Of a stretch of 64,000 bases of DNA, positions 1 through 64,000 are shown in pieces. The notes under the pieces are model-generated. The model was given only the letters and a program-made list of their open reading frames with translations, had not been told where the DNA came from and did no database searches. The stretch is from Limnothrix sp. FACHB-406 (GTDB lineage: Bacteria; Cyanobacteriota; Cyanobacteriia; CACIAM-69d): contig NZ_JACJSP010000023.1 in NCBI RefSeq assembly GCF_014698235.1, positions 1 through 64,000 of the forward strand, given 5' to 3'. A program made the position numbers and the translations under genes. Each line of letters opens with the position of its first letter. Positions within the stretch are counted from its first letter, which is position 1.

Positions 1-894
1 TGCACTGCCGTTCGAGAAGCCAAGAAAAGCTTCAAAAAAGACGGACAAATTCGCAAATGTCGCTTCCGTAGTCGCAAAGATCGACAACAAACGATCTACA
101 TTCCCAAATCAGCCATCAGTGAAAACGGTGTTTACCACACCATCTTGGGAAAAGCAGCCCTAAAAGAATCAATTCCTGGTGGCTTCAGTGATGGTCGGTT
201 GACACTTGCCTATGGCGAGTATTACCTGATCACCTCAACAGAAGTGCAACCCATTCAGTCCGAAAACCAAGGGCGAGTGGTTGCCTTAGATCCCGGTGTC
301 CGCACATTTATGACCTTCTTTGCTGAATCCTTCTACGGATGGATTGGCAATGACTCGAACTTGCTGATTCAAAAGCTGTGCTTCAAGCTGGATCGCCTGA
401 TTTCCAAAATCACCAAGGCTAAATCAGCCCAGAAGCGCCGCTTCAAGAAAGCCGCCGATCGCTTGCGTTCCAAGGTGCAACACCTGGTGAAAGAACTTCA
501 CCACAAAACCGCACGGTTCCTGACTGAAAACTTTGATGTGATCTTGCTGCCCAGCTTTGAATCCTCTCAAATGGTGAGCAAATCACGTCGAAAGATTAAG
601 TCGAAAACCGTTCGACAGATGTTGACCCTATCGCATTACCAGTTCAAGAAACATCTGGAGTGGAAAGCCTGGGAGTTGGGCAAGGTTGCCTTGACCGACA
701 TCAACGAAGCCTACACCTCTAAAACCGTTTCGTGGACAGGTGAAATCGTCAAGATTGGCGGCTCTCGGATCATCAAGTCAAAAATCGATGGGCGGTCAAT
801 GAATCGGGATCTAAATGGTGCTCGTGGGATTTTCCTACGGGCATTGGTTGATACGCCTTGGTTGAGAGACCATCTCAACTTATGCATTTGTTAG
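1..894 (+). CDS. tnpB: TnpB/IS605 OrfB-type RNA-guided nuclease, 5' truncated by window
   Basis: The frame is open from base 1, so the N-terminus lies outside the window; 297 residues are visible. The RuvC-like core is intact. An Asp in DPGVRTF (visible residue 97), a Glu in PSFESSQM (187) and an Asp in NRDLNGARGIF (270) match the three catalytic acids of TnpB proteins. A basic helical region (about 120-165) precedes the second acid. The stretch between YTSKT and the last Asp, where TnpB normally carries a four-cysteine zinc finger, has no cysteine and reads TVSWTGEIVKIGG instead. Cyanobacterial TnpB relatives with this change exist, so it may be a lineage trait and not decay. No TnpA is visible. 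Function is inferred from the family: an RNA-guided DNA nuclease of an IS200/IS605-like element. Confidence 0.88.
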   Translation, partial: CTAVREAKKSFKKDGQIRKCRFRSRKDRQQTIYIPKSAISENGVYHTILGKAALKESIPGGFSDGRLTLAYGEYYLITSTEVQPIQSENQGRVVALDPGVRTFMTFFAESFYGWIGNDSNLLIQKLCFKLDRLISKITKAKSAQKRRFKKAADRLRSKVQHLVKELHHKTARFLTENFDVILLPSFESSQMVSKSRRKIKSKTVRQMLTLSHYQFKKHLEWKAWELGKVALTDINEAYTSKTVSWTGEIVKIGGSRIIKSKIDGRSMNRDLNGARGIFLRALVDTPWLRDHLNLCIC

Positions 895-968
895 CATCCG
901 TTAGCAAAAAAGTATCGGTTGAGTTTGGTCGCTGCTGGGCAAGCCTAGATGATGCCGCAACCTCAACT

Positions 969-999
969 GAGCAGAAATTGAGCAGAAATTGAGCAGAAA
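969..999. repeat. 11-bp tandem repeat, about 2.8 copies
   Basis: GAGCAGAAATT occurs at 969-979 and 980-990, followed by nine of its bases at 991-999. It ends 23 bp before the start codon of the diguanylate cyclase gene, so it lies in that gene's leader or promoter. Confidence 0.9.
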
Positions 1000-1022
1000 A
1001 CCTTGATCAGAAAACAGTTTTC

Positions 1023-4000
1023 ATGATTCAGCAGTTGCGACGTTTGCCACTCCCGATCGTGTTGGTTGTGCCATTCATGGCGCAAATCTTGGTCATCGTG
1101 AGCTTGGTGGGATATTTGTCCTATGCTGGCGGCAAATCGTCCATTTTGGGTGTGTTGGCGCAAATGCAGCGGGATACGGCCGATCGCGCCGATGACCTGT
1201 TGCAGGAGGTTTTGCGCGGGTTACAAGACGCGAACCAACGAAATGCGAATAATTTGCGCCCGATCGTGGGCCAGCAGATTCAACAAACCAACACCATGCC
1301 CCAAGGGGGGCAACTCGATCGCCACCTGTGGAATCAGGTGATTACCAGTGATGATGTGGACTTGGTGGGGTTCGCAACGGCCACCGGGGAGTTCACGGGG
1401 GTTGAGCGTAACAGTCGGGGCAAGCTGCTGATCCGCAGCACCACTGATAACGGGGAACTTTGTCGCTATCTCGTGAACCATCAGGGCGATCGCCAGGCCC
1501 AGGTTGATTGTTTGCCCAACGTTCCCAATCCAGATTTTCGACAGCAGCCTTGGTATCGAATGGCGGTTGGGACAGGGGAACCCACTTGGAGCATTATTGA
1601 TCCCCCTTTTCAGAAAATCACGACTTATTTAAGTGTGACTCAACCGTTGTGGGGCGATCAGGACCGCCCATCGGGCGTGTTGATGGCGGGGCTGCGGCTT
1701 TCGCATCTGGGGCAACGGCTGGCCACAATGCAAGCGGGAAAACCAGGGCAACTCCTGATCTTGGAACGGAGTGGCCATCTCATCGCTGCCTCCACGGGGG
1801 AAAAACCGGCGGTGCTGCCCTTGTCTGGGGGAGGTCGCCAGCGCCTGACGGCCACCAGCAGCGAGAACCCCGTGACGGCGGAGGCTGCCCGAACTACAAT
1901 GCGGTTGATTCAGGGCCAGCAACCACTTCAGGATCGCCAAGCCACGATCACGGTGAACGAGGAACAGTACGCTGTTTTCTTGCGGCCGTTCAACGATGCC
2001 AGCGGTTTGGACTGGTGGTTGGTGGTGGTGACTCCCCATCAGGTCTACAGCAGCCCCCTGGAGCAAAATCGATGGCTGATTTTGGGGTTGTGTGGCGGTG
2101 CAATGGTGCTGGCGGGGTTAACGGGTTGGGGGTTGGCCCATTGGGTGACGCGGCCGTTGATGGAGGTGCATGAGGCAGCCCAGGCGTTGGCCAGTGGCCA
2201 GTGGCAGCGACGGGTGACGGGGGACGATCGCCCCGATCGCTTGGGGGAATTAGCCCGGGCCTTTAACTTCATGGCCAATTGCGTGGAGGGGGCTTTTATT
2301 CAACTGACGGCCCAAAATCAGGAGCTACGGCGAATCGATCGGCTCAAGGATGAGTTCTTGGCCAGTACTTCCCATGCCCTGCGATCGCCCTTGGCGGGGA
2401 TGATTGCCATTGTGGAGTCTCTGTTGCGGGGGACGGGCGGCCCGCTGACTTCCCTGCAAAAAACAAATTTGGAACTGTTGTTGACCAGCAATCAGCGCCT
2501 GCAAAACTTGGTGAATGATTTGCTGGATGTGGCGCGGTTGCGCTACGGGGATGTGCGTTTGGATCCGCAGGCGATCGATTTGCGATCGGCGGTGCAGGTG
2601 GCGATCACGATGTTGCAGCCCCTGGCCGATCGCCGACACCTGACCCTGGTGATGCAAATTCCTGACCAGTTGCCGCCAGTGATGGCTGACCCCGATCGGC
2701 TCCAGCAGATTTTGCTGAATCTATTGGACTATGCCATTCAACAAGCTGCGGGCCAACAGATTCTGATTGCGGCTGAGTTTTTGTCTGAACAAGATATGGT
2801 GCGGGTTTCAACGCTCGATCGGGGCCCGGAACCGGCGATCGGGTCTTGGGGGCAAGAGTCGGCCCTTGCTCAGGAGGGTTCGGTGCTGCCCCTGATCGCT
2901 GATTCTCCCTCGTCCCTAGTCCTAGAGCCAGCTCAGTTAGATTCCATTGGTGGCCTGAGTGTAACCATCACCAAGCGCCTGGTGGAATTACATGGGGGAA
3001 CGTTGGCTTTGGGCGATGCTTGCGGCCATGGCTGGCGGGATCCCTTGGGGAATCATCCGGAGAATGCCCCGGGAAATCAGGCAACGACTGCTGCTCCCAC
3101 AATCCGCGAGCGCATCAGCTTCACAATCCCGATCGCCTGGACAGGGGAACCTCCCACCCTCCAGATTGCCCCCAGCGACCATTGGACAGCGCCCCAGCCC
3201 CAGCCCCCAACCACCGCCGATCCCGATTTGCTGCCGTCTCACATCCTGGTGGTGGACGATGACCCACTGATTTTGCAAGGGCTGGCCAATTGGTTGGCGC
3301 TGGAACCGGGGTTTCGGGTGTCTGTGGCCCTCAGCGGGCGATCGGCCCTGGCCCAAATTCAGCAAGGCCCGGTACCTGACTTACTGTTGCTGGATTTGCG
3401 AATGCCCGACCTCACGGGCTACGAGGTGATTGCCCAGTTGCGCCAAACCTGGTCACCCCAGGCCTTGCCGATCGTCCTGCTAAGCGAGCGAGCCTGTCCC
3501 CAGGAAATTGTGGCCGGCTTGGCGGCGGGAGCCAACGATCACCTCACCAAGCCGGTGACGGCCAGCGAACTGATTGCCCGCACCCGGGCCCATTTGCAAG
3601 TGCGCCAACTGCAACTGCAACAACAGCGAGCGGCCGCCGAGCATGAGCGCAAAATTGCCCTGTTTCTGGATGCGTTGCCCGTGGGGGTGGCGGTCTATCA
3701 AGCGGGGGGTGACCTGCTCTACCTGAACAGCTTGGGGCGACAACTGCTGAATTTAGATCCGAACTTAGACCCGAGTTTGGACCCAAGTTTAAATTCGGCT
3801 GTGCCCTTGTCGGTGTCGCTGGCCGATCGCCTGTATCGGGCCGGAACCGATCAACCGATTGAGTTGGCCCAGATCCCGGTGCAGTTGGGCGCAACGGGCC
3901 AAGCTGCCGTGACGGAAACCATTGAACTCGATCGGGGCAGCAGGCGCATTCCCTTTGAAATGCGGGCTGTGCCCATCACCGATGAAGCGGGGCAGGTGAC

Positions 4001-4739
4001 CTATGCGGTGGTCACCTTTCAAGACATTACCGAGCGCCAAAAAACCGCTACCATTCTGGCCAACTATTCCCGATCGCTGGAAGCGGAAGTGGCCAATCGC
4101 ACCGCAGCCCTGATTGAGTCGAATCGTCAGCTCGAAATTCAAATTTTGGAGCGGCAACGGGCTGAACAGGCACTCCAGCGGGCCAACCAAGAACTGACCC
4201 GCTTGGCGCAACTGGATGGGCTAACCCAAGTGGCCAATCGACGTGGGTTTGATGAGCACCTGGCGCGGGAGTGGGCCCGCTTGGCGCGATCGGGCCGTCC
4301 CCTGAGCCTGTTGCTGTTGGATGTGGACTGCTTCAAGGCCTACAACGACTGCTATGGCCATCCCTCCGGTGATGACTGCCTGATTCAAGTGGCACGGGTG
4401 TTAGCAGACATGATTTGCCGGCCGGCGGATCTGGTGGCTCGCTATGGGGGAGAGGAGTTTGCCATTATTTTGCCGGAAACCCCCTTGGAAGGGGCGATCG
4501 CCATTGCCCACCAAGTCCGCACCCGGATCCGTGGTCGTCAATTGCCCCATGAGCGATCGATCGTGGCCCCCTTTGTGACGGTCAGCATTGGCGTGTCTTG
4601 CCTCGTGCCTAGCAGTGACTGCAAACCTGCGACCCTGATTGCCATGGCCGATTCAGCGCTCTACTGTGCAAAACAGGCCGGGCGCGATCGCTATTGTGTG
4701 CGAGCCAATCACCCCTCGATCGGGCAAGCGGCGGTCTAG
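1023..4739 (+). CDS. Membrane Cache-HAMP-(degenerate kinase)-REC-PAS-GGDEF diguanylate cyclase
   Basis: This 1238-residue inner-membrane signalling protein probably makes c-di-GMP. Visible in order: TM helix (about 9-37), periplasmic Cache-like sensor (40-340, with the PWYRMA and PTWS signatures), TM helix (350-375), HAMP (375-430), HisKA with SHALRSPL (His451), HATPase-like region, REC (phospho-acceptor Asp791 in LLDLRMPD), PAS (about 870-1010) and GGDEF (GGEEF 1142-1146). An RxxD inhibitory site (RPAD) sits five residues before GGEEF, which suggests product feedback. The ATPase part has lost the usual N-box Asn (NLLDYAIQQA) and the DxGxG loop, so the kinase is probably inactive or only a transmission module. 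A small coding repeat (LDPNLDPSLDPSL) lies in the PAS region at about 3757-3795. The ATG at 1023 leads straight into the first TM helix. Confidence 0.9.
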   Translation: MIQQLRRLPLPIVLVVPFMAQILVIVSLVGYLSYAGGKSSILGVLAQMQRDTADRADDLLQEVLRGLQDANQRNANNLRPIVGQQIQQTNTMPQGGQLDRHLWNQVITSDDVDLVGFATATGEFTGVERNSRGKLLIRSTTDNGELCRYLVNHQGDRQAQVDCLPNVPNPDFRQQPWYRMAVGTGEPTWSIIDPPFQKITTYLSVTQPLWGDQDRPSGVLMAGLRLSHLGQRLATMQAGKPGQLLILERSGHLIAASTGEKPAVLPLSGGGRQRLTATSSENPVTAEAARTTMRLIQGQQPLQDRQATITVNEEQYAVFLRPFNDASGLDWWLVVVTPHQVYSSPLEQNRWLILGLCGGAMVLAGLTGWGLAHWVTRPLMEVHEAAQALASGQWQRRVTGDDRPDRLGELARAFNFMANCVEGAFIQLTAQNQELRRIDRLKDEFLASTSHALRSPLAGMIAIVESLLRGTGGPLTSLQKTNLELLLTSNQRLQNLVNDLLDVARLRYGDVRLDPQAIDLRSAVQVAITMLQPLADRRHLTLVMQIPDQLPPVMADPDRLQQILLNLLDYAIQQAAGQQILIAAEFLSEQDMVRVSTLDRGPEPAIGSWGQESALAQEGSVLPLIADSPSSLVLEPAQLDSIGGLSVTITKRLVELHGGTLALGDACGHGWRDPLGNHPENAPGNQATTAAPTIRERISFTIPIAWTGEPPTLQIAPSDHWTAPQPQPPTTADPDLLPSHILVVDDDPLILQGLANWLALEPGFRVSVALSGRSALAQIQQGPVPDLLLLDLRMPDLTGYEVIAQLRQTWSPQALPIVLLSERACPQEIVAGLAAGANDHLTKPVTASELIARTRAHLQVRQLQLQQQRAAAEHERKIALFLDALPVGVAVYQAGGDLLYLNSLGRQLLNLDPNLDPSLDPSLNSAVPLSVSLADRLYRAGTDQPIELAQIPVQLGATGQAAVTETIELDRGSRRIPFEMRAVPITDEAGQVTYAVVTFQDITERQKTATILANYSRSLEAEVANRTAALIESNRQLEIQILERQRAEQALQRANQELTRLAQLDGLTQVANRRGFDEHLAREWARLARSGRPLSLLLLDVDCFKAYNDCYGHPSGDDCLIQVARVLADMICRPADLVARYGGEEFAIILPETPLEGAIAIAHQVRTRIRGRQLPHERSIVAPFVTVSIGVSCLVPSSDCKPATLIAMADSALYCAKQAGRDRYCVRANHPSIGQAAV

Positions 4740-4749
4740 CCACGGTGAA

Positions 4750-4801
4750 AATTAGAAAATAATTAGAAACTCACTAGAAATTTTTGGAAACTTTTGGAAA
4801 T
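4750..4801. repeat. Degenerate 10-11-bp tandem repeats after GGDEF gene
   Basis: AATTAGAAAAT, AATTAGAAACT and CACTAGAAATT follow each other at 4750-4782. Then TTTTGGAAAC and TTTTGGAAAT lie at 4782-4801. The tract is AT-rich and fills most of the gap to sixA. Confidence 0.7.
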
Positions 4802-4860
4802 TTGATGAGCACCCCGGAGTTGGCTAACCTGGTTTGGCTACTGGTTTGGCTAAAACCTCC

Positions 4861-5427
4861 ATGTCCTCCGTAATTTCTGCCATTGAGCTGTATTTAATTC
4901 GCCATGGCATCGCCGCCGAACGCGGCACTTATGCTAACGATGATGATCGCCCCCTTACCCCCGTGGGCCAAACCAAAACCCGCGCCATGGCCGATCGGCT
5001 GCGGGAACAGAAGCTGTGCTTTGACACCCTGGTTACCAGCCCCCTCGTGCGGGCCCGGGAAACCGCCGCCATTCTGCAAGGGGTGGATTTGGCCGCCCAA
5101 GTGGAGACTTGGCCCGAACTGACACCCGATCGGGCGATCGACCCTTGGTTAGAGCGCTACGATCAGTGGCGAACCCAGCACCTGGCCCAAGCCGCCTTTC
5201 CCGCCAAGCCCTCTTCCCGGCTGCGGCTGGCCCTGGTGGGCCACGAACCCACCCTCAGCCAGTGGGCCAACCAACTAATCTGGGGCGATGGAAACCCGAT
5301 CAATGATGCACGGGACACAATCGTGCTGAAAAAAGCAGGTATTATTGGTTTGATTTTGCCCCCCATGGGTTCTCCTCTTGGTTGCAGCCAGCTCTTTTGG
5401 CTGACCCCTCCCCGATTATTCCTATAG
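4861..5427 (+). CDS. sixA: SixA-type phosphohistidine phosphatase
   Basis: A 188-residue histidine-phosphatase-superfamily protein. The RHG catalytic motif (R14-H15-G16 in YLIRHGIAAERG) is near the N-terminus, a conserved Arg follows in VTSPLVRARETAAIL, and the second catalytic His is in LALVGHEPTLSQW. SixA proteins remove phosphate from phosphohistidine, classically on HPt domains of phosphorelays, so it could act on kinases such as those in this region; that link is inference. I chose the ATG at 4861 over a TTG 27 bp upstream, because homologues begin just before the ELYLIRHG strand. The gene ends 17 bp before gltA, so the two are probably co-transcribed. Confidence 0.88.
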   Translation: MSSVISAIELYLIRHGIAAERGTYANDDDRPLTPVGQTKTRAMADRLREQKLCFDTLVTSPLVRARETAAILQGVDLAAQVETWPELTPDRAIDPWLERYDQWRTQHLAQAAFPAKPSSRLRLALVGHEPTLSQWANQLIWGDGNPINDARDTIVLKKAGIIGLILPPMGSPLGCSQLFWLTPPRLFL

Positions 5428-5444
5428 TTTTCTGCCCTTGCCCT

Positions 5445-6677
5445 ATGGCTACACCAGCGACTTCCGATCGCGTCAACGAAAGCACTGGCGATTCAGCCAA
5501 AACGGCTGCCCCTGCCTGTGAATTCCGGCCGGGTCTCGAAGGTGTTCCCGCAACCCAATCGGCCATCAGTTATGTGGATGGCAAAAACGGCATCTTGGAA
5601 TATCGAGGGATGGCGATCGAGGAGTTGGCGCGGCATAGCACCTTCCTGGAAACCACCTTTCTGTTGATTTGGGGCTGTTTGCCCACCCGGGAAGAGCTGG
5701 AAGAATTTGAGCATGACATTCGCTATCACCGGCGGGTGAAGTTCCGGATTCGGGACATGATGAAATGCTTCCCGGAAAGCGGCCACCCGATGGACGCGCT
5801 GCAAGCTTCGGCGGCGGCCTTGGGGCTGTTTTATTCGCGGCGGGCCCTGCCCAACCCGGCCTACATCCGCCAAGCGGCCATTCGGTTGCTGGCGAAGATT
5901 CCAACGATGGTGGCGGCCTTCCAATCAATCCGCAAGGGCAATGACCCAATTCAACCCCGGGATGATTTGGGCTATGCGGCCAACTTCCTGTACATGCTCA
6001 ATGAGCGCGAGCCGGCTCCCCTGGCGGCCCGGGTGTTTGACACCTGCTTGATCCTCCATGCGGAGCACACGATCAACGCATCCACCTTCTCGGCCATGGT
6101 GACCGCTTCCACCATGACCGACCCTTACGCGGTGGTGGCTTCGGCGGTGGGCACGTTGGCGGGGCCGCTCCACGGCGGGGCCAATGAGGAAGTGATCGAT
6201 ATGCTGGAGGCGATCGGCTCGATCGAGAATGTGGTTCCCTACATTGATCGCTGTATCGCGGAAAAGCAAAAAATCATGGGCTTTGGCCACCGGGTTTATA
6301 AGGTCAAAGACCCAAGGGCTACGGTGCTGCAAAGCCTCGCAGAAGAACTGTTTGACAACTTGGGCCGCGACCAATATTACGACTTGGCCTTGGAAGTGGA
6401 GCGCGTCGTGTCCGATCGCCTGGGCCACAAGGGCATTTACCCCAACGTGGACTTCTACTCGGGCTTGGTTTATCGTCGCCTGGGCATCCCGACGGATCTG
6501 TTCACGCCGGTTTTTGCGATCGCCCGCGTGGCCGGGTGGTTAGCCCACTGGCGCGAACAACTGTCCACCAATCGCATCTTCCGGCCCACCCAAATCTACA
6601 CGGGTGAGCATGGGGCATCGTACCAGCCGATCGAGCAGCGCCAATCTCTCGTGCGGTTTGATACGCTCGCCAACTAG
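5445..6677 (+). CDS. gltA: Citrate synthase
   Basis: A 410-residue citrate synthase, condensing oxaloacetate and acetyl-CoA at the entry of the cyanobacterial TCA route that feeds 2-oxoglutarate to nitrogen assimilation. Catalytic signatures are complete: HAEHTINAS, the catalytic His in GPLHGGANEEV, the oxaloacetate-binding His in GFGHRVYKVKDPR, and the catalytic Asp in PNVDFYSGLVY. A roughly 35-residue variable leader precedes the conserved start EGVPATQSAISYVDG. The ATG at 5445 was chosen because a longer TTG start would overlap sixA and add an unconserved tail. It lies in a compact plus-strand group (sixA-gltA-ecfT). Confidence 0.97.
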   Translation: MATPATSDRVNESTGDSAKTAAPACEFRPGLEGVPATQSAISYVDGKNGILEYRGMAIEELARHSTFLETTFLLIWGCLPTREELEEFEHDIRYHRRVKFRIRDMMKCFPESGHPMDALQASAAALGLFYSRRALPNPAYIRQAAIRLLAKIPTMVAAFQSIRKGNDPIQPRDDLGYAANFLYMLNEREPAPLAARVFDTCLILHAEHTINASTFSAMVTASTMTDPYAVVASAVGTLAGPLHGGANEEVIDMLEAIGSIENVVPYIDRCIAEKQKIMGFGHRVYKVKDPRATVLQSLAEELFDNLGRDQYYDLALEVERVVSDRLGHKGIYPNVDFYSGLVYRRLGIPTDLFTPVFAIARVAGWLAHWREQLSTNRIFRPTQIYTGEHGASYQPIEQRQSLVRFDTLAN

Positions 6678-6701
6678 CGCTGCCCTTAGGCGCTGCCGTT
6701 C

Positions 6702-7658
6702 ATGGACCTAATGCGATCGCTCCCCTTGGGGCTGTATCTTGAACAACCGGTCACTTGGCTCCATCGCCTGGATTCTCGGGTGAAGCTGGGTTGGCTGCTG
6801 GCTTTCCTGCTGATGCCCGTTTTGGCCAGCGGGGTGGCCCGGTTGGGGTTGGTGGCCCTGTTGGTGCTGTTGACCGTGGGGGCCGGAATTCCCTGGCGAG
6901 TTTGGCGACAGCAGTTGGTTTGGTTGTTGCTGGTGGGCTTTTTTGCCACCTTGCTCACGGCCCTGTCTCCCGATGGCTATGGCCTGAAATATCAACCCCG
7001 ATCGCCTGCGGACTTGAATTGGTCAAGTTTGAATTCGTCAAATAATCAAGACCCGGCCAGCGGTTCAGCCCCGGCGGGCCAGGCGATCGCCCCTGAAGCC
7101 TTGCCCCAGCCCACTCGATATCGATACTGGTTGGTACAACAGGGCTGGTTGAAAGTGTCCCGGCGATCGCTGGGTTTGGGCGTGCGGGTTGGCAGCTTGG
7201 TCTTCATTTTGATTTACAGCACCACGCTGTTTTTGTTGACCACGGCTCCCGAGGAAATTGCAGCGGGTTTAGAGAGCTTGATGGCTCCTTTGGGACGTTT
7301 GGGCCTGCCCGTGGCAGAAGTAACCCTGACGTTGACCCTTTCCCTGCGGTTCATTCCGCTGGTGTTGGAAGAGGTGCAAAATCTGGTGCGATCGATTCGC
7401 ACCCGTGCCATCAACTGGCGGCGGCTGGGCTGGCGCGGCACGATCAAGATTTGGCTGATTTTGGCAGAACGCTTGCTGGAAAATCTGCTAATGCGGGCGG
7501 AACAGATGGCCACTGCCATGCAAGTACGCGGGTTCACCAGTCCCGATCGTCATTCTTTGCCCCTGTCTGTGCCTCGGCTGCGGGCCCGGGATGGGGTGGC
7601 GATCGGGGTGCTGTTGTTGATTGTTGGGGCGCGGCTCTGGTGGGGGTGGCAACCTTAA
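6702..7658 (+). CDS. ECF transporter T component (EcfT/CbiQ family)
   Basis: A 318-residue integral membrane protein with about five to six hydrophobic helices. It carries the two coupling-helix motifs of EcfT proteins: an Arg-rich IRTRAINWRR and a MQVRGF near the C-terminus, which in the family contact the ATPases. EcfT joins an ATPase pair and a substrate-binding S protein to import vitamins or metal ions. None of these partners lies nearby, so the substrate is unknown. A loop of about 60 residues rich in Ser, Pro and Ala (about 100-150) is inserted after the third helix. It starts 24 bp after gltA. Confidence 0.85.
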   Translation: MDLMRSLPLGLYLEQPVTWLHRLDSRVKLGWLLAFLLMPVLASGVARLGLVALLVLLTVGAGIPWRVWRQQLVWLLLVGFFATLLTALSPDGYGLKYQPRSPADLNWSSLNSSNNQDPASGSAPAGQAIAPEALPQPTRYRYWLVQQGWLKVSRRSLGLGVRVGSLVFILIYSTTLFLLTTAPEEIAAGLESLMAPLGRLGLPVAEVTLTLTLSLRFIPLVLEEVQNLVRSIRTRAINWRRLGWRGTIKIWLILAERLLENLLMRAEQMATAMQVRGFTSPDRHSLPLSVPRLRARDGVAIGVLLLIVGARLWWGWQP

Positions 7659-7704
7659 AATCAGGGGGCAAATTAGGGAGCGGCCCATTATGAATCTCGT
7701 CATC

Positions 7705-7725
7705 AAAACGTCAGATTAGCGTTTT
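7705..7725 (+). terminator. Weak hairpin after ecfT
   Basis: AAAACG (7705-7710) pairs with CGTTTT (7720-7725) around a 9-nt loop. The stem is AT-rich and the U run is inside the stem, so this is at best a weak terminator. Confidence 0.3.
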
Positions 7726-7729
7726 GGGG

Positions 7730-7762
7730 ATTGCACTCCAGAAAAAATTGCACTCCAGAAAA
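7730..7762. repeat. 16-bp direct repeat with 17-bp period, two copies
   Basis: ATTGCACTCCAGAAAA occurs at 7730-7745 and again at 7747-7762, in the gap between ecfT and the coiled-coil gene. Confidence 0.92.
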
Positions 7763-7827
7763 TTGTATGCGTTACTGAGAAAGCCACCCTTTTTTGGGAC
7801 GCTTGCGAAACGGCCCGAGCAGCGACT

Positions 7828-9870
7828 ATGGATTTAACGCCCCCTTGCCCTGATTCTGACCAAGACTGGACGACGGTTAATTTTCCGGGAGCACTGTCTT
7901 TGGAAGCATTGGTTGAGGATGGAGCGGATGGCGGAGCGGATGCGGCCCTGGATCACCTGGCCGATCGGGGCGATCGCATGGAAGCGGGGGCGAACCCGGG
8001 TTCGGAGGTGAGCAACTCCCCAATCACCCATCCGACCAGCACCAACCCAGCAGCAACGGGGCCGGCGCGATCGGGCACGGACGTTTTGCAGCCCTATTGG
8101 TCAGGCAATCGGCCAGCCCGATCGCCTGCGGAGTTACCATTCCAGCGCGAGGAACCCAACCACGGCGGCTCTCGGTTGAGGGGGTCTCGGCCCAATGATG
8201 CCGCCTTGAATGGTTCCCGATTGGGTGACTCTCGACTCCGGGGCGATCGATCCTCAGGCGGTTTGCCCGCCGGGCCCACGGATGTGGCCCAGTTGGTGGC
8301 GGTGGCGGAGTCCCTGAACCAAGAAAACGAACAATTGCGGCAACAGGTGGCCCGGCTGGAAACGGCGGTGGCGGAATGCCGGGCCACGCTTGATTTGCAA
8401 CAAATGCGGGCCCAAACCCAACAGGCCCTCTACGACGCGCGATCGCGAGATTTTGAGAGCACCAAACAGGAAGCGACGCGCTTGGCCGAAGCCTTGGCAG
8501 CGGCCCAAACCCAGTTGGCCCAACAGGATCAGGAGCGGGCGGAATGGGTGCAGCAGGAAGCCTGCGATCGGGGACGCATTGCCCAACTGGAACGGGCCTG
8601 TGCATTGCTGCAAGAGCAGTGCTTGAAGCAAGCCGATGAGCTGATGCAACTGCAAGGGCGGCAACAGGACTTGCAGGAACGACTCAAGCGCCAACAACGG
8701 CAAACCCTGCAACTGCGAACCGCCTTGGAACAATGCCTGGAGCAGGAATATGGGCGATCGGTGTTGCCGCCCCTGAACGAAACGGAACCCCGATCACTGG
8801 CGCAGCCGTTGACCTTGGCGCAATCTGAGCCGTCTTCCTTGGGCAGTGATGCCTTGACTGATGATCAAGGTGACTTGACTGATGATCAAGAGGATCAATG
8901 GGTTGATCAGGACTGGACTGATCAGGACTGGGCTGATCAAGATTGGGCAGCAGCGGTAACCCCGCCCCAAACACCGGAGCCACCTGCGGAACAGCCGGCC
9001 GACCCGATCGATGCCATTCGGACTGAAGAAATTTTGGCCTTGCTGAATTGGGACTTAGAGCAAACCGCTCCCAATTTGTCCTATCAAATCCGGCAGCGAT
9101 CGCAATTGGCAGCGATCGATCAAGTAACAGCCGATCGCGCACGAACCAATCAGGCACAAGACATTACGCCCAAGGCTTTGCCCCCGATCGAGTCCAATGG
9201 GGCGGTCTCCGAGTGGGAATCCCTGCCGGACGCGGTTACAACCGATGACCTTGCTAGCCTGGATCGCGATGGCCTTGATGATCTAGCGGATGCCCTGTGG
9301 TTGAGTGATTGGCCCCGCCCCCTCAGTCCTACGGAGCAAAGCGATGTGTTGGCCCGGTTGATGGCCTTGGCGGAAACAGAGGAAGCGGATTTGCCCAGCC
9401 CTCTTTCCTCCACGCCAGCCCCCGCGCCGAAGCGATCGATCCAACTACCCTTGACCGAACCGCACCACAGCAGCTCGCCCCGATCGCTGGCGAATTTAGG
9501 GATGATCGAAGCCGAATCGGCCCAGCTCGATCGCCCGGCCCGCCCTTTGATTGACTTGTATCCCATTGACTCCCATTCGCCGGACTTCGATCCGCTGTCG
9601 GAGCCTGATCGACCGGATCGGAGCGATCGATCTCGGCAACCGGATTCGCTTGAATCTATTGATCTTGTTGATCTTGAACCCATTGATGGGGAAGATTTAG
9701 CAACACCTTTGGCGGAGGTGCTATCCCTAGAAGCGGAGTTGATGGATTGGCCGGCGCGATCGACTCCGGTGGCGACCTCAGAACCGTTGCCCCAATGGCC
9801 CGCCCCCACCTTGGCCAAACCTCGCAAGCGGCGCGATTCGCTGGCCGCCGTTGAGTTGCCCAAGTTTTAA
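7828..9870 (+). CDS. Coiled-coil protein of unknown function, largely disordered
   Basis: I do not recognise this 680-residue protein. It has no TM helix or signal peptide. Residues 1-145 are polar and low in complexity (Gly/Asp/Arg/Pro). Residues about 150-310 form a long Gln/Glu/Leu/Ala coiled coil (NQENEQLRQQVARLE, ERLKRQQRQTLQLR). The remainder is acidic and Asp/Ser/Pro-rich, with imperfect DQDW repeats at about 8861-8950. Overall it looks like a cytoplasmic scaffold or filament-type protein. It lies 51 bp upstream of tilS on the same strand, which says little about function. The final basic tail (KPRKRRDSLAAVE) is distinctive. Confidence 0.7.
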   Translation: MDLTPPCPDSDQDWTTVNFPGALSLEALVEDGADGGADAALDHLADRGDRMEAGANPGSEVSNSPITHPTSTNPAATGPARSGTDVLQPYWSGNRPARSPAELPFQREEPNHGGSRLRGSRPNDAALNGSRLGDSRLRGDRSSGGLPAGPTDVAQLVAVAESLNQENEQLRQQVARLETAVAECRATLDLQQMRAQTQQALYDARSRDFESTKQEATRLAEALAAAQTQLAQQDQERAEWVQQEACDRGRIAQLERACALLQEQCLKQADELMQLQGRQQDLQERLKRQQRQTLQLRTALEQCLEQEYGRSVLPPLNETEPRSLAQPLTLAQSEPSSLGSDALTDDQGDLTDDQEDQWVDQDWTDQDWADQDWAAAVTPPQTPEPPAEQPADPIDAIRTEEILALLNWDLEQTAPNLSYQIRQRSQLAAIDQVTADRARTNQAQDITPKALPPIESNGAVSEWESLPDAVTTDDLASLDRDGLDDLADALWLSDWPRPLSPTEQSDVLARLMALAETEEADLPSPLSSTPAPAPKRSIQLPLTEPHHSSSPRSLANLGMIEAESAQLDRPARPLIDLYPIDSHSPDFDPLSEPDRPDRSDRSRQPDSLESIDLVDLEPIDGEDLATPLAEVLSLEAELMDWPARSTPVATSEPLPQWPAPTLAKPRKRRDSLAAVELPKF

Positions 9871-9921
9871 ATGAGAGTCCTCGGCAACTCAACTCTTTAA
9901 GGGGCAGGGAGAATAAGAAGG

Positions 9922-10965
9922 GTGGCGGAACCCTGGAGTGATCAACATGCCCGTTTTCATCAGACCCTGCGATCGCGCGGCTTACTCCCGATCGGAACCA
10001 AGGTGCTGGTGGCGGTTTCCGGCGGCCAAGATTCGATCGGCTTGTTGCGGTTGTTGGTGGATTTACGCCGCCTTTGGCACTGGGAATTGGTGGTGGGGCA
10101 CTGCAACCACGGTTGGCGCTCCGATGCGACCGCCAATGGGGACTTCGTGATTCAATTAGCCAACGATTGGGGGTTGCCCGCCGCCCTGGCCAGTTGGGAC
10201 GCACCCCAAGCCAACGAGGCGGCCGCCCGCGCCTGGCGGTACGATGCCTTGAGCAGCTTGGCCCAACAGCATCATTGCAGCACGATCGTGACGGGACACA
10301 CGGCCAGCGATCGGGCAGAAACCTTGTTGCATCACCTGATTCGCGGCAGTGGGGGCGATGGGTTGGGGTCTTTGGATTGGCAACGATCGCTCGGGTCGCT
10401 GCAATTGGTGCGTCCGCTGCTGGATTGGACCAGGGCAGAAACGGCGGAATTTTGCCAAACTTGGCAGTTACCCTGCTGGGAAGACAGCACGAATCAGGAT
10501 CAGCGCTATTTTCGGAACCGGTTGCGATCGCAGGTGTTGCCCCTGTTGCGAGCAGCGTTTAACCCCCAGGTGGAACGCCACTTGGCCCAAACGGCGGAAC
10601 TGTTGGCGGATGAGGCCCAATGGTTGGAACAACTCACCGCCCAATGGCTGGAGACCCATGGGCACGATCGCGCTGGGCCAGGTCGGGGCAATGGGGGCGA
10701 TCGGCTCGATCGCGCTCAACTGCAACGGGAGCCGATCGCCCTTCAGCGGCGGGTGTTGCGTCGCTGGTTAACCCAACAAACCGCCCGATCGCCCACCTAT
10801 GCCCAAGTGGCAGCGGTGTTGGCTTTGGTGAACGCCCCCCAGGGCAGCCAAACCCGTTCCCTGCCTCAGGGGGCTGTGGTGCGGGTGCTTGATCGTTGGC
10901 TGATTTGGTTGCCGGCCGAGTCTTCCAGCGGTCAAACTGAGCAGGGCGATCGGTCACTGGGCTGA
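9922..10965 (+). CDS. tilS: tRNA(Ile)-lysidine synthetase
   Basis: A 347-residue N-type ATP-pyrophosphatase that makes lysidine at the wobble C of the CAU-anticodon isoleucine tRNA, an essential step in decoding AUA. The P-loop SGGQDS (residues 33-38) is intact. GHCNHGWR, TGHTASDRAETLLHHLIRGSG and the EDSTNQDQRYFRNRLR signature of TilS follow. The start is a GTG at 9922 preceded by a purine-rich GGGAGAATAAGAAG; no in-frame ATG fits. The 3' end (CACTGGGCTGA) is tandemly duplicated, so the stop codon lies inside an 11-bp repeat. Confidence 0.96.
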   Translation: MAEPWSDQHARFHQTLRSRGLLPIGTKVLVAVSGGQDSIGLLRLLVDLRRLWHWELVVGHCNHGWRSDATANGDFVIQLANDWGLPAALASWDAPQANEAAARAWRYDALSSLAQQHHCSTIVTGHTASDRAETLLHHLIRGSGGDGLGSLDWQRSLGSLQLVRPLLDWTRAETAEFCQTWQLPCWEDSTNQDQRYFRNRLRSQVLPLLRAAFNPQVERHLAQTAELLADEAQWLEQLTAQWLETHGHDRAGPGRGNGGDRLDRAQLQREPIALQRRVLRRWLTQQTARSPTYAQVAAVLALVNAPQGSQTRSLPQGAVVRVLDRWLIWLPAESSSGQTEQGDRSLG

Positions 10966-10976
10966 CACTGGGCTGA
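10955..10976. repeat. 11-bp tandem duplication covering the tilS stop codon
   Basis: CACTGGGCTGA occurs at 10955-10965 and 10966-10976. The first copy contains the TGA of tilS (10963-10965). Confidence 0.95.
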
Positions 10977-11239
10977 TCAGTTGATCAAAAGAGCAATCTT
11001 GATCGAAGGAGCGATCGAGGAGCCGATCAAAAACTGATCAAAAACCAATCGAGAACCGAATCAAGGGCTGGGGAAAGTTCTGCGCTCCTGAACCCGTTAG
11101 CTGCCACCCGATCGCTCGCCGTCTTCGCCAACGAATGCTAAAAACGAATGGATGCAAGAGCAGCTTGCCGCCAAACGACCGCGCCAAGAACGAATTTCCA
11201 CTCGAATTTCAGCCAGCATTTCAACAATATTTCCCTGCC

Positions 11240-12409
11240 ATGTCCGCGATCGAATCCCACTTCCGCAATCGTTCCCTGGCCATTGCTGCCGTTTCCGCCG
11301 TTGGCCGCTGGGGGTTAGCTGGCTCGATCGCCGCCCTGGCCATGGGATTTGCCACTCCCGCCCAGGCCAGCGACTTTAACCAAACCACCTTCAACCGGCG
11401 CAACTTGGTGCAAAGCAACCAATGCCCCAGTTGCAACCTGCAGGGCAATGATTTGAATGGGTTGGATCTGCGAGGGGCCAACCTGCGAGGGGCCAACCTG
11501 CGCGAAACGCTGATCATTCGGGCCAACTTGCGGGGAGCCGACCTGAGCGGCGCGGATCTGCGGGGTGCTTACCTGTGGGGCACAGATTTAACCGGAGCAC
11601 GCCTCGATGGGGCGAACCTTTGCGGGGCGATCGTTCCCAGTGGTGCGCGATCGAACGTGGGCTGTGTGGACTTTTCCAGCTCTGATTTTCGGCCCTCGCC
11701 CCCAACGGCCAGTGGCCCGCAAGTGCTGTCTTTGAATGCAGCCGGGACGGCCGGCCGGGTCACCGGCACGGTCACGAGCGATCGCAGTGATGTGTGGTTG
11801 GTGAATGGGCGGCCCGGGCGAATGCAGGTGCTGATTTCTTCCCGCAATAGCAATGCTCGCTTTGATGTGTTGGGGCCCGATGGGTCTCGGTTGGCCACCA
11901 ATACGGGCGAAGCATTCATTGAAATTCCCAGCGAAGGGCAATACCAAGTGGTGGTCAGCAGTTTACGCGGCCCGGAAACCTATGAACTGTCGGTGGAACT
12001 GTCCCCGATCGAGCAGCGGCCCCAATCCACCAACCGCGACGAGAGCAACCCTTGGGAGCGCGAGGTGGTGACTCGTCCTTTCCAGGCGGGCCCCACCCTG
12101 GCCGATCGCTCCAACACCTACGCCCTGTCGATCGACCCCCTCAGCCGCTACGGTACGGCCCAAGGAGAGGTGACCAGTGGCGAGCAAGATATCTGGCAAG
12201 TGGATTTACCGGCCGGGTCGGTTGAAATCCGGCTTGATTCTTACAATGGCCGCGCCAGGTTCGATTTAACCAATGATGACGGCCGCGTCCTGGCCCGCCA
12301 GGTCAGCAAAACGCGCTTCCGGGCCCCGGAAGACGCTCGCTATGACATTTCCGTGGGCACGATGGGCGGCTTCACCAATTACCGACTCTGGGTCAGCTTC
12401 GATCAATAA
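11240..12409 (+). CDS. Exported pentapeptide-repeat protein with two bacterial PPC-like domains
   Basis: A 389-residue protein with a Sec-type signal peptide ending at about TPAQAS (residues 1-45). Next come about 12 pentapeptide units of the A(D/N)LXX type (LNGLDLRGANLRGANLRE and on, about 65-130) that would form a right-handed beta-helix. Two similar beta-rich blocks follow (about 155-255 and 290-389), each reading like 'D.W.V..PGRMQVLISSRNSNARFDVLGPDG'; they resemble pre-peptidase C-terminal (PPC) or similar envelope domains. Probably periplasmic or extracellular; no enzymatic motif was seen. An ATG 105 bp upstream exists, but the start at 11240 places the signal peptide correctly. The last codons (F-D-Q-stop) are duplicated in tandem. 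Confidence 0.82.
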   Translation: MSAIESHFRNRSLAIAAVSAVGRWGLAGSIAALAMGFATPAQASDFNQTTFNRRNLVQSNQCPSCNLQGNDLNGLDLRGANLRGANLRETLIIRANLRGADLSGADLRGAYLWGTDLTGARLDGANLCGAIVPSGARSNVGCVDFSSSDFRPSPPTASGPQVLSLNAAGTAGRVTGTVTSDRSDVWLVNGRPGRMQVLISSRNSNARFDVLGPDGSRLATNTGEAFIEIPSEGQYQVVVSSLRGPETYELSVELSPIEQRPQSTNRDESNPWEREVVTRPFQAGPTLADRSNTYALSIDPLSRYGTAQGEVTSGEQDIWQVDLPAGSVEIRLDSYNGRARFDLTNDDGRVLARQVSKTRFRAPEDARYDISVGTMGGFTNYRLWVSFDQ

Positions 12410-12421
12410 TTCGATCAATAA
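12398..12421. repeat. 12-bp tandem duplication covering the stop codon
   Basis: TTCGATCAATAA occurs at 12398-12409 and 12410-12421. The unit is exactly the last three sense codons plus TAA, so an in-frame second stop follows 12 bp later. Confidence 0.95.
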
Positions 12422-12511
12422 CTTGATCAATCAGCTCCACCAAATTCGCAGGAAAATCTATAGGTGCAAGATGCACAAATTGGCTCATTAAGGCACATTG
12501 CAAGAGGTACG

Positions 12512-12554
12512 TTGACAGGCTGTTGCCAGGGTTGAGACTCATCAAGCCTGTCAA
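12512..12554. repeat. Inverted repeat, 10-bp arms
   Basis: TTGACAGGCT (12512-12521) is matched by AGCCTGTCAA (12545-12554) around a 23-nt spacer, which itself contains TTGA/TCAA. No T-tract follows, so it is not a typical terminator. Confidence 0.85.
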
Positions 12555-12676
12555 GATTGATCATCATTTAGAAGATCATTGGGACTAACCAGCATGACCA
12601 ATCGCCACTGATCAGCAATGTAGTAGCGCGACATCCTTAAAATATTGGGTCAAAGTTGCGGAGCCAGTCGTGGTAA

Positions 12677-12696
12677 CAAGGGGCTTAAGCCCCTTG
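12677..12696. repeat. 20-bp perfect palindrome
   Basis: CAAGGGGCTTAAGCCCCTTG reads the same on both strands. GGGGCTTAAGCCCC palindromes of this kind are common in cyanobacterial intergenic DNA and at IS200/IS605-like element ends; membership in such a family is inference. Confidence 0.9.
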
Positions 12697-12884
12697 CTGC
12701 TTAACGATCAGGTGACGGTAACAGCTATGTCATTTAACCCAGTGAACTAAGGCAGCCATGCTAGTAGTTGTTTCCTCAGGGCCGAAATTCCCCGTGAGGC
12801 TGGGAAAACTATACAAAACAAGCTCTAATTGCCCGAGCTAATTGCTGCCCGCCACCATAGCCCTGAATTGCTAAACAATTGCCC

Positions 12885-15800
12885 ATGGAGCCTCTGCTGA
12901 GTCCCGTTTTTGGGATGTATGACTGGTCGTTGGTTAGTGCTTCGCTGGCGATCGCGATCGTCGCATCCTACACGGCCCTCGATGTGGCGGGCCGGTTGCG
13001 CCTGGCCCAAACCGTGCGCCAACAGACGCTGTGGTTGGTCAGTGGCAGCCTGGCCATGGGGGTGGGCATTTGGTCCATGCACTTTGTGGGCATGTTGGCC
13101 TTTCAGTTGCCCATGGCCGTTCACTACGACCTCAACACCACGTTGCTGTCCTTGTTTTGGGCCCTGATCGCCTCGGGGATTGGCCTGTATGTCATGAGCC
13201 GCAGCACAGTGCGTTTTTCACTGTTGGTGGGGGGGCTGTGCATGGGGCTGGCGATCGTGGCGATGCACTATACCGGCATGGCAGCGATGCAGTTGCCTGG
13301 CGAGGTTCACTATTCCTGGCTGGGGGTTGGTGCTTCTGTGGTGATTGCCCTGGTGTCTGCCTATGGGGCGGCCTGGCTGTCGCTGCGGTTGGGGCGATCG
13401 GGCATGGAAGCGGCTGGCAGTGGCGTTCCCTTTACCTGGCAGTCCTTCAGCAGCGCCATCATTATGGGTTGCGGAATTGGGGGGATGCACTACACCGCCA
13501 TGGCCAGCACGCAGTTTTGGATGGTGAATCACTCGGTTTTTGGGTTTTCGGAACAGACCCCGGATCTCCCGATCGGGAGCGGGGGTCTCAATCAGCCCTC
13601 CAACTTGCCCAGCATCACTTCAGCGGGGTTGGCGGTGGATGTGGCCTTGGGGGCGATCGTCATTTTGGTGATTGCTCTGGCCATTTCAACGTTTGAGCGG
13701 ATGCTCGATCGACAGCGAGTGCGAGAGCAAACCCTCAGCGAAAGTGAGATGCGGTTTCGACTGCTGATCGATCGCCTGCCAACGGGGGTGTTGCTGGTGG
13801 ACGCGGGTGGGCGCATTTTGTCTTGCAATCCCATGGCGGCCAAGCTGTTGGGCACTTCTGTGGAGGCCCTTCAGGGGCAAATTTTCCATGCGGGGTTGCC
13901 CACCCTCAATCCCAATGATTTCACCCTTGGCCAAGATCTGATGCCGCTTCAGCAGATTTTGGCGTTGGGGGAGCCGGATGCCACCGTGCCCGATCGCCCG
14001 ATGGTGAACCGAGGCGTGGGCAACCTGCTGAAAGCCAATTTCACCGGCTTCAGTTCCAGCTTCAGCGCCAGTTTGGGTTGGGATGGGGGAGAAACCGGCA
14101 GCGGTGGGGCCACCAATCGATCGGCGGGGCAATCTTGGACAACCGATCGCACCACCAATCCCCAATGGCGCTTGGCCAACACCATCTTGAGCTTGAACGA
14201 AGGTGAACAGCGGCGCTGGTTGTTGGTCAACGCGGATCCAATTCTGAATGAAGATCAGCAGGTGGAGCGGGTGGTTTGTTCCCTAACGGACATTACCGAT
14301 CGCCGGCTGGCTGAGTTAGCCCTCCAAAAAACTGCCCGCCGCGAAACCACCATCGCCCGCGTGATTCAGCGAATGCGGCGCACCTTGGAGCTGCAAACCA
14401 TCCTGGACACCACCACCAGCGAGCTTCAGCAAATTATTGAGTGCGATCGTGTTTTGGTCTATCGCTTTGAGCCGAACTGGAGCGGGCGAGTGGTTTCGGA
14501 GGCCGTGGTTCCCGGTTGGACACCGGTTTATAACAACACCACCATTGAGCGAATTGCGGTCGATCGCCCGGAATGCATTATCAAAACGATCGATAGCCAA
14601 AACCTGTTGATCCAAGACACCTACCTCCAGGACACCCAAGGGGGCAGCTACCAAACCACCCGCAGTTGTCGCTGCGTCAGTGATATTTATGCCTACGGTT
14701 TCGATGATTGCTATCTCCGATTGTTAGAGGCCTTGGAAGCCAGGGCCTATATCATCGTGCCGATTTTCTGCCGGGAACAGTTGTGGGGCCTGTTGGCTTG
14801 CTACCAAAATGGCCAGCCGCGCAGTTGGACGGAGGTGGAAGTGGCCAGCGTGGTGCGGATTGCTGAGCAATTTGGCGTGGCCGTGCAACAGGCCGAACTG
14901 CTCGCCAAAACCCAACAGCAAACGACCGAGCTGTTGGCCGCCAAGGAAGAGGCCGATCGAGCCAACCGGGCCAAAAGTCACTTTTTAGCCCAAATGAGCC
15001 ACGAACTCCGCACCCCCTTGAATGCGATTTTGGGCTTTACCCAACTGATGGCGCGTGATCCGTCCCTTTCCCTGACCCACCGCCAGCAGACCAATATTGT
15101 GAACCGCAGCGGCGAGCATCTCCTGGGCCTGATCAATAGCATTTTGGATATGTCCAAAATCGAAGCGGCCCAAATGACGCTGCAACTGGAACGGTTTGAT
15201 CTGCACCGGTTGCTAGACACCTTGCAAGACCTGTTGACCGTGAAGGCGGAAAGCAAGGGGTTGGTGTTGCTTTTTGAGCGATCGGCCACCCTGCCGCAAT
15301 TTGTGATCACAGATCAGAACCGATTGCGGCAAATTTTGCTGAATCTGTTGGGTAATGCGTTGAAATTTACCGATCGGGGGCGGGTGATTTTGACGGCGCG
15401 GGAACTGTCAACCACCCCGATCGGGGAGCGATCGTCACTGATCGCCGAGACCCCGGCCACCCGCGAGGCCGACCCCGCCGCCATTGGCCTGGAGTTCAAC
15501 ATCAGCGACACGGGGCCGGGCCTATCTGCCGAAGAAATTGCCCAACTGTTTCGGCCCTTTGAGCAAACAGCCGTTGGCCAGCGATCGGGTCAGGGAACCG
15601 GGTTGGGCCTGTCCATTTCTCGGGAATTTGCCCGTTTGTTGGGCGGCGACATCTCGGTTTATAGTCAACCGCAAACGGGAGCCACCTTCACGGTCACGAT
15701 CCAAGCCCAGCGGGCAGAAATCAGCGGCGCGATCGACTCCGCTTCCCAGCAACCCATCCTGCGGCTGGCTCCGGGGCAACCGGCCTATGTGATTTTGGTG

Positions 15801-16424
15801 GCCGATGACCATGCGGACAGCCGCGCCCTGCTCACGGACTTGCTGAATCAAGTGGGCTTTCAGACCATCACTGCCATCAATGGTCAAATGGCTGTCGAAC
15901 TGTGGCAACAGCACCACCCCCAGGCCATCTTTATGGATATGAAAATGCCTGGTTTGGATGGTTACGCGGCTAGCCGCCTGATCAAATCCCAGCCCGGCGG
16001 CCACCAAACTCTGATCATTGCTTTAACGGCCAGCGCTTTTGATCAAGATCGAGCGGCAATTTTGGCGGCTGGCTGTGATGATTTGATCTGTAAGCCTTTT
16101 AACTTCACCGATCTGCTGGAGTTGCTGGGTCAAAAATTAGGAGTGCAATACCTCTACCAAGCGCCTGCGGAACCAGAACCCAACACCGCCCCGATCGATG
16201 CGGATCCCCATACCTTGCTAGCCCAACTGGCGAGCTTGCCTGATCCTTGGCAACAACAATTCCGATCGGCCGTCACCCGAGGCAGTGATAGCCAAGCCTT
16301 GCAGCTTTTGGAGGCGCTGCCGGACAGTGCCAACGCCTTGCGGCAAGTCTTCAGCCAATGGATTGACGGTTTGCGGTTCGATCGGGTGTTGGAATTACTG
16401 GATGAAGCGCAATCCGCCCCCTAG
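12885..16424 (+). CDS. MHYT-PAS-GAF hybrid histidine kinase with receiver
   Basis: A 1179-residue hybrid sensor kinase. Residues 1-230 form a seven-helix MHYT domain with its three signatures (MHFVGM, MHYTGM, MHYTAM), a proposed metal/gas sensor. A PAS domain follows (about 285-420, RLLIDRLPTGVLLVDAGG). A GAF domain at about 490-650 looks like those of cyanobacteriochromes (RVLVYRFEPNWSG, DIYAYGFDDCYLRLL, YIIVPIFC), with Cys609 where a bilin Cys is expected. HisKA has SHELRTPL (His706), HATPase has N, G1 and G2 boxes, and a C-terminal REC carries Asp1018 (FMDMKMPGLDGY). About 95 residues follow the REC. The ATG at 12885 is preferred to a TTG two codons upstream. It ends 20 bp before the GGDEF-EAL gene, so the two are probably co-transcribed. 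Confidence 0.92.
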   Translation: MEPLLSPVFGMYDWSLVSASLAIAIVASYTALDVAGRLRLAQTVRQQTLWLVSGSLAMGVGIWSMHFVGMLAFQLPMAVHYDLNTTLLSLFWALIASGIGLYVMSRSTVRFSLLVGGLCMGLAIVAMHYTGMAAMQLPGEVHYSWLGVGASVVIALVSAYGAAWLSLRLGRSGMEAAGSGVPFTWQSFSSAIIMGCGIGGMHYTAMASTQFWMVNHSVFGFSEQTPDLPIGSGGLNQPSNLPSITSAGLAVDVALGAIVILVIALAISTFERMLDRQRVREQTLSESEMRFRLLIDRLPTGVLLVDAGGRILSCNPMAAKLLGTSVEALQGQIFHAGLPTLNPNDFTLGQDLMPLQQILALGEPDATVPDRPMVNRGVGNLLKANFTGFSSSFSASLGWDGGETGSGGATNRSAGQSWTTDRTTNPQWRLANTILSLNEGEQRRWLLVNADPILNEDQQVERVVCSLTDITDRRLAELALQKTARRETTIARVIQRMRRTLELQTILDTTTSELQQIIECDRVLVYRFEPNWSGRVVSEAVVPGWTPVYNNTTIERIAVDRPECIIKTIDSQNLLIQDTYLQDTQGGSYQTTRSCRCVSDIYAYGFDDCYLRLLEALEARAYIIVPIFCREQLWGLLACYQNGQPRSWTEVEVASVVRIAEQFGVAVQQAELLAKTQQQTTELLAAKEEADRANRAKSHFLAQMSHELRTPLNAILGFTQLMARDPSLSLTHRQQTNIVNRSGEHLLGLINSILDMSKIEAAQMTLQLERFDLHRLLDTLQDLLTVKAESKGLVLLFERSATLPQFVITDQNRLRQILLNLLGNALKFTDRGRVILTARELSTTPIGERSSLIAETPATREADPAAIGLEFNISDTGPGLSAEEIAQLFRPFEQTAVGQRSGQGTGLGLSISREFARLLGGDISVYSQPQTGATFTVTIQAQRAEISGAIDSASQQPILRLAPGQPAYVILVADDHADSRALLTDLLNQVGFQTITAINGQMAVELWQQHHPQAIFMDMKMPGLDGYAASRLIKSQPGGHQTLIIALTASAFDQDRAAILAAGCDDLICKPFNFTDLLELLGQKLGVQYLYQAPAEPEPNTAPIDADPHTLLAQLASLPDPWQQQFRSAVTRGSDSQALQLLEALPDSANALRQVFSQWIDGLRFDRVLELLDEAQSAP

Positions 16425-16444
16425 ATCAGTCCGTTTGTCTCAAC

Positions 16445-18574
16445 ATGCCGCCTGAGTTGTTGCCTGCCATGTCACATCCCCCATCTGACCAGCCACCACC
16501 GGACTCGCCTGCCGCCACTCACACACCGCTTGCGGGGCACTTGCCCAGGGGCGTGAGTGAATTCCAGGAGCCTGGCCTGGATCGATCGAGCGGCTGGCCC
16601 CACGCCGACCAACCGCTCGATCGACCCGCGGCCGCTGCGGTGATCGCTCCCGATCGGGCTGCGACCTCGGCAATGGCTGACATTAATGCTGACATTAACG
16701 CTGACACCCATATCGAGCCAGCTAGTTTTCAACAGGTGGATCTCCAGCCGGCCGATATCTTGATTGTGGATGATACCCCCGAAAACCTGAAGCTCTTGGC
16801 AGCCCTCTTAGCCAGTGAGCACTATCAAATCCGCAAGGCGATCAACGGTTCCATGGCCTTGCGGGCCGTGGCCGCCGACCCGCCAGATTTGATCCTGCTC
16901 GATATCATGATGCCGGACATGGACGGCTACAGCGTTTGCCAGGCCCTGAAGGCGGATCCCAGCACGGCCGACATTCCCGTCATTTTTCTCAGTGGCCTCA
17001 GTGATGCCTTCGACAAAGTGCGGGCCTTTGAAACGGGTGGCTCAGACTACATCACCAAACCCTTCCATGGCCAGGAAGTGCTGGCCCGGGTACGTACCCA
17101 CTTGCAGGCGCGATCGGCTCAGCAGCGGATGGCCGAGCTGAACTTGGACTTGGAACGGCGTGTGCGGGAGCGCACTTGGGCCCTGGAGCAGGCGAATGCG
17201 GCCCTGCATACGGAAATTCAAGAGCGCCAACGGCTACAAGAACAACTGATGGATCTGGTGCTGCGGGATGACCTCACGGGGTTGCCCAACCGGACTGCTT
17301 TTACGCGGGAGTTGGCGGAACGGTTTCAAGCCGCTCGCCAAGCCCAAGCTGATCGGGTAGCAGTGCTGTTTGTTGACTGCGATCGCTTCAAAGTGGTGAA
17401 CGATTCCTTGGGGCACTTTGTGGGCGATCAACTGCTAATTAGCCTGGCTCAACGGCTTCAGGGCTTGCTGGAGCCGCCCCACCTCATGGCGCGATTCGGA
17501 GGCGATGAATTCACCCTGCTGCTACAGGGGCCCGATCCCCTTGCCTTGGCCCAAACCTATGCCGATCGGGTCATGGAAGCCTTGCAGCGATCGTTTAAGC
17601 TCCAGGGCCATGAAATTTTCACCAACGCCAGCATTGGCATTGCCGTAGACTCCGACAACTACAGCCATCCGGAACACTTGCTGCGGGATGCCGATGCGGC
17701 CATGTACCAAGCCAAAACCATGGGCCGGGGTCAATACCAACAGTTCAACAAGGCCATGCATCGCTACGCCCTCCAAACCCTGGAGATGGAAACCGAGCTG
17801 CGCCATGCCCTCCAAAACCAGGCGCTGCAAGTGGCCTATCAACCCATTGTTTGCGTGGCCACGGGGGTGTTGGTCGGTTGCGAAGCCCTGGTGCGCTGGC
17901 CCCATCCCGTTCATGGTTATGTGCCCCCTTCGATGTTTATTCCCGTCGCAGAAGAGACAGGATTAATTGTGGCGATCGGGGAATTTGTGTTAACCGAAGC
18001 GCTGAAACAGATCCAACAGTGGAATCGCGATCGCCCGGGCGATCGACCTTTATTTGTGAGCGTGAATCTTTCGGTTCGCCAAATTAACCAACAGGATTTT
18101 TTGGAAAAATTCAATCAAATTGTTCAGAATTTGGCCGCAGATCTTTCCTGTCTCAAGCTAGAAATTACCGAAGGGGTGTTTATGGGTCATACCCCTCAAA
18201 ACATTGCCGTTTTGAATAATTTGCGCGATCGACAAATTCAAATTTGCGTCGATGATTTTGGAACGGGCTACTCATCCCTGAGTTATTTACAGAAACTGCC
18301 CGTGGATATTCTCAAGATCGATCGCTCCTTCATCACGCCCCTGGATGAGTCCCACGAACGGGGCGAACTCGTGGCCGCCATCATCCACATTGCCCAAACC
18401 ATGCAAAAACAGATTGTGGCGGAAGGCGTTGAAACGATCGCTCAACTCCAAAAATTACAAGAATTTAAATGTGACTTCATTCAAGGCTATTGGGTGGCTA
18501 AACCCCTCACGGTTGCCGAAATGGAGAATTTTTTGAGCGACTATCCCATTAAATCCTGGTCTCGTCAGGGTTGA
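16445..18574 (+). CDS. REC-GGDEF-EAL response regulator (c-di-GMP turnover)
   Basis: A 709-residue cytoplasmic response regulator. An N-terminal Pro/Asp-rich tail of about 100 residues contains a small coding repeat (DINADINADTH). Then come REC (acceptor Asp153 in LLDIMMPDMDGY), a short coiled linker (VRERTWALEQANAALHTEIQ), GGDEF (LTGLPNR, GGDEF 352-356) and EAL (E480-A-L, NLSVRQ, LEITEGVF, DDFGTGYSSLSYL, KIDRSF, EGVET). Both catalytic sites look complete, and there is no RxxD inhibitory site before GGDEF. The position directly after the MHYT hybrid kinase suggests a phosphorelay that sets c-di-GMP level. An alternative ATG 24 bp downstream is possible. Confidence 0.94.
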   Translation: MPPELLPAMSHPPSDQPPPDSPAATHTPLAGHLPRGVSEFQEPGLDRSSGWPHADQPLDRPAAAAVIAPDRAATSAMADINADINADTHIEPASFQQVDLQPADILIVDDTPENLKLLAALLASEHYQIRKAINGSMALRAVAADPPDLILLDIMMPDMDGYSVCQALKADPSTADIPVIFLSGLSDAFDKVRAFETGGSDYITKPFHGQEVLARVRTHLQARSAQQRMAELNLDLERRVRERTWALEQANAALHTEIQERQRLQEQLMDLVLRDDLTGLPNRTAFTRELAERFQAARQAQADRVAVLFVDCDRFKVVNDSLGHFVGDQLLISLAQRLQGLLEPPHLMARFGGDEFTLLLQGPDPLALAQTYADRVMEALQRSFKLQGHEIFTNASIGIAVDSDNYSHPEHLLRDADAAMYQAKTMGRGQYQQFNKAMHRYALQTLEMETELRHALQNQALQVAYQPIVCVATGVLVGCEALVRWPHPVHGYVPPSMFIPVAEETGLIVAIGEFVLTEALKQIQQWNRDRPGDRPLFVSVNLSVRQINQQDFLEKFNQIVQNLAADLSCLKLEITEGVFMGHTPQNIAVLNNLRDRQIQICVDDFGTGYSSLSYLQKLPVDILKIDRSFITPLDESHERGELVAAIIHIAQTMQKQIVAEGVETIAQLQKLQEFKCDFIQGYWVAKPLTVAEMENFLSDYPIKSWSRQG

Positions 18575-18597
18575 TATTTATTTCCTGAGTTTTGCCG

Positions 18598-19902
18598 ATG
18601 AATGCCACGGTTGCACCCGCGATGTCTACCCAATCGGACACAAAAGAGGACATTCTGATTGTTGACGACACGATCGCCAACATTCAGTTCCTATCGTCCC
18701 TCTTAGTAGAACAGGGTTACTTGGTTCGCAAGGCCCTCAATGGCCCCATGGCTTTGCAATCAATCCATGCCGATCCGCCCAGCTTGATTCTGTTGGATAT
18801 CAACATGCCGGGCATGAATGGCTATGAAGTTTGTCGAGTCCTCAAGGAAAATGATCAGCTTAAAAAGATTCCAATTATTTTCTTGAGCGCCCTGGATAGT
18901 GCCCAGGATAAAGTGCAAGCCTTTCAAATGGGCGGCGCTGACTACATCACCAAGCCTTTTCAGTTAGAAGAAGTCATTGCCCGCATTGAAAATCAGCTTG
19001 CTCTGAAGCGGGCCCAGGAGAGTCTTCTTGCCCAAAACTTAACCCTGCAAAGGGTTTTGGAAGAATTGCGCCAAACCCATTTGCGGCTGTTGCAGCAGGA
19101 AAAAATGGCCAGCATTGGTCAGTTGGCTGCGGGAATGGCCCATGAAATTAATAATCCCCTGAGTTTTATTGCGGGTAATTTGTCGCCTGCAAGGGAGTAT
19201 TTGGCCACGCTGTTTGAGTTGCTGGATCAGTATCAAGCGGCTTGTCCTAATCCACCGGAGTCGGTGCAAAGGATTCTGAAAGAAATTGATTTAGAGTTCA
19301 TTGCCCGTGACTTTAAATCACTGGTGGATGCGATGCAAAACGGGGTCGATCGCATTCAGTCAATTATTCTGGCTTTGCGCATTTTTTCGCGATTAGGAGA
19401 AGCCGAAATTAAGTCGGTGAACTTGCATGATGGGCTGGACAGCACTTTGCTGTTGCTGAATCAACCCCTAGCCGATTTAAAAATCCGCGTGATTAAAACC
19501 TATGGAGATTTGCCGCCTGTGAAGTGCCATGCGGGCCAGGTGAATCAGGTTTTTTTGAATATTCTGAATAATGCGATCGAGGCGTTGAGTTCTGCGGTGC
19601 AAAAACAGCAACTTCAAGAAGATCCGACGATTTGGATTTGTACCGAACGCACCAGCCCCACCACCATTCAGGTGCGAATTCGGGACAACGGGGTGGGAAT
19701 TTCCCCAGAAGTTCAGCGCCAATTGTTTGACCCCTTCTTCACCACAAAACCGATCGGGCAAGGGGTGGGCTTAAATTTAGCCAGTAGCTATCAAATCATC
19801 GTGAATCATCACCACGGGCAATTAACTGTTGAGTCAGCCAAGGGAGTGGGGGCTGAATTCTGCATTGAGTTGCCGATCGCCCTGCGTGCCGAGGCCGTTT
19901 AA
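18598..19902 (+). CDS. REC-histidine kinase (response-regulator-fused sensor kinase)
   Basis: A 434-residue soluble protein. An N-terminal REC (Asp67 in LLDINMPGMNGYE) is joined by a short coiled coil (about 140-165) to a HisKA/HATPase core with GMAHEINNPLSF (His182), the N-box NILNNAIEAL, DNGVGI and a G2-like GVGLNLA. It would receive a phosphoryl signal and then act as a kinase. Third gene of a co-directional group, 23 bp after the GGDEF-EAL gene, so probably the same transcript. It is closely similar in layout to the interrupted gene at 58647. ATG 18598 was chosen; a TTG six bases upstream and an ATG at 18622 are alternatives. Confidence 0.92.
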   Translation: MNATVAPAMSTQSDTKEDILIVDDTIANIQFLSSLLVEQGYLVRKALNGPMALQSIHADPPSLILLDINMPGMNGYEVCRVLKENDQLKKIPIIFLSALDSAQDKVQAFQMGGADYITKPFQLEEVIARIENQLALKRAQESLLAQNLTLQRVLEELRQTHLRLLQQEKMASIGQLAAGMAHEINNPLSFIAGNLSPAREYLATLFELLDQYQAACPNPPESVQRILKEIDLEFIARDFKSLVDAMQNGVDRIQSIILALRIFSRLGEAEIKSVNLHDGLDSTLLLLNQPLADLKIRVIKTYGDLPPVKCHAGQVNQVFLNILNNAIEALSSAVQKQQLQEDPTIWICTERTSPTTIQVRIRDNGVGISPEVQRQLFDPFFTTKPIGQGVGLNLASSYQIIVNHHHGQLTVESAKGVGAEFCIELPIALRAEAV

Positions 19903-19989
19903 ACCAATAAACTGTGGTTTGGCTAGCAAGGCGATCGGTCACTGACGAGTACCGATGATCAACATCAATTCTGCATTTTCTGCATTTAG

Positions 19990-20511
19990 TTAATTTTTGA
20001 AATCCAACTCTTCATCGTCGAATTCGTCTTCAAATTCGTCGTCCAGCTCATCATCGAATTCATCATCTAGGTCGTCATCTAGTTCATCATCAACATCAAC
20101 TAAGGCTGCATCGGCCCCATTTTGGTGATCCGTCTCCAAGTCTAGGGGATGTTCTTTGCGGTGTTGTTCAAGCTGTTCCAAAAGACTGAGAACGCGGCTT
20201 CCCCGCTCGATCGAACTATCTTCGATAAAAATCACTTCCGGGGTTCGTCGCAGCCGCACCCGCTGCCCCAACTCACTGCGCACATAGCCAGTAGCCGATC
20301 GTAAACCGGCCATGGCGGCTTCGCGAGCTTCCGTCGTGCCATAGACACTGACAAAAATCTTGGCATGTTGCAAATCGCCGGACACATCCACATCGGTGAC
20401 GCTGACCATCCCCAGCCCCACCCGATCGTCCTTGATATCATTCATCAGCATCTGGCTGACTTCGCGCCGAATCATTTCCGCCACCCGCGCGACTCGCCGG
20501 TTTGTAGCCAT
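19990..20511 (-). CDS. rbfA: 30S ribosome-binding factor A with long acidic tail
   Basis: A 173-residue RbfA. The KH-like fold region is clear ([59 protein letters not shown]). RbfA assists maturation of the 16S rRNA 5' end and 30S assembly, notably after cold shock. The last 45 or so residues are almost only Asp, Glu, Leu and Phe, in a DDEL/DDEF pattern, longer than the usual acidic extension. It is followed 82 bp downstream by no gene on its strand; the Ycf33-like gene lies upstream, divergent spacing 82 bp on the same strand, a pairing I believe recurs in cyanobacteria. Confidence 0.95.
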
Positions 20512-20593
20512 TGCTCAATTCTCCAAAAATGCAGTCGAAATGCCGCGAAAACGCTGGCCGTTAAATTTTGCCGCTGAGTTTTGCCGTTGAATT

Positions 20594-20800
20594 TTATTGA
20601 ACTTCCGCCAAGCCCAACATGGCCCGCAGCGTGAAGAACACAAATCCCAAGGCAGAGGCAAATAAGCAGCCCACGGCAATGGCCGATCGCCGGTCTTTCA
20701 TTAATCCCGTAAAGGGCGAGAGCAGCGTGAGCACCACGCCCAGGCTGAAGCTAATTAGAAAGCGGGGATAGCGTAAAACGTTATTCAAAAAGTCTTGCAT
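20594..20800 (-). CDS. Ycf33-like small membrane protein (DUF751)
   Basis: A 68-residue protein with two predicted TM helices (FLISFSLGVVLTLLSPFTGL and the segment ending FVFFTLRAMLGL). It starts MQDFLNNVLRYPRF, typical of the DUF751/Ycf33 family of cyanobacteria and plastids. Function is unknown in the family. It lies directly upstream of rbfA on the same strand and is probably co-transcribed with it. Confidence 0.85.
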   Translation of the reverse strand: MQDFLNNVLRYPRFLISFSLGVVLTLLSPFTGLMKDRRSAIAVGCLFASALGFVFFTLRAMLGLAEVQ

Positions 20801-21013
20801 GGGAATTTCAACGGTGATTTCAACCGGCGAGGGAAAGGCGATCGCCTGGGCAAGGGGCGTTGAGTTGGGAAACGCCGGCCCTGGAAGCCATGAGCCAATC
20901 CTTATTTTACGGGCAATTTGGCGAGTGCTTGGCGGGGCGATCGGTTGGCTTGTGGGACTTGGAATGAGTTGGGGCTGAACTGGGGCTGAGTTGGAGATTC
21001 ACGGGCCGCTGGC

Positions 21014-21952
21014 TCAGAGTAGCTCGTCTTCAAATTCTTGCTTGAGGTCGCGATCGATCAAGGCGCGCACGGCCTGCTGTGGCGTGATTTGGCCATGCAG
21101 CAGGCGATGGACTTGACGGGCGATCGGGACGGGAATTTGTTGCTCGCGGGCAATGGCCACCAACACTTCCACGGTGTTGATCCCCTCCACGGTGCTGTGA
21201 ATTTCCGCCAGGACGCGATCGAGGGGTTTCCCTTGGGCCAGCCCATAGCCCACCTGGTAATTACGCGAGAGCGCACTGTTGCAGGTGGCCAGCAAGTCGC
21301 CCAAACCCGCCAGCCCAAAGAATGTTTCCGCTTGGGCTCCCAAATGCGTGCCAATCCGAATCATTTCTGGTAGGGCCCGGGTCAGGAGGGCCGCCTTGGC
21401 GTTGGTTCCCAATTGCAGACCGTCACAAACTCCCGCCGCGATCGCCATTACGTTCTTGAGGGTTCCGCCCAATTCCGTCCCGATCGGGTCGAGGTTGGCA
21501 TAAACCCGCAACACATTAGAGGCAAAAAGCCGCTGGGCTGCTTCGGCCGCCCCTTGGTCATAGCTGGCCACCACCGTCGCGGCCGGCAACCCATGTTCAA
21601 TTTCCTGGGAGAGATTGGGCCCCGACAACACCACGATCGGGTTCTGGGGAAAAGCCGAATGCCACATCTGAGAAGGCGTTTGGTGGCTTTGGGCATCCAG
21701 CCCCTTGGTGGCGGTGATCAATACCGTGGAGGGGGGCATCTCCGTGGCCGCTAACCGGGCGATCGAGTCGCTTACCCCCTTCATCGACACCGCCGACAGG
21801 ACAAAGTTGGCTCCCCCGATCGCCTCCGCCAGACTCTCGGGACTTCGCCGCGACCACAGCCGCACGATCGCCTGGGGATTTTGCCGCGCCAGCCGGGCCA
21901 AGGCCGCTCCCCAAACGCCCGCACCAATGATGGCGATCGTGACGGGAGCCAT
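21014..21952 (-). CDS. gpsA: NAD(P)H-dependent glycerol-3-phosphate dehydrogenase
   Basis: A 312-residue enzyme reducing dihydroxyacetone phosphate to sn-glycerol 3-phosphate, the backbone of membrane lipids. The N-terminal Rossmann motif IAIIGAGVWGAALA is followed by the family signatures GPNLSQEIEHGLPAATVVAS, ELGGTLKNVMAIAAG (active Lys), GLAGLGDLLATC and RNYQVGYGLAQG. The ATG at 21952 is preferred. An ATG 33 bp upstream is possible, and a longer frame reaches into the upstream gene without conserved sequence. It lies 91 bp after the YbjN-like gene on the same strand. Confidence 0.95.
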   Translation of the reverse strand: MAPVTIAIIGAGVWGAALARLARQNPQAIVRLWSRRSPESLAEAIGGANFVLSAVSMKGVSDSIARLAATEMPPSTVLITATKGLDAQSHQTPSQMWHSAFPQNPIVVLSGPNLSQEIEHGLPAATVVASYDQGAAEAAQRLFASNVLRVYANLDPIGTELGGTLKNVMAIAAGVCDGLQLGTNAKAALLTRALPEMIRIGTHLGAQAETFFGLAGLGDLLATCNSALSRNYQVGYGLAQGKPLDRVLAEIHSTVEGINTVEVLVAIAREQQIPVPIARQVHRLLHGQITPQQAVRALIDRDLKQEFEDELL

Positions 21953-22043
21953 ATCCACCCGATCGCCCCTTGCCGTGTTGATCATCACTCCTCCTCTCGC
22001 TCCTGTGCCGATCCCTCGCTGGATCGATCGCGCCGTTGGTTCT

Positions 22044-22595
22044 TCAAGGGAACAAGCCGCGCCGTTTGCGAGCCTCCATGGCCCGTTCCAACATGCCCAG
22101 CAGGCCGGGGGCCTCTTCCTGGAGGGCCAACAACAGCCGCTCCCCAGCCTCCTCATCGTTTGGGTCCAGCCCTGTTTCCATAACGGCCATCAGGCGCGGC
22201 ATGGCGAAATCATCAACAATTTGAATCAGCCCCACCAAACAGCGGTTAAATTGTTTTTCCGTGAGGGGAGCATCTTCCAGGGGAAACTCAATGATGGCTC
22301 GAATTTCTCCATCGGAGGGGTCATATTCCCACTGGAGCATTTTGGTTTCCCAGGAAATGCTCAGCATGGTTTGCAAAATGGCGGCTTTGTGGGGGTGGTT
22401 TTGAATGCCGCTGATGACCTGGGGCGCAAACAGCTTGAAAAAACGCCCTTCTTCTTCGAGCTGCACCACCAATTGAAAGTCATCGAGGTTGTCGGCCTGA
22501 ACGGCGGTGACAATCCACGATCGCTCGTGGTCAATGTCGTAGGTCCAACCCCGGCGATCGAGGTAGCTGGCAATTTGTTCTAAAGTCGCGCCCAT
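22044..22595 (-). CDS. YbjN-domain protein
   Basis: A 183-residue soluble protein of the YbjN / type III secretion chaperone-like fold. Hallmarks are the N-terminal helix with YLDRRGWTYDID, the strand pattern WIVTAVQADNLDDFQLVVQLEEEGRFFKLFAPQV broken by acidic residues, and MLSISWETKMLQWEYDPSDGEIRAIIEFPLED. The family is widespread in cyanobacteria and has no firm biochemical role; a chaperone-like function is inferred from fold only. It is upstream of gpsA on the same strand. Confidence 0.85.
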   Translation of the reverse strand: MGATLEQIASYLDRRGWTYDIDHERSWIVTAVQADNLDDFQLVVQLEEEGRFFKLFAPQVISGIQNHPHKAAILQTMLSISWETKMLQWEYDPSDGEIRAIIEFPLEDAPLTEKQFNRCLVGLIQIVDDFAMPRLMAVMETGLDPNDEEAGERLLLALQEEAPGLLGMLERAMEARKRRGLFP

Positions 22596-22816
22596 TGAGG
22601 AACGTTGGAGATTGCATTTCGGTGCAAAGCCAGCCTAGCAAACGGTGCTCCCCAAACGAGCTTTTGGGGGAATCTTTCTGGGGCGGTGGTCAATCGCTCC
22701 GTTGATTAGCCCTCGGATTCGCCCTCAAAAACTGCTGCGCTTCTAGGGTGGCCTACCCCCGATCGCGATTCTTGGGCTGCTGACCTGTTGGCCTCAGCCT
22801 TAGCCGCGATCTTTGC

Positions 22817-23266
22817 TTAGCCGCGATTTTTGATGGTCATGGCGGTGATCAACAACTCAGCGGTTTGGGGGGAAATGGCGAGGGCGCTGGCCAGTTCCGT
22901 GAGAAATTCTTGCTCGGAAGCGTCCAAGGTTCCGTCGGTGAGGGTCATGTCGGCGGCCACGGCGTAGGCGGTTTCGCGCAGGTCTTCGGGCAAGGCCACT
23001 TGGGCCCCTTGAAACAGTGCATCGGGCCCTCGGGATTGCATGATGCCCAAGAGTTTGTCGATCATTTTGGCCATGTGCTCTTCGTCAAAGCGCTTGAACA
23101 GTTGCATTCGATAGAGACTGTCGCGAAGGGTGCGCACTTCTTCATCGGTGGCGTAACCGTCGGCGGCCATGGCAATCACCAAAATCGCCGCAAACGCCTC
23201 GGGCGAAGACAGGGTGATCGTCCCGTCGGGAGTTGCTTTCCGAAACACGCTGTCGAGTAGGCCCAT
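22817..23266 (-). CDS. TerB-like (tellurite resistance fold) protein
   Basis: A 149-residue all-helical protein. The TerB signature is split over two helical halves: LVIAMAADGYATDEEV (acidic loop AADGYATDEE) and AADMTLTDGTLDASEQEFL (second acidic loop). In TerB these loops bind metal ions. Cyanobacteria encode many such proteins outside tellurite operons; their role is unknown, and membrane-stress or Ca2+ sensing is a guess. The start ATG at 23266 gives MGLLDSVFRK. The gene faces away from pdhB across a 311-bp gap. Confidence 0.82.
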   Translation of the reverse strand: MGLLDSVFRKATPDGTITLSSPEAFAAILVIAMAADGYATDEEVRTLRDSLYRMQLFKRFDEEHMAKMIDKLLGIMQSRGPDALFQGAQVALPEDLRETAYAVAADMTLTDGTLDASEQEFLTELASALAISPQTAELLITAMTIKNRG

Positions 23267-23577
23267 AGTGAATCCGTCCTTAAAAAGTCAAAACCCTAAA
23301 AATCAAAACCCTAGCGAGCGCGGGGTTTGGGGTGCGCTTTGCGGTGGCGCGATTTCGCGATCTACGGTGGCGCGGTTTGCAGTGCGCGTTGCCTCGTATT
23401 GTGGCTTGGTTTCTGTGGGTTGGGGGCGATCGTTAAGGTTGATTTTTGAACAAACCGTGACGGGATTTGGGGCCCCACGGCCGGAGTTAGGCGCGATCGG
23501 GCGCAACCTTGGCGGTACAATAAACCCCGCTGAGCCAACCTTGATTCAACTTCCACAACGAATTCCACAACAAACCG
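23267..23577. promoter_or_regulatory. Divergent intergenic region, terB-like / pdhB
   Basis: The 311-bp gap between the divergent starts must hold both promoters; I cannot assign boxes confidently. It holds a 15-bp-period repeat (TCAAAACCCTA at 23288 and 23303) and a looser repeat of CGGTGGCGCG at about 23342 and 23366. No RNA gene was seen. Confidence 0.5.
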
Positions 23578-24561
23578 ATGGCAGAAACGATTTTCTTCAA
23601 CGCCCTTCGTGAAGCAACCGACGAAGAAATGGCCCGTGACCCTCGGGTGTTGGTGATGGGAGAAGATGTGGGTCACTATGGCGGCTCCTACAAGGTCACC
23701 AAGGATTTGTATAAGAAATACGGCGATCTGCGGCTGCTGGACACTCCGATCGCGGAAAACAGCTTTACGGGAATGGCTGTGGGTGCGGCCATGACGGGTC
23801 TTCGCCCGATCGTGGAAGGCATGAACATGGGCTTCTTGTTGCTGGCCTTTAACCAAATTTCCAACAACGCTGGGATGCTGCGCTACACCTCCGGCGGTAA
23901 TTTCACGATTCCGATGGTGATCCGGGGCCCCGGCGGGGTGGGTCGCCAGTTGGGGGCAGAACATTCCCAGCGCCTAGAGGCCTATTTCCAGGCGGTTCCG
24001 GGGTTGAAGATTGTGGCTTGCTCCACGCCCTACAACGCTAAGGGTCTGTTGAAGTCGGCAATTCGTGACAACAACCCGGTGCTGTTCTTTGAGCATGTGC
24101 TGCTCTACAACCTGAAGGAAGATCTGCCGGACGAAGAATATCTGTTGCCGCTGGACAAGGCGGAAATGGTGCGATCGGGCGAAGACATCACGATCGTCAC
24201 CTACTCCCGGATGCGCCACCACGTGATGCAGGCGGTGAAAACCCTGGAGAAGGAAGGGATCGATCCGGAAGTGATTGACCTGATTTCCCTGAAGCCGTTG
24301 GATATGGCCACGATCGCCGCTTCGGTGCGCAAGACCCATCGGGTGCTGATTGTGGAGGAATGCATGAAGACGGGCGGCATTGCGGCAGAATTGACGGCCC
24401 AAATCATTGAACAATGCTTTGATGATTTGGATGCGCCGCCGGTACGGTTGTCTTCGCAGGATATTCCCACGCCCTATAACGGGATGTTGGAGAATCTGAC
24501 GATCGTGCAGCCGGCCCAAATTGTGGAAGCCACGAAGAAACTGTTGGACAACCGCATTTAG
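23578..24561 (+). CDS. pdhB: Pyruvate dehydrogenase E1 component, beta subunit
   Basis: A 327-residue transketolase-like subunit of the pyruvate dehydrogenase complex, which makes acetyl-CoA. Signatures: [33 protein letters not shown] split over the N-terminus, [24 protein letters not shown], the [15 protein letters not shown] loop, and the C-terminal [10 protein letters not shown] and EECMKTGG. Length and order fit cyanobacterial and plastid PdhB. PdhA, E2 and E3 are not in the window, which is normal for dispersed cyanobacterial pdh genes. ATG 23578; upstream sequence is the divergent regulatory region. Confidence 0.96.
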
Positions 24562-24682
24562 TAGGAACGCTGCGCCGAATAGCACTGGTCGCACGACGGT
24601 TATTCGGGTTACTCACGACCGGTTCTTGGGGTGGGTTAACCCGAGAGTGCTACCGGCGTAACGAGATCGTTGAGGGCAAGGC

Positions 24683-24713
24683 GTTTTGGGCTGGTCGTTC
24701 AATCGCCCAAAAC
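24683..24713. terminator. Hairpin between convergent pdhB and adenylate cyclase
   Basis: GTTTTGGGC (24683-24691) pairs with GCCCAAAAC (24705-24713) around a 13-nt loop. It is placed between two convergent genes and could end transcription from either side, although no clear T-run follows. Confidence 0.45.
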
Positions 24714-24741
24714 CCTGATGCCACCGTGGCGATCTTGTGGA

Positions 24742-27264
24742 CTACATGTTGGGGGTATTAAACACCCCATCCCAATATTCCGGGGGCGGGCAATCCAGAT
24801 ACTGGGTTGCCCGTTCTATATGGAGTTTCACGGAATGATCATGGGGCCGCAGTTGTTGGGCGGCGGCAAAATGCACCATGGCTTTGTGGAAATGGAAGCG
24901 GTTAAAGGCTTCTTTGCCCAGTTCGTATTGCTCCAGGAAGGTTTCATCTTCAAAGGAGAGGGGACGGGCGCGATCGCCAATCAGTTCAAAGATGCGAATT
25001 GGTTTGGTGCGGCCTTTCACCCGTACCCGATCGAGTTCGCGCACCCAGAGCCGATCGGCACAGCGCTCGTAGGTGGCTTCGCTGAGGATGATGTCACAGC
25101 CATATTCTTTGGTCAGCCCTTCCAGGCGGGAGCTGACGTTTACGGCATCCCCGATCGCGGTGTAGTCCATGCGCCGTCGGGAACCGATGTTGCCCACAAT
25201 CACTTCGCCGGAGCTGATGCCGATGCCAACCCGAAGGGGCGGTCGATCGGTAGCCACCAAGGCTCGGTTAAACACTTTCAGGCGATCGCGCATATCCAAA
25301 GCCGTCAGCACCGCTAGCCAAGCGTGGTCCTCTTCGAGGGGCAACGGCGCACCAAAGACCGCCATCAGCGCATCGCCAATGAACTTATCGAGCGTTCCCT
25401 TGCGATCGAAAATGGCCTCCACCATGGTTTCAAAATATTGATTCAGCAGGGCCACCACCTCCGTGGCATCCAGAGCCTCAGCCAAGCTGGTGTAGCCCCG
25501 GATATCGCAAAACAGGATCGTCACATCCTTGCGCTCACCGGTCAGCATGTCTGCCCCCAGTTCCACGGCCCGTTCGGCCACTTCAGGGGTCATGTAGCGA
25601 GACATGGTGGCTTTGAGTCGTTGTTCGCGGCTGATGTCTTCTAACACCACCAAACCGCCCCGCACTTTGCCATCCAAATCCGTCAGGGGATTCACGGCTA
25701 GGTTGACGTTGCGATCGAACAGTTGCATATCATCGGGATTCAGATACTCCAGCGGGCGGGCCGGATCGTTCCACAGCCGCACTTGATTGTTGCCCTGGGG
25801 CACAACCCAGACGGTTCCCTCTTGGGGGCTGAAGTAGCGCCCGACCCGCAGGGCCTGCTCAGGAACCCGATGGCGTGCGCCAGTGCTGAGGCTGTCTTTC
25901 AAGCGTGTTTCCAAGGACTCGATCGGGATAATTTCCCACACGGGCCGTTTCAGGAGTTGCTGTTCCCAAATGGTCTGGATGCTGCGGCGGCCCGCCATCC
26001 CATCCCGCCGCACCGGACAGCCCAGCAGTTCCAAGGCGGCTTCGTTGATTGTCACCACTCGCCCTTGCAGGTCGGTGGAAATTACGCCATTGGACAGGCT
26101 GCGCAGGATGTCTTTTTGGTACTGCTGTTCCGTGAGTACGCTGTCAAAGAGACGGGCGTTTTCCAGGGCAATGCCGGCCTGGGTGTTGAAGGCCCGCATA
26201 AAGGCTTCATCGGAAGCGGTGAAGTTGCCCTGTTTGCGGTTGAGTAGTTGACTCACGCCAATCAGTTGCCCCGAGGGGTCAAAGATCGGCAAGCAGAGGG
26301 CATTGCGAGTGTTCAGGCCATGGGGGCGATCGAGCAGGGCATCAAAATCTTCATGGGAAGGGGCATGGCTCAGGTTCAGGGGCTGTCCCTTGCGCACCAC
26401 ATGGCCCACCAAACCTCGATCGCTCGACACCTCCAACGATCGCCCGTCTTCAAAGGTGGTGCGCAGCCGGCCCGTGTCCCGATCGAGCCGGTACAACGTG
26501 CCATATTCCGCCTGCATAAAGTCGCGGGCTTCCGCCATCACCGCCTGCAAAACCCGATCCAACTCCAGGCCCGTTTGGGCAAACAGGGTGGTGACCTTCA
26601 GCAGCGCCGCCACCCCGCGTTGGTTGCGAGCCGCCTGATAAAAAGACTGGCAACTTTCCAGAATGATCCCGATCGATTCCGCGAATTCCCGAAAGCGGGC
26701 CTCGTCTTCGCGGTCAAAGGCTGGCGCAGTGGTTTTGTTCAGCAGTTGCACCACGGCCACCACGGCCCCATCGGTGCTGCGAATGGGCATACAGAGCAAG
26801 GCCTCCGTGGGGCGATCGCCCAGACCATCAAAGGCCAGCTCAAACCCCGCCGCCTGCTGCACATTGGCCATGTTCACCACTTCACCCGTGGCAGCCGATC
26901 GGCCCGTAATGCCCACGTTCAGAGGAATCCGAATTTCATCGGACTCAGGCACTTGATCGCCATTGGGTCGGGCCCAGAGTTCCGCGCGATCGGGATCCAG
27001 CAGAAAAATGGTGGTGCGTTCCGCCTGCAAAATCAGCCCAATTTTGAGGGTCAAGGCATCGAGAATTTGCTCCAAGATGCTTTCGAGCGCCGCATTATTG
27101 ACCAAATCAAAGGCGCGCAAAAACTGCTGAAACTCCGCTGTGATGAAGTCCAGGAGGCAAACAAATTCCGCAACCGGAAGATCCTGAACCCGTTGGGTGA
27201 GCAAGCCCACCCGATCGGGTCGCGTTAACGATGCCAAAAAACTGCCAGTGCCAGCAAAAGTCAT
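24742..27264 (-). CDS. GAF-GAF-PAS class III adenylate cyclase
   Basis: An 840-residue soluble cyclase that probably makes cAMP, a messenger for motility and stress in cyanobacteria. Order: N-terminal region, GAF1 (about 50-200), GAF2 (about 215-380), PAS (about 395-555), cyclase domain (about 560-770), and a C-terminal tail of about 70 residues. The cyclase has both metal-binding aspartates (Asp587 in LFCDIRGYTS and the Asp of KFIGDALMAVFGAP), the adenine-selecting Lys in GTLDKFIGD, and DAVNVSSRLE. The layout is like CyaB-type enzymes of filamentous cyanobacteria. The ATG at 27264 is chosen; a TTG 51 bp upstream adds only unconserved residues. No TM helix was seen. Confidence 0.92.
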   Translation of the reverse strand: MTFAGTGSFLASLTRPDRVGLLTQRVQDLPVAEFVCLLDFITAEFQQFLRAFDLVNNAALESILEQILDALTLKIGLILQAERTTIFLLDPDRAELWARPNGDQVPESDEIRIPLNVGITGRSAATGEVVNMANVQQAAGFELAFDGLGDRPTEALLCMPIRSTDGAVVAVVQLLNKTTAPAFDREDEARFREFAESIGIILESCQSFYQAARNQRGVAALLKVTTLFAQTGLELDRVLQAVMAEARDFMQAEYGTLYRLDRDTGRLRTTFEDGRSLEVSSDRGLVGHVVRKGQPLNLSHAPSHEDFDALLDRPHGLNTRNALCLPIFDPSGQLIGVSQLLNRKQGNFTASDEAFMRAFNTQAGIALENARLFDSVLTEQQYQKDILRSLSNGVISTDLQGRVVTINEAALELLGCPVRRDGMAGRRSIQTIWEQQLLKRPVWEIIPIESLETRLKDSLSTGARHRVPEQALRVGRYFSPQEGTVWVVPQGNNQVRLWNDPARPLEYLNPDDMQLFDRNVNLAVNPLTDLDGKVRGGLVVLEDISREQRLKATMSRYMTPEVAERAVELGADMLTGERKDVTILFCDIRGYTSLAEALDATEVVALLNQYFETMVEAIFDRKGTLDKFIGDALMAVFGAPLPLEEDHAWLAVLTALDMRDRLKVFNRALVATDRPPLRVGIGISSGEVIVGNIGSRRRMDYTAIGDAVNVSSRLEGLTKEYGCDIILSEATYERCADRLWVRELDRVRVKGRTKPIRIFELIGDRARPLSFEDETFLEQYELGKEAFNRFHFHKAMVHFAAAQQLRPHDHSVKLHIERATQYLDCPPPEYWDGVFNTPNM

Positions 27265-27676
27265 GACGATGGCGCAACCCAAAGGAGCAGAGGCGCAAAC
27301 ACAAAACGGAACCAATCAAATCAAGAATTCAGCCTAACCGCAAAGGGCCAGCTCCCCACCCAACGCCCCTTTGCAACCCACTTTATTGTTAGACCGAGGA
27401 GGAATAATTCGCCACCGATGGGTTGAAATTGCCCCACCGCCGGTTTTCCGTCAGTCAAAGCAATTCAGTCAAAGCAATTTAGTTAATTTAGCTAATTCGG
27501 TGAATTCAGCCAATCAAGCGCAAGGGATCCAACCCTAGCGCAACCGTAACGGAGCTTTGATCGTGCTTGGGGGTATCCACCCAACCGGTCTTTTCCCATG
27601 GGAGAGATTGATTGGTTATACAAACATTTGCGATCGTACCCCGGAGAGTTCTCTCTAGTCCCTGAGGTTTCACCCT
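27265..27676. other. 412-bp gap upstream of adenylate cyclase
   Basis: No gene is supported. The gap contains the 14-bp tandem duplication at 27452-27479, an AT-rich TTTAGTTAATTTAGCTAATT stretch just after it, and the end-side sequence of the DUF1574 gene. The adenylate cyclase promoter should lie in the left part (minus strand). A structured stretch near 27640-27680 could end the DUF1574 transcript, but I cannot fold it confidently. Confidence 0.5.
27452..27479. repeat. 14-bp tandem duplication
   Basis: CAGTCAAAGCAATT occurs at 27452-27465 and 27466-27479, both perfect. Confidence 0.95.
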
Positions 27677-30600
27677 CTAGGGGCTTGGCCAAGGGATGGT
27701 TTTCTGCTGGGCGATCGCATCTGTTAGGGCCTGGGCCCCGTAGCGATTGAGGTGGCTTGGATCCGAAAATCGATCATACTTATTCACCCAAAGCCGCGAA
27801 AGATTGAGGTACAACAACGGCTGTGAGTTCATGAATTGGTGAAACTTTTGCTCATAGGCCGATCGGGGTGGATCTAAATAATCATCCGTCAAGGGCACAT
27901 TCACAAAAGCTACCTTTACTCCTCGCTGTTGGGCATATTGCAGAATTCCCGCCAGCGCATCAAACTGCTCGCCCCCCAAGGAAAAACTACGGTAATCGCT
28001 ATCAAAATCCCCCGGAACCCGTGGGTAGGTTTGATAGTACGTAGCAGGATCAAACTTGACAGACAGGGGTAAGAAGCCGTGTAAATCCACTACCCCATCA
28101 CGCCCTGCACCGGCCGTGGCTGCCACTTTCCCCAAGTGGGCCCGGGCCCCCTGCACCAAATCGGGCAGGGCAGGACTGAGACCCCGACGGAGGGTCTCGC
28201 GAGCACCCAATAACGCAAATAGATCCCACCCTTGCCACCGATCGCGCAGGGTGGCCTTGAGACTATCACGGCGGCTATGCACCTGGGATAGTCCCGTGGT
28301 GCGCTCCTGCAACCAAGCTTCCACATCTTCGGGGGTGGGGATGGTTTCGACGGTGGAGCCTAACCAAGATTGACGCAGCAGGGCCGGAGCTTCGCGGGTG
28401 CTTGTGAGGCTACCGGGGCGATCGGGCGGTTCCGGTGGTGGCGCTGTGGCCCCGCTCGGAGCACTGACCAGCGGGCTGACAGGGCGCGGAAATTTCCCCT
28501 GCTGAAGGGCCCGGTAAGCGGGTGAAGCGGCCATGGCTTGGTAGGTGGCATCGGCTCGCCCACTGTTAAAGGCGCGAGTGCCATCGGCCCAGAGAATGAG
28601 CTTGGGCAATTGCTCCGGCGGCAAAATTCCCTGCACGATCGCCTGCACCACCTTGGCCGTGGCCCCATTGATCCCAAAGTTAAAGATTTTGAGCTTGGGA
28701 TGGCCATGGCGAGCCAACTGATCGCGCAGGCGAGCGGGGTCGATGCCGCGCAGCGCCCGGGAACTGCCCACTACCAAGACATCGGGCACGCCTTCCCGCA
28801 GCACAAACTGCTGATAGAGCAGAAGTTGCCGATCGAACTGGGGGCTATTGAAACTGGGAAATTGGGGCGGTTCCGGGAGCACCTCCGCCGCTTCGGCCGG
28901 GCCGCTGGAGAGGTTCAGCAGGGCCGAGGCGGAACGGCGGGCTTGGGCGGCCGAAGACAGGGCCCATTCGGGCCGGGCTGCGATCCAATCCAATCCCACA
29001 ACGAGGCTGCACCCGATCGCCCCGGCGCTGAGGAGAGGGAGCCATGGGGCCGGTTCTGGGCGATCGGAATACCAAACCCGAGTGCGGGTGTTGGGATGGG
29101 CGGTGGCTGACTCGGCCGGTTCCGCGTCCGTGGTCCAAATGCCCGTGGCCGTGAGGGTCGATCGCGCTTCCAACCAAGCCCGTTCCCGAAACTGAGACCA
29201 AGACCAGCCCGATCGCCCCGCACCGGGCAACGACAGGGGCTGCAACGATCCTCGCTCAATGGGCTGATCCAGCTCTGGATCGAACGCTGGGGAATCCGCT
29301 GGGGAACGGGCCCGATCGGAACCTTGGGGGGAATGGGATTCGGTGGCGGAGGCTTCGGCCGCCCGGGCCACGGCTGCCTCCGCGCCCACAAAATCTGGAA
29401 CCGCATCATGGGAGCTGAGACGGCCAGAGCGGGCGGTGAAATCTTCGGCAAATTGCCATTGGGGCTGTTTGCTGCCGGCGGCCCGGCCATAGATCCGCAC
29501 CCCAGATAGGCCCGGCACTTGCAGATCATGGATCAGCTTGGCCACGGCGGTCGTTACGGCGGCCTGTTCGGGGCAACGGGGCCCATCCAACATCACATGC
29601 AGCAAATCGCCCCGCCGACAGAGCTGCACCCGCAGCCCGCCGGAAGCCATCCATTGATCCAAATGCGGATTAATCAACCGCTCCAGCAAGAACACCTGGG
29701 CTGCATGATCATCACTTTGGGCCAGGGTGAGGGTGGACTCGGCCAAGTCCGATCGGCTGGCCGCTGGCAAGTCCATCCATTCCACCCAATGGGGCGTGGC
29801 CTCCGGGCGATCGGGGCAGCCATAGAGCACCAAGGAATGGATGCCCTGCGGAGCGATCGCCCGCACCAGGGTGGAAACGGTGCTAATCACCTCCAGGGGC
29901 GTGGCCAGGGCCGATTCCTGAAGCTTCGCGAACACATGCAGCGTGGACTCTTCCAACACCGCCGACACGGATTGGGCCAAACGACTGCCCAAGGTGCGAT
30001 CGAGCAAGTGCGAGAGGGCCTGCACATCCCCCCAGCGGGCCCAATCAAACAACATTTGGCGAGGAGCCGTCAGGTTCACCCGCAAAATCCAATTCGGTTC
30101 CGGTTCCGCAACGGCCTGGCCCAACACATAGCCATCCCGGAAGCCGTCTAGGTTCAGTTCCCGCAAGGCCAGGGCCATGGCCGGCCCCTGGGCAACCCAA
30201 TCCACCGGTTCCGCCACTTGGCAAATGGCCCAAAGGCGATGGCCCGTAGCCCCGTTTGGCTCTCCCTGAATCACCCGGGGGCTGGGGGTAATTTTGACCG
30301 TCACCTTGGCTTGAATGCCCGATCGCTTCAGGGTTTCACCCACCTGCTGGGCGGCCCGCTGGGCCAAACCGGCCCAAGCGGCCTGGATGGGCGGCGCGTC
30401 GGGTGTTGAGGTCGCTGGCAACGGCAGGGCCGCAAATTCCTCCGAAGCATCCGCCGCCTGCATCACATCGGCAACCGTCGGCATTGGGGGTGCGGTGGGA
30501 GCGGTGGCCATCATGGAAGGCTCCAGCACCACGTAGCGCGTCCAGGCCGGCTTGGTTTGGCCCAGTTGCCGACCATAGAGCAACACCAGCCGGGGCAAGG

Positions 30601-30856
30601 TTTCCCAAGACAACTGATGCAGGGGCGATCGGGTCAAACCTTGGCGAAACCGGGCTTCCAAAACTGCCGCATCGGGACAGGTCAACCCTTCGCAAAGCAC
30701 GTGCAAATGGGTTCCCGCTAGGCGCACTTGCACTTGCAGGCCTGGCCAGTTCAAAACCCGCATCACCCAACTATCGAGGGCCTCCGGTGCAAGATTTAAC
30801 GGTGGCGAGTCCACGGGTCCCATTACATCTCCCATACTTGTCGCAAAGGCTAGCAT
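27677..30856 (-). CDS. Large DUF1574 membrane protein with SGNH-like domain and N-terminal repeat modules
   Basis: A 1059-residue protein. The C-terminal third is a DUF1574/SGNH-like domain: nucleophile-type VVGSSRALRGI (about 694), FNFGINGA, and DPSHLNRYG (about 1029), the Ser, Gly/Asn and Asp-His blocks of SGNH hydrolases and AlgX/AlgJ-type O-acetyltransferases. One TM helix (about 604-626) separates it from the N-terminal part. That part has about four diverged copies of an 80-90-residue alpha/beta module, seen around 30-110, 130-260, 265-380 and 395-500. Several copies end in a Y-G-(R/C)..P-x-W pattern such as LYGRQLGQTKPAW and IYGRAAGSKQPQW. A Pro/Ala/Ser linker follows. Cell-surface polysaccharide modification is plausible for the C-terminal domain; the repeat modules are of unknown role. 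An ATG 21 bp downstream is an alternative start. Confidence 0.82.
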   Translation of the reverse strand: MLAFATSMGDVMGPVDSPPLNLAPEALDSWVMRVLNWPGLQVQVRLAGTHLHVLCEGLTCPDAAVLEARFRQGLTRSPLHQLSWETLPRLVLLYGRQLGQTKPAWTRYVVLEPSMMATAPTAPPMPTVADVMQAADASEEFAALPLPATSTPDAPPIQAAWAGLAQRAAQQVGETLKRSGIQAKVTVKITPSPRVIQGEPNGATGHRLWAICQVAEPVDWVAQGPAMALALRELNLDGFRDGYVLGQAVAEPEPNWILRVNLTAPRQMLFDWARWGDVQALSHLLDRTLGSRLAQSVSAVLEESTLHVFAKLQESALATPLEVISTVSTLVRAIAPQGIHSLVLYGCPDRPEATPHWVEWMDLPAASRSDLAESTLTLAQSDDHAAQVFLLERLINPHLDQWMASGGLRVQLCRRGDLLHVMLDGPRCPEQAAVTTAVAKLIHDLQVPGLSGVRIYGRAAGSKQPQWQFAEDFTARSGRLSSHDAVPDFVGAEAAVARAAEASATESHSPQGSDRARSPADSPAFDPELDQPIERGSLQPLSLPGAGRSGWSWSQFRERAWLEARSTLTATGIWTTDAEPAESATAHPNTRTRVWYSDRPEPAPWLPLLSAGAIGCSLVVGLDWIAARPEWALSSAAQARRSASALLNLSSGPAEAAEVLPEPPQFPSFNSPQFDRQLLLYQQFVLREGVPDVLVVGSSRALRGIDPARLRDQLARHGHPKLKIFNFGINGATAKVVQAIVQGILPPEQLPKLILWADGTRAFNSGRADATYQAMAASPAYRALQQGKFPRPVSPLVSAPSGATAPPPEPPDRPGSLTSTREAPALLRQSWLGSTVETIPTPEDVEAWLQERTTGLSQVHSRRDSLKATLRDRWQGWDLFALLGARETLRRGLSPALPDLVQGARAHLGKVAATAGAGRDGVVDLHGFLPLSVKFDPATYYQTYPRVPGDFDSDYRSFSLGGEQFDALAGILQYAQQRGVKVAFVNVPLTDDYLDPPRSAYEQKFHQFMNSQPLLYLNLSRLWVNKYDRFSDPSHLNRYGAQALTDAIAQQKTIPWPSP

Positions 30857-31285
30857 ACGAGTGCCGTTTGCCCATAGCGAATCCGGAAGCCTTGAATTAA
30901 CAGAATATCCCCGAAACGGGCATCAACGGCTACGCTGTCTAGACTTACGCTGTCTAGACTATTGAAAAGCGAAATGCAGGGTTTTGTTGTCCAAGGTCGA
31001 TCGCCTGATTGATGACCGATGGCTCGCCTGAATCGTCTGATCGATCGCCGATTGGCCAGCCACGTGAATAGCCCAAATAACGCCTAGCTGCTCTGAATCC
31101 TCGGGAATGATCGTGATCATCTTGCGAGGCTCGATCGAGATTGGGCCGGCGTTGAAGGCGATTGTGCTGAAACCATCAAACCAGAACCGTTCAACCTCCC
31201 TTTGTCCGTTCCATCCAGACCCCAAAAAGCCGTCAGTTCGCAAAATAATGTGGTATCGATTGATTGTTGTTGTTAGACCGCGAGG
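30857..31285. other. 429-bp divergent gap, DUF1574 protein / zipN
   Basis: It must contain both promoters. It also holds a 15-bp tandem duplication at 30931-30960. A minus-strand frame at 30959-31243 (about 94 codons, TTG start only) looks weakly protein-like (FWFDGFSTIAFNAGP) but has no good start or known relative, so I do not call it. No RNA gene was seen. Confidence 0.5.
30931..30960. repeat. 15-bp tandem duplication with TCTAGA core
   Basis: TACGCTGTCTAGACT occurs at 30931-30945 and 30946-30960. Each copy contains the 8-bp palindrome GTCTAGAC. It lies about 75 bp upstream of the DUF1574 gene's start, so it could also be a pair of operator half-sites. Confidence 0.93.
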
Positions 31286-33661
31286 GTGGCAGTTGTGCTG
31301 ATCCCCCTAGACTATTACCGAATCTTGGGCTTGCCGATCCAGGCCACCACCCCGCAACTGCAACAGGCCTATCGCCAGCGGAGTGACCAACTGCCGCGCC
31401 CGGAATATTCCCAGGCCGCCATTACCCTGCGGCAGCAGTTGATCGATGAGGCCTATCGCCAACTGAGTCAGGCCGCCAGTCGGCAGGCTTATGATGAAAC
31501 CTTTTTGGCCGGTGGGGGTGGTTCGGCTCCGCCGCTGCTGGATGCTCAAGGCCGTCGCCGGGCGAAGCCGCCGGCCGATCGCGCGGAAACCCCCATGCTG
31601 GATCTGGATGAGCGCCAGTTTGTGGGGGCACTGCTGCTGCTTCAGGAGCTGGGGGAATATGAACTGGTGCTGGAGCTGGGCTATCCCCACCTGAGCAATC
31701 CGGGCACGATCGAGGCGGGCCGCTTTGGCGAACCGCAATTGGCCTTAGCAGACATTCTGCTGACCGTGGTGCTGGCCTACCTAGAACTGGGCCGCGAACA
31801 GTGGCACCAAGGCCAGGCGGAACCGGCCGCCACCTCCCTCAAGATTGCCCAAGAGTTGCTGTTGCACCATGGGTTGTTTGCCAGCTTGCGGGGCGAAATT
31901 CAGGCGGATTTGTACAAACTGCGGCCCTATCGCATTTTGGAGCTGTTGGCCCATCCGGACGAGAACAGCGTGCAACATCGCCAGGGCTTGCAGTTGTTGC
32001 GCAGCATGTTGAAAGAACGCGAAGGCATTGATGGTCAAGGGGATGACCGATCGGGCTTGGGCGTTGAGGACTTTCTGCGTTTTGTGCAACAACTGCGGGT
32101 GTATTTGACCACGGAAGAACAGCTCGCCCTGTTTGAAGCGGAGGCCAAGCGCCCCTCAGCGGTGGCCACCTTCCTGACGGCCTATGCGGCGATCGCCCGG
32201 GGATTTGGGCAACGACAGCCGGCCTTTGTGCGGCAAGCGAGCTTGCTGTTGCGTCGGTTGGGCAATCGTCAGGACGTGTTCTTGGAGCAGGCGGTTTGTG
32301 CATTGCTGTTGGGACGGCCCGAAGAAGCCACGCGCTACTTGAGCCAAAGCCAAGAACAGGAAGCGATCGCCCTGATTCGTCAGCAGTCGGCCGGTGCGCC
32401 GGATTTGTTGCCGGGCCTCTGTGCCTATACGGAACATTGGTTACGCCATGAGGTGTTTCCCCATTTCCGGGATTTGGTGCAGGGGAGTGTTTCCCTCAAG
32501 GAATACTTTGCGGATGCTTCGGTGCAAAGCTATCTGGAAGCCCTGCCGGAGGGGGAACCACCGGAGAATGAATGGACGGTGGTTCCCGATCGCGCTTCCG
32601 TGAAAGCGGCCACACCGATGACAGCAAACCGGGGATCGAACCGCACCTTGGCGGCCCTGGCCGAATTGGGCGATCGCCGGTCGATCGACATGCCCCAGTT
32701 TCCCTGGCAACGCCCTACCCCTGTGCCATCGGCCGCCAACCCGATCGAACCCACTGCCAGCACCATTCGACCGCTGCCCTTGCCGGAACAGTTGGGAACC
32801 CAAGCCACCCAGCATGATCCAACGGCCCAGGACTCCGGCGCGGTTGCCCGGGCCTTTGCGGACTTTGCGGCTCCGGGTTCCGCGCCGCCGCCCAACAACG
32901 TGATTCCCCTCAGCCGGGCCACGGGAGCCAACACAGGAACCAGCAACATGGGCAGCAGCGGGCGATCGAGCGTGGGAGCCGCGCCTCCGTTACCCCCTGC
33001 CGATCGCCCCAGTCGCAGTCGTCAGCGTTCCGATCGCCCTGCCCGGACTCGGGGGGGAGGCGGCGATCGACTCCCAATCGCGATCGGGGTTGGGATTATG
33101 GTGATTGGTCTTGGTTCGTTCCTCATTTGGCGCGTGTTCCAAGCTTTGGGCGAAACCTTCCAAGGGGGGCCCAACCTGGAGGGAGAACAACCGATCGTCC
33201 AGCTCGATCGGCCCGTGATTGAAATTCCGCCGCCGCCCGCAGTCCCCAACCCGGAAACCGCCCTCACGGCCCCTGGCCTCAACCCGGAAACCGCCCAACA
33301 ACTGGTGCAAACCTGGCTGAGCGCCAAAGCCGCCGCCATGGGCCGCGAACACCAGGGAGAACGCCTCACGGAAATTTTGGCAGATCCGATGTTGCGCACC
33401 TGGCGGGCCCGATCGCGCGATGCCCTCAACCAAAAACTGCACTGGGAATACGAACATCAGGTGAAGCTGGAGGATGTGAAAGCCACGCCAGACCAGCCTG
33501 ATCGCGGTCAAATTACCGCTGAGGTGCGGGAAGTGGCCAAACTGTTCAAAAATGGCAAGCCCGATCGCGCCGGTTCCTACAACGAAGTGCTGCGAGTGCG
33601 CTACGAAGCTCAACGCAAGGACGGGCGCTGGTATCTACGTGATGTTAAAGTGATCCGATGA
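31286..33661 (+). CDS. zipN: Cell-division protein ZipN/Ftn2 (ARC6 homologue)
   Basis: A 791-residue protein homologous to plant ARC6. In the family it anchors and organises the FtsZ ring at the inner membrane. A J-like domain starts the protein (PLDYYRILGLPIQATTPQLQQAY, residues 7-75; the HPD motif is absent, as usual in ZipN). Next come a helical repeat region (about 100-420), a disordered Pro/Ser/Arg linker, one TM helix (about 600-620, GVGIMVIGLGSFLIW) and a C-terminal ARC6-IMS domain (about 670-791, TAQQLVQTWLSAKAAAMG to WYLRDVKVIR). The start is GTG at 31286 or GTG at 31295; the latter would give VLIPLDYYRILG and is nearer to homologues. Confidence 0.93.
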   Translation: MAVVLIPLDYYRILGLPIQATTPQLQQAYRQRSDQLPRPEYSQAAITLRQQLIDEAYRQLSQAASRQAYDETFLAGGGGSAPPLLDAQGRRRAKPPADRAETPMLDLDERQFVGALLLLQELGEYELVLELGYPHLSNPGTIEAGRFGEPQLALADILLTVVLAYLELGREQWHQGQAEPAATSLKIAQELLLHHGLFASLRGEIQADLYKLRPYRILELLAHPDENSVQHRQGLQLLRSMLKEREGIDGQGDDRSGLGVEDFLRFVQQLRVYLTTEEQLALFEAEAKRPSAVATFLTAYAAIARGFGQRQPAFVRQASLLLRRLGNRQDVFLEQAVCALLLGRPEEATRYLSQSQEQEAIALIRQQSAGAPDLLPGLCAYTEHWLRHEVFPHFRDLVQGSVSLKEYFADASVQSYLEALPEGEPPENEWTVVPDRASVKAATPMTANRGSNRTLAALAELGDRRSIDMPQFPWQRPTPVPSAANPIEPTASTIRPLPLPEQLGTQATQHDPTAQDSGAVARAFADFAAPGSAPPPNNVIPLSRATGANTGTSNMGSSGRSSVGAAPPLPPADRPSRSRQRSDRPARTRGGGGDRLPIAIGVGIMVIGLGSFLIWRVFQALGETFQGGPNLEGEQPIVQLDRPVIEIPPPPAVPNPETALTAPGLNPETAQQLVQTWLSAKAAAMGREHQGERLTEILADPMLRTWRARSRDALNQKLHWEYEHQVKLEDVKATPDQPDRGQITAEVREVAKLFKNGKPDRAGSYNEVLRVRYEAQRKDGRWYLRDVKVIR

Positions 33662-33776
33662 TTGGGTTAACCCATGGTTAAACGCCAGCTTGCTGAGCGG
33701 GTCGATCGGCCTTGGGCCCTAAACCCAAATCACCGTCCCTGCACCGGGCTGGCCTACGGCGATCGCGCAGTCCCGT

Positions 33777-34934
33777 ATGGCCGAAGTACTGCTACATGCC
33801 TACACACCACTGTTGATTTGGACAGGGTTGGGACTTTTGTTGGGGCCCTGGTTACCCCGTTCTTGGCCACGACTGGTCGGGCGATCGCTCTATTGGGTCG
33901 GTGTGCCCCTCGAAGTCTTTTCCCTTGCCCGCCACACCAACTTTTCAGGCCAAATGGGTCTGGCTCCGGCCGGTGCGGCTCTCGCGGTGGTGTTGGGAGC
34001 CTTGCTGAGCCTGGCTTCGCTGCATTACCTGATGAGGCGCGATCTGCGCGTTGATATGCCGCCCGATCGCCCGACGGGGGGCCTTTGGGGGCGGCATGGC
34101 TCTGGGAAATTCGCAACGGCGATCGCCCTCAGCACCTCGCCCGCCCTGGCCCCGATGGTGACGAATTTGGAGACAAATTTCGGGGCAGATTGTGGAATAG
34201 ATTGTGGGGCAGATTGTGGGGCAGACCTCGCGATCGATGTGATCGATCCGGCCAAGGCTCCGGAAGCAGCCCCTTGGTGGACAGAACCCGCCGCCCGAGG
34301 GAGCTATATTCTCTCCGCCATGCTGGGGAACACGGGTTTTGTGGGCTTGGCGATCGCCCCTTTGTTTTTGGATGCCAGCTCAGCGGGATTTCCAGCGTTT
34401 TACGCAGTGTCCCAAAACGTGATGGGAACCTATGGCCTCGGGGTGTGGGTGGCCAGCACCTTTGGTTCCACAGGGGGCGATCGCAGCCTTTGGGGCCAAG
34501 TCAAAACCATGGCCGCCGTGCCCTCTCTTTGGGGATTTGGGTTTGGGGTGGCCAGCCAACCGATCGCCCTGCCCTCCTGGATCGAAACCCTGTCCCATGG
34601 CTCCGTGGGGCTGGTGATTCCCACGGCGTTTGTGTTGATGGGTATTCGGCTCAGTCAACTGAAAGGGTGGGACTGTTTGCGGGTGGCGGCCGTGCCGGCC
34701 CTGCTCAAAACCATCGCCGTGCCGGCCCTGTTGGGACTGGGGGCGATCGTGGTTGGGATTGATCCGCAATTACGCTTGGGGCTGGTGTTGATGTCCGGAA
34801 TGCCCACGGCCTTTGCTTGCCTGATTTTGGCGGAAGAATACGACCTCGATCGCTCCATGATTGCCACCAGCATCGCCCTCACCACCGTGCTGGTTTTGCT
34901 GGCCATCCCGATGTGGCTCAAATTGTTCGGTTAA
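33777..34934 (+). CDS. AEC (auxin efflux carrier) family transporter
   Basis: A 385-residue membrane protein with about ten hydrophobic helices in the AEC fold. The second half opens with AMLGNTGFVGLAIAPLF and YAVSQNVMGTYGLGVW and ends in a helix pair with GMPTAFACLILAEEYDLD, typical of the family. These carriers export small organic anions; the substrate is unknown. Between helices four and five is a cytoplasmic insertion with four short repeats of the form (G)AD/IDCG (about residues 133-150), encoded by a 12-nt tandem repeat at about 34183-34225. The gene starts 115 bp after zipN. Confidence 0.85.
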   Translation: MAEVLLHAYTPLLIWTGLGLLLGPWLPRSWPRLVGRSLYWVGVPLEVFSLARHTNFSGQMGLAPAGAALAVVLGALLSLASLHYLMRRDLRVDMPPDRPTGGLWGRHGSGKFATAIALSTSPALAPMVTNLETNFGADCGIDCGADCGADLAIDVIDPAKAPEAAPWWTEPAARGSYILSAMLGNTGFVGLAIAPLFLDASSAGFPAFYAVSQNVMGTYGLGVWVASTFGSTGGDRSLWGQVKTMAAVPSLWGFGFGVASQPIALPSWIETLSHGSVGLVIPTAFVLMGIRLSQLKGWDCLRVAAVPALLKTIAVPALLGLGAIVVGIDPQLRLGLVLMSGMPTAFACLILAEEYDLDRSMIATSIALTTVLVLLAIPMWLKLFG

Positions 34935-35140
34935 TGACCATAGGGGGAAAAATTCAGCATTGACATAAATCGCTTCCGATCACTTCAGGATTGGAGAGCG
35001 CAGGCGCAACAAGATTCGATCGGGATCAGGCCGCTCCCGAGGCCGCGCTAAAATGGCGAGCGATTTTGCAAGCCTCGGTTTACCCACCGCAAGCCTGCCT
35101 ACCCCCTTCCGGATTGGGTCAAATTTGGTGTTAGGAACGC

Positions 35141-35872
35141 ATGATGCACACTCGATCTACTCTGCCTTGGGCTTGGCAATTGGTGCAACGACGCACCCGT
35201 CGAGGATTGGCCTTGGGCCTGGCGATGGCCGCCTCCTGGACAAGCGCTGGGCCGCTACCGGTTTTGGCCAATCCTGTTCCGTCAACCATCGCTGCTGAGG
35301 GCCATGGGCTGAACGACTCGATCGGGCGGGCCCCGGAAGCCGCCTCACCCGCTCCAACGGTGATTCCCGCCAACATCCCCACCGACTCAGCCAACCCGAA
35401 CGCAACTCCCGGCTCAACTCCGGCTCAACCGCCAGCCCAAGCCCCCAATTTGTCTCCCAGCCCCACCGCAGCGCCAGCGGAACTGCCCGTGAAGCTGGTG
35501 TTGCGACTGCGGGAACGGCGGGTTTATGTCTATCGGGGCGATCGGGTAGAAGTCAGCTACCCGGTGGCGATCGGGAAACCTTCCACCCCCACCCCCACCG
35601 GCACCTATCGCGTGTTCCAAATGGTGAAAAATCCCATTTGGCGCAATCCCTGGACAGGCCAGGTCACCAACCCCGGCCCCAACAGCGCCCTGGGGTTACG
35701 CTGGATTGGGTTTATGGAGCGCTCCAACGGCATCATTGGGTTTCATGGCACGCCCACGGTTAACTCGATCGGGCGGGCCGCCTCCAATGGCTGTGTGCGG
35801 ATGCGCAACGAGCATGTTGTAGAACTATTTGAAAAAGTGCAAATGGGAACCACCGTTGTGGTTGAACCCTAG
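35141..35872 (+). CDS. L,D-transpeptidase (YkuD family), copy 1
   Basis: A 243-residue exported enzyme forming 3-3 cross-links or attaching proteins to peptidoglycan. It has a twin-Arg-like signal region (QRRTRRGLALGLAMAAS, cleavage about residue 43), a Pro/Ala/Ser spacer (45-112) and a YkuD domain from about 115. Catalytic motif: GFHGTP followed by S-NGCVRMRN with the nucleophile Cys218. An ATG three bases downstream is an equal alternative. A paralogue follows 30 bp later. Envelope neighbours include the peptidoglycan-binding protein at 46.4 kb. Confidence 0.93.
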   Translation: MMHTRSTLPWAWQLVQRRTRRGLALGLAMAASWTSAGPLPVLANPVPSTIAAEGHGLNDSIGRAPEAASPAPTVIPANIPTDSANPNATPGSTPAQPPAQAPNLSPSPTAAPAELPVKLVLRLRERRVYVYRGDRVEVSYPVAIGKPSTPTPTGTYRVFQMVKNPIWRNPWTGQVTNPGPNSALGLRWIGFMERSNGIIGFHGTPTVNSIGRAASNGCVRMRNEHVVELFEKVQMGTTVVVEP

Positions 35873-35902
35873 GCCCCTCTGCCTTGAATCCACACCCACC
35901 CT

Positions 35903-36559
35903 ATGCAGTTCCAGCAACCGCCGCATTTTGGGGACTCTTCTCGCCCCTTGAACCTTCTGGCGATCCTGGGTCTGGGCTTACTGTCCGGGGGCCCGGCCTG
36001 GGCAGAGGGGCCCCAACCGTCCCCCAATCCGCAACCCCGCCCCGTCCAGGCCGTTAACCCAGCCGCCAATGAGTCGCCCCTAGAGCGGCCAGGCCTGTGG
36101 CCCCCGATCGTACAAACGGCCCAACCGCCGTTGCCCGGTTTGGGCCAATACCAAGCCCATGTCCCAGTCGTTTCCAGTGCCCTGGTGTTAAGGCTTGGGG
36201 AGCGGCGGGTTTATCTCTATCGCGGTACGGTGATGGTGCGCAGCTATCCCGTGGCGATCGGGCGGGATGGTTGGGAAACGCCCACGGGCCATTTTCAGGT
36301 CATTCAAAAAACAGTGGATCCCGTTTGGCAGCATCCCTTCAACGGCACGATCGTCCCGGCGGGAAAAGATAATCCCTTGGGGGTTCGTTGGATTGGGTTT
36401 TGGACCAATGGTGACAACTCGATCGGCTTCCATGGCACACCTAATCCGGAGCTGATCGGTCAAGCGGTTTCCCACGGTTGTGTGCGGATGCGCAATGAGG
36501 ACATTGTGGATTTATTCGATCGGGTCACGGAGGGGATGCCCGTGCGGGTGGAGCCATGA
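35903..36559 (+). CDS. L,D-transpeptidase (YkuD family), copy 2
   Basis: A 218-residue paralogue of the preceding gene, with the same order: signal peptide (LLAILGLGLLSGGPAWAEG, cleavage about residue 34), Pro-rich spacer, YkuD domain from about 92. Motif GFHGTP then HGCVRMRN with Cys193. The domains agree closely over LRLGERRVYLYRG, YPVAIG and VRWIGF, so the pair arose by tandem duplication with diverged spacers. It starts 30 bp after copy 1 and is probably in the same operon. Confidence 0.93.
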   Translation: MQFQQPPHFGDSSRPLNLLAILGLGLLSGGPAWAEGPQPSPNPQPRPVQAVNPAANESPLERPGLWPPIVQTAQPPLPGLGQYQAHVPVVSSALVLRLGERRVYLYRGTVMVRSYPVAIGRDGWETPTGHFQVIQKTVDPVWQHPFNGTIVPAGKDNPLGVRWIGFWTNGDNSIGFHGTPNPELIGQAVSHGCVRMRNEDIVDLFDRVTEGMPVRVEP

Positions 36560-36599
36560 CGCAACAGACTAAAGCCGGACTGGCACGGGACTGAATCGG

Positions 36600-36625
36600 A
36601 GGTGGGCCAGTGAGCCGGCCCACCT
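36600..36625 (+). terminator. Strong hairpin after the L,D-transpeptidase pair
   Basis: AGGTGGGCC (36600-36608) pairs with GGCCCACCT (36617-36625) around an 8-nt loop, 41 bp after the stop of copy 2. There is no T-tract, so termination is likely but not certain. Confidence 0.45.
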
Positions 36626-36825
36626 GGGCCCATCCCCGATCGCCCTCCCGGGAACTGGTAATCTAAACAGGCTGGGTACAGGCGATCGGCCGCTCCGTGA
36701 TTTTGTGGCGCTTGCTTGCAACCACGGTTGAGCGGCTCCTGTTGGGCCCGTTGCCAACGGCCCTGCTTCTTCCGCAACCCACAGCAACCTCGTCTCGTTG
36801 AATTTGCCCCATTCACTAGCCAACC

Positions 36826-37056
36826 ATGTCTAAACTCGACAAGCCCTTTGACACGTCGGATTTGATGTATCGTGCTGCCTCGCTGATTTCCGAATCGTCC
36901 AATCGCTACAAAATCACGGTGCAGGTGGCCAACCGGGCGAAGCGTCGCCGCTACGAAGAATTTGACACGGGCGAAGAATCTGCCATGAAGCCGGTGATTC
37001 GCGCCATCATTGAAATGTCCGATGAGCTGACCCAGCCGGACATCATTGTTTCTTAG
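36826..37056 (+). CDS. rpoZ: RNA polymerase omega subunit
   Basis: A 76-residue cyanobacterial omega subunit, which helps fold and hold the beta' subunit and affects sigma factor use. The family core is clear ([53 protein letters not shown]), with the typical C-terminal TQPDIIVS. The stop TAG (37054-37056) lies inside a 17-bp tandem duplication. Confidence 0.95.
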
Positions 37057-37080
37057 TTTGTTTTGTTTCTTAGTTTGTTT
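37047..37080. repeat. 17-bp tandem duplication covering the rpoZ stop codon
   Basis: TGTTTCTTAGTTTGTTT occurs at 37047-37063 and 37064-37080. The first copy contains the rpoZ TAG. The unit is T-rich, so it could also end transcription. Confidence 0.95.
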
Positions 37081-37222
37081 CTCAATTTCGTCAGTCTCCT
37101 AATGGCGCTTCTGAACGTTGGTTCTGTTCTGAACGTTATTTTTGAGCGTTAATTGAGGGTTCGGCCCGCCCGTCCGGAGCGCGGTCATCTCGACCGCCCG
37201 GATCAACCAAGATTCAGAATCC

Positions 37223-37828
37223 ATGAAGCGAGCACGGCAGTTTATGACTCTGTTGAGCGGAAACGGGCGGCGATCGGGGCGTTGGCCCTGCCTGTGGGGC
37301 GTTTGGGTGGCCTTGGGCTTAGCGATCGCCCTGATGCTTCGGGGCCCCGCGATCGCCCAACTGCCTCCTTCCACCAATGATGTTTGGCGGCAGGTTTATC
37401 AAGTGCTGCCGGATATTCCCCGGGAAGATCACTACATCAACCGTGAGTCCCGAGAGGTCGATCGCGGCAGCAGTTTATTAGCCCGCATGATTCGCTACCA
37501 CGTTTACCAAGTGGGGCGATCGCCCTTTTCGCGATTGGATTGGAAACTGACCCTCGCGGACTATTTGGGCCTGCATCAATACATTCCCGAAACCAGCTAT
37601 CCCGGCAATGAACGCCTCACGGAAAATCCCTTGGATGGGGACCAGGCGGCCGTTCGACGCTTGAACCGGGCCCAGCGCGATCGGTTGGTGAACACCCTGG
37701 TGATTTTGTTTGACCCCAACGGCAATCGGGGTGAGCTGCCCACCGCTACCCCCGGCCCCACCAATACCCCGCGTCCCACTCCGGTGCAGCCTCGACCCGG
37801 TAGCGGTGCGGATTTGTTGCGCCTGTAA
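37223..37828 (+). CDS. Exported protein of unknown function
   Basis: I do not recognise a named family. It is 201 residues long. A basic N-terminus and hydrophobic segment (WGVWVALGLAIALMLRG, residues 29-45) end in IAQLP, suggesting a Sec signal peptide with cleavage near residue 47. The mature part is well ordered and looks conserved: DVWRQVYQVLPDIPREDHY, NRESREVDRGSSLLARMI, LDWKLTLADYLGLHQYI. A Pro/Thr tail (TPGPTNTPRPTP) ends the protein. Probably periplasmic or thylakoid-lumenal. It is followed 30 bp later by the RTX protein gene. Confidence 0.75.
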   Translation: MKRARQFMTLLSGNGRRSGRWPCLWGVWVALGLAIALMLRGPAIAQLPPSTNDVWRQVYQVLPDIPREDHYINRESREVDRGSSLLARMIRYHVYQVGRSPFSRLDWKLTLADYLGLHQYIPETSYPGNERLTENPLDGDQAAVRRLNRAQRDRLVNTLVILFDPNGNRGELPTATPGPTNTPRPTPVQPRPGSGADLLRL

Positions 37829-37855
37829 TTTGTCCCCATTGAATTTGTCCCATTG
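37827..37855. repeat. Near-perfect 15/14-bp tandem repeat at the stop codon
   Basis: AATTTGTCCCCATTG (37827-37841) is followed by AATTTGTCCCATTG (37842-37855), one base shorter. It starts at the last two bases of the TAA of the preceding gene and leads into the start of the RTX gene. Confidence 0.88.
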
Positions 37856-37858
37856 ACC

Positions 37859-38767
37859 ATGGCCGACAATGATTACGAATTCGGCAGTTTCTTTAGCCTG
37901 TTTGCTGCCGATGGATTACCGGATACTCGCTTGATTCGCGATCCGCTGTCGCCCGATGATGGAACCCGACCGCGTTTTTTTGATCTGAGTGCCAATGGGC
38001 AACAGGGCGATCGGGTGCGGATTCCGTCCCTGCTGACGGCCTATCCAGGGGGGGTGCGGGCCCTGAATGGTGATGATTTGGTGCAGGGCAGCGAGGCCGC
38101 AGACATCATCTATGGCAACGGGGGCGGCGACTACCTGGAAGGCAACGGCGGGGCCGATCGCCTGATCGGTGGGCGAGGGATGGATTACCTCAGCGGCGGG
38201 GCCGGCAACGACACCCTATTTGGCAATTTACAAGCCGACTATCTCTATGGCGGTGAAGGGGATGATCTGCTGCTGGGGGGGCAGGGGGCCGATATCCTGA
38301 CCGGTGAGGCCGGCAACGATACTCTCGCAGGGGACTTGGGGCGCGATCGGCTCTGGGGAGGTCGCGGCGCAGATACCTTTATCCTCCGGCCGGGCGATGC
38401 TCCGGCCAACAGCGCGATCGGGAGTGAGCAACCCCGTACCACCGACCCAATTTTCAACGTGGATGAGCTGGTGGTGGATATCATCCTGGACTACAACGCG
38501 GCCGAGGGCGATCGTATCCAGTTGGCGGATGGTGTGTTGCCGGCCAATGTGCGCCTCAGCCAGCGCTACTTGGTGATTGGCGATTCGCGCGACCATGCGC
38601 CTGAGGGGCCGTTTCCGCCAGGATCGATGATTCGGACGGCGGATTTTCGGGTGGAGGCGATCGCGGCCACGCTGATTACGGATAGCAGCACTGGCCTGGC
38701 TCTGGGGCTAGTGCGCGGTGCCAGTCCCGATCAGATCAGAATTGTGGGTCTGAATGCCGGAGGGTGA
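37859..38767 (+). CDS. RTX-type calcium-binding repeat protein
   Basis: A 302-residue protein with about ten consecutive glycine-rich nonapeptides (GNGGGDYLE, GGRGMDYLS, GGAGNDTLF, GGEGDDLLL, GGQGADILT and others, about residues 78-170). These form a Ca2+-binding beta-roll. There is no N-terminal signal peptide, consistent with type I secretion signalled from the C-terminus. The C-terminal 130 residues contain NVDELVVDIILDYNAAEGDRIQL, the usual cap after such repeats. No catalytic domain is visible, so it is a short structural RTX protein and not a haemolysin or protease. ATG 37859 is preferred over TTG 37853. Confidence 0.88.
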   Translation: MADNDYEFGSFFSLFAADGLPDTRLIRDPLSPDDGTRPRFFDLSANGQQGDRVRIPSLLTAYPGGVRALNGDDLVQGSEAADIIYGNGGGDYLEGNGGADRLIGGRGMDYLSGGAGNDTLFGNLQADYLYGGEGDDLLLGGQGADILTGEAGNDTLAGDLGRDRLWGGRGADTFILRPGDAPANSAIGSEQPRTTDPIFNVDELVVDIILDYNAAEGDRIQLADGVLPANVRLSQRYLVIGDSRDHAPEGPFPPGSMIRTADFRVEAIAATLITDSSTGLALGLVRGASPDQIRIVGLNAGG

Positions 38768-38792
38768 CCTACCCAGGCATGAATCGCTCCGG

Positions 38793-38810
38793 CCCCTGCT
38801 CAGGGGTTTT
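38793..38810 (+). terminator. Intrinsic-type terminator after the RTX gene
   Basis: CCCCT (38793-38797) pairs with AGGGG (38802-38806) around GCTC and is followed by TTTT. It overlaps the last codons of the convergent GGDEF-EAL gene. Confidence 0.5.
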
Positions 38811-41691
38811 GGGGATCCAATTCCTGGGGATCAAGGCGTTCAGCGGCGTAGTTGAGGGTGCGATCGATGGTGTCGATCAGGGCGCGGTTGGTGGCCGGAG
38901 CCGATCGCTCCTGGGGCGATCGAACAATGGTTAACCGCGGCCGGGGCGGTCGCACACGCCTTTGCCAATTCGTCATCCAAGCTTCCAAGGTGCGGGGGGT
39001 GCTGGCTGGACAGAAAAAGAACCCTTGCACTTGCCGACAGCCCAACCCTTGCAAGGTGCTGATGCTGGAGATGGTTTCGGCTCCTTCGGCGGTGACGGTT
39101 AACTCTAACTGCTCGGCCAGGTTCAAAATGGCGGCCACGATCGCCCGAGGTCGTTCTTGGCGATCGAGGTTATGGATAAATGACTGATCAATTTTCAGCC
39201 CCGACAGCGGCAATTGGTGCAAATAGCTGAGGGACGAGTAGCCCGTGCCAAAGTCATCAATCACCCAGCGCACCCCCAAGATCGCCAGGCGATCGAGCGT
39301 GGCCCGCAACTCCGGGGAGAGGTGCATCAACAGGCTTTCCGTAATTTCCAAAGCCAGGAGATTGGGGGGCAGCCCCGTTTCTTGCAAAATGGCCTCCACT
39401 TGCCCCACAAAGTCCGCCCCCGTCAGTTGACGAATGGAGCAGTTGACGGAAATGGGCAACTCTTGACACCAGGGATAGGCCGATCGCCAATGCTGTAGTT
39501 GCTGGCAGGCTTCCCGCAGGGCCCACAGCCCCAACTCCACAATGATGCCGGTTTCTTCCGCGATCGGGATGAACTCCGTGGGGGCGATCGACCCACGTTG
39601 GGGATGGTGCCAGCGCATCAGGGCCTCAAATCCCTGGATCGCTTGGGTCTCCAACGCCACCACCGGTTGGTAGTGCAGCACCAGTTCTCGCCGAGGCAGC
39701 GCCCACTGCAAATCCGAAGCCATCTGGAACCGACTGAGCACCTGGGCATGCATTTCCCGCCGGAAGACCACGCAAGTGCCTTTGCCCCGCTGTTTAGCCG
39801 CATAAAGGGCAATTTCTGCCTGACGCAGCAGGGTTTCCGCATCCAACTGAGGATTTACCCAGGTGATGCCGATGCTGACGCGCGCAAAAATTTCCAAACT
39901 CCCCAGGTCAAAGGGTTGGGCAATGAGGGTTTGCAGTTGAATGGCGCGATCGATCCCTTGGTCATAGCTGGCCAATCCTTCCAAAAACAGCGTAAATTCA
40001 TCGCCCCCAAACCGAGCCAGCACCTCATTGGGTTGCAAATGGGCTTGCAGCCGCTGGGCCAATAGGGTCAGCAACTGATCGCCCACCCAATGGCCCAAGG
40101 AATCGTTCACCAGCTTGAAATCATCCAAGTCCAAATGCAGGATGGCGCTATAGTGACCGGGCCCGGCATCAATTAACCCTGGCCAGGGCTGAGGGTTGAG
40201 GCCGGTTGCCAATGGCGGTTCCCCCGGTGGGCCCATGGGGTGGACCATGTTTTGCGCCATTTGCTGTTCTATTTGCTGCTCCATTTGCTCTAGGCGATGG
40301 TCAATGGCTTGCAGCAGGGTGTGGCGATTGGGCAAATCCGTAAGCGGATCGTGGGCGGCTTGGTGGGCCAGGGTTTGAAAAGATTGGGCGAGCTGCTCCG
40401 TCATGGCGTTGAAGGTGCTGGCCAGGCGATCGATTTCGGCAATGGGCGATCGGGGCGCGCGATCGAGCCAGTTCCCCTTGGCCAAACCCTCCGCCGCCAA
40501 GACCAGGTGCTGAAGCGGCCGAGTTAGCCATTGGGTTAGCCATCCCCCCACCGCCGCCACCACCAGCAACATCACCAAACAAGCCACCACCGTTGTTTGT
40601 AACTGAGCGGCGATCGGGGCGTAAAAATCACTTTCCGGCACCACAATCACCACCCACCATTGCAGACCGATCGCGTTTTGGAACCGAGTGGCCTGGCCCA
40701 AATAGGCGCGATGGTTCACGGTCAGGGTAAAGGATTGGGGATTGGCAGCGGCGGAGGATTGAACTCCGGCTGGCGGGTCTGCGGAATTCGTTGGGGCGGT
40801 GATGATCCGATCGGCTGCGAGATGTTGGGCCGTGGCTCGAATCACCGGATGCAGGGATTGATTGGCCTTAATGCGGCTGGGTTGGGGTTGGTTGGGCCAA
40901 ACCAATGGCGTGTCGGTGGAGGTGGCGATGAGCTGCCCATCGGTTTCCATCACAAAAGCCAAGCCCGATCGCCCGATCGGCAGGTTTTTCAGAAACCGGC
41001 TCACCGCCGACAGATACAGCCGCGACGTGACCACCCCAATGACTTGCCCATTGCGATCGCGCACGGGCTGGCTCACCGGCAGCGCCAAAATTTGCGGGTT
41101 GCTGTGGAGCTGAAAGACCGAATTCCAAACCAAACGCTCGGCTTTGAAGGTGTTGCTGTACCAACTCCGGCGGCGCGGGTCAAACACTTGGGCCACGGAG
41201 GTCAGCTTGCGGTTTTGGTCTAAATCAAACCCCAGCATTTTGCCGTCCGTGGCTCGCCCGGCCACCTGCAATTGGCGAGCGCTGCGATCGTCGGTGAACT
41301 GCACGGCGGCAAACTCCCCATCCTGGCCGCCATAGGCCACGTTGTCCACCGTGCCCTTGAAGATTTGGAAATATTCAATCAGGCGCTGTTCCCGATCGCT
41401 CGGATTCAAAAAATTCACCCGCCCCGTTTCCGAATCCTGGGCCATCAGTTGCACCACCTGGATCGGGGCTTGCAAACTGCCCTGCAAAAATTGCCCAATC
41501 CGCAGGCTGGTTTCCTGGCGCAGGCGGGTGCTGTTGGCGGTTAGCAGGTGGTTGGCATGTCGCCAGGCGAGCCAACTGGTTAGCCCAATCGCCCCCACCA
41601 ACTGGATCGCCACGGGCATCACCAGCAGCCACCGCAGGGGAACCGATCGCGCTCGAAGTCCGAATGTTGAGATCGCCTTGGGGTTAATCAA
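38800..41691 (-). CDS. Membrane Cache-HAMP-GGDEF-EAL protein
   Basis: A 963-residue inner-membrane c-di-GMP protein. TM helix about 18-40, periplasmic Cache-type sensor about 45-345 (DPRRRSWYSNTF, LALPVSQPVRDRNGQVIGVV), TM helix about 355-380, HAMP about 385-435, GGDEF (LTDLPNRHTLL, FGGDEFTLFLEG) and EAL (FEALMRWHHP, LEITESLLM, DDFGTGYSSLSYL, KIDQSFIH, AEGAET). Both active sites look intact. There is no RxxD inhibitory site (QPNE instead). A Met/Gln-rich low-complexity segment (about residues 475-500, LEQMEQQIEQQM) sits inside the GGDEF domain, before LDLDDFKLVND. The start is a TTG at 41691; an upstream in-frame stop (TAA) leaves no better codon before the first helix. Confidence 0.93.
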   Translation of the reverse strand: MINPKAISTFGLRARSVPLRWLLVMPVAIQLVGAIGLTSWLAWRHANHLLTANSTRLRQETSLRIGQFLQGSLQAPIQVVQLMAQDSETGRVNFLNPSDREQRLIEYFQIFKGTVDNVAYGGQDGEFAAVQFTDDRSARQLQVAGRATDGKMLGFDLDQNRKLTSVAQVFDPRRRSWYSNTFKAERLVWNSVFQLHSNPQILALPVSQPVRDRNGQVIGVVTSRLYLSAVSRFLKNLPIGRSGLAFVMETDGQLIATSTDTPLVWPNQPQPSRIKANQSLHPVIRATAQHLAADRIITAPTNSADPPAGVQSSAAANPQSFTLTVNHRAYLGQATRFQNAIGLQWWVVIVVPESDFYAPIAAQLQTTVVACLVMLLVVAAVGGWLTQWLTRPLQHLVLAAEGLAKGNWLDRAPRSPIAEIDRLASTFNAMTEQLAQSFQTLAHQAAHDPLTDLPNRHTLLQAIDHRLEQMEQQIEQQMAQNMVHPMGPPGEPPLATGLNPQPWPGLIDAGPGHYSAILHLDLDDFKLVNDSLGHWVGDQLLTLLAQRLQAHLQPNEVLARFGGDEFTLFLEGLASYDQGIDRAIQLQTLIAQPFDLGSLEIFARVSIGITWVNPQLDAETLLRQAEIALYAAKQRGKGTCVVFRREMHAQVLSRFQMASDLQWALPRRELVLHYQPVVALETQAIQGFEALMRWHHPQRGSIAPTEFIPIAEETGIIVELGLWALREACQQLQHWRSAYPWCQELPISVNCSIRQLTGADFVGQVEAILQETGLPPNLLALEITESLLMHLSPELRATLDRLAILGVRWVIDDFGTGYSSLSYLHQLPLSGLKIDQSFIHNLDRQERPRAIVAAILNLAEQLELTVTAEGAETISSISTLQGLGCRQVQGFFFCPASTPRTLEAWMTNWQRRVRPPRPRLTIVRSPQERSAPATNRALIDTIDRTLNYAAERLDPQELDPQNP

Positions 41692-41805
41692 CCGTGATTA
41701 ATTTGCTGTGGTTTACTGACATTTTTGCAAACAGGCGAGCCAACCCCGATCGTTCGGTGGTTGAATCAATCCTGCATTTCTGCATTGCTGCATTTTGAAG
41801 TTGCA

Positions 41806-44800
41806 TTATTTGGCGCAGGAGTTGGCCGCCGGTTCTGCTGCTGGCCGATCGGGCACGTTTAAAGCGGCCTTGGGATAGGCAATTCGTTTGTGGTTAAACT
41901 GCTGCCAAACCGTAACGAACACTTCCGCAATCACCCGCAGGTCTTCCCGACTCAGACCCGAGCAAACGAGCTGATTGTCTTGCCAGCGGGCCCGCAACAT
42001 TCGATTCACCAGTGCCAAGGCTTCCTCATAGGTGGCATTTTCCAGCGATCGCAGGGCCGCTTCGCAGGAGTCCGCCAACATGACAATTCCTGTTTCCCGC
42101 GATTGGGGAATGGGGCCCGGATACCGAAAATGGCTTTCCAGCACCGGACGCTGATCTAAATTGCAAGCTTGGTAGGGCGATCGCCCTTGGGGGGCCTTGT
42201 CCTGTTGGGTTGTTTGGGTTGTTTCGATGGTGGTTGTGGCGCGATCGGGCTGGTGGGCTGGATTTGCTTGACCTGCTCGATCGGCTTGGTCTAAGCGATC
42301 TACGCGATCGAATCGACTCGATCGCTCCACAGGAGTTTGCTCTAACCCGAAATGGGCTGTCTTGGCCCGCTGCTCTCGCTGTTCCTGTTGTTGCTTGGCT
42401 TGGTAATAGAAATAGGCAATCAGCATCGTGCCTTGGTGTTCCGGAATAAAAGCTTGGATCGCCTTGGGCAACCGGGCCCGCCGCGCCATCACCAAGCCTT
42501 CGCTCACATGCTTGCGGACAATTTCCGTACTCAGCCAAGGATCCGCCAGCTGATCGTGTAGATTGGGGCCGCCCATTTGGTTTTCGATGAAGGCGCGGGG
42601 GTTATGGAGCTTGCCGATGTCGTGATAGAGCGTGCCGGCCCGCACCAGTTCCACATTGCAGCCGAGCGATCGAGCCGCCGCCTCCGCCAAACTCGCCACA
42701 AACAGGGTGTGCTGAAACGTGCCCGGCGCTTCCGCCGCCAGTTGCTTCAGCAAGGGGCGGTTGGGATTCGCCAACTCCGCCAGGCGAATGGGAGTGACCA
42801 AATCAAACAGATGTTCCAGGTAGGGACTGAGGCCAATGGCGATGATCACCCAAATCAGCCCCGCAAACCCGCATAGGGCCGCTGAACCAAGAACCGTCAG
42901 CCAAACAAATTCGGCCGCGGCGCTGTTGATTAGGTTCATGACCAGGTATAGCCCCCCTTGGGCGATCGCCACGCCCCCGCCCAACAGGGCCAAGTCTTCG
43001 CGCGATCGGGCCCGGCCGGCCCAGGCCGCAGCCACCAAGCCCCCCGCCGCCACGATCAAGGCATCAACCCAACTCACCTCCAAACCGGGGGGCAACAGCA
43101 GCGCCAACAGCCCCACCAAAGACATGCCTACCAGGGAGCCGTAAAAACTGCCACTGAGCAGGCCAATGGCAGACAAATTGGCCAGCATGGTGGGGCTGGC
43201 CCAAGGCCAGGTGGCTCCCATGCTGATCAACAGGGGGGTGCTGGTGGCCAGCAGCAGCAACAGGAAGCAGTCTCGCTGGCGCAGTCGGTGATAAACCCGG
43301 CGCTCAATTTGCCAAAAGGCCACGATCGCCCCCGAGACCAACAGGAACAGCCGCAGAATTGCCCCCCAGTTCACATTCCGAGAACTGAGACCATAGCGAT
43401 CGAGCAGGGCAAATTGGCCCGCATCAATGCGTTCACCCTGACGAACAATGGTTTCGCCCATGCGCCGCGACACGATCGAAAGGGGCACATCTTCCGCCGC
43501 CTGTTCAGCCAAGCGGCGGGTGCGGTCGGGATCTTCCGTGAGGGTGGGGCGATCGATCGTGCCCAGCAAAAGCTGCTGAGCCAGGGCCCGACCTTCCAGG
43601 GGAACCACCAACGCCACATGGAGTTGCACCGCCCGTTCAACGAGTTCCGGCGGTAAACCGGGCGCGAGGCCCTGCACCAACAGGTTTTCGAGGGCCACCA
43701 AGGTTTTAGCGCGGGTGGCCTGCCATTGGGCATCGGTCAAGGTGAACAGATCCACCGTGTAGTCCTGTTGCCCAAAGTCTTGCATCACGGCTTGGGCCAT
43801 GGCGTAGCGTTCGCGGGCCTTTTCAATGGCGCTGATCACTTGCCGCAGCGCCGTTTCACCGGCCTGAATGCGGTAGGTTTTGAGGGCAACCACCAGGGGG
43901 TGTTCTGCTGAAATAGGCAGAACTTTGCCGGAGGCCAAGGAGGGCTTGAAGGGGTCAAACCCATCCGATCGCCCCGTGGGTCGGGGAGTGGGGTGGGGGG
44001 ACGCTTGCCCCAGGGCCTGGAGCACCTGTTGCCAGTCCGCTTCATTGAGCGATCGCGCAATTTGTTGCAGGTCAGTGGACAGGTTTGCCGACGGCCAATA
44101 GGGAAACTGACCAGCCACCTGACGCAGTTCATCACTCCGTTCCAGCCGACGTTGCAACTCGGCCGCCAACTGTTGGGTGGCATCGGAGTCCATTTTCAGG
44201 GCGGGCACAATGCCGTTGCGGGCTGCCTCTCGACGGCTGCGCGTGGTGACTTGATCTACCACTTGGGCATCGTAGGGGGCAACGATATCCTGGGGGGCGA
44301 TCGAACCAATGCCGTAACGCGGTTGATTTAACCAAGGCTGGCTCATGGTGGCCGTCAGAATAATCGCCCCCAAAATCCCTAGCAGGATGGTTTGCACCCG
44401 CTGACGGATCGATCGGGCCCGCCGCACATAGGGTTGGCCCATGGTTTGGCAACAGAGACTATGGCAAGCGCCGCGAATCACCCCAACTCCTCCGTTGATC
44501 GTCACTCGTTGAACCAGTGAACTCAGCCGACGGTTCAGCCAGCCAAGTCGCTCGGGCCAAAGCTGCCCAAATCCGTGCCGGGTCGATGGGCTGGGGGGCA
44601 ATGGCGGCAATGGCGGTACTGAACCAGGCGGGGAAACGCTGCAAGAATTGGGCCCCAAGGGCGATCGGCCGGGGGATGGGTCGCGAAATGGCTCGGGCGA
44701 TCGGCCGCCCACTGGCTCCACCGGATCCTCCGCATCTTCTAGGGAACCCTGGCGAGGTGGCGGTTCCTGCGCACTGGCTTCGGAGTCGGTGTGGGATGGG

Positions 44801-44862
44801 GCAGGCTGTTGCCCATCACGCCCCATCGGATTGGCGGGGGTCAACATCTGGGAGGCTCTCAT
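41806..44862 (-). CDS. PgpH-type 7TM-HD phosphodiesterase (probable c-di-AMP hydrolase)
   Basis: A 1018-residue membrane protein. The first 130 residues are Pro/Gly/Arg-rich. TM helix about 165-190 precedes a periplasmic 7TMR-HDED region (about 195-510). Seven hydrophobic helices follow (about 525-690), then the HD domain (about 700-800): HTLFVASLAEAA, GTLYHDIGKLHNP with His747-Asp748, and HVSEGLVMARR. PgpH-family enzymes hydrolyse c-di-AMP. A Gln/Thr/Ala-rich loop (about 830-885) is inserted in the HD region before the C-terminal helices. ATG 44862 is chosen over a TTG 45 bp upstream. The leader region is rich in inverted repeats. Confidence 0.9.
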   Translation of the reverse strand: MRASQMLTPANPMGRDGQQPAPSHTDSEASAQEPPPRQGSLEDAEDPVEPVGGRSPEPFRDPSPGRSPLGPNSCSVSPPGSVPPLPPLPPSPSTRHGFGQLWPERLGWLNRRLSSLVQRVTINGGVGVIRGACHSLCCQTMGQPYVRRARSIRQRVQTILLGILGAIILTATMSQPWLNQPRYGIGSIAPQDIVAPYDAQVVDQVTTRSRREAARNGIVPALKMDSDATQQLAAELQRRLERSDELRQVAGQFPYWPSANLSTDLQQIARSLNEADWQQVLQALGQASPHPTPRPTGRSDGFDPFKPSLASGKVLPISAEHPLVVALKTYRIQAGETALRQVISAIEKARERYAMAQAVMQDFGQQDYTVDLFTLTDAQWQATRAKTLVALENLLVQGLAPGLPPELVERAVQLHVALVVPLEGRALAQQLLLGTIDRPTLTEDPDRTRRLAEQAAEDVPLSIVSRRMGETIVRQGERIDAGQFALLDRYGLSSRNVNWGAILRLFLLVSGAIVAFWQIERRVYHRLRQRDCFLLLLLATSTPLLISMGATWPWASPTMLANLSAIGLLSGSFYGSLVGMSLVGLLALLLPPGLEVSWVDALIVAAGGLVAAAWAGRARSREDLALLGGGVAIAQGGLYLVMNLINSAAAEFVWLTVLGSAALCGFAGLIWVIIAIGLSPYLEHLFDLVTPIRLAELANPNRPLLKQLAAEAPGTFQHTLFVASLAEAAARSLGCNVELVRAGTLYHDIGKLHNPRAFIENQMGGPNLHDQLADPWLSTEIVRKHVSEGLVMARRARLPKAIQAFIPEHQGTMLIAYFYYQAKQQQEQREQRAKTAHFGLEQTPVERSSRFDRVDRLDQADRAGQANPAHQPDRATTTIETTQTTQQDKAPQGRSPYQACNLDQRPVLESHFRYPGPIPQSRETGIVMLADSCEAALRSLENATYEEALALVNRMLRARWQDNQLVCSGLSREDLRVIAEVFVTVWQQFNHKRIAYPKAALNVPDRPAAEPAANSCAK

Positions 44863-45048
44863 TTTGCCCCTAACACCCTGCGCCGATTGCGCCAGTAGCC
44901 ATTGCAATCCAAGTCACCATAATCAGTTCCACCCAATTGATTTGACCCAAAGAATGGGCTGAAAAATGCCATTCTGAAGAACCATCGGAGGTCATCCCAA
45001 AAGGGTCTCGTCTCCATGTTCATCTTGCAGGGACTCTGTCGGTACTTC

Positions 45049-45110
45049 AACCGGTTGGCTGAATTGGCCATGATCCCATGGGATTCATTCATCACTCTGG
45101 CCAACCGGTT
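45049..45110. repeat. Inverted repeat with nested palindrome
   Basis: AACCGGTTGGC (45049-45059) is matched by GCCAACCGGTT (45100-45110). The 40-nt spacer contains the perfect palindrome ATCCCATGGGAT (45073-45084). Confidence 0.85.
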
Positions 45111-45168
45111 GCTGGACAATTTCAACAGTCGTAGCGCTCTCGCAAAGATTGCGCAATGGGTTAACACC

Positions 45169-45190
45169 GGCCCCATGGCAGGATGGGGCC
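45169..45190. repeat. Hairpin, 7-bp arms
   Basis: GGCCCCA (45169-45175) pairs with TGGGGCC (45184-45190) around an 8-nt loop. Confidence 0.8.
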
Positions 45191-45337
45191 AGCTACCACC
45201 TGATCGCCCCATGGCGGGATTGGGGTGGCATCTTGGCAGTATCTCAGTTGATTGAAGCGTAGGGCATTTTATCGGTAATTTTGGCTGAATCGTCCCCAGT
45301 CGCGGATTTTGCGGGGTGCAATTGCTCAGCCTTCAAC

Positions 45338-46237
45338 TCAGCGTCCCACCCTGAAATGGGTAATCAGGCGATCGCCCTCTGCGATCGAGTCGGTTAGGGG
45401 ATATTGGGGCAAGCGACCCGACCAGCGATCAATCAACATCTGCGATCCCTGAATGGCCCGGGTCAGCAGCCGATCGGGCACAATTGCCCCCACATCGGCC
45501 GGAATGGCCGCGCAGCCCCCCACCGCACCCACCAATACTCCCGACCACAAAACCGCACTGGCCGACTGCTGTTGGCAGCGGGCCAAACTGCTGGCCCAGC
45601 GGCCACCGCTCGATCGCAGGCTATGGAGTGCCACCAAAATAGGCAAGGTTTCCGGCGTGGCCGCCCGCAGCCGTTGGGGCCAATCCAGGGCCAATCGATC
45701 CAACGCTTGCCAATCGCTGAGAATGTTGACCACCGACGGCCACAGGGTATTGGAGAGGGCATTGGAGAGAGCAGTGGAATGGGTCGCATGGGCCGCAGGA
45801 TCGAACTCGGTTTCCTCTCGATCGCCCTGGGAGAATTCCAGCGTGGCAGCATTGGGATGCACCAACACCCAAGCCAACACCTCCGCCCCCAAAATTACCG
45901 CTTCGGGCAAAGGCTGATCCATCGCCTGAGTCCACAGTTGGCGCAACACCAAAGGGCGATCGAACCAGCGCAACAGCAAAGGCAACAGGGCCAAGCCCAA
46001 CTGATCGCCCGGCCCCGCCATCAGCGGCTCCAGTGAGGCCAAGGCCAACAGCCCCGGATCCGGGCCCGCCTGTGCGCCAACGATCTCTGACAATTGGAGG
46101 GCCCCTTGCAAAGCCGCGTCCAAATTGCGTCGATCGCGCTCCCAGGTTCGATCGAGCTGGTGAAGTGCCACCAAACCTCCCACAAGGGCCCCTTCAAATC
46201 GACCGTGTAAACTGACGGGCCAATCGCCAAAACTCAT
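45338..46237 (-). CDS. ADP-ribosylglycohydrolase-like helical protein, probably inactive
   Basis: A 299-residue helical protein. Its start (LHGRFEGALVGGLVAL) and its later segment (VLWSGVLVGAVGGCAAIP) sit where ADP-ribosylglycohydrolases carry their GA..G..GDA..G metal-binding stretches, and helix content agrees. The metal-binding Asp/Glu residues of that family are not visible (no GDALG or DTDT-type motif), so an inactive member is likely. The relation rests on weak pattern match only. No TM helix. It is separated from pgpH by a 475-bp structured gap. Confidence 0.55.
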   Translation of the reverse strand: MSFGDWPVSLHGRFEGALVGGLVALHQLDRTWERDRRNLDAALQGALQLSEIVGAQAGPDPGLLALASLEPLMAGPGDQLGLALLPLLLRWFDRPLVLRQLWTQAMDQPLPEAVILGAEVLAWVLVHPNAATLEFSQGDREETEFDPAAHATHSTALSNALSNTLWPSVVNILSDWQALDRLALDWPQRLRAATPETLPILVALHSLRSSGGRWASSLARCQQQSASAVLWSGVLVGAVGGCAAIPADVGAIVPDRLLTRAIQGSQMLIDRWSGRLPQYPLTDSIAEGDRLITHFRVGR

Positions 46238-46406
46238 GATTTGCCAAATCCAGCGCGATCGCGCGACAAGCGAATCTCTAATCTAAGGGATCTCTAATTC
46301 AAGATGGATGGCAAAAAACCGTCCAAGCTTGACCCTTGATTCCCGATGCTCCGCTGTGCGGCTGAGAATTCGTTCTTGAACCATTGCCTAACTGTTAATT
46401 AGCCCT

Positions 46407-46850
46407 ATGGCTTGGAACCGCCTCCTTTCCATTCTCGAACATTTCAATTGTCCTAGGCTGGCCATGGCTCCAAATCCTGCATCGGCCCGAAAAGCAATTG
46501 CCTTCACCCGGCTGGGAATGCTCCTGAGCCTGGGGGCGATCGGCCTAGGCATCAGTCTCAGCCTGGGCATGGGGCCCGCTTGGGCCAACTGCCCGCCGCG
46601 TCGGGAACCCCTGCCCAACTTGGGCCCCGGTGACAGTGGCAGCGATGTGCGCCGACTTCAGGGCATTTTGGCGCTCCTGGGGTTCTATCAAGGCCCCGCA
46701 GACGGAACCTACGACACCGCTTTGGCCAACGCTGTTCGTCTTTTTCAGGAAACCCAAAAACTGGATCCCAGTGGTGAAGTGACCGCCGAAACTTGGGATG
46801 CTCTGCTGCCCAATCCCAACTGCCGGCCCCCTGCCCGCCCCGATCGCTAG
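46407..46850 (+). CDS. Exported peptidoglycan-binding (PG_binding_1) protein
   Basis: A 147-residue protein (128 from the alternative ATG at 46464). A hydrophobic signal segment (RLGMLLSLGAIGLGISLSLG) ends at PAWANC. One PG_binding_1 domain covers about residues 74-135: GDSGSDVRRLQGILALLGFY, GTYDTALANAVRLFQ, VTAETWDALL. It likely sits in the periplasm on the wall and has no catalytic part. The pair of Cys at its mature N-terminus and C-terminus may form a disulfide (inference). Confidence 0.85.
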   Translation: MAWNRLLSILEHFNCPRLAMAPNPASARKAIAFTRLGMLLSLGAIGLGISLSLGMGPAWANCPPRREPLPNLGPGDSGSDVRRLQGILALLGFYQGPADGTYDTALANAVRLFQETQKLDPSGEVTAETWDALLPNPNCRPPARPDR

Positions 46851-47333
46851 GGCCTTGGGGCGATCGACCGCAGAAGCTTGAGCGTTAGGTACTTCCCGAG
46901 ATCCCAAATCCCCCAATTTTTCCCAGAGTCTCCACAATCAAAGTCCAAGACTCCAAGCTGAAGACTCAAAACCTAGGGGAAGAAAGCATCCAAGGGTTAA
47001 CATCCAAGGGTTAAGTAGCAGGCGTTAATCAACAAACGTTAACCTTGATCAATTCTTAAGAATTAATAAATTCCAAAAGCGATCGCGCCCGCAAGGGGAA
47101 TTCCTGCCAAAAGCTGCATAGCAAAAAATTAGGAAATAGCCACAAACTGCAACGGAACTTTAAAGAGTTCAAAGTGCTTTGTAACCAAAGTATTAAGCGA
47201 TCGCCACGGGATCGATCCCATTGCTTACACTGTCAGCAGTGAAGGCTAAAACCATCACCACTCAACGCTTTGAGTAACGCACCCACTAACGCTTTGCCAA
47301 GTCGCGATCGCACCTAGCGACGCAAGACTTCCT
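46851..47333. promoter_or_regulatory. 483-bp upstream region of ndhD, with 14-bp repeat
   Basis: The region is AT-rich, unlike most gaps here, and holds the ndhD promoter; no gene was seen. It includes the 14-bp duplication at 46987-47014, and further TTAA-rich words (GGCGTTAATCAACAAACGTT) right after it. Confidence 0.5.
46987..47014. repeat. 14-bp tandem duplication
   Basis: CATCCAAGGGTTAA occurs at 46987-47000 and 47001-47014, both perfect. Confidence 0.95.
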
Positions 47334-48923
47334 ATGAACTTTCCCTGGCTGACGACCTCCATTCTCCTCCCCATCGTCGCCGCCCTGATCGTGCCCCTGT
47401 TGCCCGACAAAGACGGCAAAACCGTACGCTGGTTTTCGTTGGGAGTAGGACTCATTGACTTCATCCTGTTGGTGTATGCCTTTTGTACCCAGTACGACTT
47501 CGGCAACCCCGAACTGCAACTGGTGGAAAGCTACACCTGGGTTCCCGAACTCGGCCTGAAATGGTCAGTGGGCGCAGACGGCCTCTCCATGCCCCTGATC
47601 CTGCTGACGGGCTTCATCACCACCTTGGCCATCTTGGCCTCCTGGCCCGTCACCCTCAAGCCCAAACTGTTCTACTTCCTGCTGCTGGCCATGTATGGCG
47701 GTCAAATCGCCGTCTTTGCCGTTCAGGACTTGCTCTTGTTCTTCCTGGTCTGGGAACTGGAACTGATTCCGGTGTACCTGCTGCTGTCGATTTGGGGTGG
47801 CAAAAAACGTCTCTACGCCGCCACCAAATTCATCCTTTACACCGCTGGTGGCTCGCTGTTTATCTTGGTTGCCGCCCTGGCCATGGCCTTCTACGGCGAT
47901 ACGGTCACCTTTGATATGCGGGAGCTGGCCCTCAAACCCTATGGCCACACGCTGCAACTGTTGCTCTACGGCGGATTTTTGATTGCCTATGCCGTCAAAC
48001 TACCCATTTTCCCGCTGCATACCTGGTTGCCCGATGCCCACGGGGAGGCCACGGCTCCAGTTCACATGCTGCTGGCGGGCATCCTGCTGAAAATGGGTGG
48101 CTATGCCCTGGTGCGGATGAATGCCGGAATGTTGCCGGAAGCGCACGCCACCTTTGCGCCCGTGTTGGTGATTTTGGGGGTGGTGAACATTGTCTATGCG
48201 GCGCTCACCTCCTTTGCCCAGCGGAACCTGAAACGCAAAATTGCCTATTCCTCGATTTCCCACATGGGCTTTGTGCTGATTGGCTTGGGTTCCTTCACGG
48301 ACTTGGGCATCAGCGGCGCGATGATGCAAATGGTGTCCCACGGGTTGATTGGGGCGAGCCTGTTCTTCCTGGTGGGGGCCACGTACGATCGCACCCACAC
48401 CCTGATGCTGGATGAAATGGGCGGCGTGGGCCAAAAGATGCCCAAGATCTTCTCGATGTTCACGGCTTGCTCGCTGGCATCGCTGGCCTTGCCGGGGATG
48501 AGCGGCTTTGTGGCAGAACTAACGGTGTTCCTGGGTTTTGCCAACAGTGATGCCTATTCGTTGCCCTTTAAGGTGATTGTGGTCTTCCTGGCAGCGGTGG
48601 GGGTGATTCTCACGCCGGTTTATCTGCTGTCGATGCTGCGGGAAATCTTCTACGGCCCGGAAAATCAGGAATTGGTGTCCCACGAGGTGCTGATCGATGC
48701 GGAACCGCGCGAGGTGTTCATCATCGCCTGTCTGCTGATTCCGATCATTGGCATTGGCTTCTATCCCAAGCTGTTGACCCAGATCTATGACTCAACAACG
48801 GTGCAACTAACGGCACGGCTGCGAGACGCGGTGCCAACCTTGGTGAGTCGGGAATCACAGTCGATCGGGCTGATGCCGGGCGCAAAACCGTTGGTGGCTC
48901 CGGCGATCGCCCTGGAACCCTAG
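47334..48923 (+). CDS. ndhD: NAD(P)H-quinone oxidoreductase chain 4 (NdhD, proton-pumping subunit)
   Basis: A 529-residue, roughly 14-helix antiporter-like subunit of photosynthetic complex I (NDH-1), working in respiration and cyclic electron flow in the thylakoid membrane. Family marks: [35 protein letters not shown] (the TM5 Glu), [44 protein letters not shown], and [17 protein letters not shown]. Length and start [14 protein letters not shown] fit cyanobacterial NdhD1 (D1 rather than the CO2-uptake D3/D4) but the isoform was assigned from memory. NdhF is not adjacent here, so this ndhD stands alone. Confidence 0.95.
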
Positions 48924-48940
48924 GGGGGAACTCCTGAGAC

Positions 48941-48968
48941 ACAGGACGCTCTCAACAGGACGCTCCCA
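48941..48968. repeat. 14-bp tandem repeat, one mismatch
   Basis: ACAGGACGCTCTCA (48941-48954) is followed by ACAGGACGCTCCCA (48955-48968), between ndhD and its terminator. Confidence 0.88.
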
Positions 48969-48976
48969 ATAGATTT

Positions 48977-49015
48977 AGAGCCGGGCCACGGTGTGGCCCG
49001 GCTCTTGTCAGTTTT
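48977..49015 (+). terminator. Rho-independent-like terminator after ndhD
   Basis: AGAGCCGGGCCAC (48977-48989) pairs perfectly over 13 bp with GTGGCCCGGCTCT (48993-49005), loop GGT, followed by TGTCAGTTTT. It sits between the convergent ndhD and the small minus-strand gene and could serve both. Confidence 0.8.
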
Positions 49016-49078
49016 AACGATTCTCATTGCAGGTTAGCTGCTGGGGATTCGAGGCGGGAAAAGCTCCGCAGCCATTAC

Positions 49079-49321
49079 TTACAGGGTGCTGCTGAAGAGT
49101 AGACCCCACAGGGCCCCTGCGGCCGCCAAGGCGAAGAGAATGTTGGTGAAAAAGCGTCCGGTTTCGGCATTGAAACCCAGGGCCTTATCTTCGCGACCCG
49201 CTGTGAAAAACAGAGACCAAGCTTGATTGAGGTTGATGGTTTCGCCCGTTGAGTTGAAGTCGGGGCGGAAGACGACGGAATCCAACAGGTAACGATTCGA
49301 GAAGTCTAGATCGGTTTTCAT
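49079..49321 (-). CDS. Small single-TM protein of unknown function
   Basis: An 80-residue protein starting MKTDLDFSNRYLLDSVVFRP. Its only hydrophobic stretch is the C-terminal TNILFALAAAGALWGLLF (about residues 59-77), so it should be membrane-anchored with a polar N-terminal part. It has no cysteine, and no Hlip chlorophyll-binding ExxNxR motif; a photosynthesis or NDH role is suggested only by position next to ndhD and by size. I do not recognise a named family. ATG start at 49321, with an AT-rich upstream region. Confidence 0.7.
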   Translation of the reverse strand: MKTDLDFSNRYLLDSVVFRPDFNSTGETINLNQAWSLFFTAGREDKALGFNAETGRFFTNILFALAAAGALWGLLFSSTL

Positions 49322-49795
49322 AACAGTCCTTGAGGGGGGGGTAGAGATGGGGGAGAACAGCGCGGTGGGGGCCGGTTGGGTGCTGCGTTGTTGTTAATAA
49401 CAATAACATTTCGTGAAAAATATTTACAATTAGTTGACTTTGAAAATCCTTCGTGTGTACCGAACCTGGTCGGTGTAGCTTCCCGATCGCCCCTCAACGA
49501 GTTTGGGCACGGATTTGGGACAGGAACTGAGGTCGGCCCGTAGAGCAGGTGGCACAGGGGATGGATCGATCAACCCGAGAAATGCCAGATTGGATGCCAT
49601 CGGGGCGATCGGGCTGGGAACATTGACCCATCGGGGATTGCCAGCCCTTGAACCCTAAGTTTCATCAACCGTTTGTTGCTAAGAGTTGCTAAGAATTGTC
49701 CCACTGTCTTCGGTCATGGTTGTTGAATCATGCCCCCCGGACAGGTCGGGAGACTGTCGATCGCGTTGGCCCGCAATTAGGGGAGGATTGACCGC
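49322..49795. promoter_or_regulatory. 474-bp divergent gap
   Basis: It separates the divergent small-protein gene and the DUF2157 gene and must contain both promoters. The stretch 49396-49445 is strongly AT-rich (TAATAACAATAACATTTCG) and is the best promoter site for the small gene; I cannot assign boxes. No tRNA or other RNA was seen. Confidence 0.45.
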
Positions 49796-51283
49796 GTGAT
49801 TACCGAGCGCTTTCGTTATCAGTTGCGCCAGGAGGCCCGCCAGTGGGTGACCGATGGCCTGCTGCAACCGGAACAGTTCGATCGCCTAGCCGATCGCTAT
49901 CAGTTCCGAACCCTCGATCAGGGGGCCCGCAACCGCTTCGTGACCATCCTGCTGTGTTTGGGAGGAGTGCTGTTGGGGTTGGGGGTGATCACCTTCGTGG
50001 CCGCCAACTGGCAGGAATGGCCCCGGGCGTTTCGGGTGGGGGTGTTGTTGAGTGCCCTATTGGGCGTTCAAGCTTTGGGTTTTTATTTGTGGCGATCGCC
50101 CGCTCCTCGGTTGGCTGGGCAACGCCGCTTGGGCCAAGCCCTGCTGTTGTTGGGTGGGCTGCTGTTGGGGGCGAATTTGGCCTTGACGGCTCAGATGTTT
50201 CACCAGGGCGGCCCCTTATCAAGCCTCTACTTCATTTGGGGCGGCGGTGTATTGACCATGGCGATCGGGCTGCGGTTGATGCCTTTGGGGTTGCTGGCGT
50301 TGATCTTGACGATCGTGGGCTACTGGTCGGGTCTCTATGACTGGTGGGAGCCTGAACCCAGTTGGCAGCGAGCGTTGGCGGAGCATATGCCCTTGGTGAG
50401 TGCCCTGGCTTTTTTGCCCCTGGCCCATGTGACGCGATCGCGCTTTTTGTTTGGCTTGGCTTGGTTGTTCACGTTGGGAACCTTGCAAACCAACTTTTGG
50501 TGGAGCTTGATGCACCCTTGGGTTGCCAGTGTGTTGTCTTTGGCGCTGCCCTTCGCTTTGGGTTGGGGATATCGCGATCGACTTTGGCCGGCCGTGCAAC
50601 GTTGGTGGCTGCGGTTGCCGCTGCCCCGGACGTTGCGCCATTGGCTCGTGCCCGGTGGGGCGATCGACCCAAGGCCACTGAACTTTCAAAACATCACCCA
50701 AAATTTGACCATCCTGTGGCTGATGGGCACGTTTTACTTCACCAGCTTCTGGTTTTTCTGGGAAGGTTCCGGTCGCCAAAGCGGTTCCTCCACCGATGGC
50801 AATATCTATGACCCAGCGCAATTCGTCCCCTGGCTGGCGGTGGATGTGGCCGTGGCGGCCGTGGCGGCGGTGCTGATGTGGGCGCGGCGGGGTCGCGGCG
50901 TGGCCATGGGGGCCGATCAATGGCTCACGGACGCGGTGCTTTGGGCCCTGGTGTTGTTGTTGGGGTTGACCTTGGGTTGGCACTACAACGTGGCGGCTCT
51001 GCCCAATTTGGGAACATTGCTGGCTAACGTGTGCCTGTTCCTGTTGGGGGTGGGTCTGGTGCGCGAGGGGCTATCGGACGGGCGGCGCTTGGCCTTTTGG
51101 AGCGGTCTGTTGCTGTTGGTGCTGGATATTTGGACGCGGATGCTGGAGTACAACACAGATTTGCTGCTGAAGGCGCTGGTGTTTGTGCTCTGTGGTGTTG
51201 GGGTAATTGCGGCGGGCTTGTGGTTTGAGCGATCGGTGCAAACGCTGAATGGGTCGAATTCTTCCCCCACGGCGCGATCGTGA
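49796..51283 (+). CDS. DUF2157 multi-pass membrane protein
   Basis: A 495-residue protein. A cytoplasmic N-terminal helix pair (RQEARQWVTDGLLQPEQFDRL) precedes at least ten hydrophobic helices with LGGVLLGLGVITFVAANW, the mark of DUF2157. It then shows the DUF4401-like C-terminal part with repeated GLxLGWHYN-type helices. Function is unknown. It starts with GTG 49796, preceded by GGGGAGGA. The GDYXXLXY protein gene follows 130 bp later, and this pairing recurs in bacteria, so the two probably act together. Confidence 0.85.
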   Translation: MITERFRYQLRQEARQWVTDGLLQPEQFDRLADRYQFRTLDQGARNRFVTILLCLGGVLLGLGVITFVAANWQEWPRAFRVGVLLSALLGVQALGFYLWRSPAPRLAGQRRLGQALLLLGGLLLGANLALTAQMFHQGGPLSSLYFIWGGGVLTMAIGLRLMPLGLLALILTIVGYWSGLYDWWEPEPSWQRALAEHMPLVSALAFLPLAHVTRSRFLFGLAWLFTLGTLQTNFWWSLMHPWVASVLSLALPFALGWGYRDRLWPAVQRWWLRLPLPRTLRHWLVPGGAIDPRPLNFQNITQNLTILWLMGTFYFTSFWFFWEGSGRQSGSSTDGNIYDPAQFVPWLAVDVAVAAVAAVLMWARRGRGVAMGADQWLTDAVLWALVLLLGLTLGWHYNVAALPNLGTLLANVCLFLLGVGLVREGLSDGRRLAFWSGLLLLVLDIWTRMLEYNTDLLLKALVFVLCGVGVIAAGLWFERSVQTLNGSNSSPTARS

Positions 51284-51413
51284 GCGATCGGGACTTGCGA
51301 TCGCTGGTGATGCACCTCGATCGCCCTGCCAAATCAGCGCTCATCACAACCCCGTTCCTGGTCATTCCCTGCCCTTCATCAATTCCTTGTCATTTATTTT
51401 GGAAACCTGAACC

Positions 51414-52103
51414 ATGACCCAAGACCTGATTTCCCCGATCGCCCCAGATAGCCCCCCTCCGAAGGCGGCCGGCTGGCGATTTTGGATCCCGATGTTGTTG
51501 CAGTTGGGCCTGGCGATCGGGGTTCCAGCTCAATCGGCCATGACCTACTACTGGGGGCGAGCTGTGGTGTTGCAAACCCGCCCGGTGGATCCCTACGACT
51601 GGATGCGGGGCTATTCCCAAACCCTCAGCTATGACATTAGCCAGGTGAGCGTTTTGGAAAAGCTGCCCGGCTGGGAAACCATCGCCACCGATCGAGATCA
51701 AAAACAAAAACCGCGCTTACCCTATGAACGGCGGGAGTTTTACCTGATTTTGCAACAACCGACCAACACCGCCACCGAAGACCCCAATCAACTGCCCGAT
51801 CGGCCCAAGCCCTGGCAACCGGTCGCCATTCGTCCCGATCGCCCGGGCCAACTGCCCGTCAACCAAGTGGCCCTGCGGGGTGAAATCATGGCCGCCATGC
51901 CCCGCTACAACCTGGAAACCTATTACATGGACGAATCCAAGCGAGATCAAATCAATGACCAAATCAATGGCGTGAACCGCATGAATTGGGCACGTCCTCG
52001 CACGAATCGCCCCTTACCGTTTGTGGTGGAAATTCGCGTGGGTGCTGATGGGCAGGCCGTGGCCCACAGCCTTTGGATTGAGCAGGATCGCTATCAGTTC
52101 TAA
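51414..52103 (+). CDS. GDYXXLXY-family membrane-anchored protein
   Basis: A 229-residue protein with one N-terminal TM helix (WIPMLLQLGLAIGVPAQS, about residues 26-43) and an outside-facing domain. The family motif appears as RGYSQTLSYDIS at about residue 65, slightly changed from G-D-Y-x-x-L-x-Y. The end (PLPFVVEIRVGADGQAVAHSLWIE) also fits the family. Function unknown; its partner is the preceding DUF2157 protein. Confidence 0.8.
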   Translation: MTQDLISPIAPDSPPPKAAGWRFWIPMLLQLGLAIGVPAQSAMTYYWGRAVVLQTRPVDPYDWMRGYSQTLSYDISQVSVLEKLPGWETIATDRDQKQKPRLPYERREFYLILQQPTNTATEDPNQLPDRPKPWQPVAIRPDRPGQLPVNQVALRGEIMAAMPRYNLETYYMDESKRDQINDQINGVNRMNWARPRTNRPLPFVVEIRVGADGQAVAHSLWIEQDRYQF

Positions 52104-52130
52104 AGATGGTTGCGAAGTAGTAGCCTGTAG

Positions 52131-52147
52131 GGTGGGCAATGCCCACC
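52131..52147. repeat. GGTGGGCAATGCCCACC hairpin
   Basis: GGTGGGC (52131-52137) pairs with GCCCACC (52141-52147) around AAT, in the context TAGGGTGGGCAATGCCCACC. This word recurs in intergenic DNA of many cyanobacteria as I recall it; the role is unknown. Confidence 0.75.
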
Positions 52148-52187
52148 AACCCATAACTTCATGGCATCTGCGACCTAATGTATCCAT

Positions 52188-52209
52188 TGCGCTAGGTCTG
52201 CGCTAGGTC
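52188..52209. repeat. 11-bp tandem duplication
   Basis: TGCGCTAGGTC occurs at 52188-52198 and 52199-52209, perfect. Confidence 0.93.
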
Positions 52210-52280
52210 AAGGCCGTATCAATTTCGATGCCCAGATTTGCAGTGCCGATCGTGCCATTAATTCGCATAATCGAATGAAT

Positions 52281-52303
52281 TTCTGAATCAAGTTCTGAAT
52301 CAA
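52281..52303. repeat. 12-bp tandem repeat before exbD-like gene
   Basis: TTCTGAATCAA occurs at 52281-52291 and 52293-52303 (period 12), ending three bases before the ATG of the next gene. Confidence 0.85.
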
Positions 52304-52306
52304 TTT

Positions 52307-52990
52307 ATGAAAATCAACCTCGACTCGTCCGATCAAGAAATTCGCATTGAGATCGTGCCGCTGATCGATGTGATTTTCTGCATTCTGACCTTTTTTATCC
52401 TGGCGGCGATCGGGCTGACGCGCCAACAGGGCATTGGGGTAGACCTGCCCCAAGCCAGCACGGGCCAGCCCCAGATGCGCAAGTTGGCGATGGTGGCCCT
52501 CAGCCCCGCCGGTCAGTTGTATTTTCAGCAAGCCCCGGTGACCAAAGAGGCGCTGCTGACCCAACTGCAAGCCTTTAAGCAAGCCCAACCCGACGGGACG
52601 ATCGTCCTCTATGCCTCCCAGTCGGCTTTCTATAGCGATGTGGTGGCGGTGTTGGACTTGCTGCGATCGGTTGGGGGCGATCGGGTGGCTCTGGCCACCT
52701 TGCCCAGCGGCCAAAACCCAGCCCAGCGACCGGCCGACAACTTCGACCAATTCGGCAATCAGCCCCTCGTGCCCAACGATCCGAGTCAGGGGGGCGATTT
52801 TGGGAATCCGGGTTTCAATAGCCCTGGCTTTAATAATTCCAATCCCAATAATTCCAGTCCCAATAATTCCAATCCCAGCAGCCCGAATAACCCCGGCTTG
52901 GGCGGCAATGGTTTGAATCAGCCGTATTTGTTACCCAACCAGTCACCGGCTCCGGCGCAACCGGGCGATCGACTGCCGATTCAGCCCTAA
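52307..52990 (+). CDS. ExbD/TolR-type protein with long Asn/Pro tail
   Basis: A 227-residue protein. Residues 1-140 are a standard ExbD/TolR: one TM helix with the conserved Asp in EIVPLIDVIFCILTFFILA, then a periplasmic domain ending LDLLRSVGGDRVAL. ExbD works with ExbB and TonB, using proton flow to energise the outer membrane. The last 80 residues are low in complexity, rich in Asn, Ser, Pro and Gly (FNNSNPNNSSPNNSNPSS), encoded by near-repeats at about 52800-52890. No exbB or tonB is near, so the partners are elsewhere. Confidence 0.88.
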   Translation: MKINLDSSDQEIRIEIVPLIDVIFCILTFFILAAIGLTRQQGIGVDLPQASTGQPQMRKLAMVALSPAGQLYFQQAPVTKEALLTQLQAFKQAQPDGTIVLYASQSAFYSDVVAVLDLLRSVGGDRVALATLPSGQNPAQRPADNFDQFGNQPLVPNDPSQGGDFGNPGFNSPGFNNSNPNNSSPNNSNPSSPNNPGLGGNGLNQPYLLPNQSPAPAQPGDRLPIQP

Positions 52991-53213
52991 CGGACGGTGC
53001 AAGGGTGGGCAGATTATCCGGTTGGGTTAATCGAGGCGCTTGATGGGTTCTTTGGTTGGGCGATCGGGCGGAACTCGATCGGCCCCGCAGCGGGGAAGCG
53101 ATGGAAAGTTGCTATGATTTGTCCTGCCATTTGGCGGCCGGTTGGCGCTGCAACATTGCGCCCGATGGCCAATGGTTTGCCCAATCCTCACTCCCCCCCA
53201 CAGCAGCGATTCT

Positions 53214-53861
53214 ATGGCCACCGATCTTGAAGCTTTGCGCCGTGCCGTTCCAGTCGATCGCATCGCCTACAACGAACAAGGATTAGTCGCGGCGATCGCC
53301 CAAGACTACCTGGATGGCACAGTGTTGATGATGGCTTGGATGAATGCGGAATCCTTGCAAAAAACCCTGGAAACTGGCGAGGCTTGGTACTGGAGCCGAT
53401 CTCGCCAAGAACTGTGGCACAAGGGCGCAACTTCCGGACATATTCAAAAGCTCAAAAGCATTCGCTATGACTGCGATAGCGATGCCCTTTTAATGACCAT
53501 TGAACAGATTGGGGATGTGGCTTGCCACACGGGGGCCCGCAGTTGTTTCCACCAAGTGGATGGGCAAGTGGTTCCGCCGCCTGCTGATACGTTGTCGCAG
53601 GTTTTTCAGGTGATTGAATCGCGCAAGGCCAACCCAAATCCTGAGTCCTATACCTGCAAATTGTTGGCCGGTGGGGATAACAAAATCCTCAAAAAAATTG
53701 GCGAAGAAGCGGCCGAAGTGGTGATGGCTTGTAAGGATGATGATCCGGAGTCGATCGCCTCAGAAGTGGCGGATTTGTTTTATCACACCCTGGTGGCGAT
53801 CGCCCATCATCAGGTGGATTTAAAAGCGGTTTATCGCAAGCTTCAGGAACGACGCGGTTAA
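53214..53861 (+). CDS. hisIE: Bifunctional phosphoribosyl-AMP cyclohydrolase / phosphoribosyl-ATP pyrophosphatase
   Basis: A 215-residue fusion doing steps 2 and 3 of histidine synthesis. Residues 1-115: cyclohydrolase, with [19 protein letters not shown], the Asp-rich YDCDSDALL and the zinc Cys in [14 protein letters not shown]. Residues 120-215: pyrophosphatase, with [18 protein letters not shown] and [14 protein letters not shown]-like helix. ATG 53214 is chosen; a TTG 72 bp upstream has unconserved sequence. It stands apart from other his genes. Confidence 0.95.
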
Positions 53862-54022
53862 AGGCTCACCGCTTCTGAGGTGATTATTTTTGAGGTAATT
53901 ACTTTGTAAGTAATGGCTTTTTGGGTGGTTACTTTTTAGGTGATTGCTGTTTCGAGCTTGGGATTCATTTCCCGTTGTGGATTTCCTGTTGTGGATTTTT
54001 TTGTTGATCTCCCGTGTTTTCC

Positions 54023-54877
54023 ATGATGGACGCTGCAATCAATCGCTCAGGGTCGGAGTCGGTGATGATCTTGGGCTGTGGCTATGTGGGCCGGCTGATG
54101 GCGCAATATTGGCGATCGCAAGGATTGACCGTCACCGGCACGACCACCACCCCCGATCGCTTGGCGGAGCTGGCGGATTGTTGCGATCGGGCCCTTTGCT
54201 TGCGGGGGGACGATGAAGCGGGGTTGCGGTCGGCCCTGGCTGGGCAAACCACGCTGTTGGTTTGTTTGGGGCCCCGGCGATCGGGCATTTATCGGGAAAC
54301 CTATTTGCACAGCGCCCAAACCCTGGCGCAACTGTTGCCTGAATTGTCCCAACTGCGCCAGGTGATCTACACCAGCAGCTATGGGGTTTATGGCGATCGG
54401 GGTGGGGCTTGGGTGGATGAAACCACGCCGCCCCAGCCCACCACGGACAATGGCCAAATCTTGCTGGAAACCGAGCAGGTGTTGTTGGGTGCGGCGCGGG
54501 ACGGTTTGACCGTTTGTGTGTTTCGGCTGGGGGGCATTTGTGGGCCCGGTCGCGAGGTGGCGGATATTTTTCGATCGGCCAGTGGCCAAGGGCGGCCGGG
54601 CAGTGGCCAAGACTGGAGTAATTGGATCCATTTGGATGACATTGTGGGGGCGATCGCCTTTGCCCGAGCGGCACGGCTGTCGGGGCTGTATAACCTGGTG
54701 CATGACGAACCCTTGACCCAAGCGGAATTGCTCGATCGGGCCTTTCGCCGCCGAGGGTGGCCGGGGGTGACTTGGAATCCGGCGGAATCGGCCCAGCGTC
54801 CTTACAATGCGCGGGTTTCCAATCAGAAACTCAAAACAGCGGGTTACCAGTTTCGATCGGTCACGATTCCGCTGTAG
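54023..54877 (+). CDS. NAD-dependent epimerase/dehydratase (SDR-extended, YeeZ-like)
   Basis: A 284-residue Rossmann-fold protein. VMILGCGYVGRLMA (nucleotide loop, about residues 13-26) replaces the usual GxxGxxG with GCGYVG, as in YeeZ-type members. The active-site part has TSSYGVYGD (Tyr without a clean YxxxK). LGGICGPGR and WIHLDDIVGAI are further SDR marks. Substrate unknown; reductase or epimerase activity is only inferred. The ATGs at 54023 and 54026 and a GTG at 54014 are all possible starts. Confidence 0.85.
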   Translation: MMDAAINRSGSESVMILGCGYVGRLMAQYWRSQGLTVTGTTTTPDRLAELADCCDRALCLRGDDEAGLRSALAGQTTLLVCLGPRRSGIYRETYLHSAQTLAQLLPELSQLRQVIYTSSYGVYGDRGGAWVDETTPPQPTTDNGQILLETEQVLLGAARDGLTVCVFRLGGICGPGREVADIFRSASGQGRPGSGQDWSNWIHLDDIVGAIAFARAARLSGLYNLVHDEPLTQAELLDRAFRRRGWPGVTWNPAESAQRPYNARVSNQKLKTAGYQFRSVTIPL

Positions 54878-55007
54878 GGCCCTGATCAGGAACTGGGCGA
54901 TCGGGCTGTGGCGATCGGGCCGGTTGGTGGCAGTTGGGGGGAGGGGACGGCGATGATGGGGATGGGCCCGCCGCTGGCCCGCTGCCCCCTGACTCGGTAT
55001 CTTCACT

Positions 55008-58000
55008 GTGACTGAATCTGGCTCTGCACCTGAATTTGCCCGATCGCCCCGTTGGCCCCTGAGCAAATTAATTGTCCTGGTCACGACCTTGCAAGCGTTG
55101 GTGGCCGTGGGGCTAACGGGACAAGTGGTGCTCGTTCAAGGACAACGGGCCGTGGATGCGCTGATGAACCGCCTTGGCTCCGAGGTCGATCGGCAAATTC
55201 AAACCTACGTGCATCAATACCTGAGCGAGCCGTTGCGCCTCAATCAGCTCCATGTGCAGGCTTTTGCGGCTGATCAGGTGAAGTTGACAGATTTTTCAGC
55301 GCTGGAAACCTATTTCCACGGAAAGTTGCGACTGTTTCCCCTGGTCACCACCACGGAGTTTGGAACCGCGGCCGGCGGCTCCTTGGAAGTTCGGGAATTG
55401 CCCAGCAGCACCCTAATTAAACGAAGCGATCGATTGGGATCGGGCTTGCGGCGAACCATCGAGGTCGATCGCCAAGGGCGGCGCGTCCTCAAAGGCAGCC
55501 AGCTCTATGATGTGCGCAATCGCCCCTGGTTCAAAACGGCCCTTGCCGCCCGCAGACCCCATTGGACTTCGGTGTTTGCCTTTTCGGGAACGGGGGAATT
55601 GGGCATTTCAGCGGTACAACCCCTATACGATCGCACCGGACAACTGGTGGGGGTGTTTGCCTCTGACCTGGCTTTGGAAGGAATCAGCACCTTTTTGCGG
55701 GCCCAAAATATTGGCCACAGCGGGGTGGCGGCCATTGTGGAGCGATCGGGCCAGGTGATTGCCACCTCCACCAACGACCCGATCTCCCCGGAGGGAAAAC
55801 GAATTCGGGCCAAAGACCTCAAAAATTCAATTTTGCAAGCGGCCGTTACCACCATTGAACAGCGCTTTGGCACTTGGGCCGCCATTCCGCCCAACACCCC
55901 AACCACCCAACTCACAACCAAATTCATTGGCCCCACCCAACAAACCCGGTTGCTGGTTCAAGTGTCGCCCCTGCGCGATCGCAACGGTTTGGACTGGTTG
56001 TTGGTGACGGCGATTCCGGAAGCCGACTTTGCGGGGCCGGTGATGGCCGCGCGTCGAGACATCCTCACCATCATGTTGCTGGCCTTGGCTGTGGCGATCG
56101 GGCTGGGTTGGTGGATTGGGCGGCAGGTGTCACGGCCCTTGGTGAAACTCTGTGCGGCCACCGATGCCGTGGCCGCCAATCAGCTCGATCAGGTGGTGAT
56201 GACGGAAGGAACCGCCGAAACGGATCAACTGGCTCGGGCCTTCAACACCATGACCCAGCAGTTACGACAGTCCTTTCAGGAATTGGCCGCCAGCAACCAA
56301 GCTTTGGAAGAACGGGTGGCCGAGCGCACAGCCTCCCTGCAAACCAGCGAAGCCCGTCTGCGCAGCATTGCCCAAAATATTCCGGGAGCCATTTTTCAGT
56401 TCAGCAATCACGAGGGCCAATGGACGATCGACTACATGAGCGATCGCGTCAGCGAGCTAACGGGATTCAGTGCCGAAGAATTCATGGCTGACCTGGGCCG
56501 GTTTATTAGTGCCATCCACCCGGACGATCGGGACGGCTACATCGAATCTGTGAGCCGCGTGGTAGACAACCCCACGGAATGGGTCTATGAGGCTCGGTTG
56601 ATTCGTCCCGACGGTTCCCTCCGTTGGTGGCAAGGCGCTTCCACCCCCAAACGCACCGATGACGGCACGGTTGTGTTTAGCGGCGTGTTGTTTGATATCA
56701 CCGCCCGCAAACAGGCGGAACTGGCCCTGGCGGAAGCCAAGGAAGCGGCGGAAGTGGCCAATTTGGCCAAGAGTGAATTTTTGGCCAACATGAGCCACGA
56801 GTTGCGCACCCCCTTGAACGGCATTTTGGGTTATGCCCAGGTGTTGCAGCGATCGAGCAATTTGCACGAAGAGCAACTGGCCAAAATTGGCGTGATTCAC
56901 CAATGTGGCACTCATCTGCTGACCCTGATCAACGATGTGCTGGATTTGGCCAAAATCGAAGCCCGCAAAATGGAACTGCACCCCACAGAATTTCACTTTC
57001 GGGCCTTTCTGCGTGGCGTAACGGAAATGTGCCGTCTGCGAGCGGAACTGAAGGGGTTGCAATTCGCAGAAGAAATTGCCGATGACTTACCGGAAGGCAT
57101 CCGCACCGATGAAAAGCGTCTCCGCCAAGTGTTGCTCAACTTGCTGGGCAATGCGATCAAGTTCACGGACAGCGGCACGGTCACCCTGCGTGTGTTGGCC
57201 ATGGGGGGCGATCGGGTGCAATTTGAAGTACAAGACACGGGCGTTGGCCTAGAAGCAGATCAACTCAGCAGCATTTTTCTGCCTTTTGAGCAGGTGGGCG
57301 AGACCAAGCGCCAAACGGAGGGCACGGGTCTGGGGCTGGCGATCTCCCAACAAATTGTGGAGCTGATGGGCGGTCAAATTACCGTCGAGAGCCAACCCCA
57401 AGTCGGCAGCAGCTTTCGGTTTGCAGTGTCCTTGCCGGTGGCGGCCGAGTGGAGCCGCCATTCCCGCATGACACAACAGGGGCAAATTGTTGGCATTCAA
57501 GGGGATGCGCCCCAAGTGCTGGTGGTGGATGACAAGTGGGAAAACCGGGCCGTGCTGCGGGAGATGCTGGAGCCGATCGGGTTTGTGATTCAGGAAGCGG
57601 AAGATGGGGCCGTGGCTTGGCAGTTTTTGGAGCACCATCGCCCGCAGGTGGTGATTACGGATTTGTTAATGCCCAACTTGGATGGCTACACCCTGATTGA
57701 TCTGATTCGTCGCCATCCTGAGTTGCAGCAATTGCCGATTATTGTGTCCTCTGCCAGCGTTTTTGAGAGCGATCGACAACAAAGCCTGGATGCGGGTGGC
57801 AGCGACTTTTTGCCCAAACCGGTGCAAACCCACGAGCTATTGCACCTGCTGCAAAAACACTTGCAATTGGTTTGGGTTTATGAAGCCAGTGCAATCGCCT
57901 CGTCACCCTTGGCGCAGTCGGCGGCGGAACCCGACCTGCCCCCGGATGCACTCATTTACCCGATCGACTACCCGATCGACCCCGAGTTGTTGGAGCAGCT

Positions 58001-58181
58001 CGAAACCCTGGCCCGCAAAGGCAACTTCAACGCCCTGAAGCGCCAAGCCAAAGCCCTGGCAGAACAGGATCCAACCCTTGCTCCCTTTGCCCAACAGCTC
58101 AAGAGCCTGGCCCAGGCGTTTAACGATCAGGGAATTTTGGAACTTTTAAGTCAAGCGCCGGGGCGATCGAACGCAAATTAA
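55008..58181 (+). CDS. Cache-HAMP-PAS hybrid histidine kinase with receiver
   Basis: A 1057-residue membrane hybrid kinase. TM helix about 22-44, periplasmic Cache sensor 50-345 (NRPWFKTALAARRPHW, SAVQPLYDRTGQLVGVF), TM helix about 350-375, HAMP about 375-430, coiled coil, PAS with PAC (about 455-570), HisKA (MSHELRTPLNGIL, His597), full HATPase (NLLGNAIKFT, DTGVGLEAD, GTGLGLAI), REC (Asp885 in ITDLLMPNLDGY), and a C-terminal helical segment of about 100 residues that could be HPt-like but lacks a clear HPt His. The start GTG 55008 (ACTGTGACTGAATC) fits the first helix. It stands alone, without a cognate response regulator next to it. Confidence 0.93.
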   Translation: MTESGSAPEFARSPRWPLSKLIVLVTTLQALVAVGLTGQVVLVQGQRAVDALMNRLGSEVDRQIQTYVHQYLSEPLRLNQLHVQAFAADQVKLTDFSALETYFHGKLRLFPLVTTTEFGTAAGGSLEVRELPSSTLIKRSDRLGSGLRRTIEVDRQGRRVLKGSQLYDVRNRPWFKTALAARRPHWTSVFAFSGTGELGISAVQPLYDRTGQLVGVFASDLALEGISTFLRAQNIGHSGVAAIVERSGQVIATSTNDPISPEGKRIRAKDLKNSILQAAVTTIEQRFGTWAAIPPNTPTTQLTTKFIGPTQQTRLLVQVSPLRDRNGLDWLLVTAIPEADFAGPVMAARRDILTIMLLALAVAIGLGWWIGRQVSRPLVKLCAATDAVAANQLDQVVMTEGTAETDQLARAFNTMTQQLRQSFQELAASNQALEERVAERTASLQTSEARLRSIAQNIPGAIFQFSNHEGQWTIDYMSDRVSELTGFSAEEFMADLGRFISAIHPDDRDGYIESVSRVVDNPTEWVYEARLIRPDGSLRWWQGASTPKRTDDGTVVFSGVLFDITARKQAELALAEAKEAAEVANLAKSEFLANMSHELRTPLNGILGYAQVLQRSSNLHEEQLAKIGVIHQCGTHLLTLINDVLDLAKIEARKMELHPTEFHFRAFLRGVTEMCRLRAELKGLQFAEEIADDLPEGIRTDEKRLRQVLLNLLGNAIKFTDSGTVTLRVLAMGGDRVQFEVQDTGVGLEADQLSSIFLPFEQVGETKRQTEGTGLGLAISQQIVELMGGQITVESQPQVGSSFRFAVSLPVAAEWSRHSRMTQQGQIVGIQGDAPQVLVVDDKWENRAVLREMLEPIGFVIQEAEDGAVAWQFLEHHRPQVVITDLLMPNLDGYTLIDLIRRHPELQQLPIIVSSASVFESDRQQSLDAGGSDFLPKPVQTHELLHLLQKHLQLVWVYEASAIASSPLAQSAAEPDLPPDALIYPIDYPIDPELLEQLETLARKGNFNALKRQAKALAEQDPTLAPFAQQLKSLAQAFNDQGILELLSQAPGRSNAN

Positions 58182-58646
58182 CGGGGAAGGAAGCGTTAGA
58201 CCAAACAGAAACGGGTGATCGGGATCTCCGGTCAATTAATTGGCTGAAAAATTGCTGAAAATAGCTTTTTTCGAGAGAATAGAGACCATCAAAGGTCTTC
58301 AATAACTTTCTGAAACTTTCTGAGGATCATGAAGTTGAGCGCAATAATCGTTCAAATCATCAAGCATTTATGATCCCCGGGATCATAATTCATCACAAAA
58401 ACCGGCAAGACCAGCCATTCAGAATCTTCTCAGGAAAAGTCTTGCTTGTTCTTAATGATTAGTTCATGATTGTTGATGCCTCAACCTGATTTTCAGCACT
58501 TTCGATCCAGCGCTTCACGGGCCCAGTCATTTCATTGGCCAAGCAATTGGTCAAGTGATTGGTGATCCTTCAATGGCGATTCTTAAATGGCGATCCTTCA
58601 ATTCTCCCAGCACCCTTTTTACTGCAAAACCTTCCATCCTTGAGCC
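58182..58646. promoter_or_regulatory. 465-bp AT-rich gap with a 21-bp palindrome
   Basis: It separates the hybrid kinase gene and the interrupted REC-kinase gene. It holds the near-perfect palindrome at 58368-58388 and, near 58570-58600, loose repeats of TGGCGAT/CCTTCAA (GATCCTTCAATGGCGATTCT). The promoter of the next gene should be inside. No gene was seen. Confidence 0.5.
58368..58388. repeat. 21-bp perfect odd palindrome
   Basis: Ten-base arms (TTATGATCCC and GGGATCATAA) meet at a single central C (58378). This could be a dimeric regulator's operator; no regulator is identified. Confidence 0.85.
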
Positions 58647-59963
58647 ATGTCCCTCGATGCCGCTGAAAATCGTCCCACGATTCTGATTGTGGACGATATG
58701 CCAGCTAACCTTAGTTTGCTGTCTGATTTATTAGATGATGCGGGGTTTGAAGTTTGGATCGCCCAATCTGGAGAAGTGGCGCTCGATCGGGTCAATTTTG
58801 CAACCCCAGATTTGATTTTGCTGGATGTGATGATGCCAGGAATTGACGGGTTTGAAACCTGTCGCCGCTTGAAGGCCAATAGCCAAACATCCGCCATTCC
58901 CATCATTTTCATGACCGCCCTCTCGGAAGTGGATGATAAGGTGCGTGGTCTCAATTTAGGGGCTGTGGACTATATCACCAAGCCCTTTCAGCAAGATGAA
59001 GTCCTCGCGCGGGTGCGCTTACATTTGCGTTTGCAATCCCTCACCAAAGCCTTAGCCGATCGCAATCAAGAATTGGAAATTCGGGTGGCTGAGCGCACAG
59101 CGGCCCTGGAAAAAGCCTTGGCGGATTTGCAAGACACCCACCTTAGTTTGGTGCGGGCGGAAAAACTATCCAGTCTGGGACAGTTGCTATCGGGAGTGGC
59201 CCATGAAATTAACAATCCTGTGAATTTTATTCATGGCAATCTGGTTCATGCCTGTAATTATGCAGAAGACTTGATGAATGTCTTGCAGCTCTATCAAATA
59301 TTCTATCCAGAGCCGCCAGCGGATTTGGCAACCCAAACGCAGGATTTGGACTTGCCTTTTATGATGGAGGATTTTCCAAAGATTTTGGAATCCATGCGTT
59401 TAGGAACCGATCGAATCCGCGATTTGGTCGCAAGTTTGCGCAATTTTTCGCGAATGGGCAATCAACAGCTCGCCCCAGCGGACTTGCATGAAGGGTTGTA
59501 AAATACCCTCATCATTTTGCGCCATCGATTAAAGTCCAAGGGCAGCCGATCGGAATTTAAAATCATTCGAGATTATGGGGAGCTGCCTCTCGTTGAATGT
59601 TCGATCGGGGAAATGAGCCAGGTTTTCATGAACTTGATTGCTAACGCGATCGATGCCTTGGATGACTTGGACTGGGAGCACATGAGCGGTTTGGAACCGG
59701 AAATTAAAATTCAAACCCGATCCCTGAATCAAAAATGGGTGCAAATTATCGTTTCTGATAATGGACCAGGGATTGAACCGGAGGTACAGCAGAAGTTGTT
59801 TGAAGCATTTTTCACCACGAAACCCACGGGTATTGGCACAGGATTAGGGCTGGCGATCGCCCGTTCAATCGTGGTCGATCGCCACGGTGGTCGGCTCGAT
59901 TGTGAATCTCAGATGGGTCACGGCGCTAAGTTCATTCTCGAAATTCCTGTTACTCAGCCCTAA
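58647..59963 (+). pseudogene. REC-histidine kinase interrupted by one in-frame TAA
   Basis: A 438-codon gene of the same layout as the REC-kinase at 18598. REC (Asp60 in LLDVMMPGIDGFE), coiled linker, HisKA with SGVAHEINNPVNFI (His186), then TAA at 59499-59501 (codon 285) after DLHEGL. The frame continues without shift, NTLIILRHRLKSKGS and on, through NLIANAIDAL, DNGPGIEP and GIGTGLGLAIARSI to a normal end at 59963. In the paralogue this place reads NLHDGLDSTLLLL. A single change (CAA or GAA to TAA) would explain it. As read, the product would be a REC-HisKA without ATPase (284 residues). It could be a sequencing error, a recent mutation or a functional truncation; the rest of the gene shows no decay. 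Confidence 0.88.
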
Positions 59964-59964
59964 C

Positions 59965-60024
59965 CAGAAACCTCATCAGAAACTTCATCAGAAACTTCAT
60001 CAGAAACCTAATCAGAAACCTAAT
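59965..60024. repeat. 12-bp tandem repeat, five copies
   Basis: CAGAAACCTCAT (59965), CAGAAACTTCAT (59977 and 59989) and CAGAAACCTAAT (60001 and 60013) are five consecutive 12-bp units, differing at two positions. Confidence 0.93.
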
Positions 60025-60052
60025 CAGCGGCCATTGATCAGCGGCCATTGAT
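60025..60052. repeat. 14-bp tandem duplication overlapping the hydrolase stop codon
   Basis: CAGCGGCCATTGAT occurs at 60025-60038 and 60039-60052. The second copy encodes the last residues (LINGR) and contains the first two bases of the stop codon, complementary to 60038-60040, of the minus-strand hydrolase gene. Confidence 0.93.
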
Positions 60053-61012
60053 CAATCGAGATAGGTTCAGGAGCGATCGGGCGATGCGATCGCCCGTTTC
60101 TGGATCTTTCCAATAGCCATTGTGAGAAAGCGGATTCCAGCTTTCCCAGACTTCTCCCGCGTTCACGTTCAAATCTTCCTTCACTGCCCGTTGAAAAGCT
60201 GAATTAATGGGTCGTAATGGATAGGCAATCACATCATCAGAATCGTAAACATTCACCCATTCGGTGGCTGAGTTTAGTTGAGGATAATGTTCTGTCAGGC
60301 GGGGGGCCGGAAACTGAATCGGCAAGCCCCCATCGCGATCGCGCAGTGTCCAAAGGGCCAAGGGGCTGCCCAAGGTGTAGTACAAACTGAGGGTTTCACC
60401 CCGTTCCAAGGGGCTATTGCCCACTTGGCGCAACACCGATTCTCGAAAGAGCGATTCTGCTTCGGTGTTGTTCCCAAATTCCGCTTGCAAGTCCAGAAGA
60501 TAGTTATAGGAAACGATCGAGCCAAGGCTATGACCAATCACGCAGAGGGGTGCTTTGGGGCCAGCTTTTTGGGCCAGGGTGTGCAAAGTTTGGGCACAAA
60601 ATCGATGAATGGCGTGATAGGAATGGCGACCGCGCGGACTAACCTGATAGGCAATGGCATCAGAAACAAAGGACACCATAAATTCTCGGATTCGATCCCA
60701 ATTCATGGCACTTTGGCGCTGGAATCGGGCCCACAAATCCTGTTGGTTTCCTTCCAAAACCGTTGCCCAATACACTGGAGCCATCACGAACCGCTGATGA
60801 TATTCCTTGTCAGAAATGCCTAGTTTACTGAAGCGATCGATTAGATTATTTTGCAAGCTGCGAATAAATTCCGGTTGGTCAGCTTTGCCGCTGTTGTAGT
60901 CAGGATCACCGGCTCCAATGCCATGAACCACGGCGATCGCCACCTTTTGCCAAGCAGCACCGGCAGCATCACTCTCAGGACTTTGGGATGTGGGGAAAAA
61001 GTTGGGGATCAT
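60038..61012 (-). CDS. Alpha/beta-hydrolase fold protein (lipase/esterase-like)
   Basis: A 324-residue soluble protein. VAIAVVHGIGAGD gives the oxyanion-hole strand, and VIGHSLGSIVSYNYL carries the nucleophile Ser of a GxSxG motif (about residue 164). A likely catalytic His is in NPLSHNGYWKDPETG near the C-terminus. There is no signal peptide and no TM helix. The substrate is unknown. It is convergent with the interrupted kinase gene. Confidence 0.82.
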   Translation of the reverse strand: MIPNFFPTSQSPESDAAGAAWQKVAIAVVHGIGAGDPDYNSGKADQPEFIRSLQNNLIDRFSKLGISDKEYHQRFVMAPVYWATVLEGNQQDLWARFQRQSAMNWDRIREFMVSFVSDAIAYQVSPRGRHSYHAIHRFCAQTLHTLAQKAGPKAPLCVIGHSLGSIVSYNYLLDLQAEFGNNTEAESLFRESVLRQVGNSPLERGETLSLYYTLGSPLALWTLRDRDGGLPIQFPAPRLTEHYPQLNSATEWVNVYDSDDVIAYPLRPINSAFQRAVKEDLNVNAGEVWESWNPLSHNGYWKDPETGDRIARSLLNLSRLINGR

Positions 61013-61447
61013 GGGTTTCTCCAGTCCAGGTTTCGTAAAAATTTCGTCAAAATAGATAGGCTGGGGCGCAATTGGTCACCGCTGCCGGCCAGGGATCGGA
61101 GTCTTTGGGCGATGGCAATTGCGTTTTGCTCAAACCACAGGGCCCCAGGGAAACAGCCCAGCGAAAAGTCAGGTGATGCTAGCTTAACAAGTGGCTCCGC
61201 CTGGCTCCCAAGGGGCGATCGACCTCAGTTCTGGTCAAGTTTTGGTCAAGTTCTGGTCAAGGGCCGGTTCAGTTTTGATCAAGCTTCGATCGGGTTCCGA
61301 TCAATGTCTGGTTGGTTTTCGATGAACTTTTGGCTAGTTTTCGATCGATTGCCGACCAATTACCGATCAACCGATCAATTGCCGATTAATTACTGATCGA
61401 TTGCCAATCTCCTGCGTTAAATTCCGCTCGCACTACCCTCCATCACC
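61013..61447. promoter_or_regulatory. 435-bp gap upstream of the chlH-like gene
   Basis: Divergent starts flank it, so both promoters lie here. The right half is dominated by degenerate GGTCAAG, GATCAA and GATCGATTGCC words, including the 11-bp triple repeat at 61229-61261. No gene or structured RNA was seen. Confidence 0.45.
61229..61261. repeat. 11-bp tandem repeat, three copies
   Basis: TTCTGGTCAAG (61229-61239), TTTTGGTCAAG (61240-61250) and TTCTGGTCAAG (61251-61261). Confidence 0.93.
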
Positions 61448-64000
61448 ATGAAGCGCATTGTTCTCATTGCTGGGTTCGAGACTTTTAACGCCGATTTGTA
61501 CCGAAAAGCTGCCCACCGGGCGATCGAGCGTTGTCCTCAATTGCAAGTGACCACCTTCACCGATCGTGACATTACGGAACAACCCGATCGGGTGGCCGCA
61601 GCTTTAGCAGAAGCCGATGTGTTTTTTGCCAGCCTAATTTTTGACTATGAGCAGGTGCTTTGGTTGCGCGATCGGGTGCAACATATCCCTATTTGTTTGG
61701 TCTTTGAGTCGGCTTTGGAATTAATTTCCCTCACTCAGATTGGGGCGTTCAAAATTGGCGACAAGCCTTCGGGAATGCCAAAGCCTGTGAAGTTTATTCT
61801 CAGTAAATTTTCCAGCGGCCGAGAAGAAGATCGACTGGCTGGTTATCTCAGCTTTTTAAAAACTGGGCCCAAGCTGCTGAAATTTGTGCCGATTCAAAAG
61901 GTACAAGATCTGCGCAATTGGCTAATTATCTATGGCTATTGGAATGCTGGTGGCTTGGAAAATGTGGCCGCCATGCTTTGGATTTTGGCTGAAAAATATT
62001 TGGATCTCTCGATCGGGGAAATTGCACCACCGATTGAAACGCCCAATATGGGGTTATTGCACCCTGAATATGCGGGCTATTTTTTGAATCCTCAAGATTA
62101 TTTGAACTGGTATCGTCAACAGCGATCGCCCCAGTTGTCGGAGCCTCCAATTAATCATCCTGATCATCTTGATCATTCGGGGCGATCGACAATGGAAGCC
62201 TCCAAAATTGCTCATGATCGCCCGGTAGTAGCTATTTTGCTCTACCGAAAACATGTGGTGACGCAACAGGCTTATATTCCTCAACTGATTCGCCATTTTG
62301 AAGCGGCTGGTTTGCTACCTCTGCCCATTTTTATTAATGGCGTGGAAGCCCATGTGATTGTCCGAGATTGGCTGACCACCAGCCATGAACAGCAACAACG
62401 GGCCCAGGGCGATCGGGAATTGAAATCCCTGGCGGCTGATGCGGTGTTGGTGGATGCAATTGTTTCCACGATTGGATTTCCGCTGGTGGGTGGCCCCGCC
62501 GGTTCCATGGAAGCTGGGCGACAGGTGGCAGTGGCCCAGCGAATTTTGGCAGCTAAAAATGTGCCCTATTTAGTCGCCGCTCCTTTGCTTATTCAAGACC
62601 TAAAATCCTGGACAAGACAGGGAATTGGTGGTCTCCAAAGTGTGGTGCTGTATGCCCTGCCGGAGTTGGACGGGGCAATTGATACTGTGCCCTTGGGTGG
62701 CTTGGTTGGAGATGATATTTACCTGATTCCGGAGCGTGTTCAACGGTTAACCAGTCGCGTCAAAAACTGGATTCAACTCCGCAAGACCCCACCACGCGAT
62801 CGCAAGTTGGCGATTATTTTATATGGCTTTCCACCGGGGTATGGCGCAACGGGAACAGCGGCCCTGTTGAATGTTCCCCGATCGCTCTTGAAACTGCTGG
62901 AGTCTTTGCAAGCTCAAGGCTATGACGTGGGTGAATTGCCCACCGACGGCGAGGCGATTATTCAACAGGTGAAAGCTGCCGATGATCGTTGGTCTTTGGG
63001 CCATCCTTCCCGATCGCACCCACACCAGGCTCCCTTGAATGATGGCTGGGTTCCGGCTCAAATCCTTGATCAATGGTTAGGATATCTCGGCAGTTCTCGG
63101 ATTCAAAAACAGTGGGGTGGTCTCACGGAATCGGGTATTAAAACCTTTGGGGATGAGTTGCACATTGGGGGTGTTTACTTTGGAAACGTTTGGATTGGGG
63201 TGCAGCCGCCTTTGGGTTTGCAAGGCGATCCCATGCGCTTGATGTTTGAGCGAGACTTGACCCCCCATCCCCAATACGCTGCGTTCTATCAATGGTTGCA
63301 GCGGGTTTGGCAACCCCACGCGATCGTCCATTTTGGAATGCATGGAACGGTGGAATGGTTGCCGGGATCTCCCTTGGGTAACACGGGCTATTCTTGGTCA
63401 GATATTTTGTTGGGAAATCTGCCCCATTTGTATATCTATGCGGCCAATAATCCTTCGGAGTCGATCTTGGCAAAGCGCCGGGGCTATGGGGTGTTAATTT
63501 CCCACAATGTGCCTCCCTATGGGCGAGCAGGTTTGTATAAGGAATTGGTGAATCTGCGTGATTTAATTGCGGAATATCGCGAGGATCCGCAGGCGAATAC
63601 GGCCCTGCGGGATGCGATCGCCCAACGGTTAATTGACACGGGACTCGATCGGGATTGTCCGCTGCCGGAAGCCCAACAATTGGGGGTGGAGTTGGGTGCG
63701 GAAACCCTGAAGCTGTTTGGCCCTGATTTGCTCGATCGCTACTTTGCAAGGGTTTATCAATACCTGCAAGAACTAGAACAGCGCCTCTTTTCTAGTGGGT
63801 TGCATGTGTTGGGAGCTGCACCCAATGCCGAGCAACTATTGTCCTATTTGGAAGCCTACTTTGAGGCGGATTTACCTCGATCAGTCTTGGAAGTGATCGC
63901 CCAAGGATCCGACCTCGATCGCCCCCTGAATGCCTATCGATACTGGTTCCAGCAGGAATATCCCAATCGATCGTTTGAGTTGGATCCCAAAGTCTCAGAA
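61448..64000 (+). CDS. chlH: Magnesium-chelatase subunit H-like (ChlH/CobN superfamily), 3' truncated by window
   Basis: An open frame to the window end (851 codons visible; full ChlH is about 1300). It starts MKRIVLIAGFETFNADLYRK. ChlH-family marks: FFASLIFDYEQVLWL, ESALELISLTQIGAF, KFVPIQKVQDLRNWLIIYGYW, DAIVSTIGFPLVGGPAGSME, GFPPGYGATGTAALLNVP and the HFGMHGTVEWLPG region with conserved His residues. The main cyanobacterial ChlH, as I remember it, starts differently, so this may be the second paralogue annotated BchH/ChlH-like in many cyanobacteria. ChlH inserts Mg2+ into protoporphyrin IX with ChlI and ChlD; neither is nearby. Cofactor specificity (Mg or Co) cannot be read from this part. 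Confidence 0.9.
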   Translation, partial: MKRIVLIAGFETFNADLYRKAAHRAIERCPQLQVTTFTDRDITEQPDRVAAALAEADVFFASLIFDYEQVLWLRDRVQHIPICLVFESALELISLTQIGAFKIGDKPSGMPKPVKFILSKFSSGREEDRLAGYLSFLKTGPKLLKFVPIQKVQDLRNWLIIYGYWNAGGLENVAAMLWILAEKYLDLSIGEIAPPIETPNMGLLHPEYAGYFLNPQDYLNWYRQQRSPQLSEPPINHPDHLDHSGRSTMEASKIAHDRPVVAILLYRKHVVTQQAYIPQLIRHFEAAGLLPLPIFINGVEAHVIVRDWLTTSHEQQQRAQGDRELKSLAADAVLVDAIVSTIGFPLVGGPAGSMEAGRQVAVAQRILAAKNVPYLVAAPLLIQDLKSWTRQGIGGLQSVVLYALPELDGAIDTVPLGGLVGDDIYLIPERVQRLTSRVKNWIQLRKTPPRDRKLAIILYGFPPGYGATGTAALLNVPRSLLKLLESLQAQGYDVGELPTDGEAIIQQVKAADDRWSLGHPSRSHPHQAPLNDGWVPAQILDQWLGYLGSSRIQKQWGGLTESGIKTFGDELHIGGVYFGNVWIGVQPPLGLQGDPMRLMFERDLTPHPQYAAFYQWLQRVWQPHAIVHFGMHGTVEWLPGSPLGNTGYSWSDILLGNLPHLYIYAANNPSESILAKRRGYGVLISHNVPPYGRAGLYKELVNLRDLIAEYREDPQANTALRDAIAQRLIDTGLDRDCPLPEAQQLGVELGAETLKLFGPDLLDRYFARVYQYLQELEQRLFSSGLHVLGAAPNAEQLLSYLEAYFEADLPRSVLEVIAQGSDLDRPLNAYRYWFQQEYPNRSFELDPKVSE

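Follow-up and report, generated by a model that had tools for sequence, protein, structure and literature searches.

The window, a stretch of 64,000 nucleotides from Limnothrix sp. FACHB-406 (contig NZ_JACJSP010000023.1, positions 1 to 64,000 of the forward strand), encodes a hybrid sensor kinase of 1181 residues (12879..16424, +). The ORF list and Pfam give its domain order as MHYT-PAS-GAF-HisKA-HATPase-REC. The reading frame can start at a TTG (12879) or at an ATG two codons on (12885), and residues are counted here from the TTG. Specifically, the MHYT membrane repeats (12918..13415, +; PF03707) are matched by Pfam as four stretches, with MHFV at residue 67 and MHYT at residues 129 and 203. 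They are followed by a PAS domain of residues 292-348 (13752..13922, +; PF13188/PF00989), a cyanobacteriochrome (CBCR)-type GAF domain of residues 504-669 (14388..14885, +; PF01590, 1e-18), the HisKA and HATPase_c domains (14970..15710, +) with His708 in the motif SHELRTP, and a REC domain (15792..16124, +) with Asp1020 in MDMKMP. The original prediction of an MHYT hybrid kinase with a receiver thus agrees with Pfam, which matches MHYT, HisKA, HATPase_c and REC, and its three sequence motifs are all in frame in this ORF. The GAF span it gave, 14424-14875 (residues 516-666), lies inside the domain but falls short of its full extent of about 14388-14885. The predicted cysteine of canonical chromophore type followed by tyrosine is present as Cys611-Tyr612; it had been numbered Cys609, which fits the ATG start at 12885. 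The Pfam search found no Hpt domain in the kinase that would serve a standard phosphorelay. No Pfam domain matches the tail past the REC domain (16125-16421, residues about 1083-1181), which may be a degenerate module for phosphotransfer or dimerisation.

Two genes follow on the same strand. About 20 bp past the kinase gene lies a partner gene for a REC-GGDEF-EAL protein of 709 residues (16445..18574, +), in which the GGDEF and EAL motifs are intact. About 17 bp further on, a third gene encodes a REC-HisKA-HATPase protein (REC-HK) of 436 residues (18592..19902, +).

We compared the GAF domain with all PDB chains using phmmer. The best matches are 5zoh (AnPixJg2_BV4, E = 4.6e-45), 3w2z (AnPixJg2, 5.3e-44) and 6bhn (NpR6012g4, 5.7e-44), and the top group, with E from 1e-40 to 5e-45, also includes Slr1393g3 (5dfx). 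The closest solved relatives are red/green CBCRs, and the best 60 PDB matches are without exception phytochrome/CBCR (phytochrome superfamily) proteins. With a profile from eight close relatives the match strengthens to 4e-62. Cys611 aligns with the cysteine of 3w2z, 6bhn and 5dfx. CBCRs also rank first in a Foldseek search, which adds little as the AlphaFold model is weak (pLDDT 64). The nearest named record, from a Limnothrix MAG, is 98% identical to the GAF. A tree was then built from 114 GAFs, without NpF2164g3 (VO1), UG1 and UG2, and with the insert columns and the Cys-Tyr columns left out. It places the GAF inside a 79-row red/green-related CBCR branch (SH-aLRT 99) that also takes in AnPixJg2, NpR6012g4, Slr1393g3 and the NpR1597g2 orthologue. 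Nested in this branch is a clade of 45 that contains the window GAF (support 90). Because the GAF sits in the CBCR branch at this support, the tree does not group it with non-bilin GAFs, and descent supports the suggestion of a CBCR-like, possibly bilin-binding domain. Joining all insert-Cys GAFs and the NpR1597g2 orthologue as one clade is neither rejected nor shown (p-AU 0.29), and the deep join of the window clade to NpR1597g2 stays unsettled in the tree. Of 390 cyanobacterial genomes sampled, 142 have a match to a profile of the window GAF at E <= 1e-70; this threshold may let in neighbouring GAF types, so the count is best read as an upper estimate for the clade.

AnPixJg2, NpR6012g4 and Slr1393g3 share with the window GAF the fold, Asp580 and the canonical cysteine (37-44% identity in Foldseek alignments). 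Different from the window GAF, they have no insert or insert cysteine, keep the Trp of WxDxxL and carry Cys-His. The stretch from Trp547 to Asp580 (14520..14615, +) is 32 residues long in the window GAF and 13 in AnPixJg2 or NpR6012g4, an extension of about 19 residues. It holds Cys566 (14574..14576, +), the proposed second cysteine, which the original prediction missed and which alters the photochemistry to be expected. Cys566 opens a C-x-x-K motif (C-I-I-K569) and precedes Asp580 by 14 residues. A DXCF-type cysteine is absent from the window GAF, where the motif D580-T-Y582-L583 (14616..14627, +) takes the DXCF place, and so is the Trp of WxDxxL, the sequence being I578-Q-D-T-Y-L. The insert-Cys subfamily is defined by CxxR/K in an insertion loop, the Asp and Tyr of DTYL and kinship to red/green CBCRs (PMC5240096; PMC5578081). 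The window GAF has the cysteine in a CxxR/K loop, the canonical cysteine position, DTYL and the Leu at position VII. Its residues C566, D580, Y582 and L619 have the same spacing as C569, D583, Y585 and L622 of Mbl3738g2/UG2 (PMC5240096).

The conservation of the insert is concentrated on its cysteine. Among 63 insert-bearing GAFs, 61 have Cys at the Cys566 column, and none of the remaining insert columns exceeds about 60% for any one residue. A cysteine anywhere in the insert is observed in 62/63, against about 40% expected from the background Cys rate. Cys611, Tyr612 and Asp580 are each kept in 60/63. Lys or Arg stands at C+3 in 38/58 insert-Cys GAFs, and the Cys-to-Asp spacing of 14 recurs in 37/58 and in the window GAF. 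From these sequence features, the window GAF is very probably an insert-Cys (dual-cysteine) CBCR that binds phycocyanobilin. We consider it unlikely that it is instead an ordinary red/green-type CBCR that binds bilin through a single cysteine, with Cys566 a bystander. The nearest solved structures are indeed single-Cys red/green CBCRs, and the AlphaFold model, made from an 8-sequence alignment, falls below pLDDT 50 in the insert and DTYL region, so that it gives the loop no reliable placement and cannot show Cys566 reaching the pocket. However, the near-invariance of Cys566 in an otherwise variable loop argues against a bystander, as does the match of motif and spacing to characterised insert-Cys proteins (PMC5240096). 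The red/green Trp and Arg are also mostly replaced in insert-Cys members, including the window GAF; the Trp place is Ile or Val in 43/58 insert-Cys GAFs and Trp in 28/40 insert-less relatives.

The GAF contains further cysteines, among them Cys597 and Cys599 (14667-14675) and Cys631 (14769-14771). Position 599 is Cys in 30/58 clade members and position 631 in 33/58, and these extra cysteines, each in about half of the clade, could affect the chromophore chemistry. Given this richness and the frequency of C599 and C631 in the clade, one might take cysteines 522, 566, 597, 599, 611, 631 and 641 for a thiol redox or metal switch. Such a switch is extremely improbable, as the two nearly invariant cysteines sit at the places of bilin attachment while the rest vary.

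The residue after the canonical cysteine goes with the insert. Cys-Tyr (14709..14714, +, from the alignment with PDB chains and relatives) occurs together with the insert cysteine in 58/63 insert-bearing rows; of the other five, two are degenerate, one has Thr-Tyr, one has Cys-Tyr but no insert Cys, and one has Cys-His and is positioned outside the window's branch in the tree. Cys-His is found in 40/40 insert-less DxxL relatives. By alignment, then, the Tyr marks the insert-Cys type. The original prediction had set Tyr612 apart from the His of many members; it is no warning against the bilin type, as it accompanies the insert Cys and is also present in the likely NpR1597g2 orthologue. VO1 is credited with a CH motif (PMC5240096), so the rule may fail for some characterised members. 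We dropped a biliverdin reading of Tyr612, since comparing 5zoh, a biliverdin-binding AnPixJg2 variant, with 3w2z puts the four substitutions elsewhere; only one of them, the Tyr at the DTYL position, is common to the window GAF.

Characterised insert-Cys CBCRs are NpR1597g2 (near-UV/blue), NpF2164g3 (violet/orange), and Mbr3854g4 and Mbl3738g2 (near-UV/green) (PMC5240096). We searched for them in a Nostoc genome that encodes an NpR6012g4 with 99% identity to the PDB sequence. A tandem-GAF kinase there carries, in its second GAF, DTYL, DCY and an insert (SECSAK) whose Cys falls exactly on residue 298; its first GAF has a DXCF motif. As published features of NpR1597 are C298 in g2 and a teal-DXCF g1, we take this kinase as the likely NpR1597 orthologue. 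Over 212 residues, its second GAF and the window GAF share 42% identity. NpR1597g2 being a reported near-UV/blue photoreceptor, Cys-Tyr is compatible with bilin function. No rightly placed Cys at 546, as in NpF2164g3/VO1, was found among the Nostoc-genome proteins checked. The characterised proteins and the window GAF have in common the CxxK/R insert Cys, Asp-Thr-Tyr-Leu, the canonical Cys and red/green kinship, and the NpR1597g2 orthologue additionally shares Cys-Tyr. Unlike them, the window GAF belongs to a clade of its own and has Val538 and Leu619 near ring D, and it stands as a single GAF in an MHYT-bearing PAS-GAF hybrid kinase, whereas the NpR1597 orthologue has a tandem-GAF array.

Two relatives from the window's clade have degenerate GAFs, namely the kinase at L070:3059-6061 and the genome's own paralogue L007/L127 (L127:1089-4754). 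Both lack the insert Cys, DTYL and the canonical Cys together, and L070 still has the REC-GGDEF-EAL gene downstream. These losses indicate that the GAF scaffold can exist without bilin, and they lend something to the view that the window GAF merely keeps the fold and serves another ligand or dimerisation, the more so as L070 kept its c-di-GMP gene. We regard this as very unlikely for the window GAF, in which every chromophore-site residue is intact and whose best 60 PDB matches are all bilin-type; joint loss is what a shared purpose of these residues would predict, and residues conserved or lost jointly fit selection for bilin binding. The genome also encodes a kinase of 1176 residues (L126:1277-4807) with a tandem array of four CBCR-like GAFs; the fourth, too, is of the insert-Cys, Cys-Tyr type.

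The genome has one bilin reductase, a PcyA equivalog (333 bits, cut-off 206), and two heme oxygenases; hence phycocyanobilin should be the available bilin. As an insert-Cys CBCR, the window GAF would hold phycocyanobilin at Cys611 through a stable thioether. In the dark, Cys566 on the mobile insert loop would add to the bilin C10; such an adduct breaks up the conjugation and would give a near-UV/violet dark state. Light would isomerise C15=C16, the second bond would break, and a green-to-orange photoproduct is predicted. Colour tuning in insert-Cys CBCRs depends on the residue at the β2 Phe position and a helix-4 residue, which are Val538 and Leu619 here. In UG2 these places hold Tyr and Leu, and both states of its Y537V variant are shifted to the red (PMC5240096). 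As this variant has the window's pair, we lean, with low confidence, towards a dark state in the violet and a photoproduct on the orange side; this is the weakest step of the explanation.

The switch would travel along the helices to HisKA (His708), which may then phosphorylate a receiver, either Asp1020 or that of the adjacent REC-GGDEF-EAL protein or both, and the c-di-GMP level would be altered, whatever the sign of the effect. We inspected 52 loci, all of the related kinase (about 50 distinct, minus two duplicates). The gene right after the kinase encodes REC-GGDEF-EAL in 21/52 loci (about 20/50 distinct) and REC-HK in 13/52 (about 12/50 distinct). The linkage to a c-di-GMP gene, missed by the original prediction, is therefore recurrent and of interest. 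As REC-HK often directly follows the CBCR kinase elsewhere, the gene at 18592-19902 may represent another conserved partner. Operons that combine a hybrid kinase with a GGDEF regulator have a precedent in CdgK-CdgS of Anabaena PCC 7120 (PMC9927289), which likewise pairs a membrane PAS/GAF hybrid kinase with a c-di-GMP REC-GGDEF regulator; in the window the pairing is putative. CdgK has CHASE, five PAS, two REC and Hpt, its signal being unknown (PMC9927289), whereas the window kinase has MHYT, one PAS, a CBCR GAF, one REC and no detected Hpt, and its partner carries an EAL domain, unlike CdgS.

MHYT is fused to this type of GAF in 13/69 ORFs (duplicates counted, some N-termini cut); other genomes thus have the fusion too, yet it is a minority arrangement. 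Among the papers searched, none describes an MHYT-CBCR. The suggestion that MHYT senses gas or metal goes beyond the evidence and was not adopted; a review gives the activity of MHYT as unknown (PMC8846402).

Only a handful of insert-Cys CBCRs have been characterised so far. The clade described here is large and apparently uncharacterised, with a simple hybrid-kinase layout and a recurring c-di-GMP partner gene. We tentatively suggest, as a possibility that falls somewhat short of an even chance, that this widespread clade is a conserved near-UV/violet input to c-di-GMP via the co-encoded REC-GGDEF-EAL protein, that in the window's lineage MHYT adds a membrane or periplasmic cue to the kinase to make a two-input sensor with light, and that the Tyr after the canonical cysteine marks the photochemistry. 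Through the recurring partner gene, one would be able to test the output of a near-UV/violet CBCR directly. The rule of an insert Cys with Cys-Tyr helps to read CBCR GAFs that look atypical for want of the His, and the MHYT fusion could help reveal what MHYT senses.
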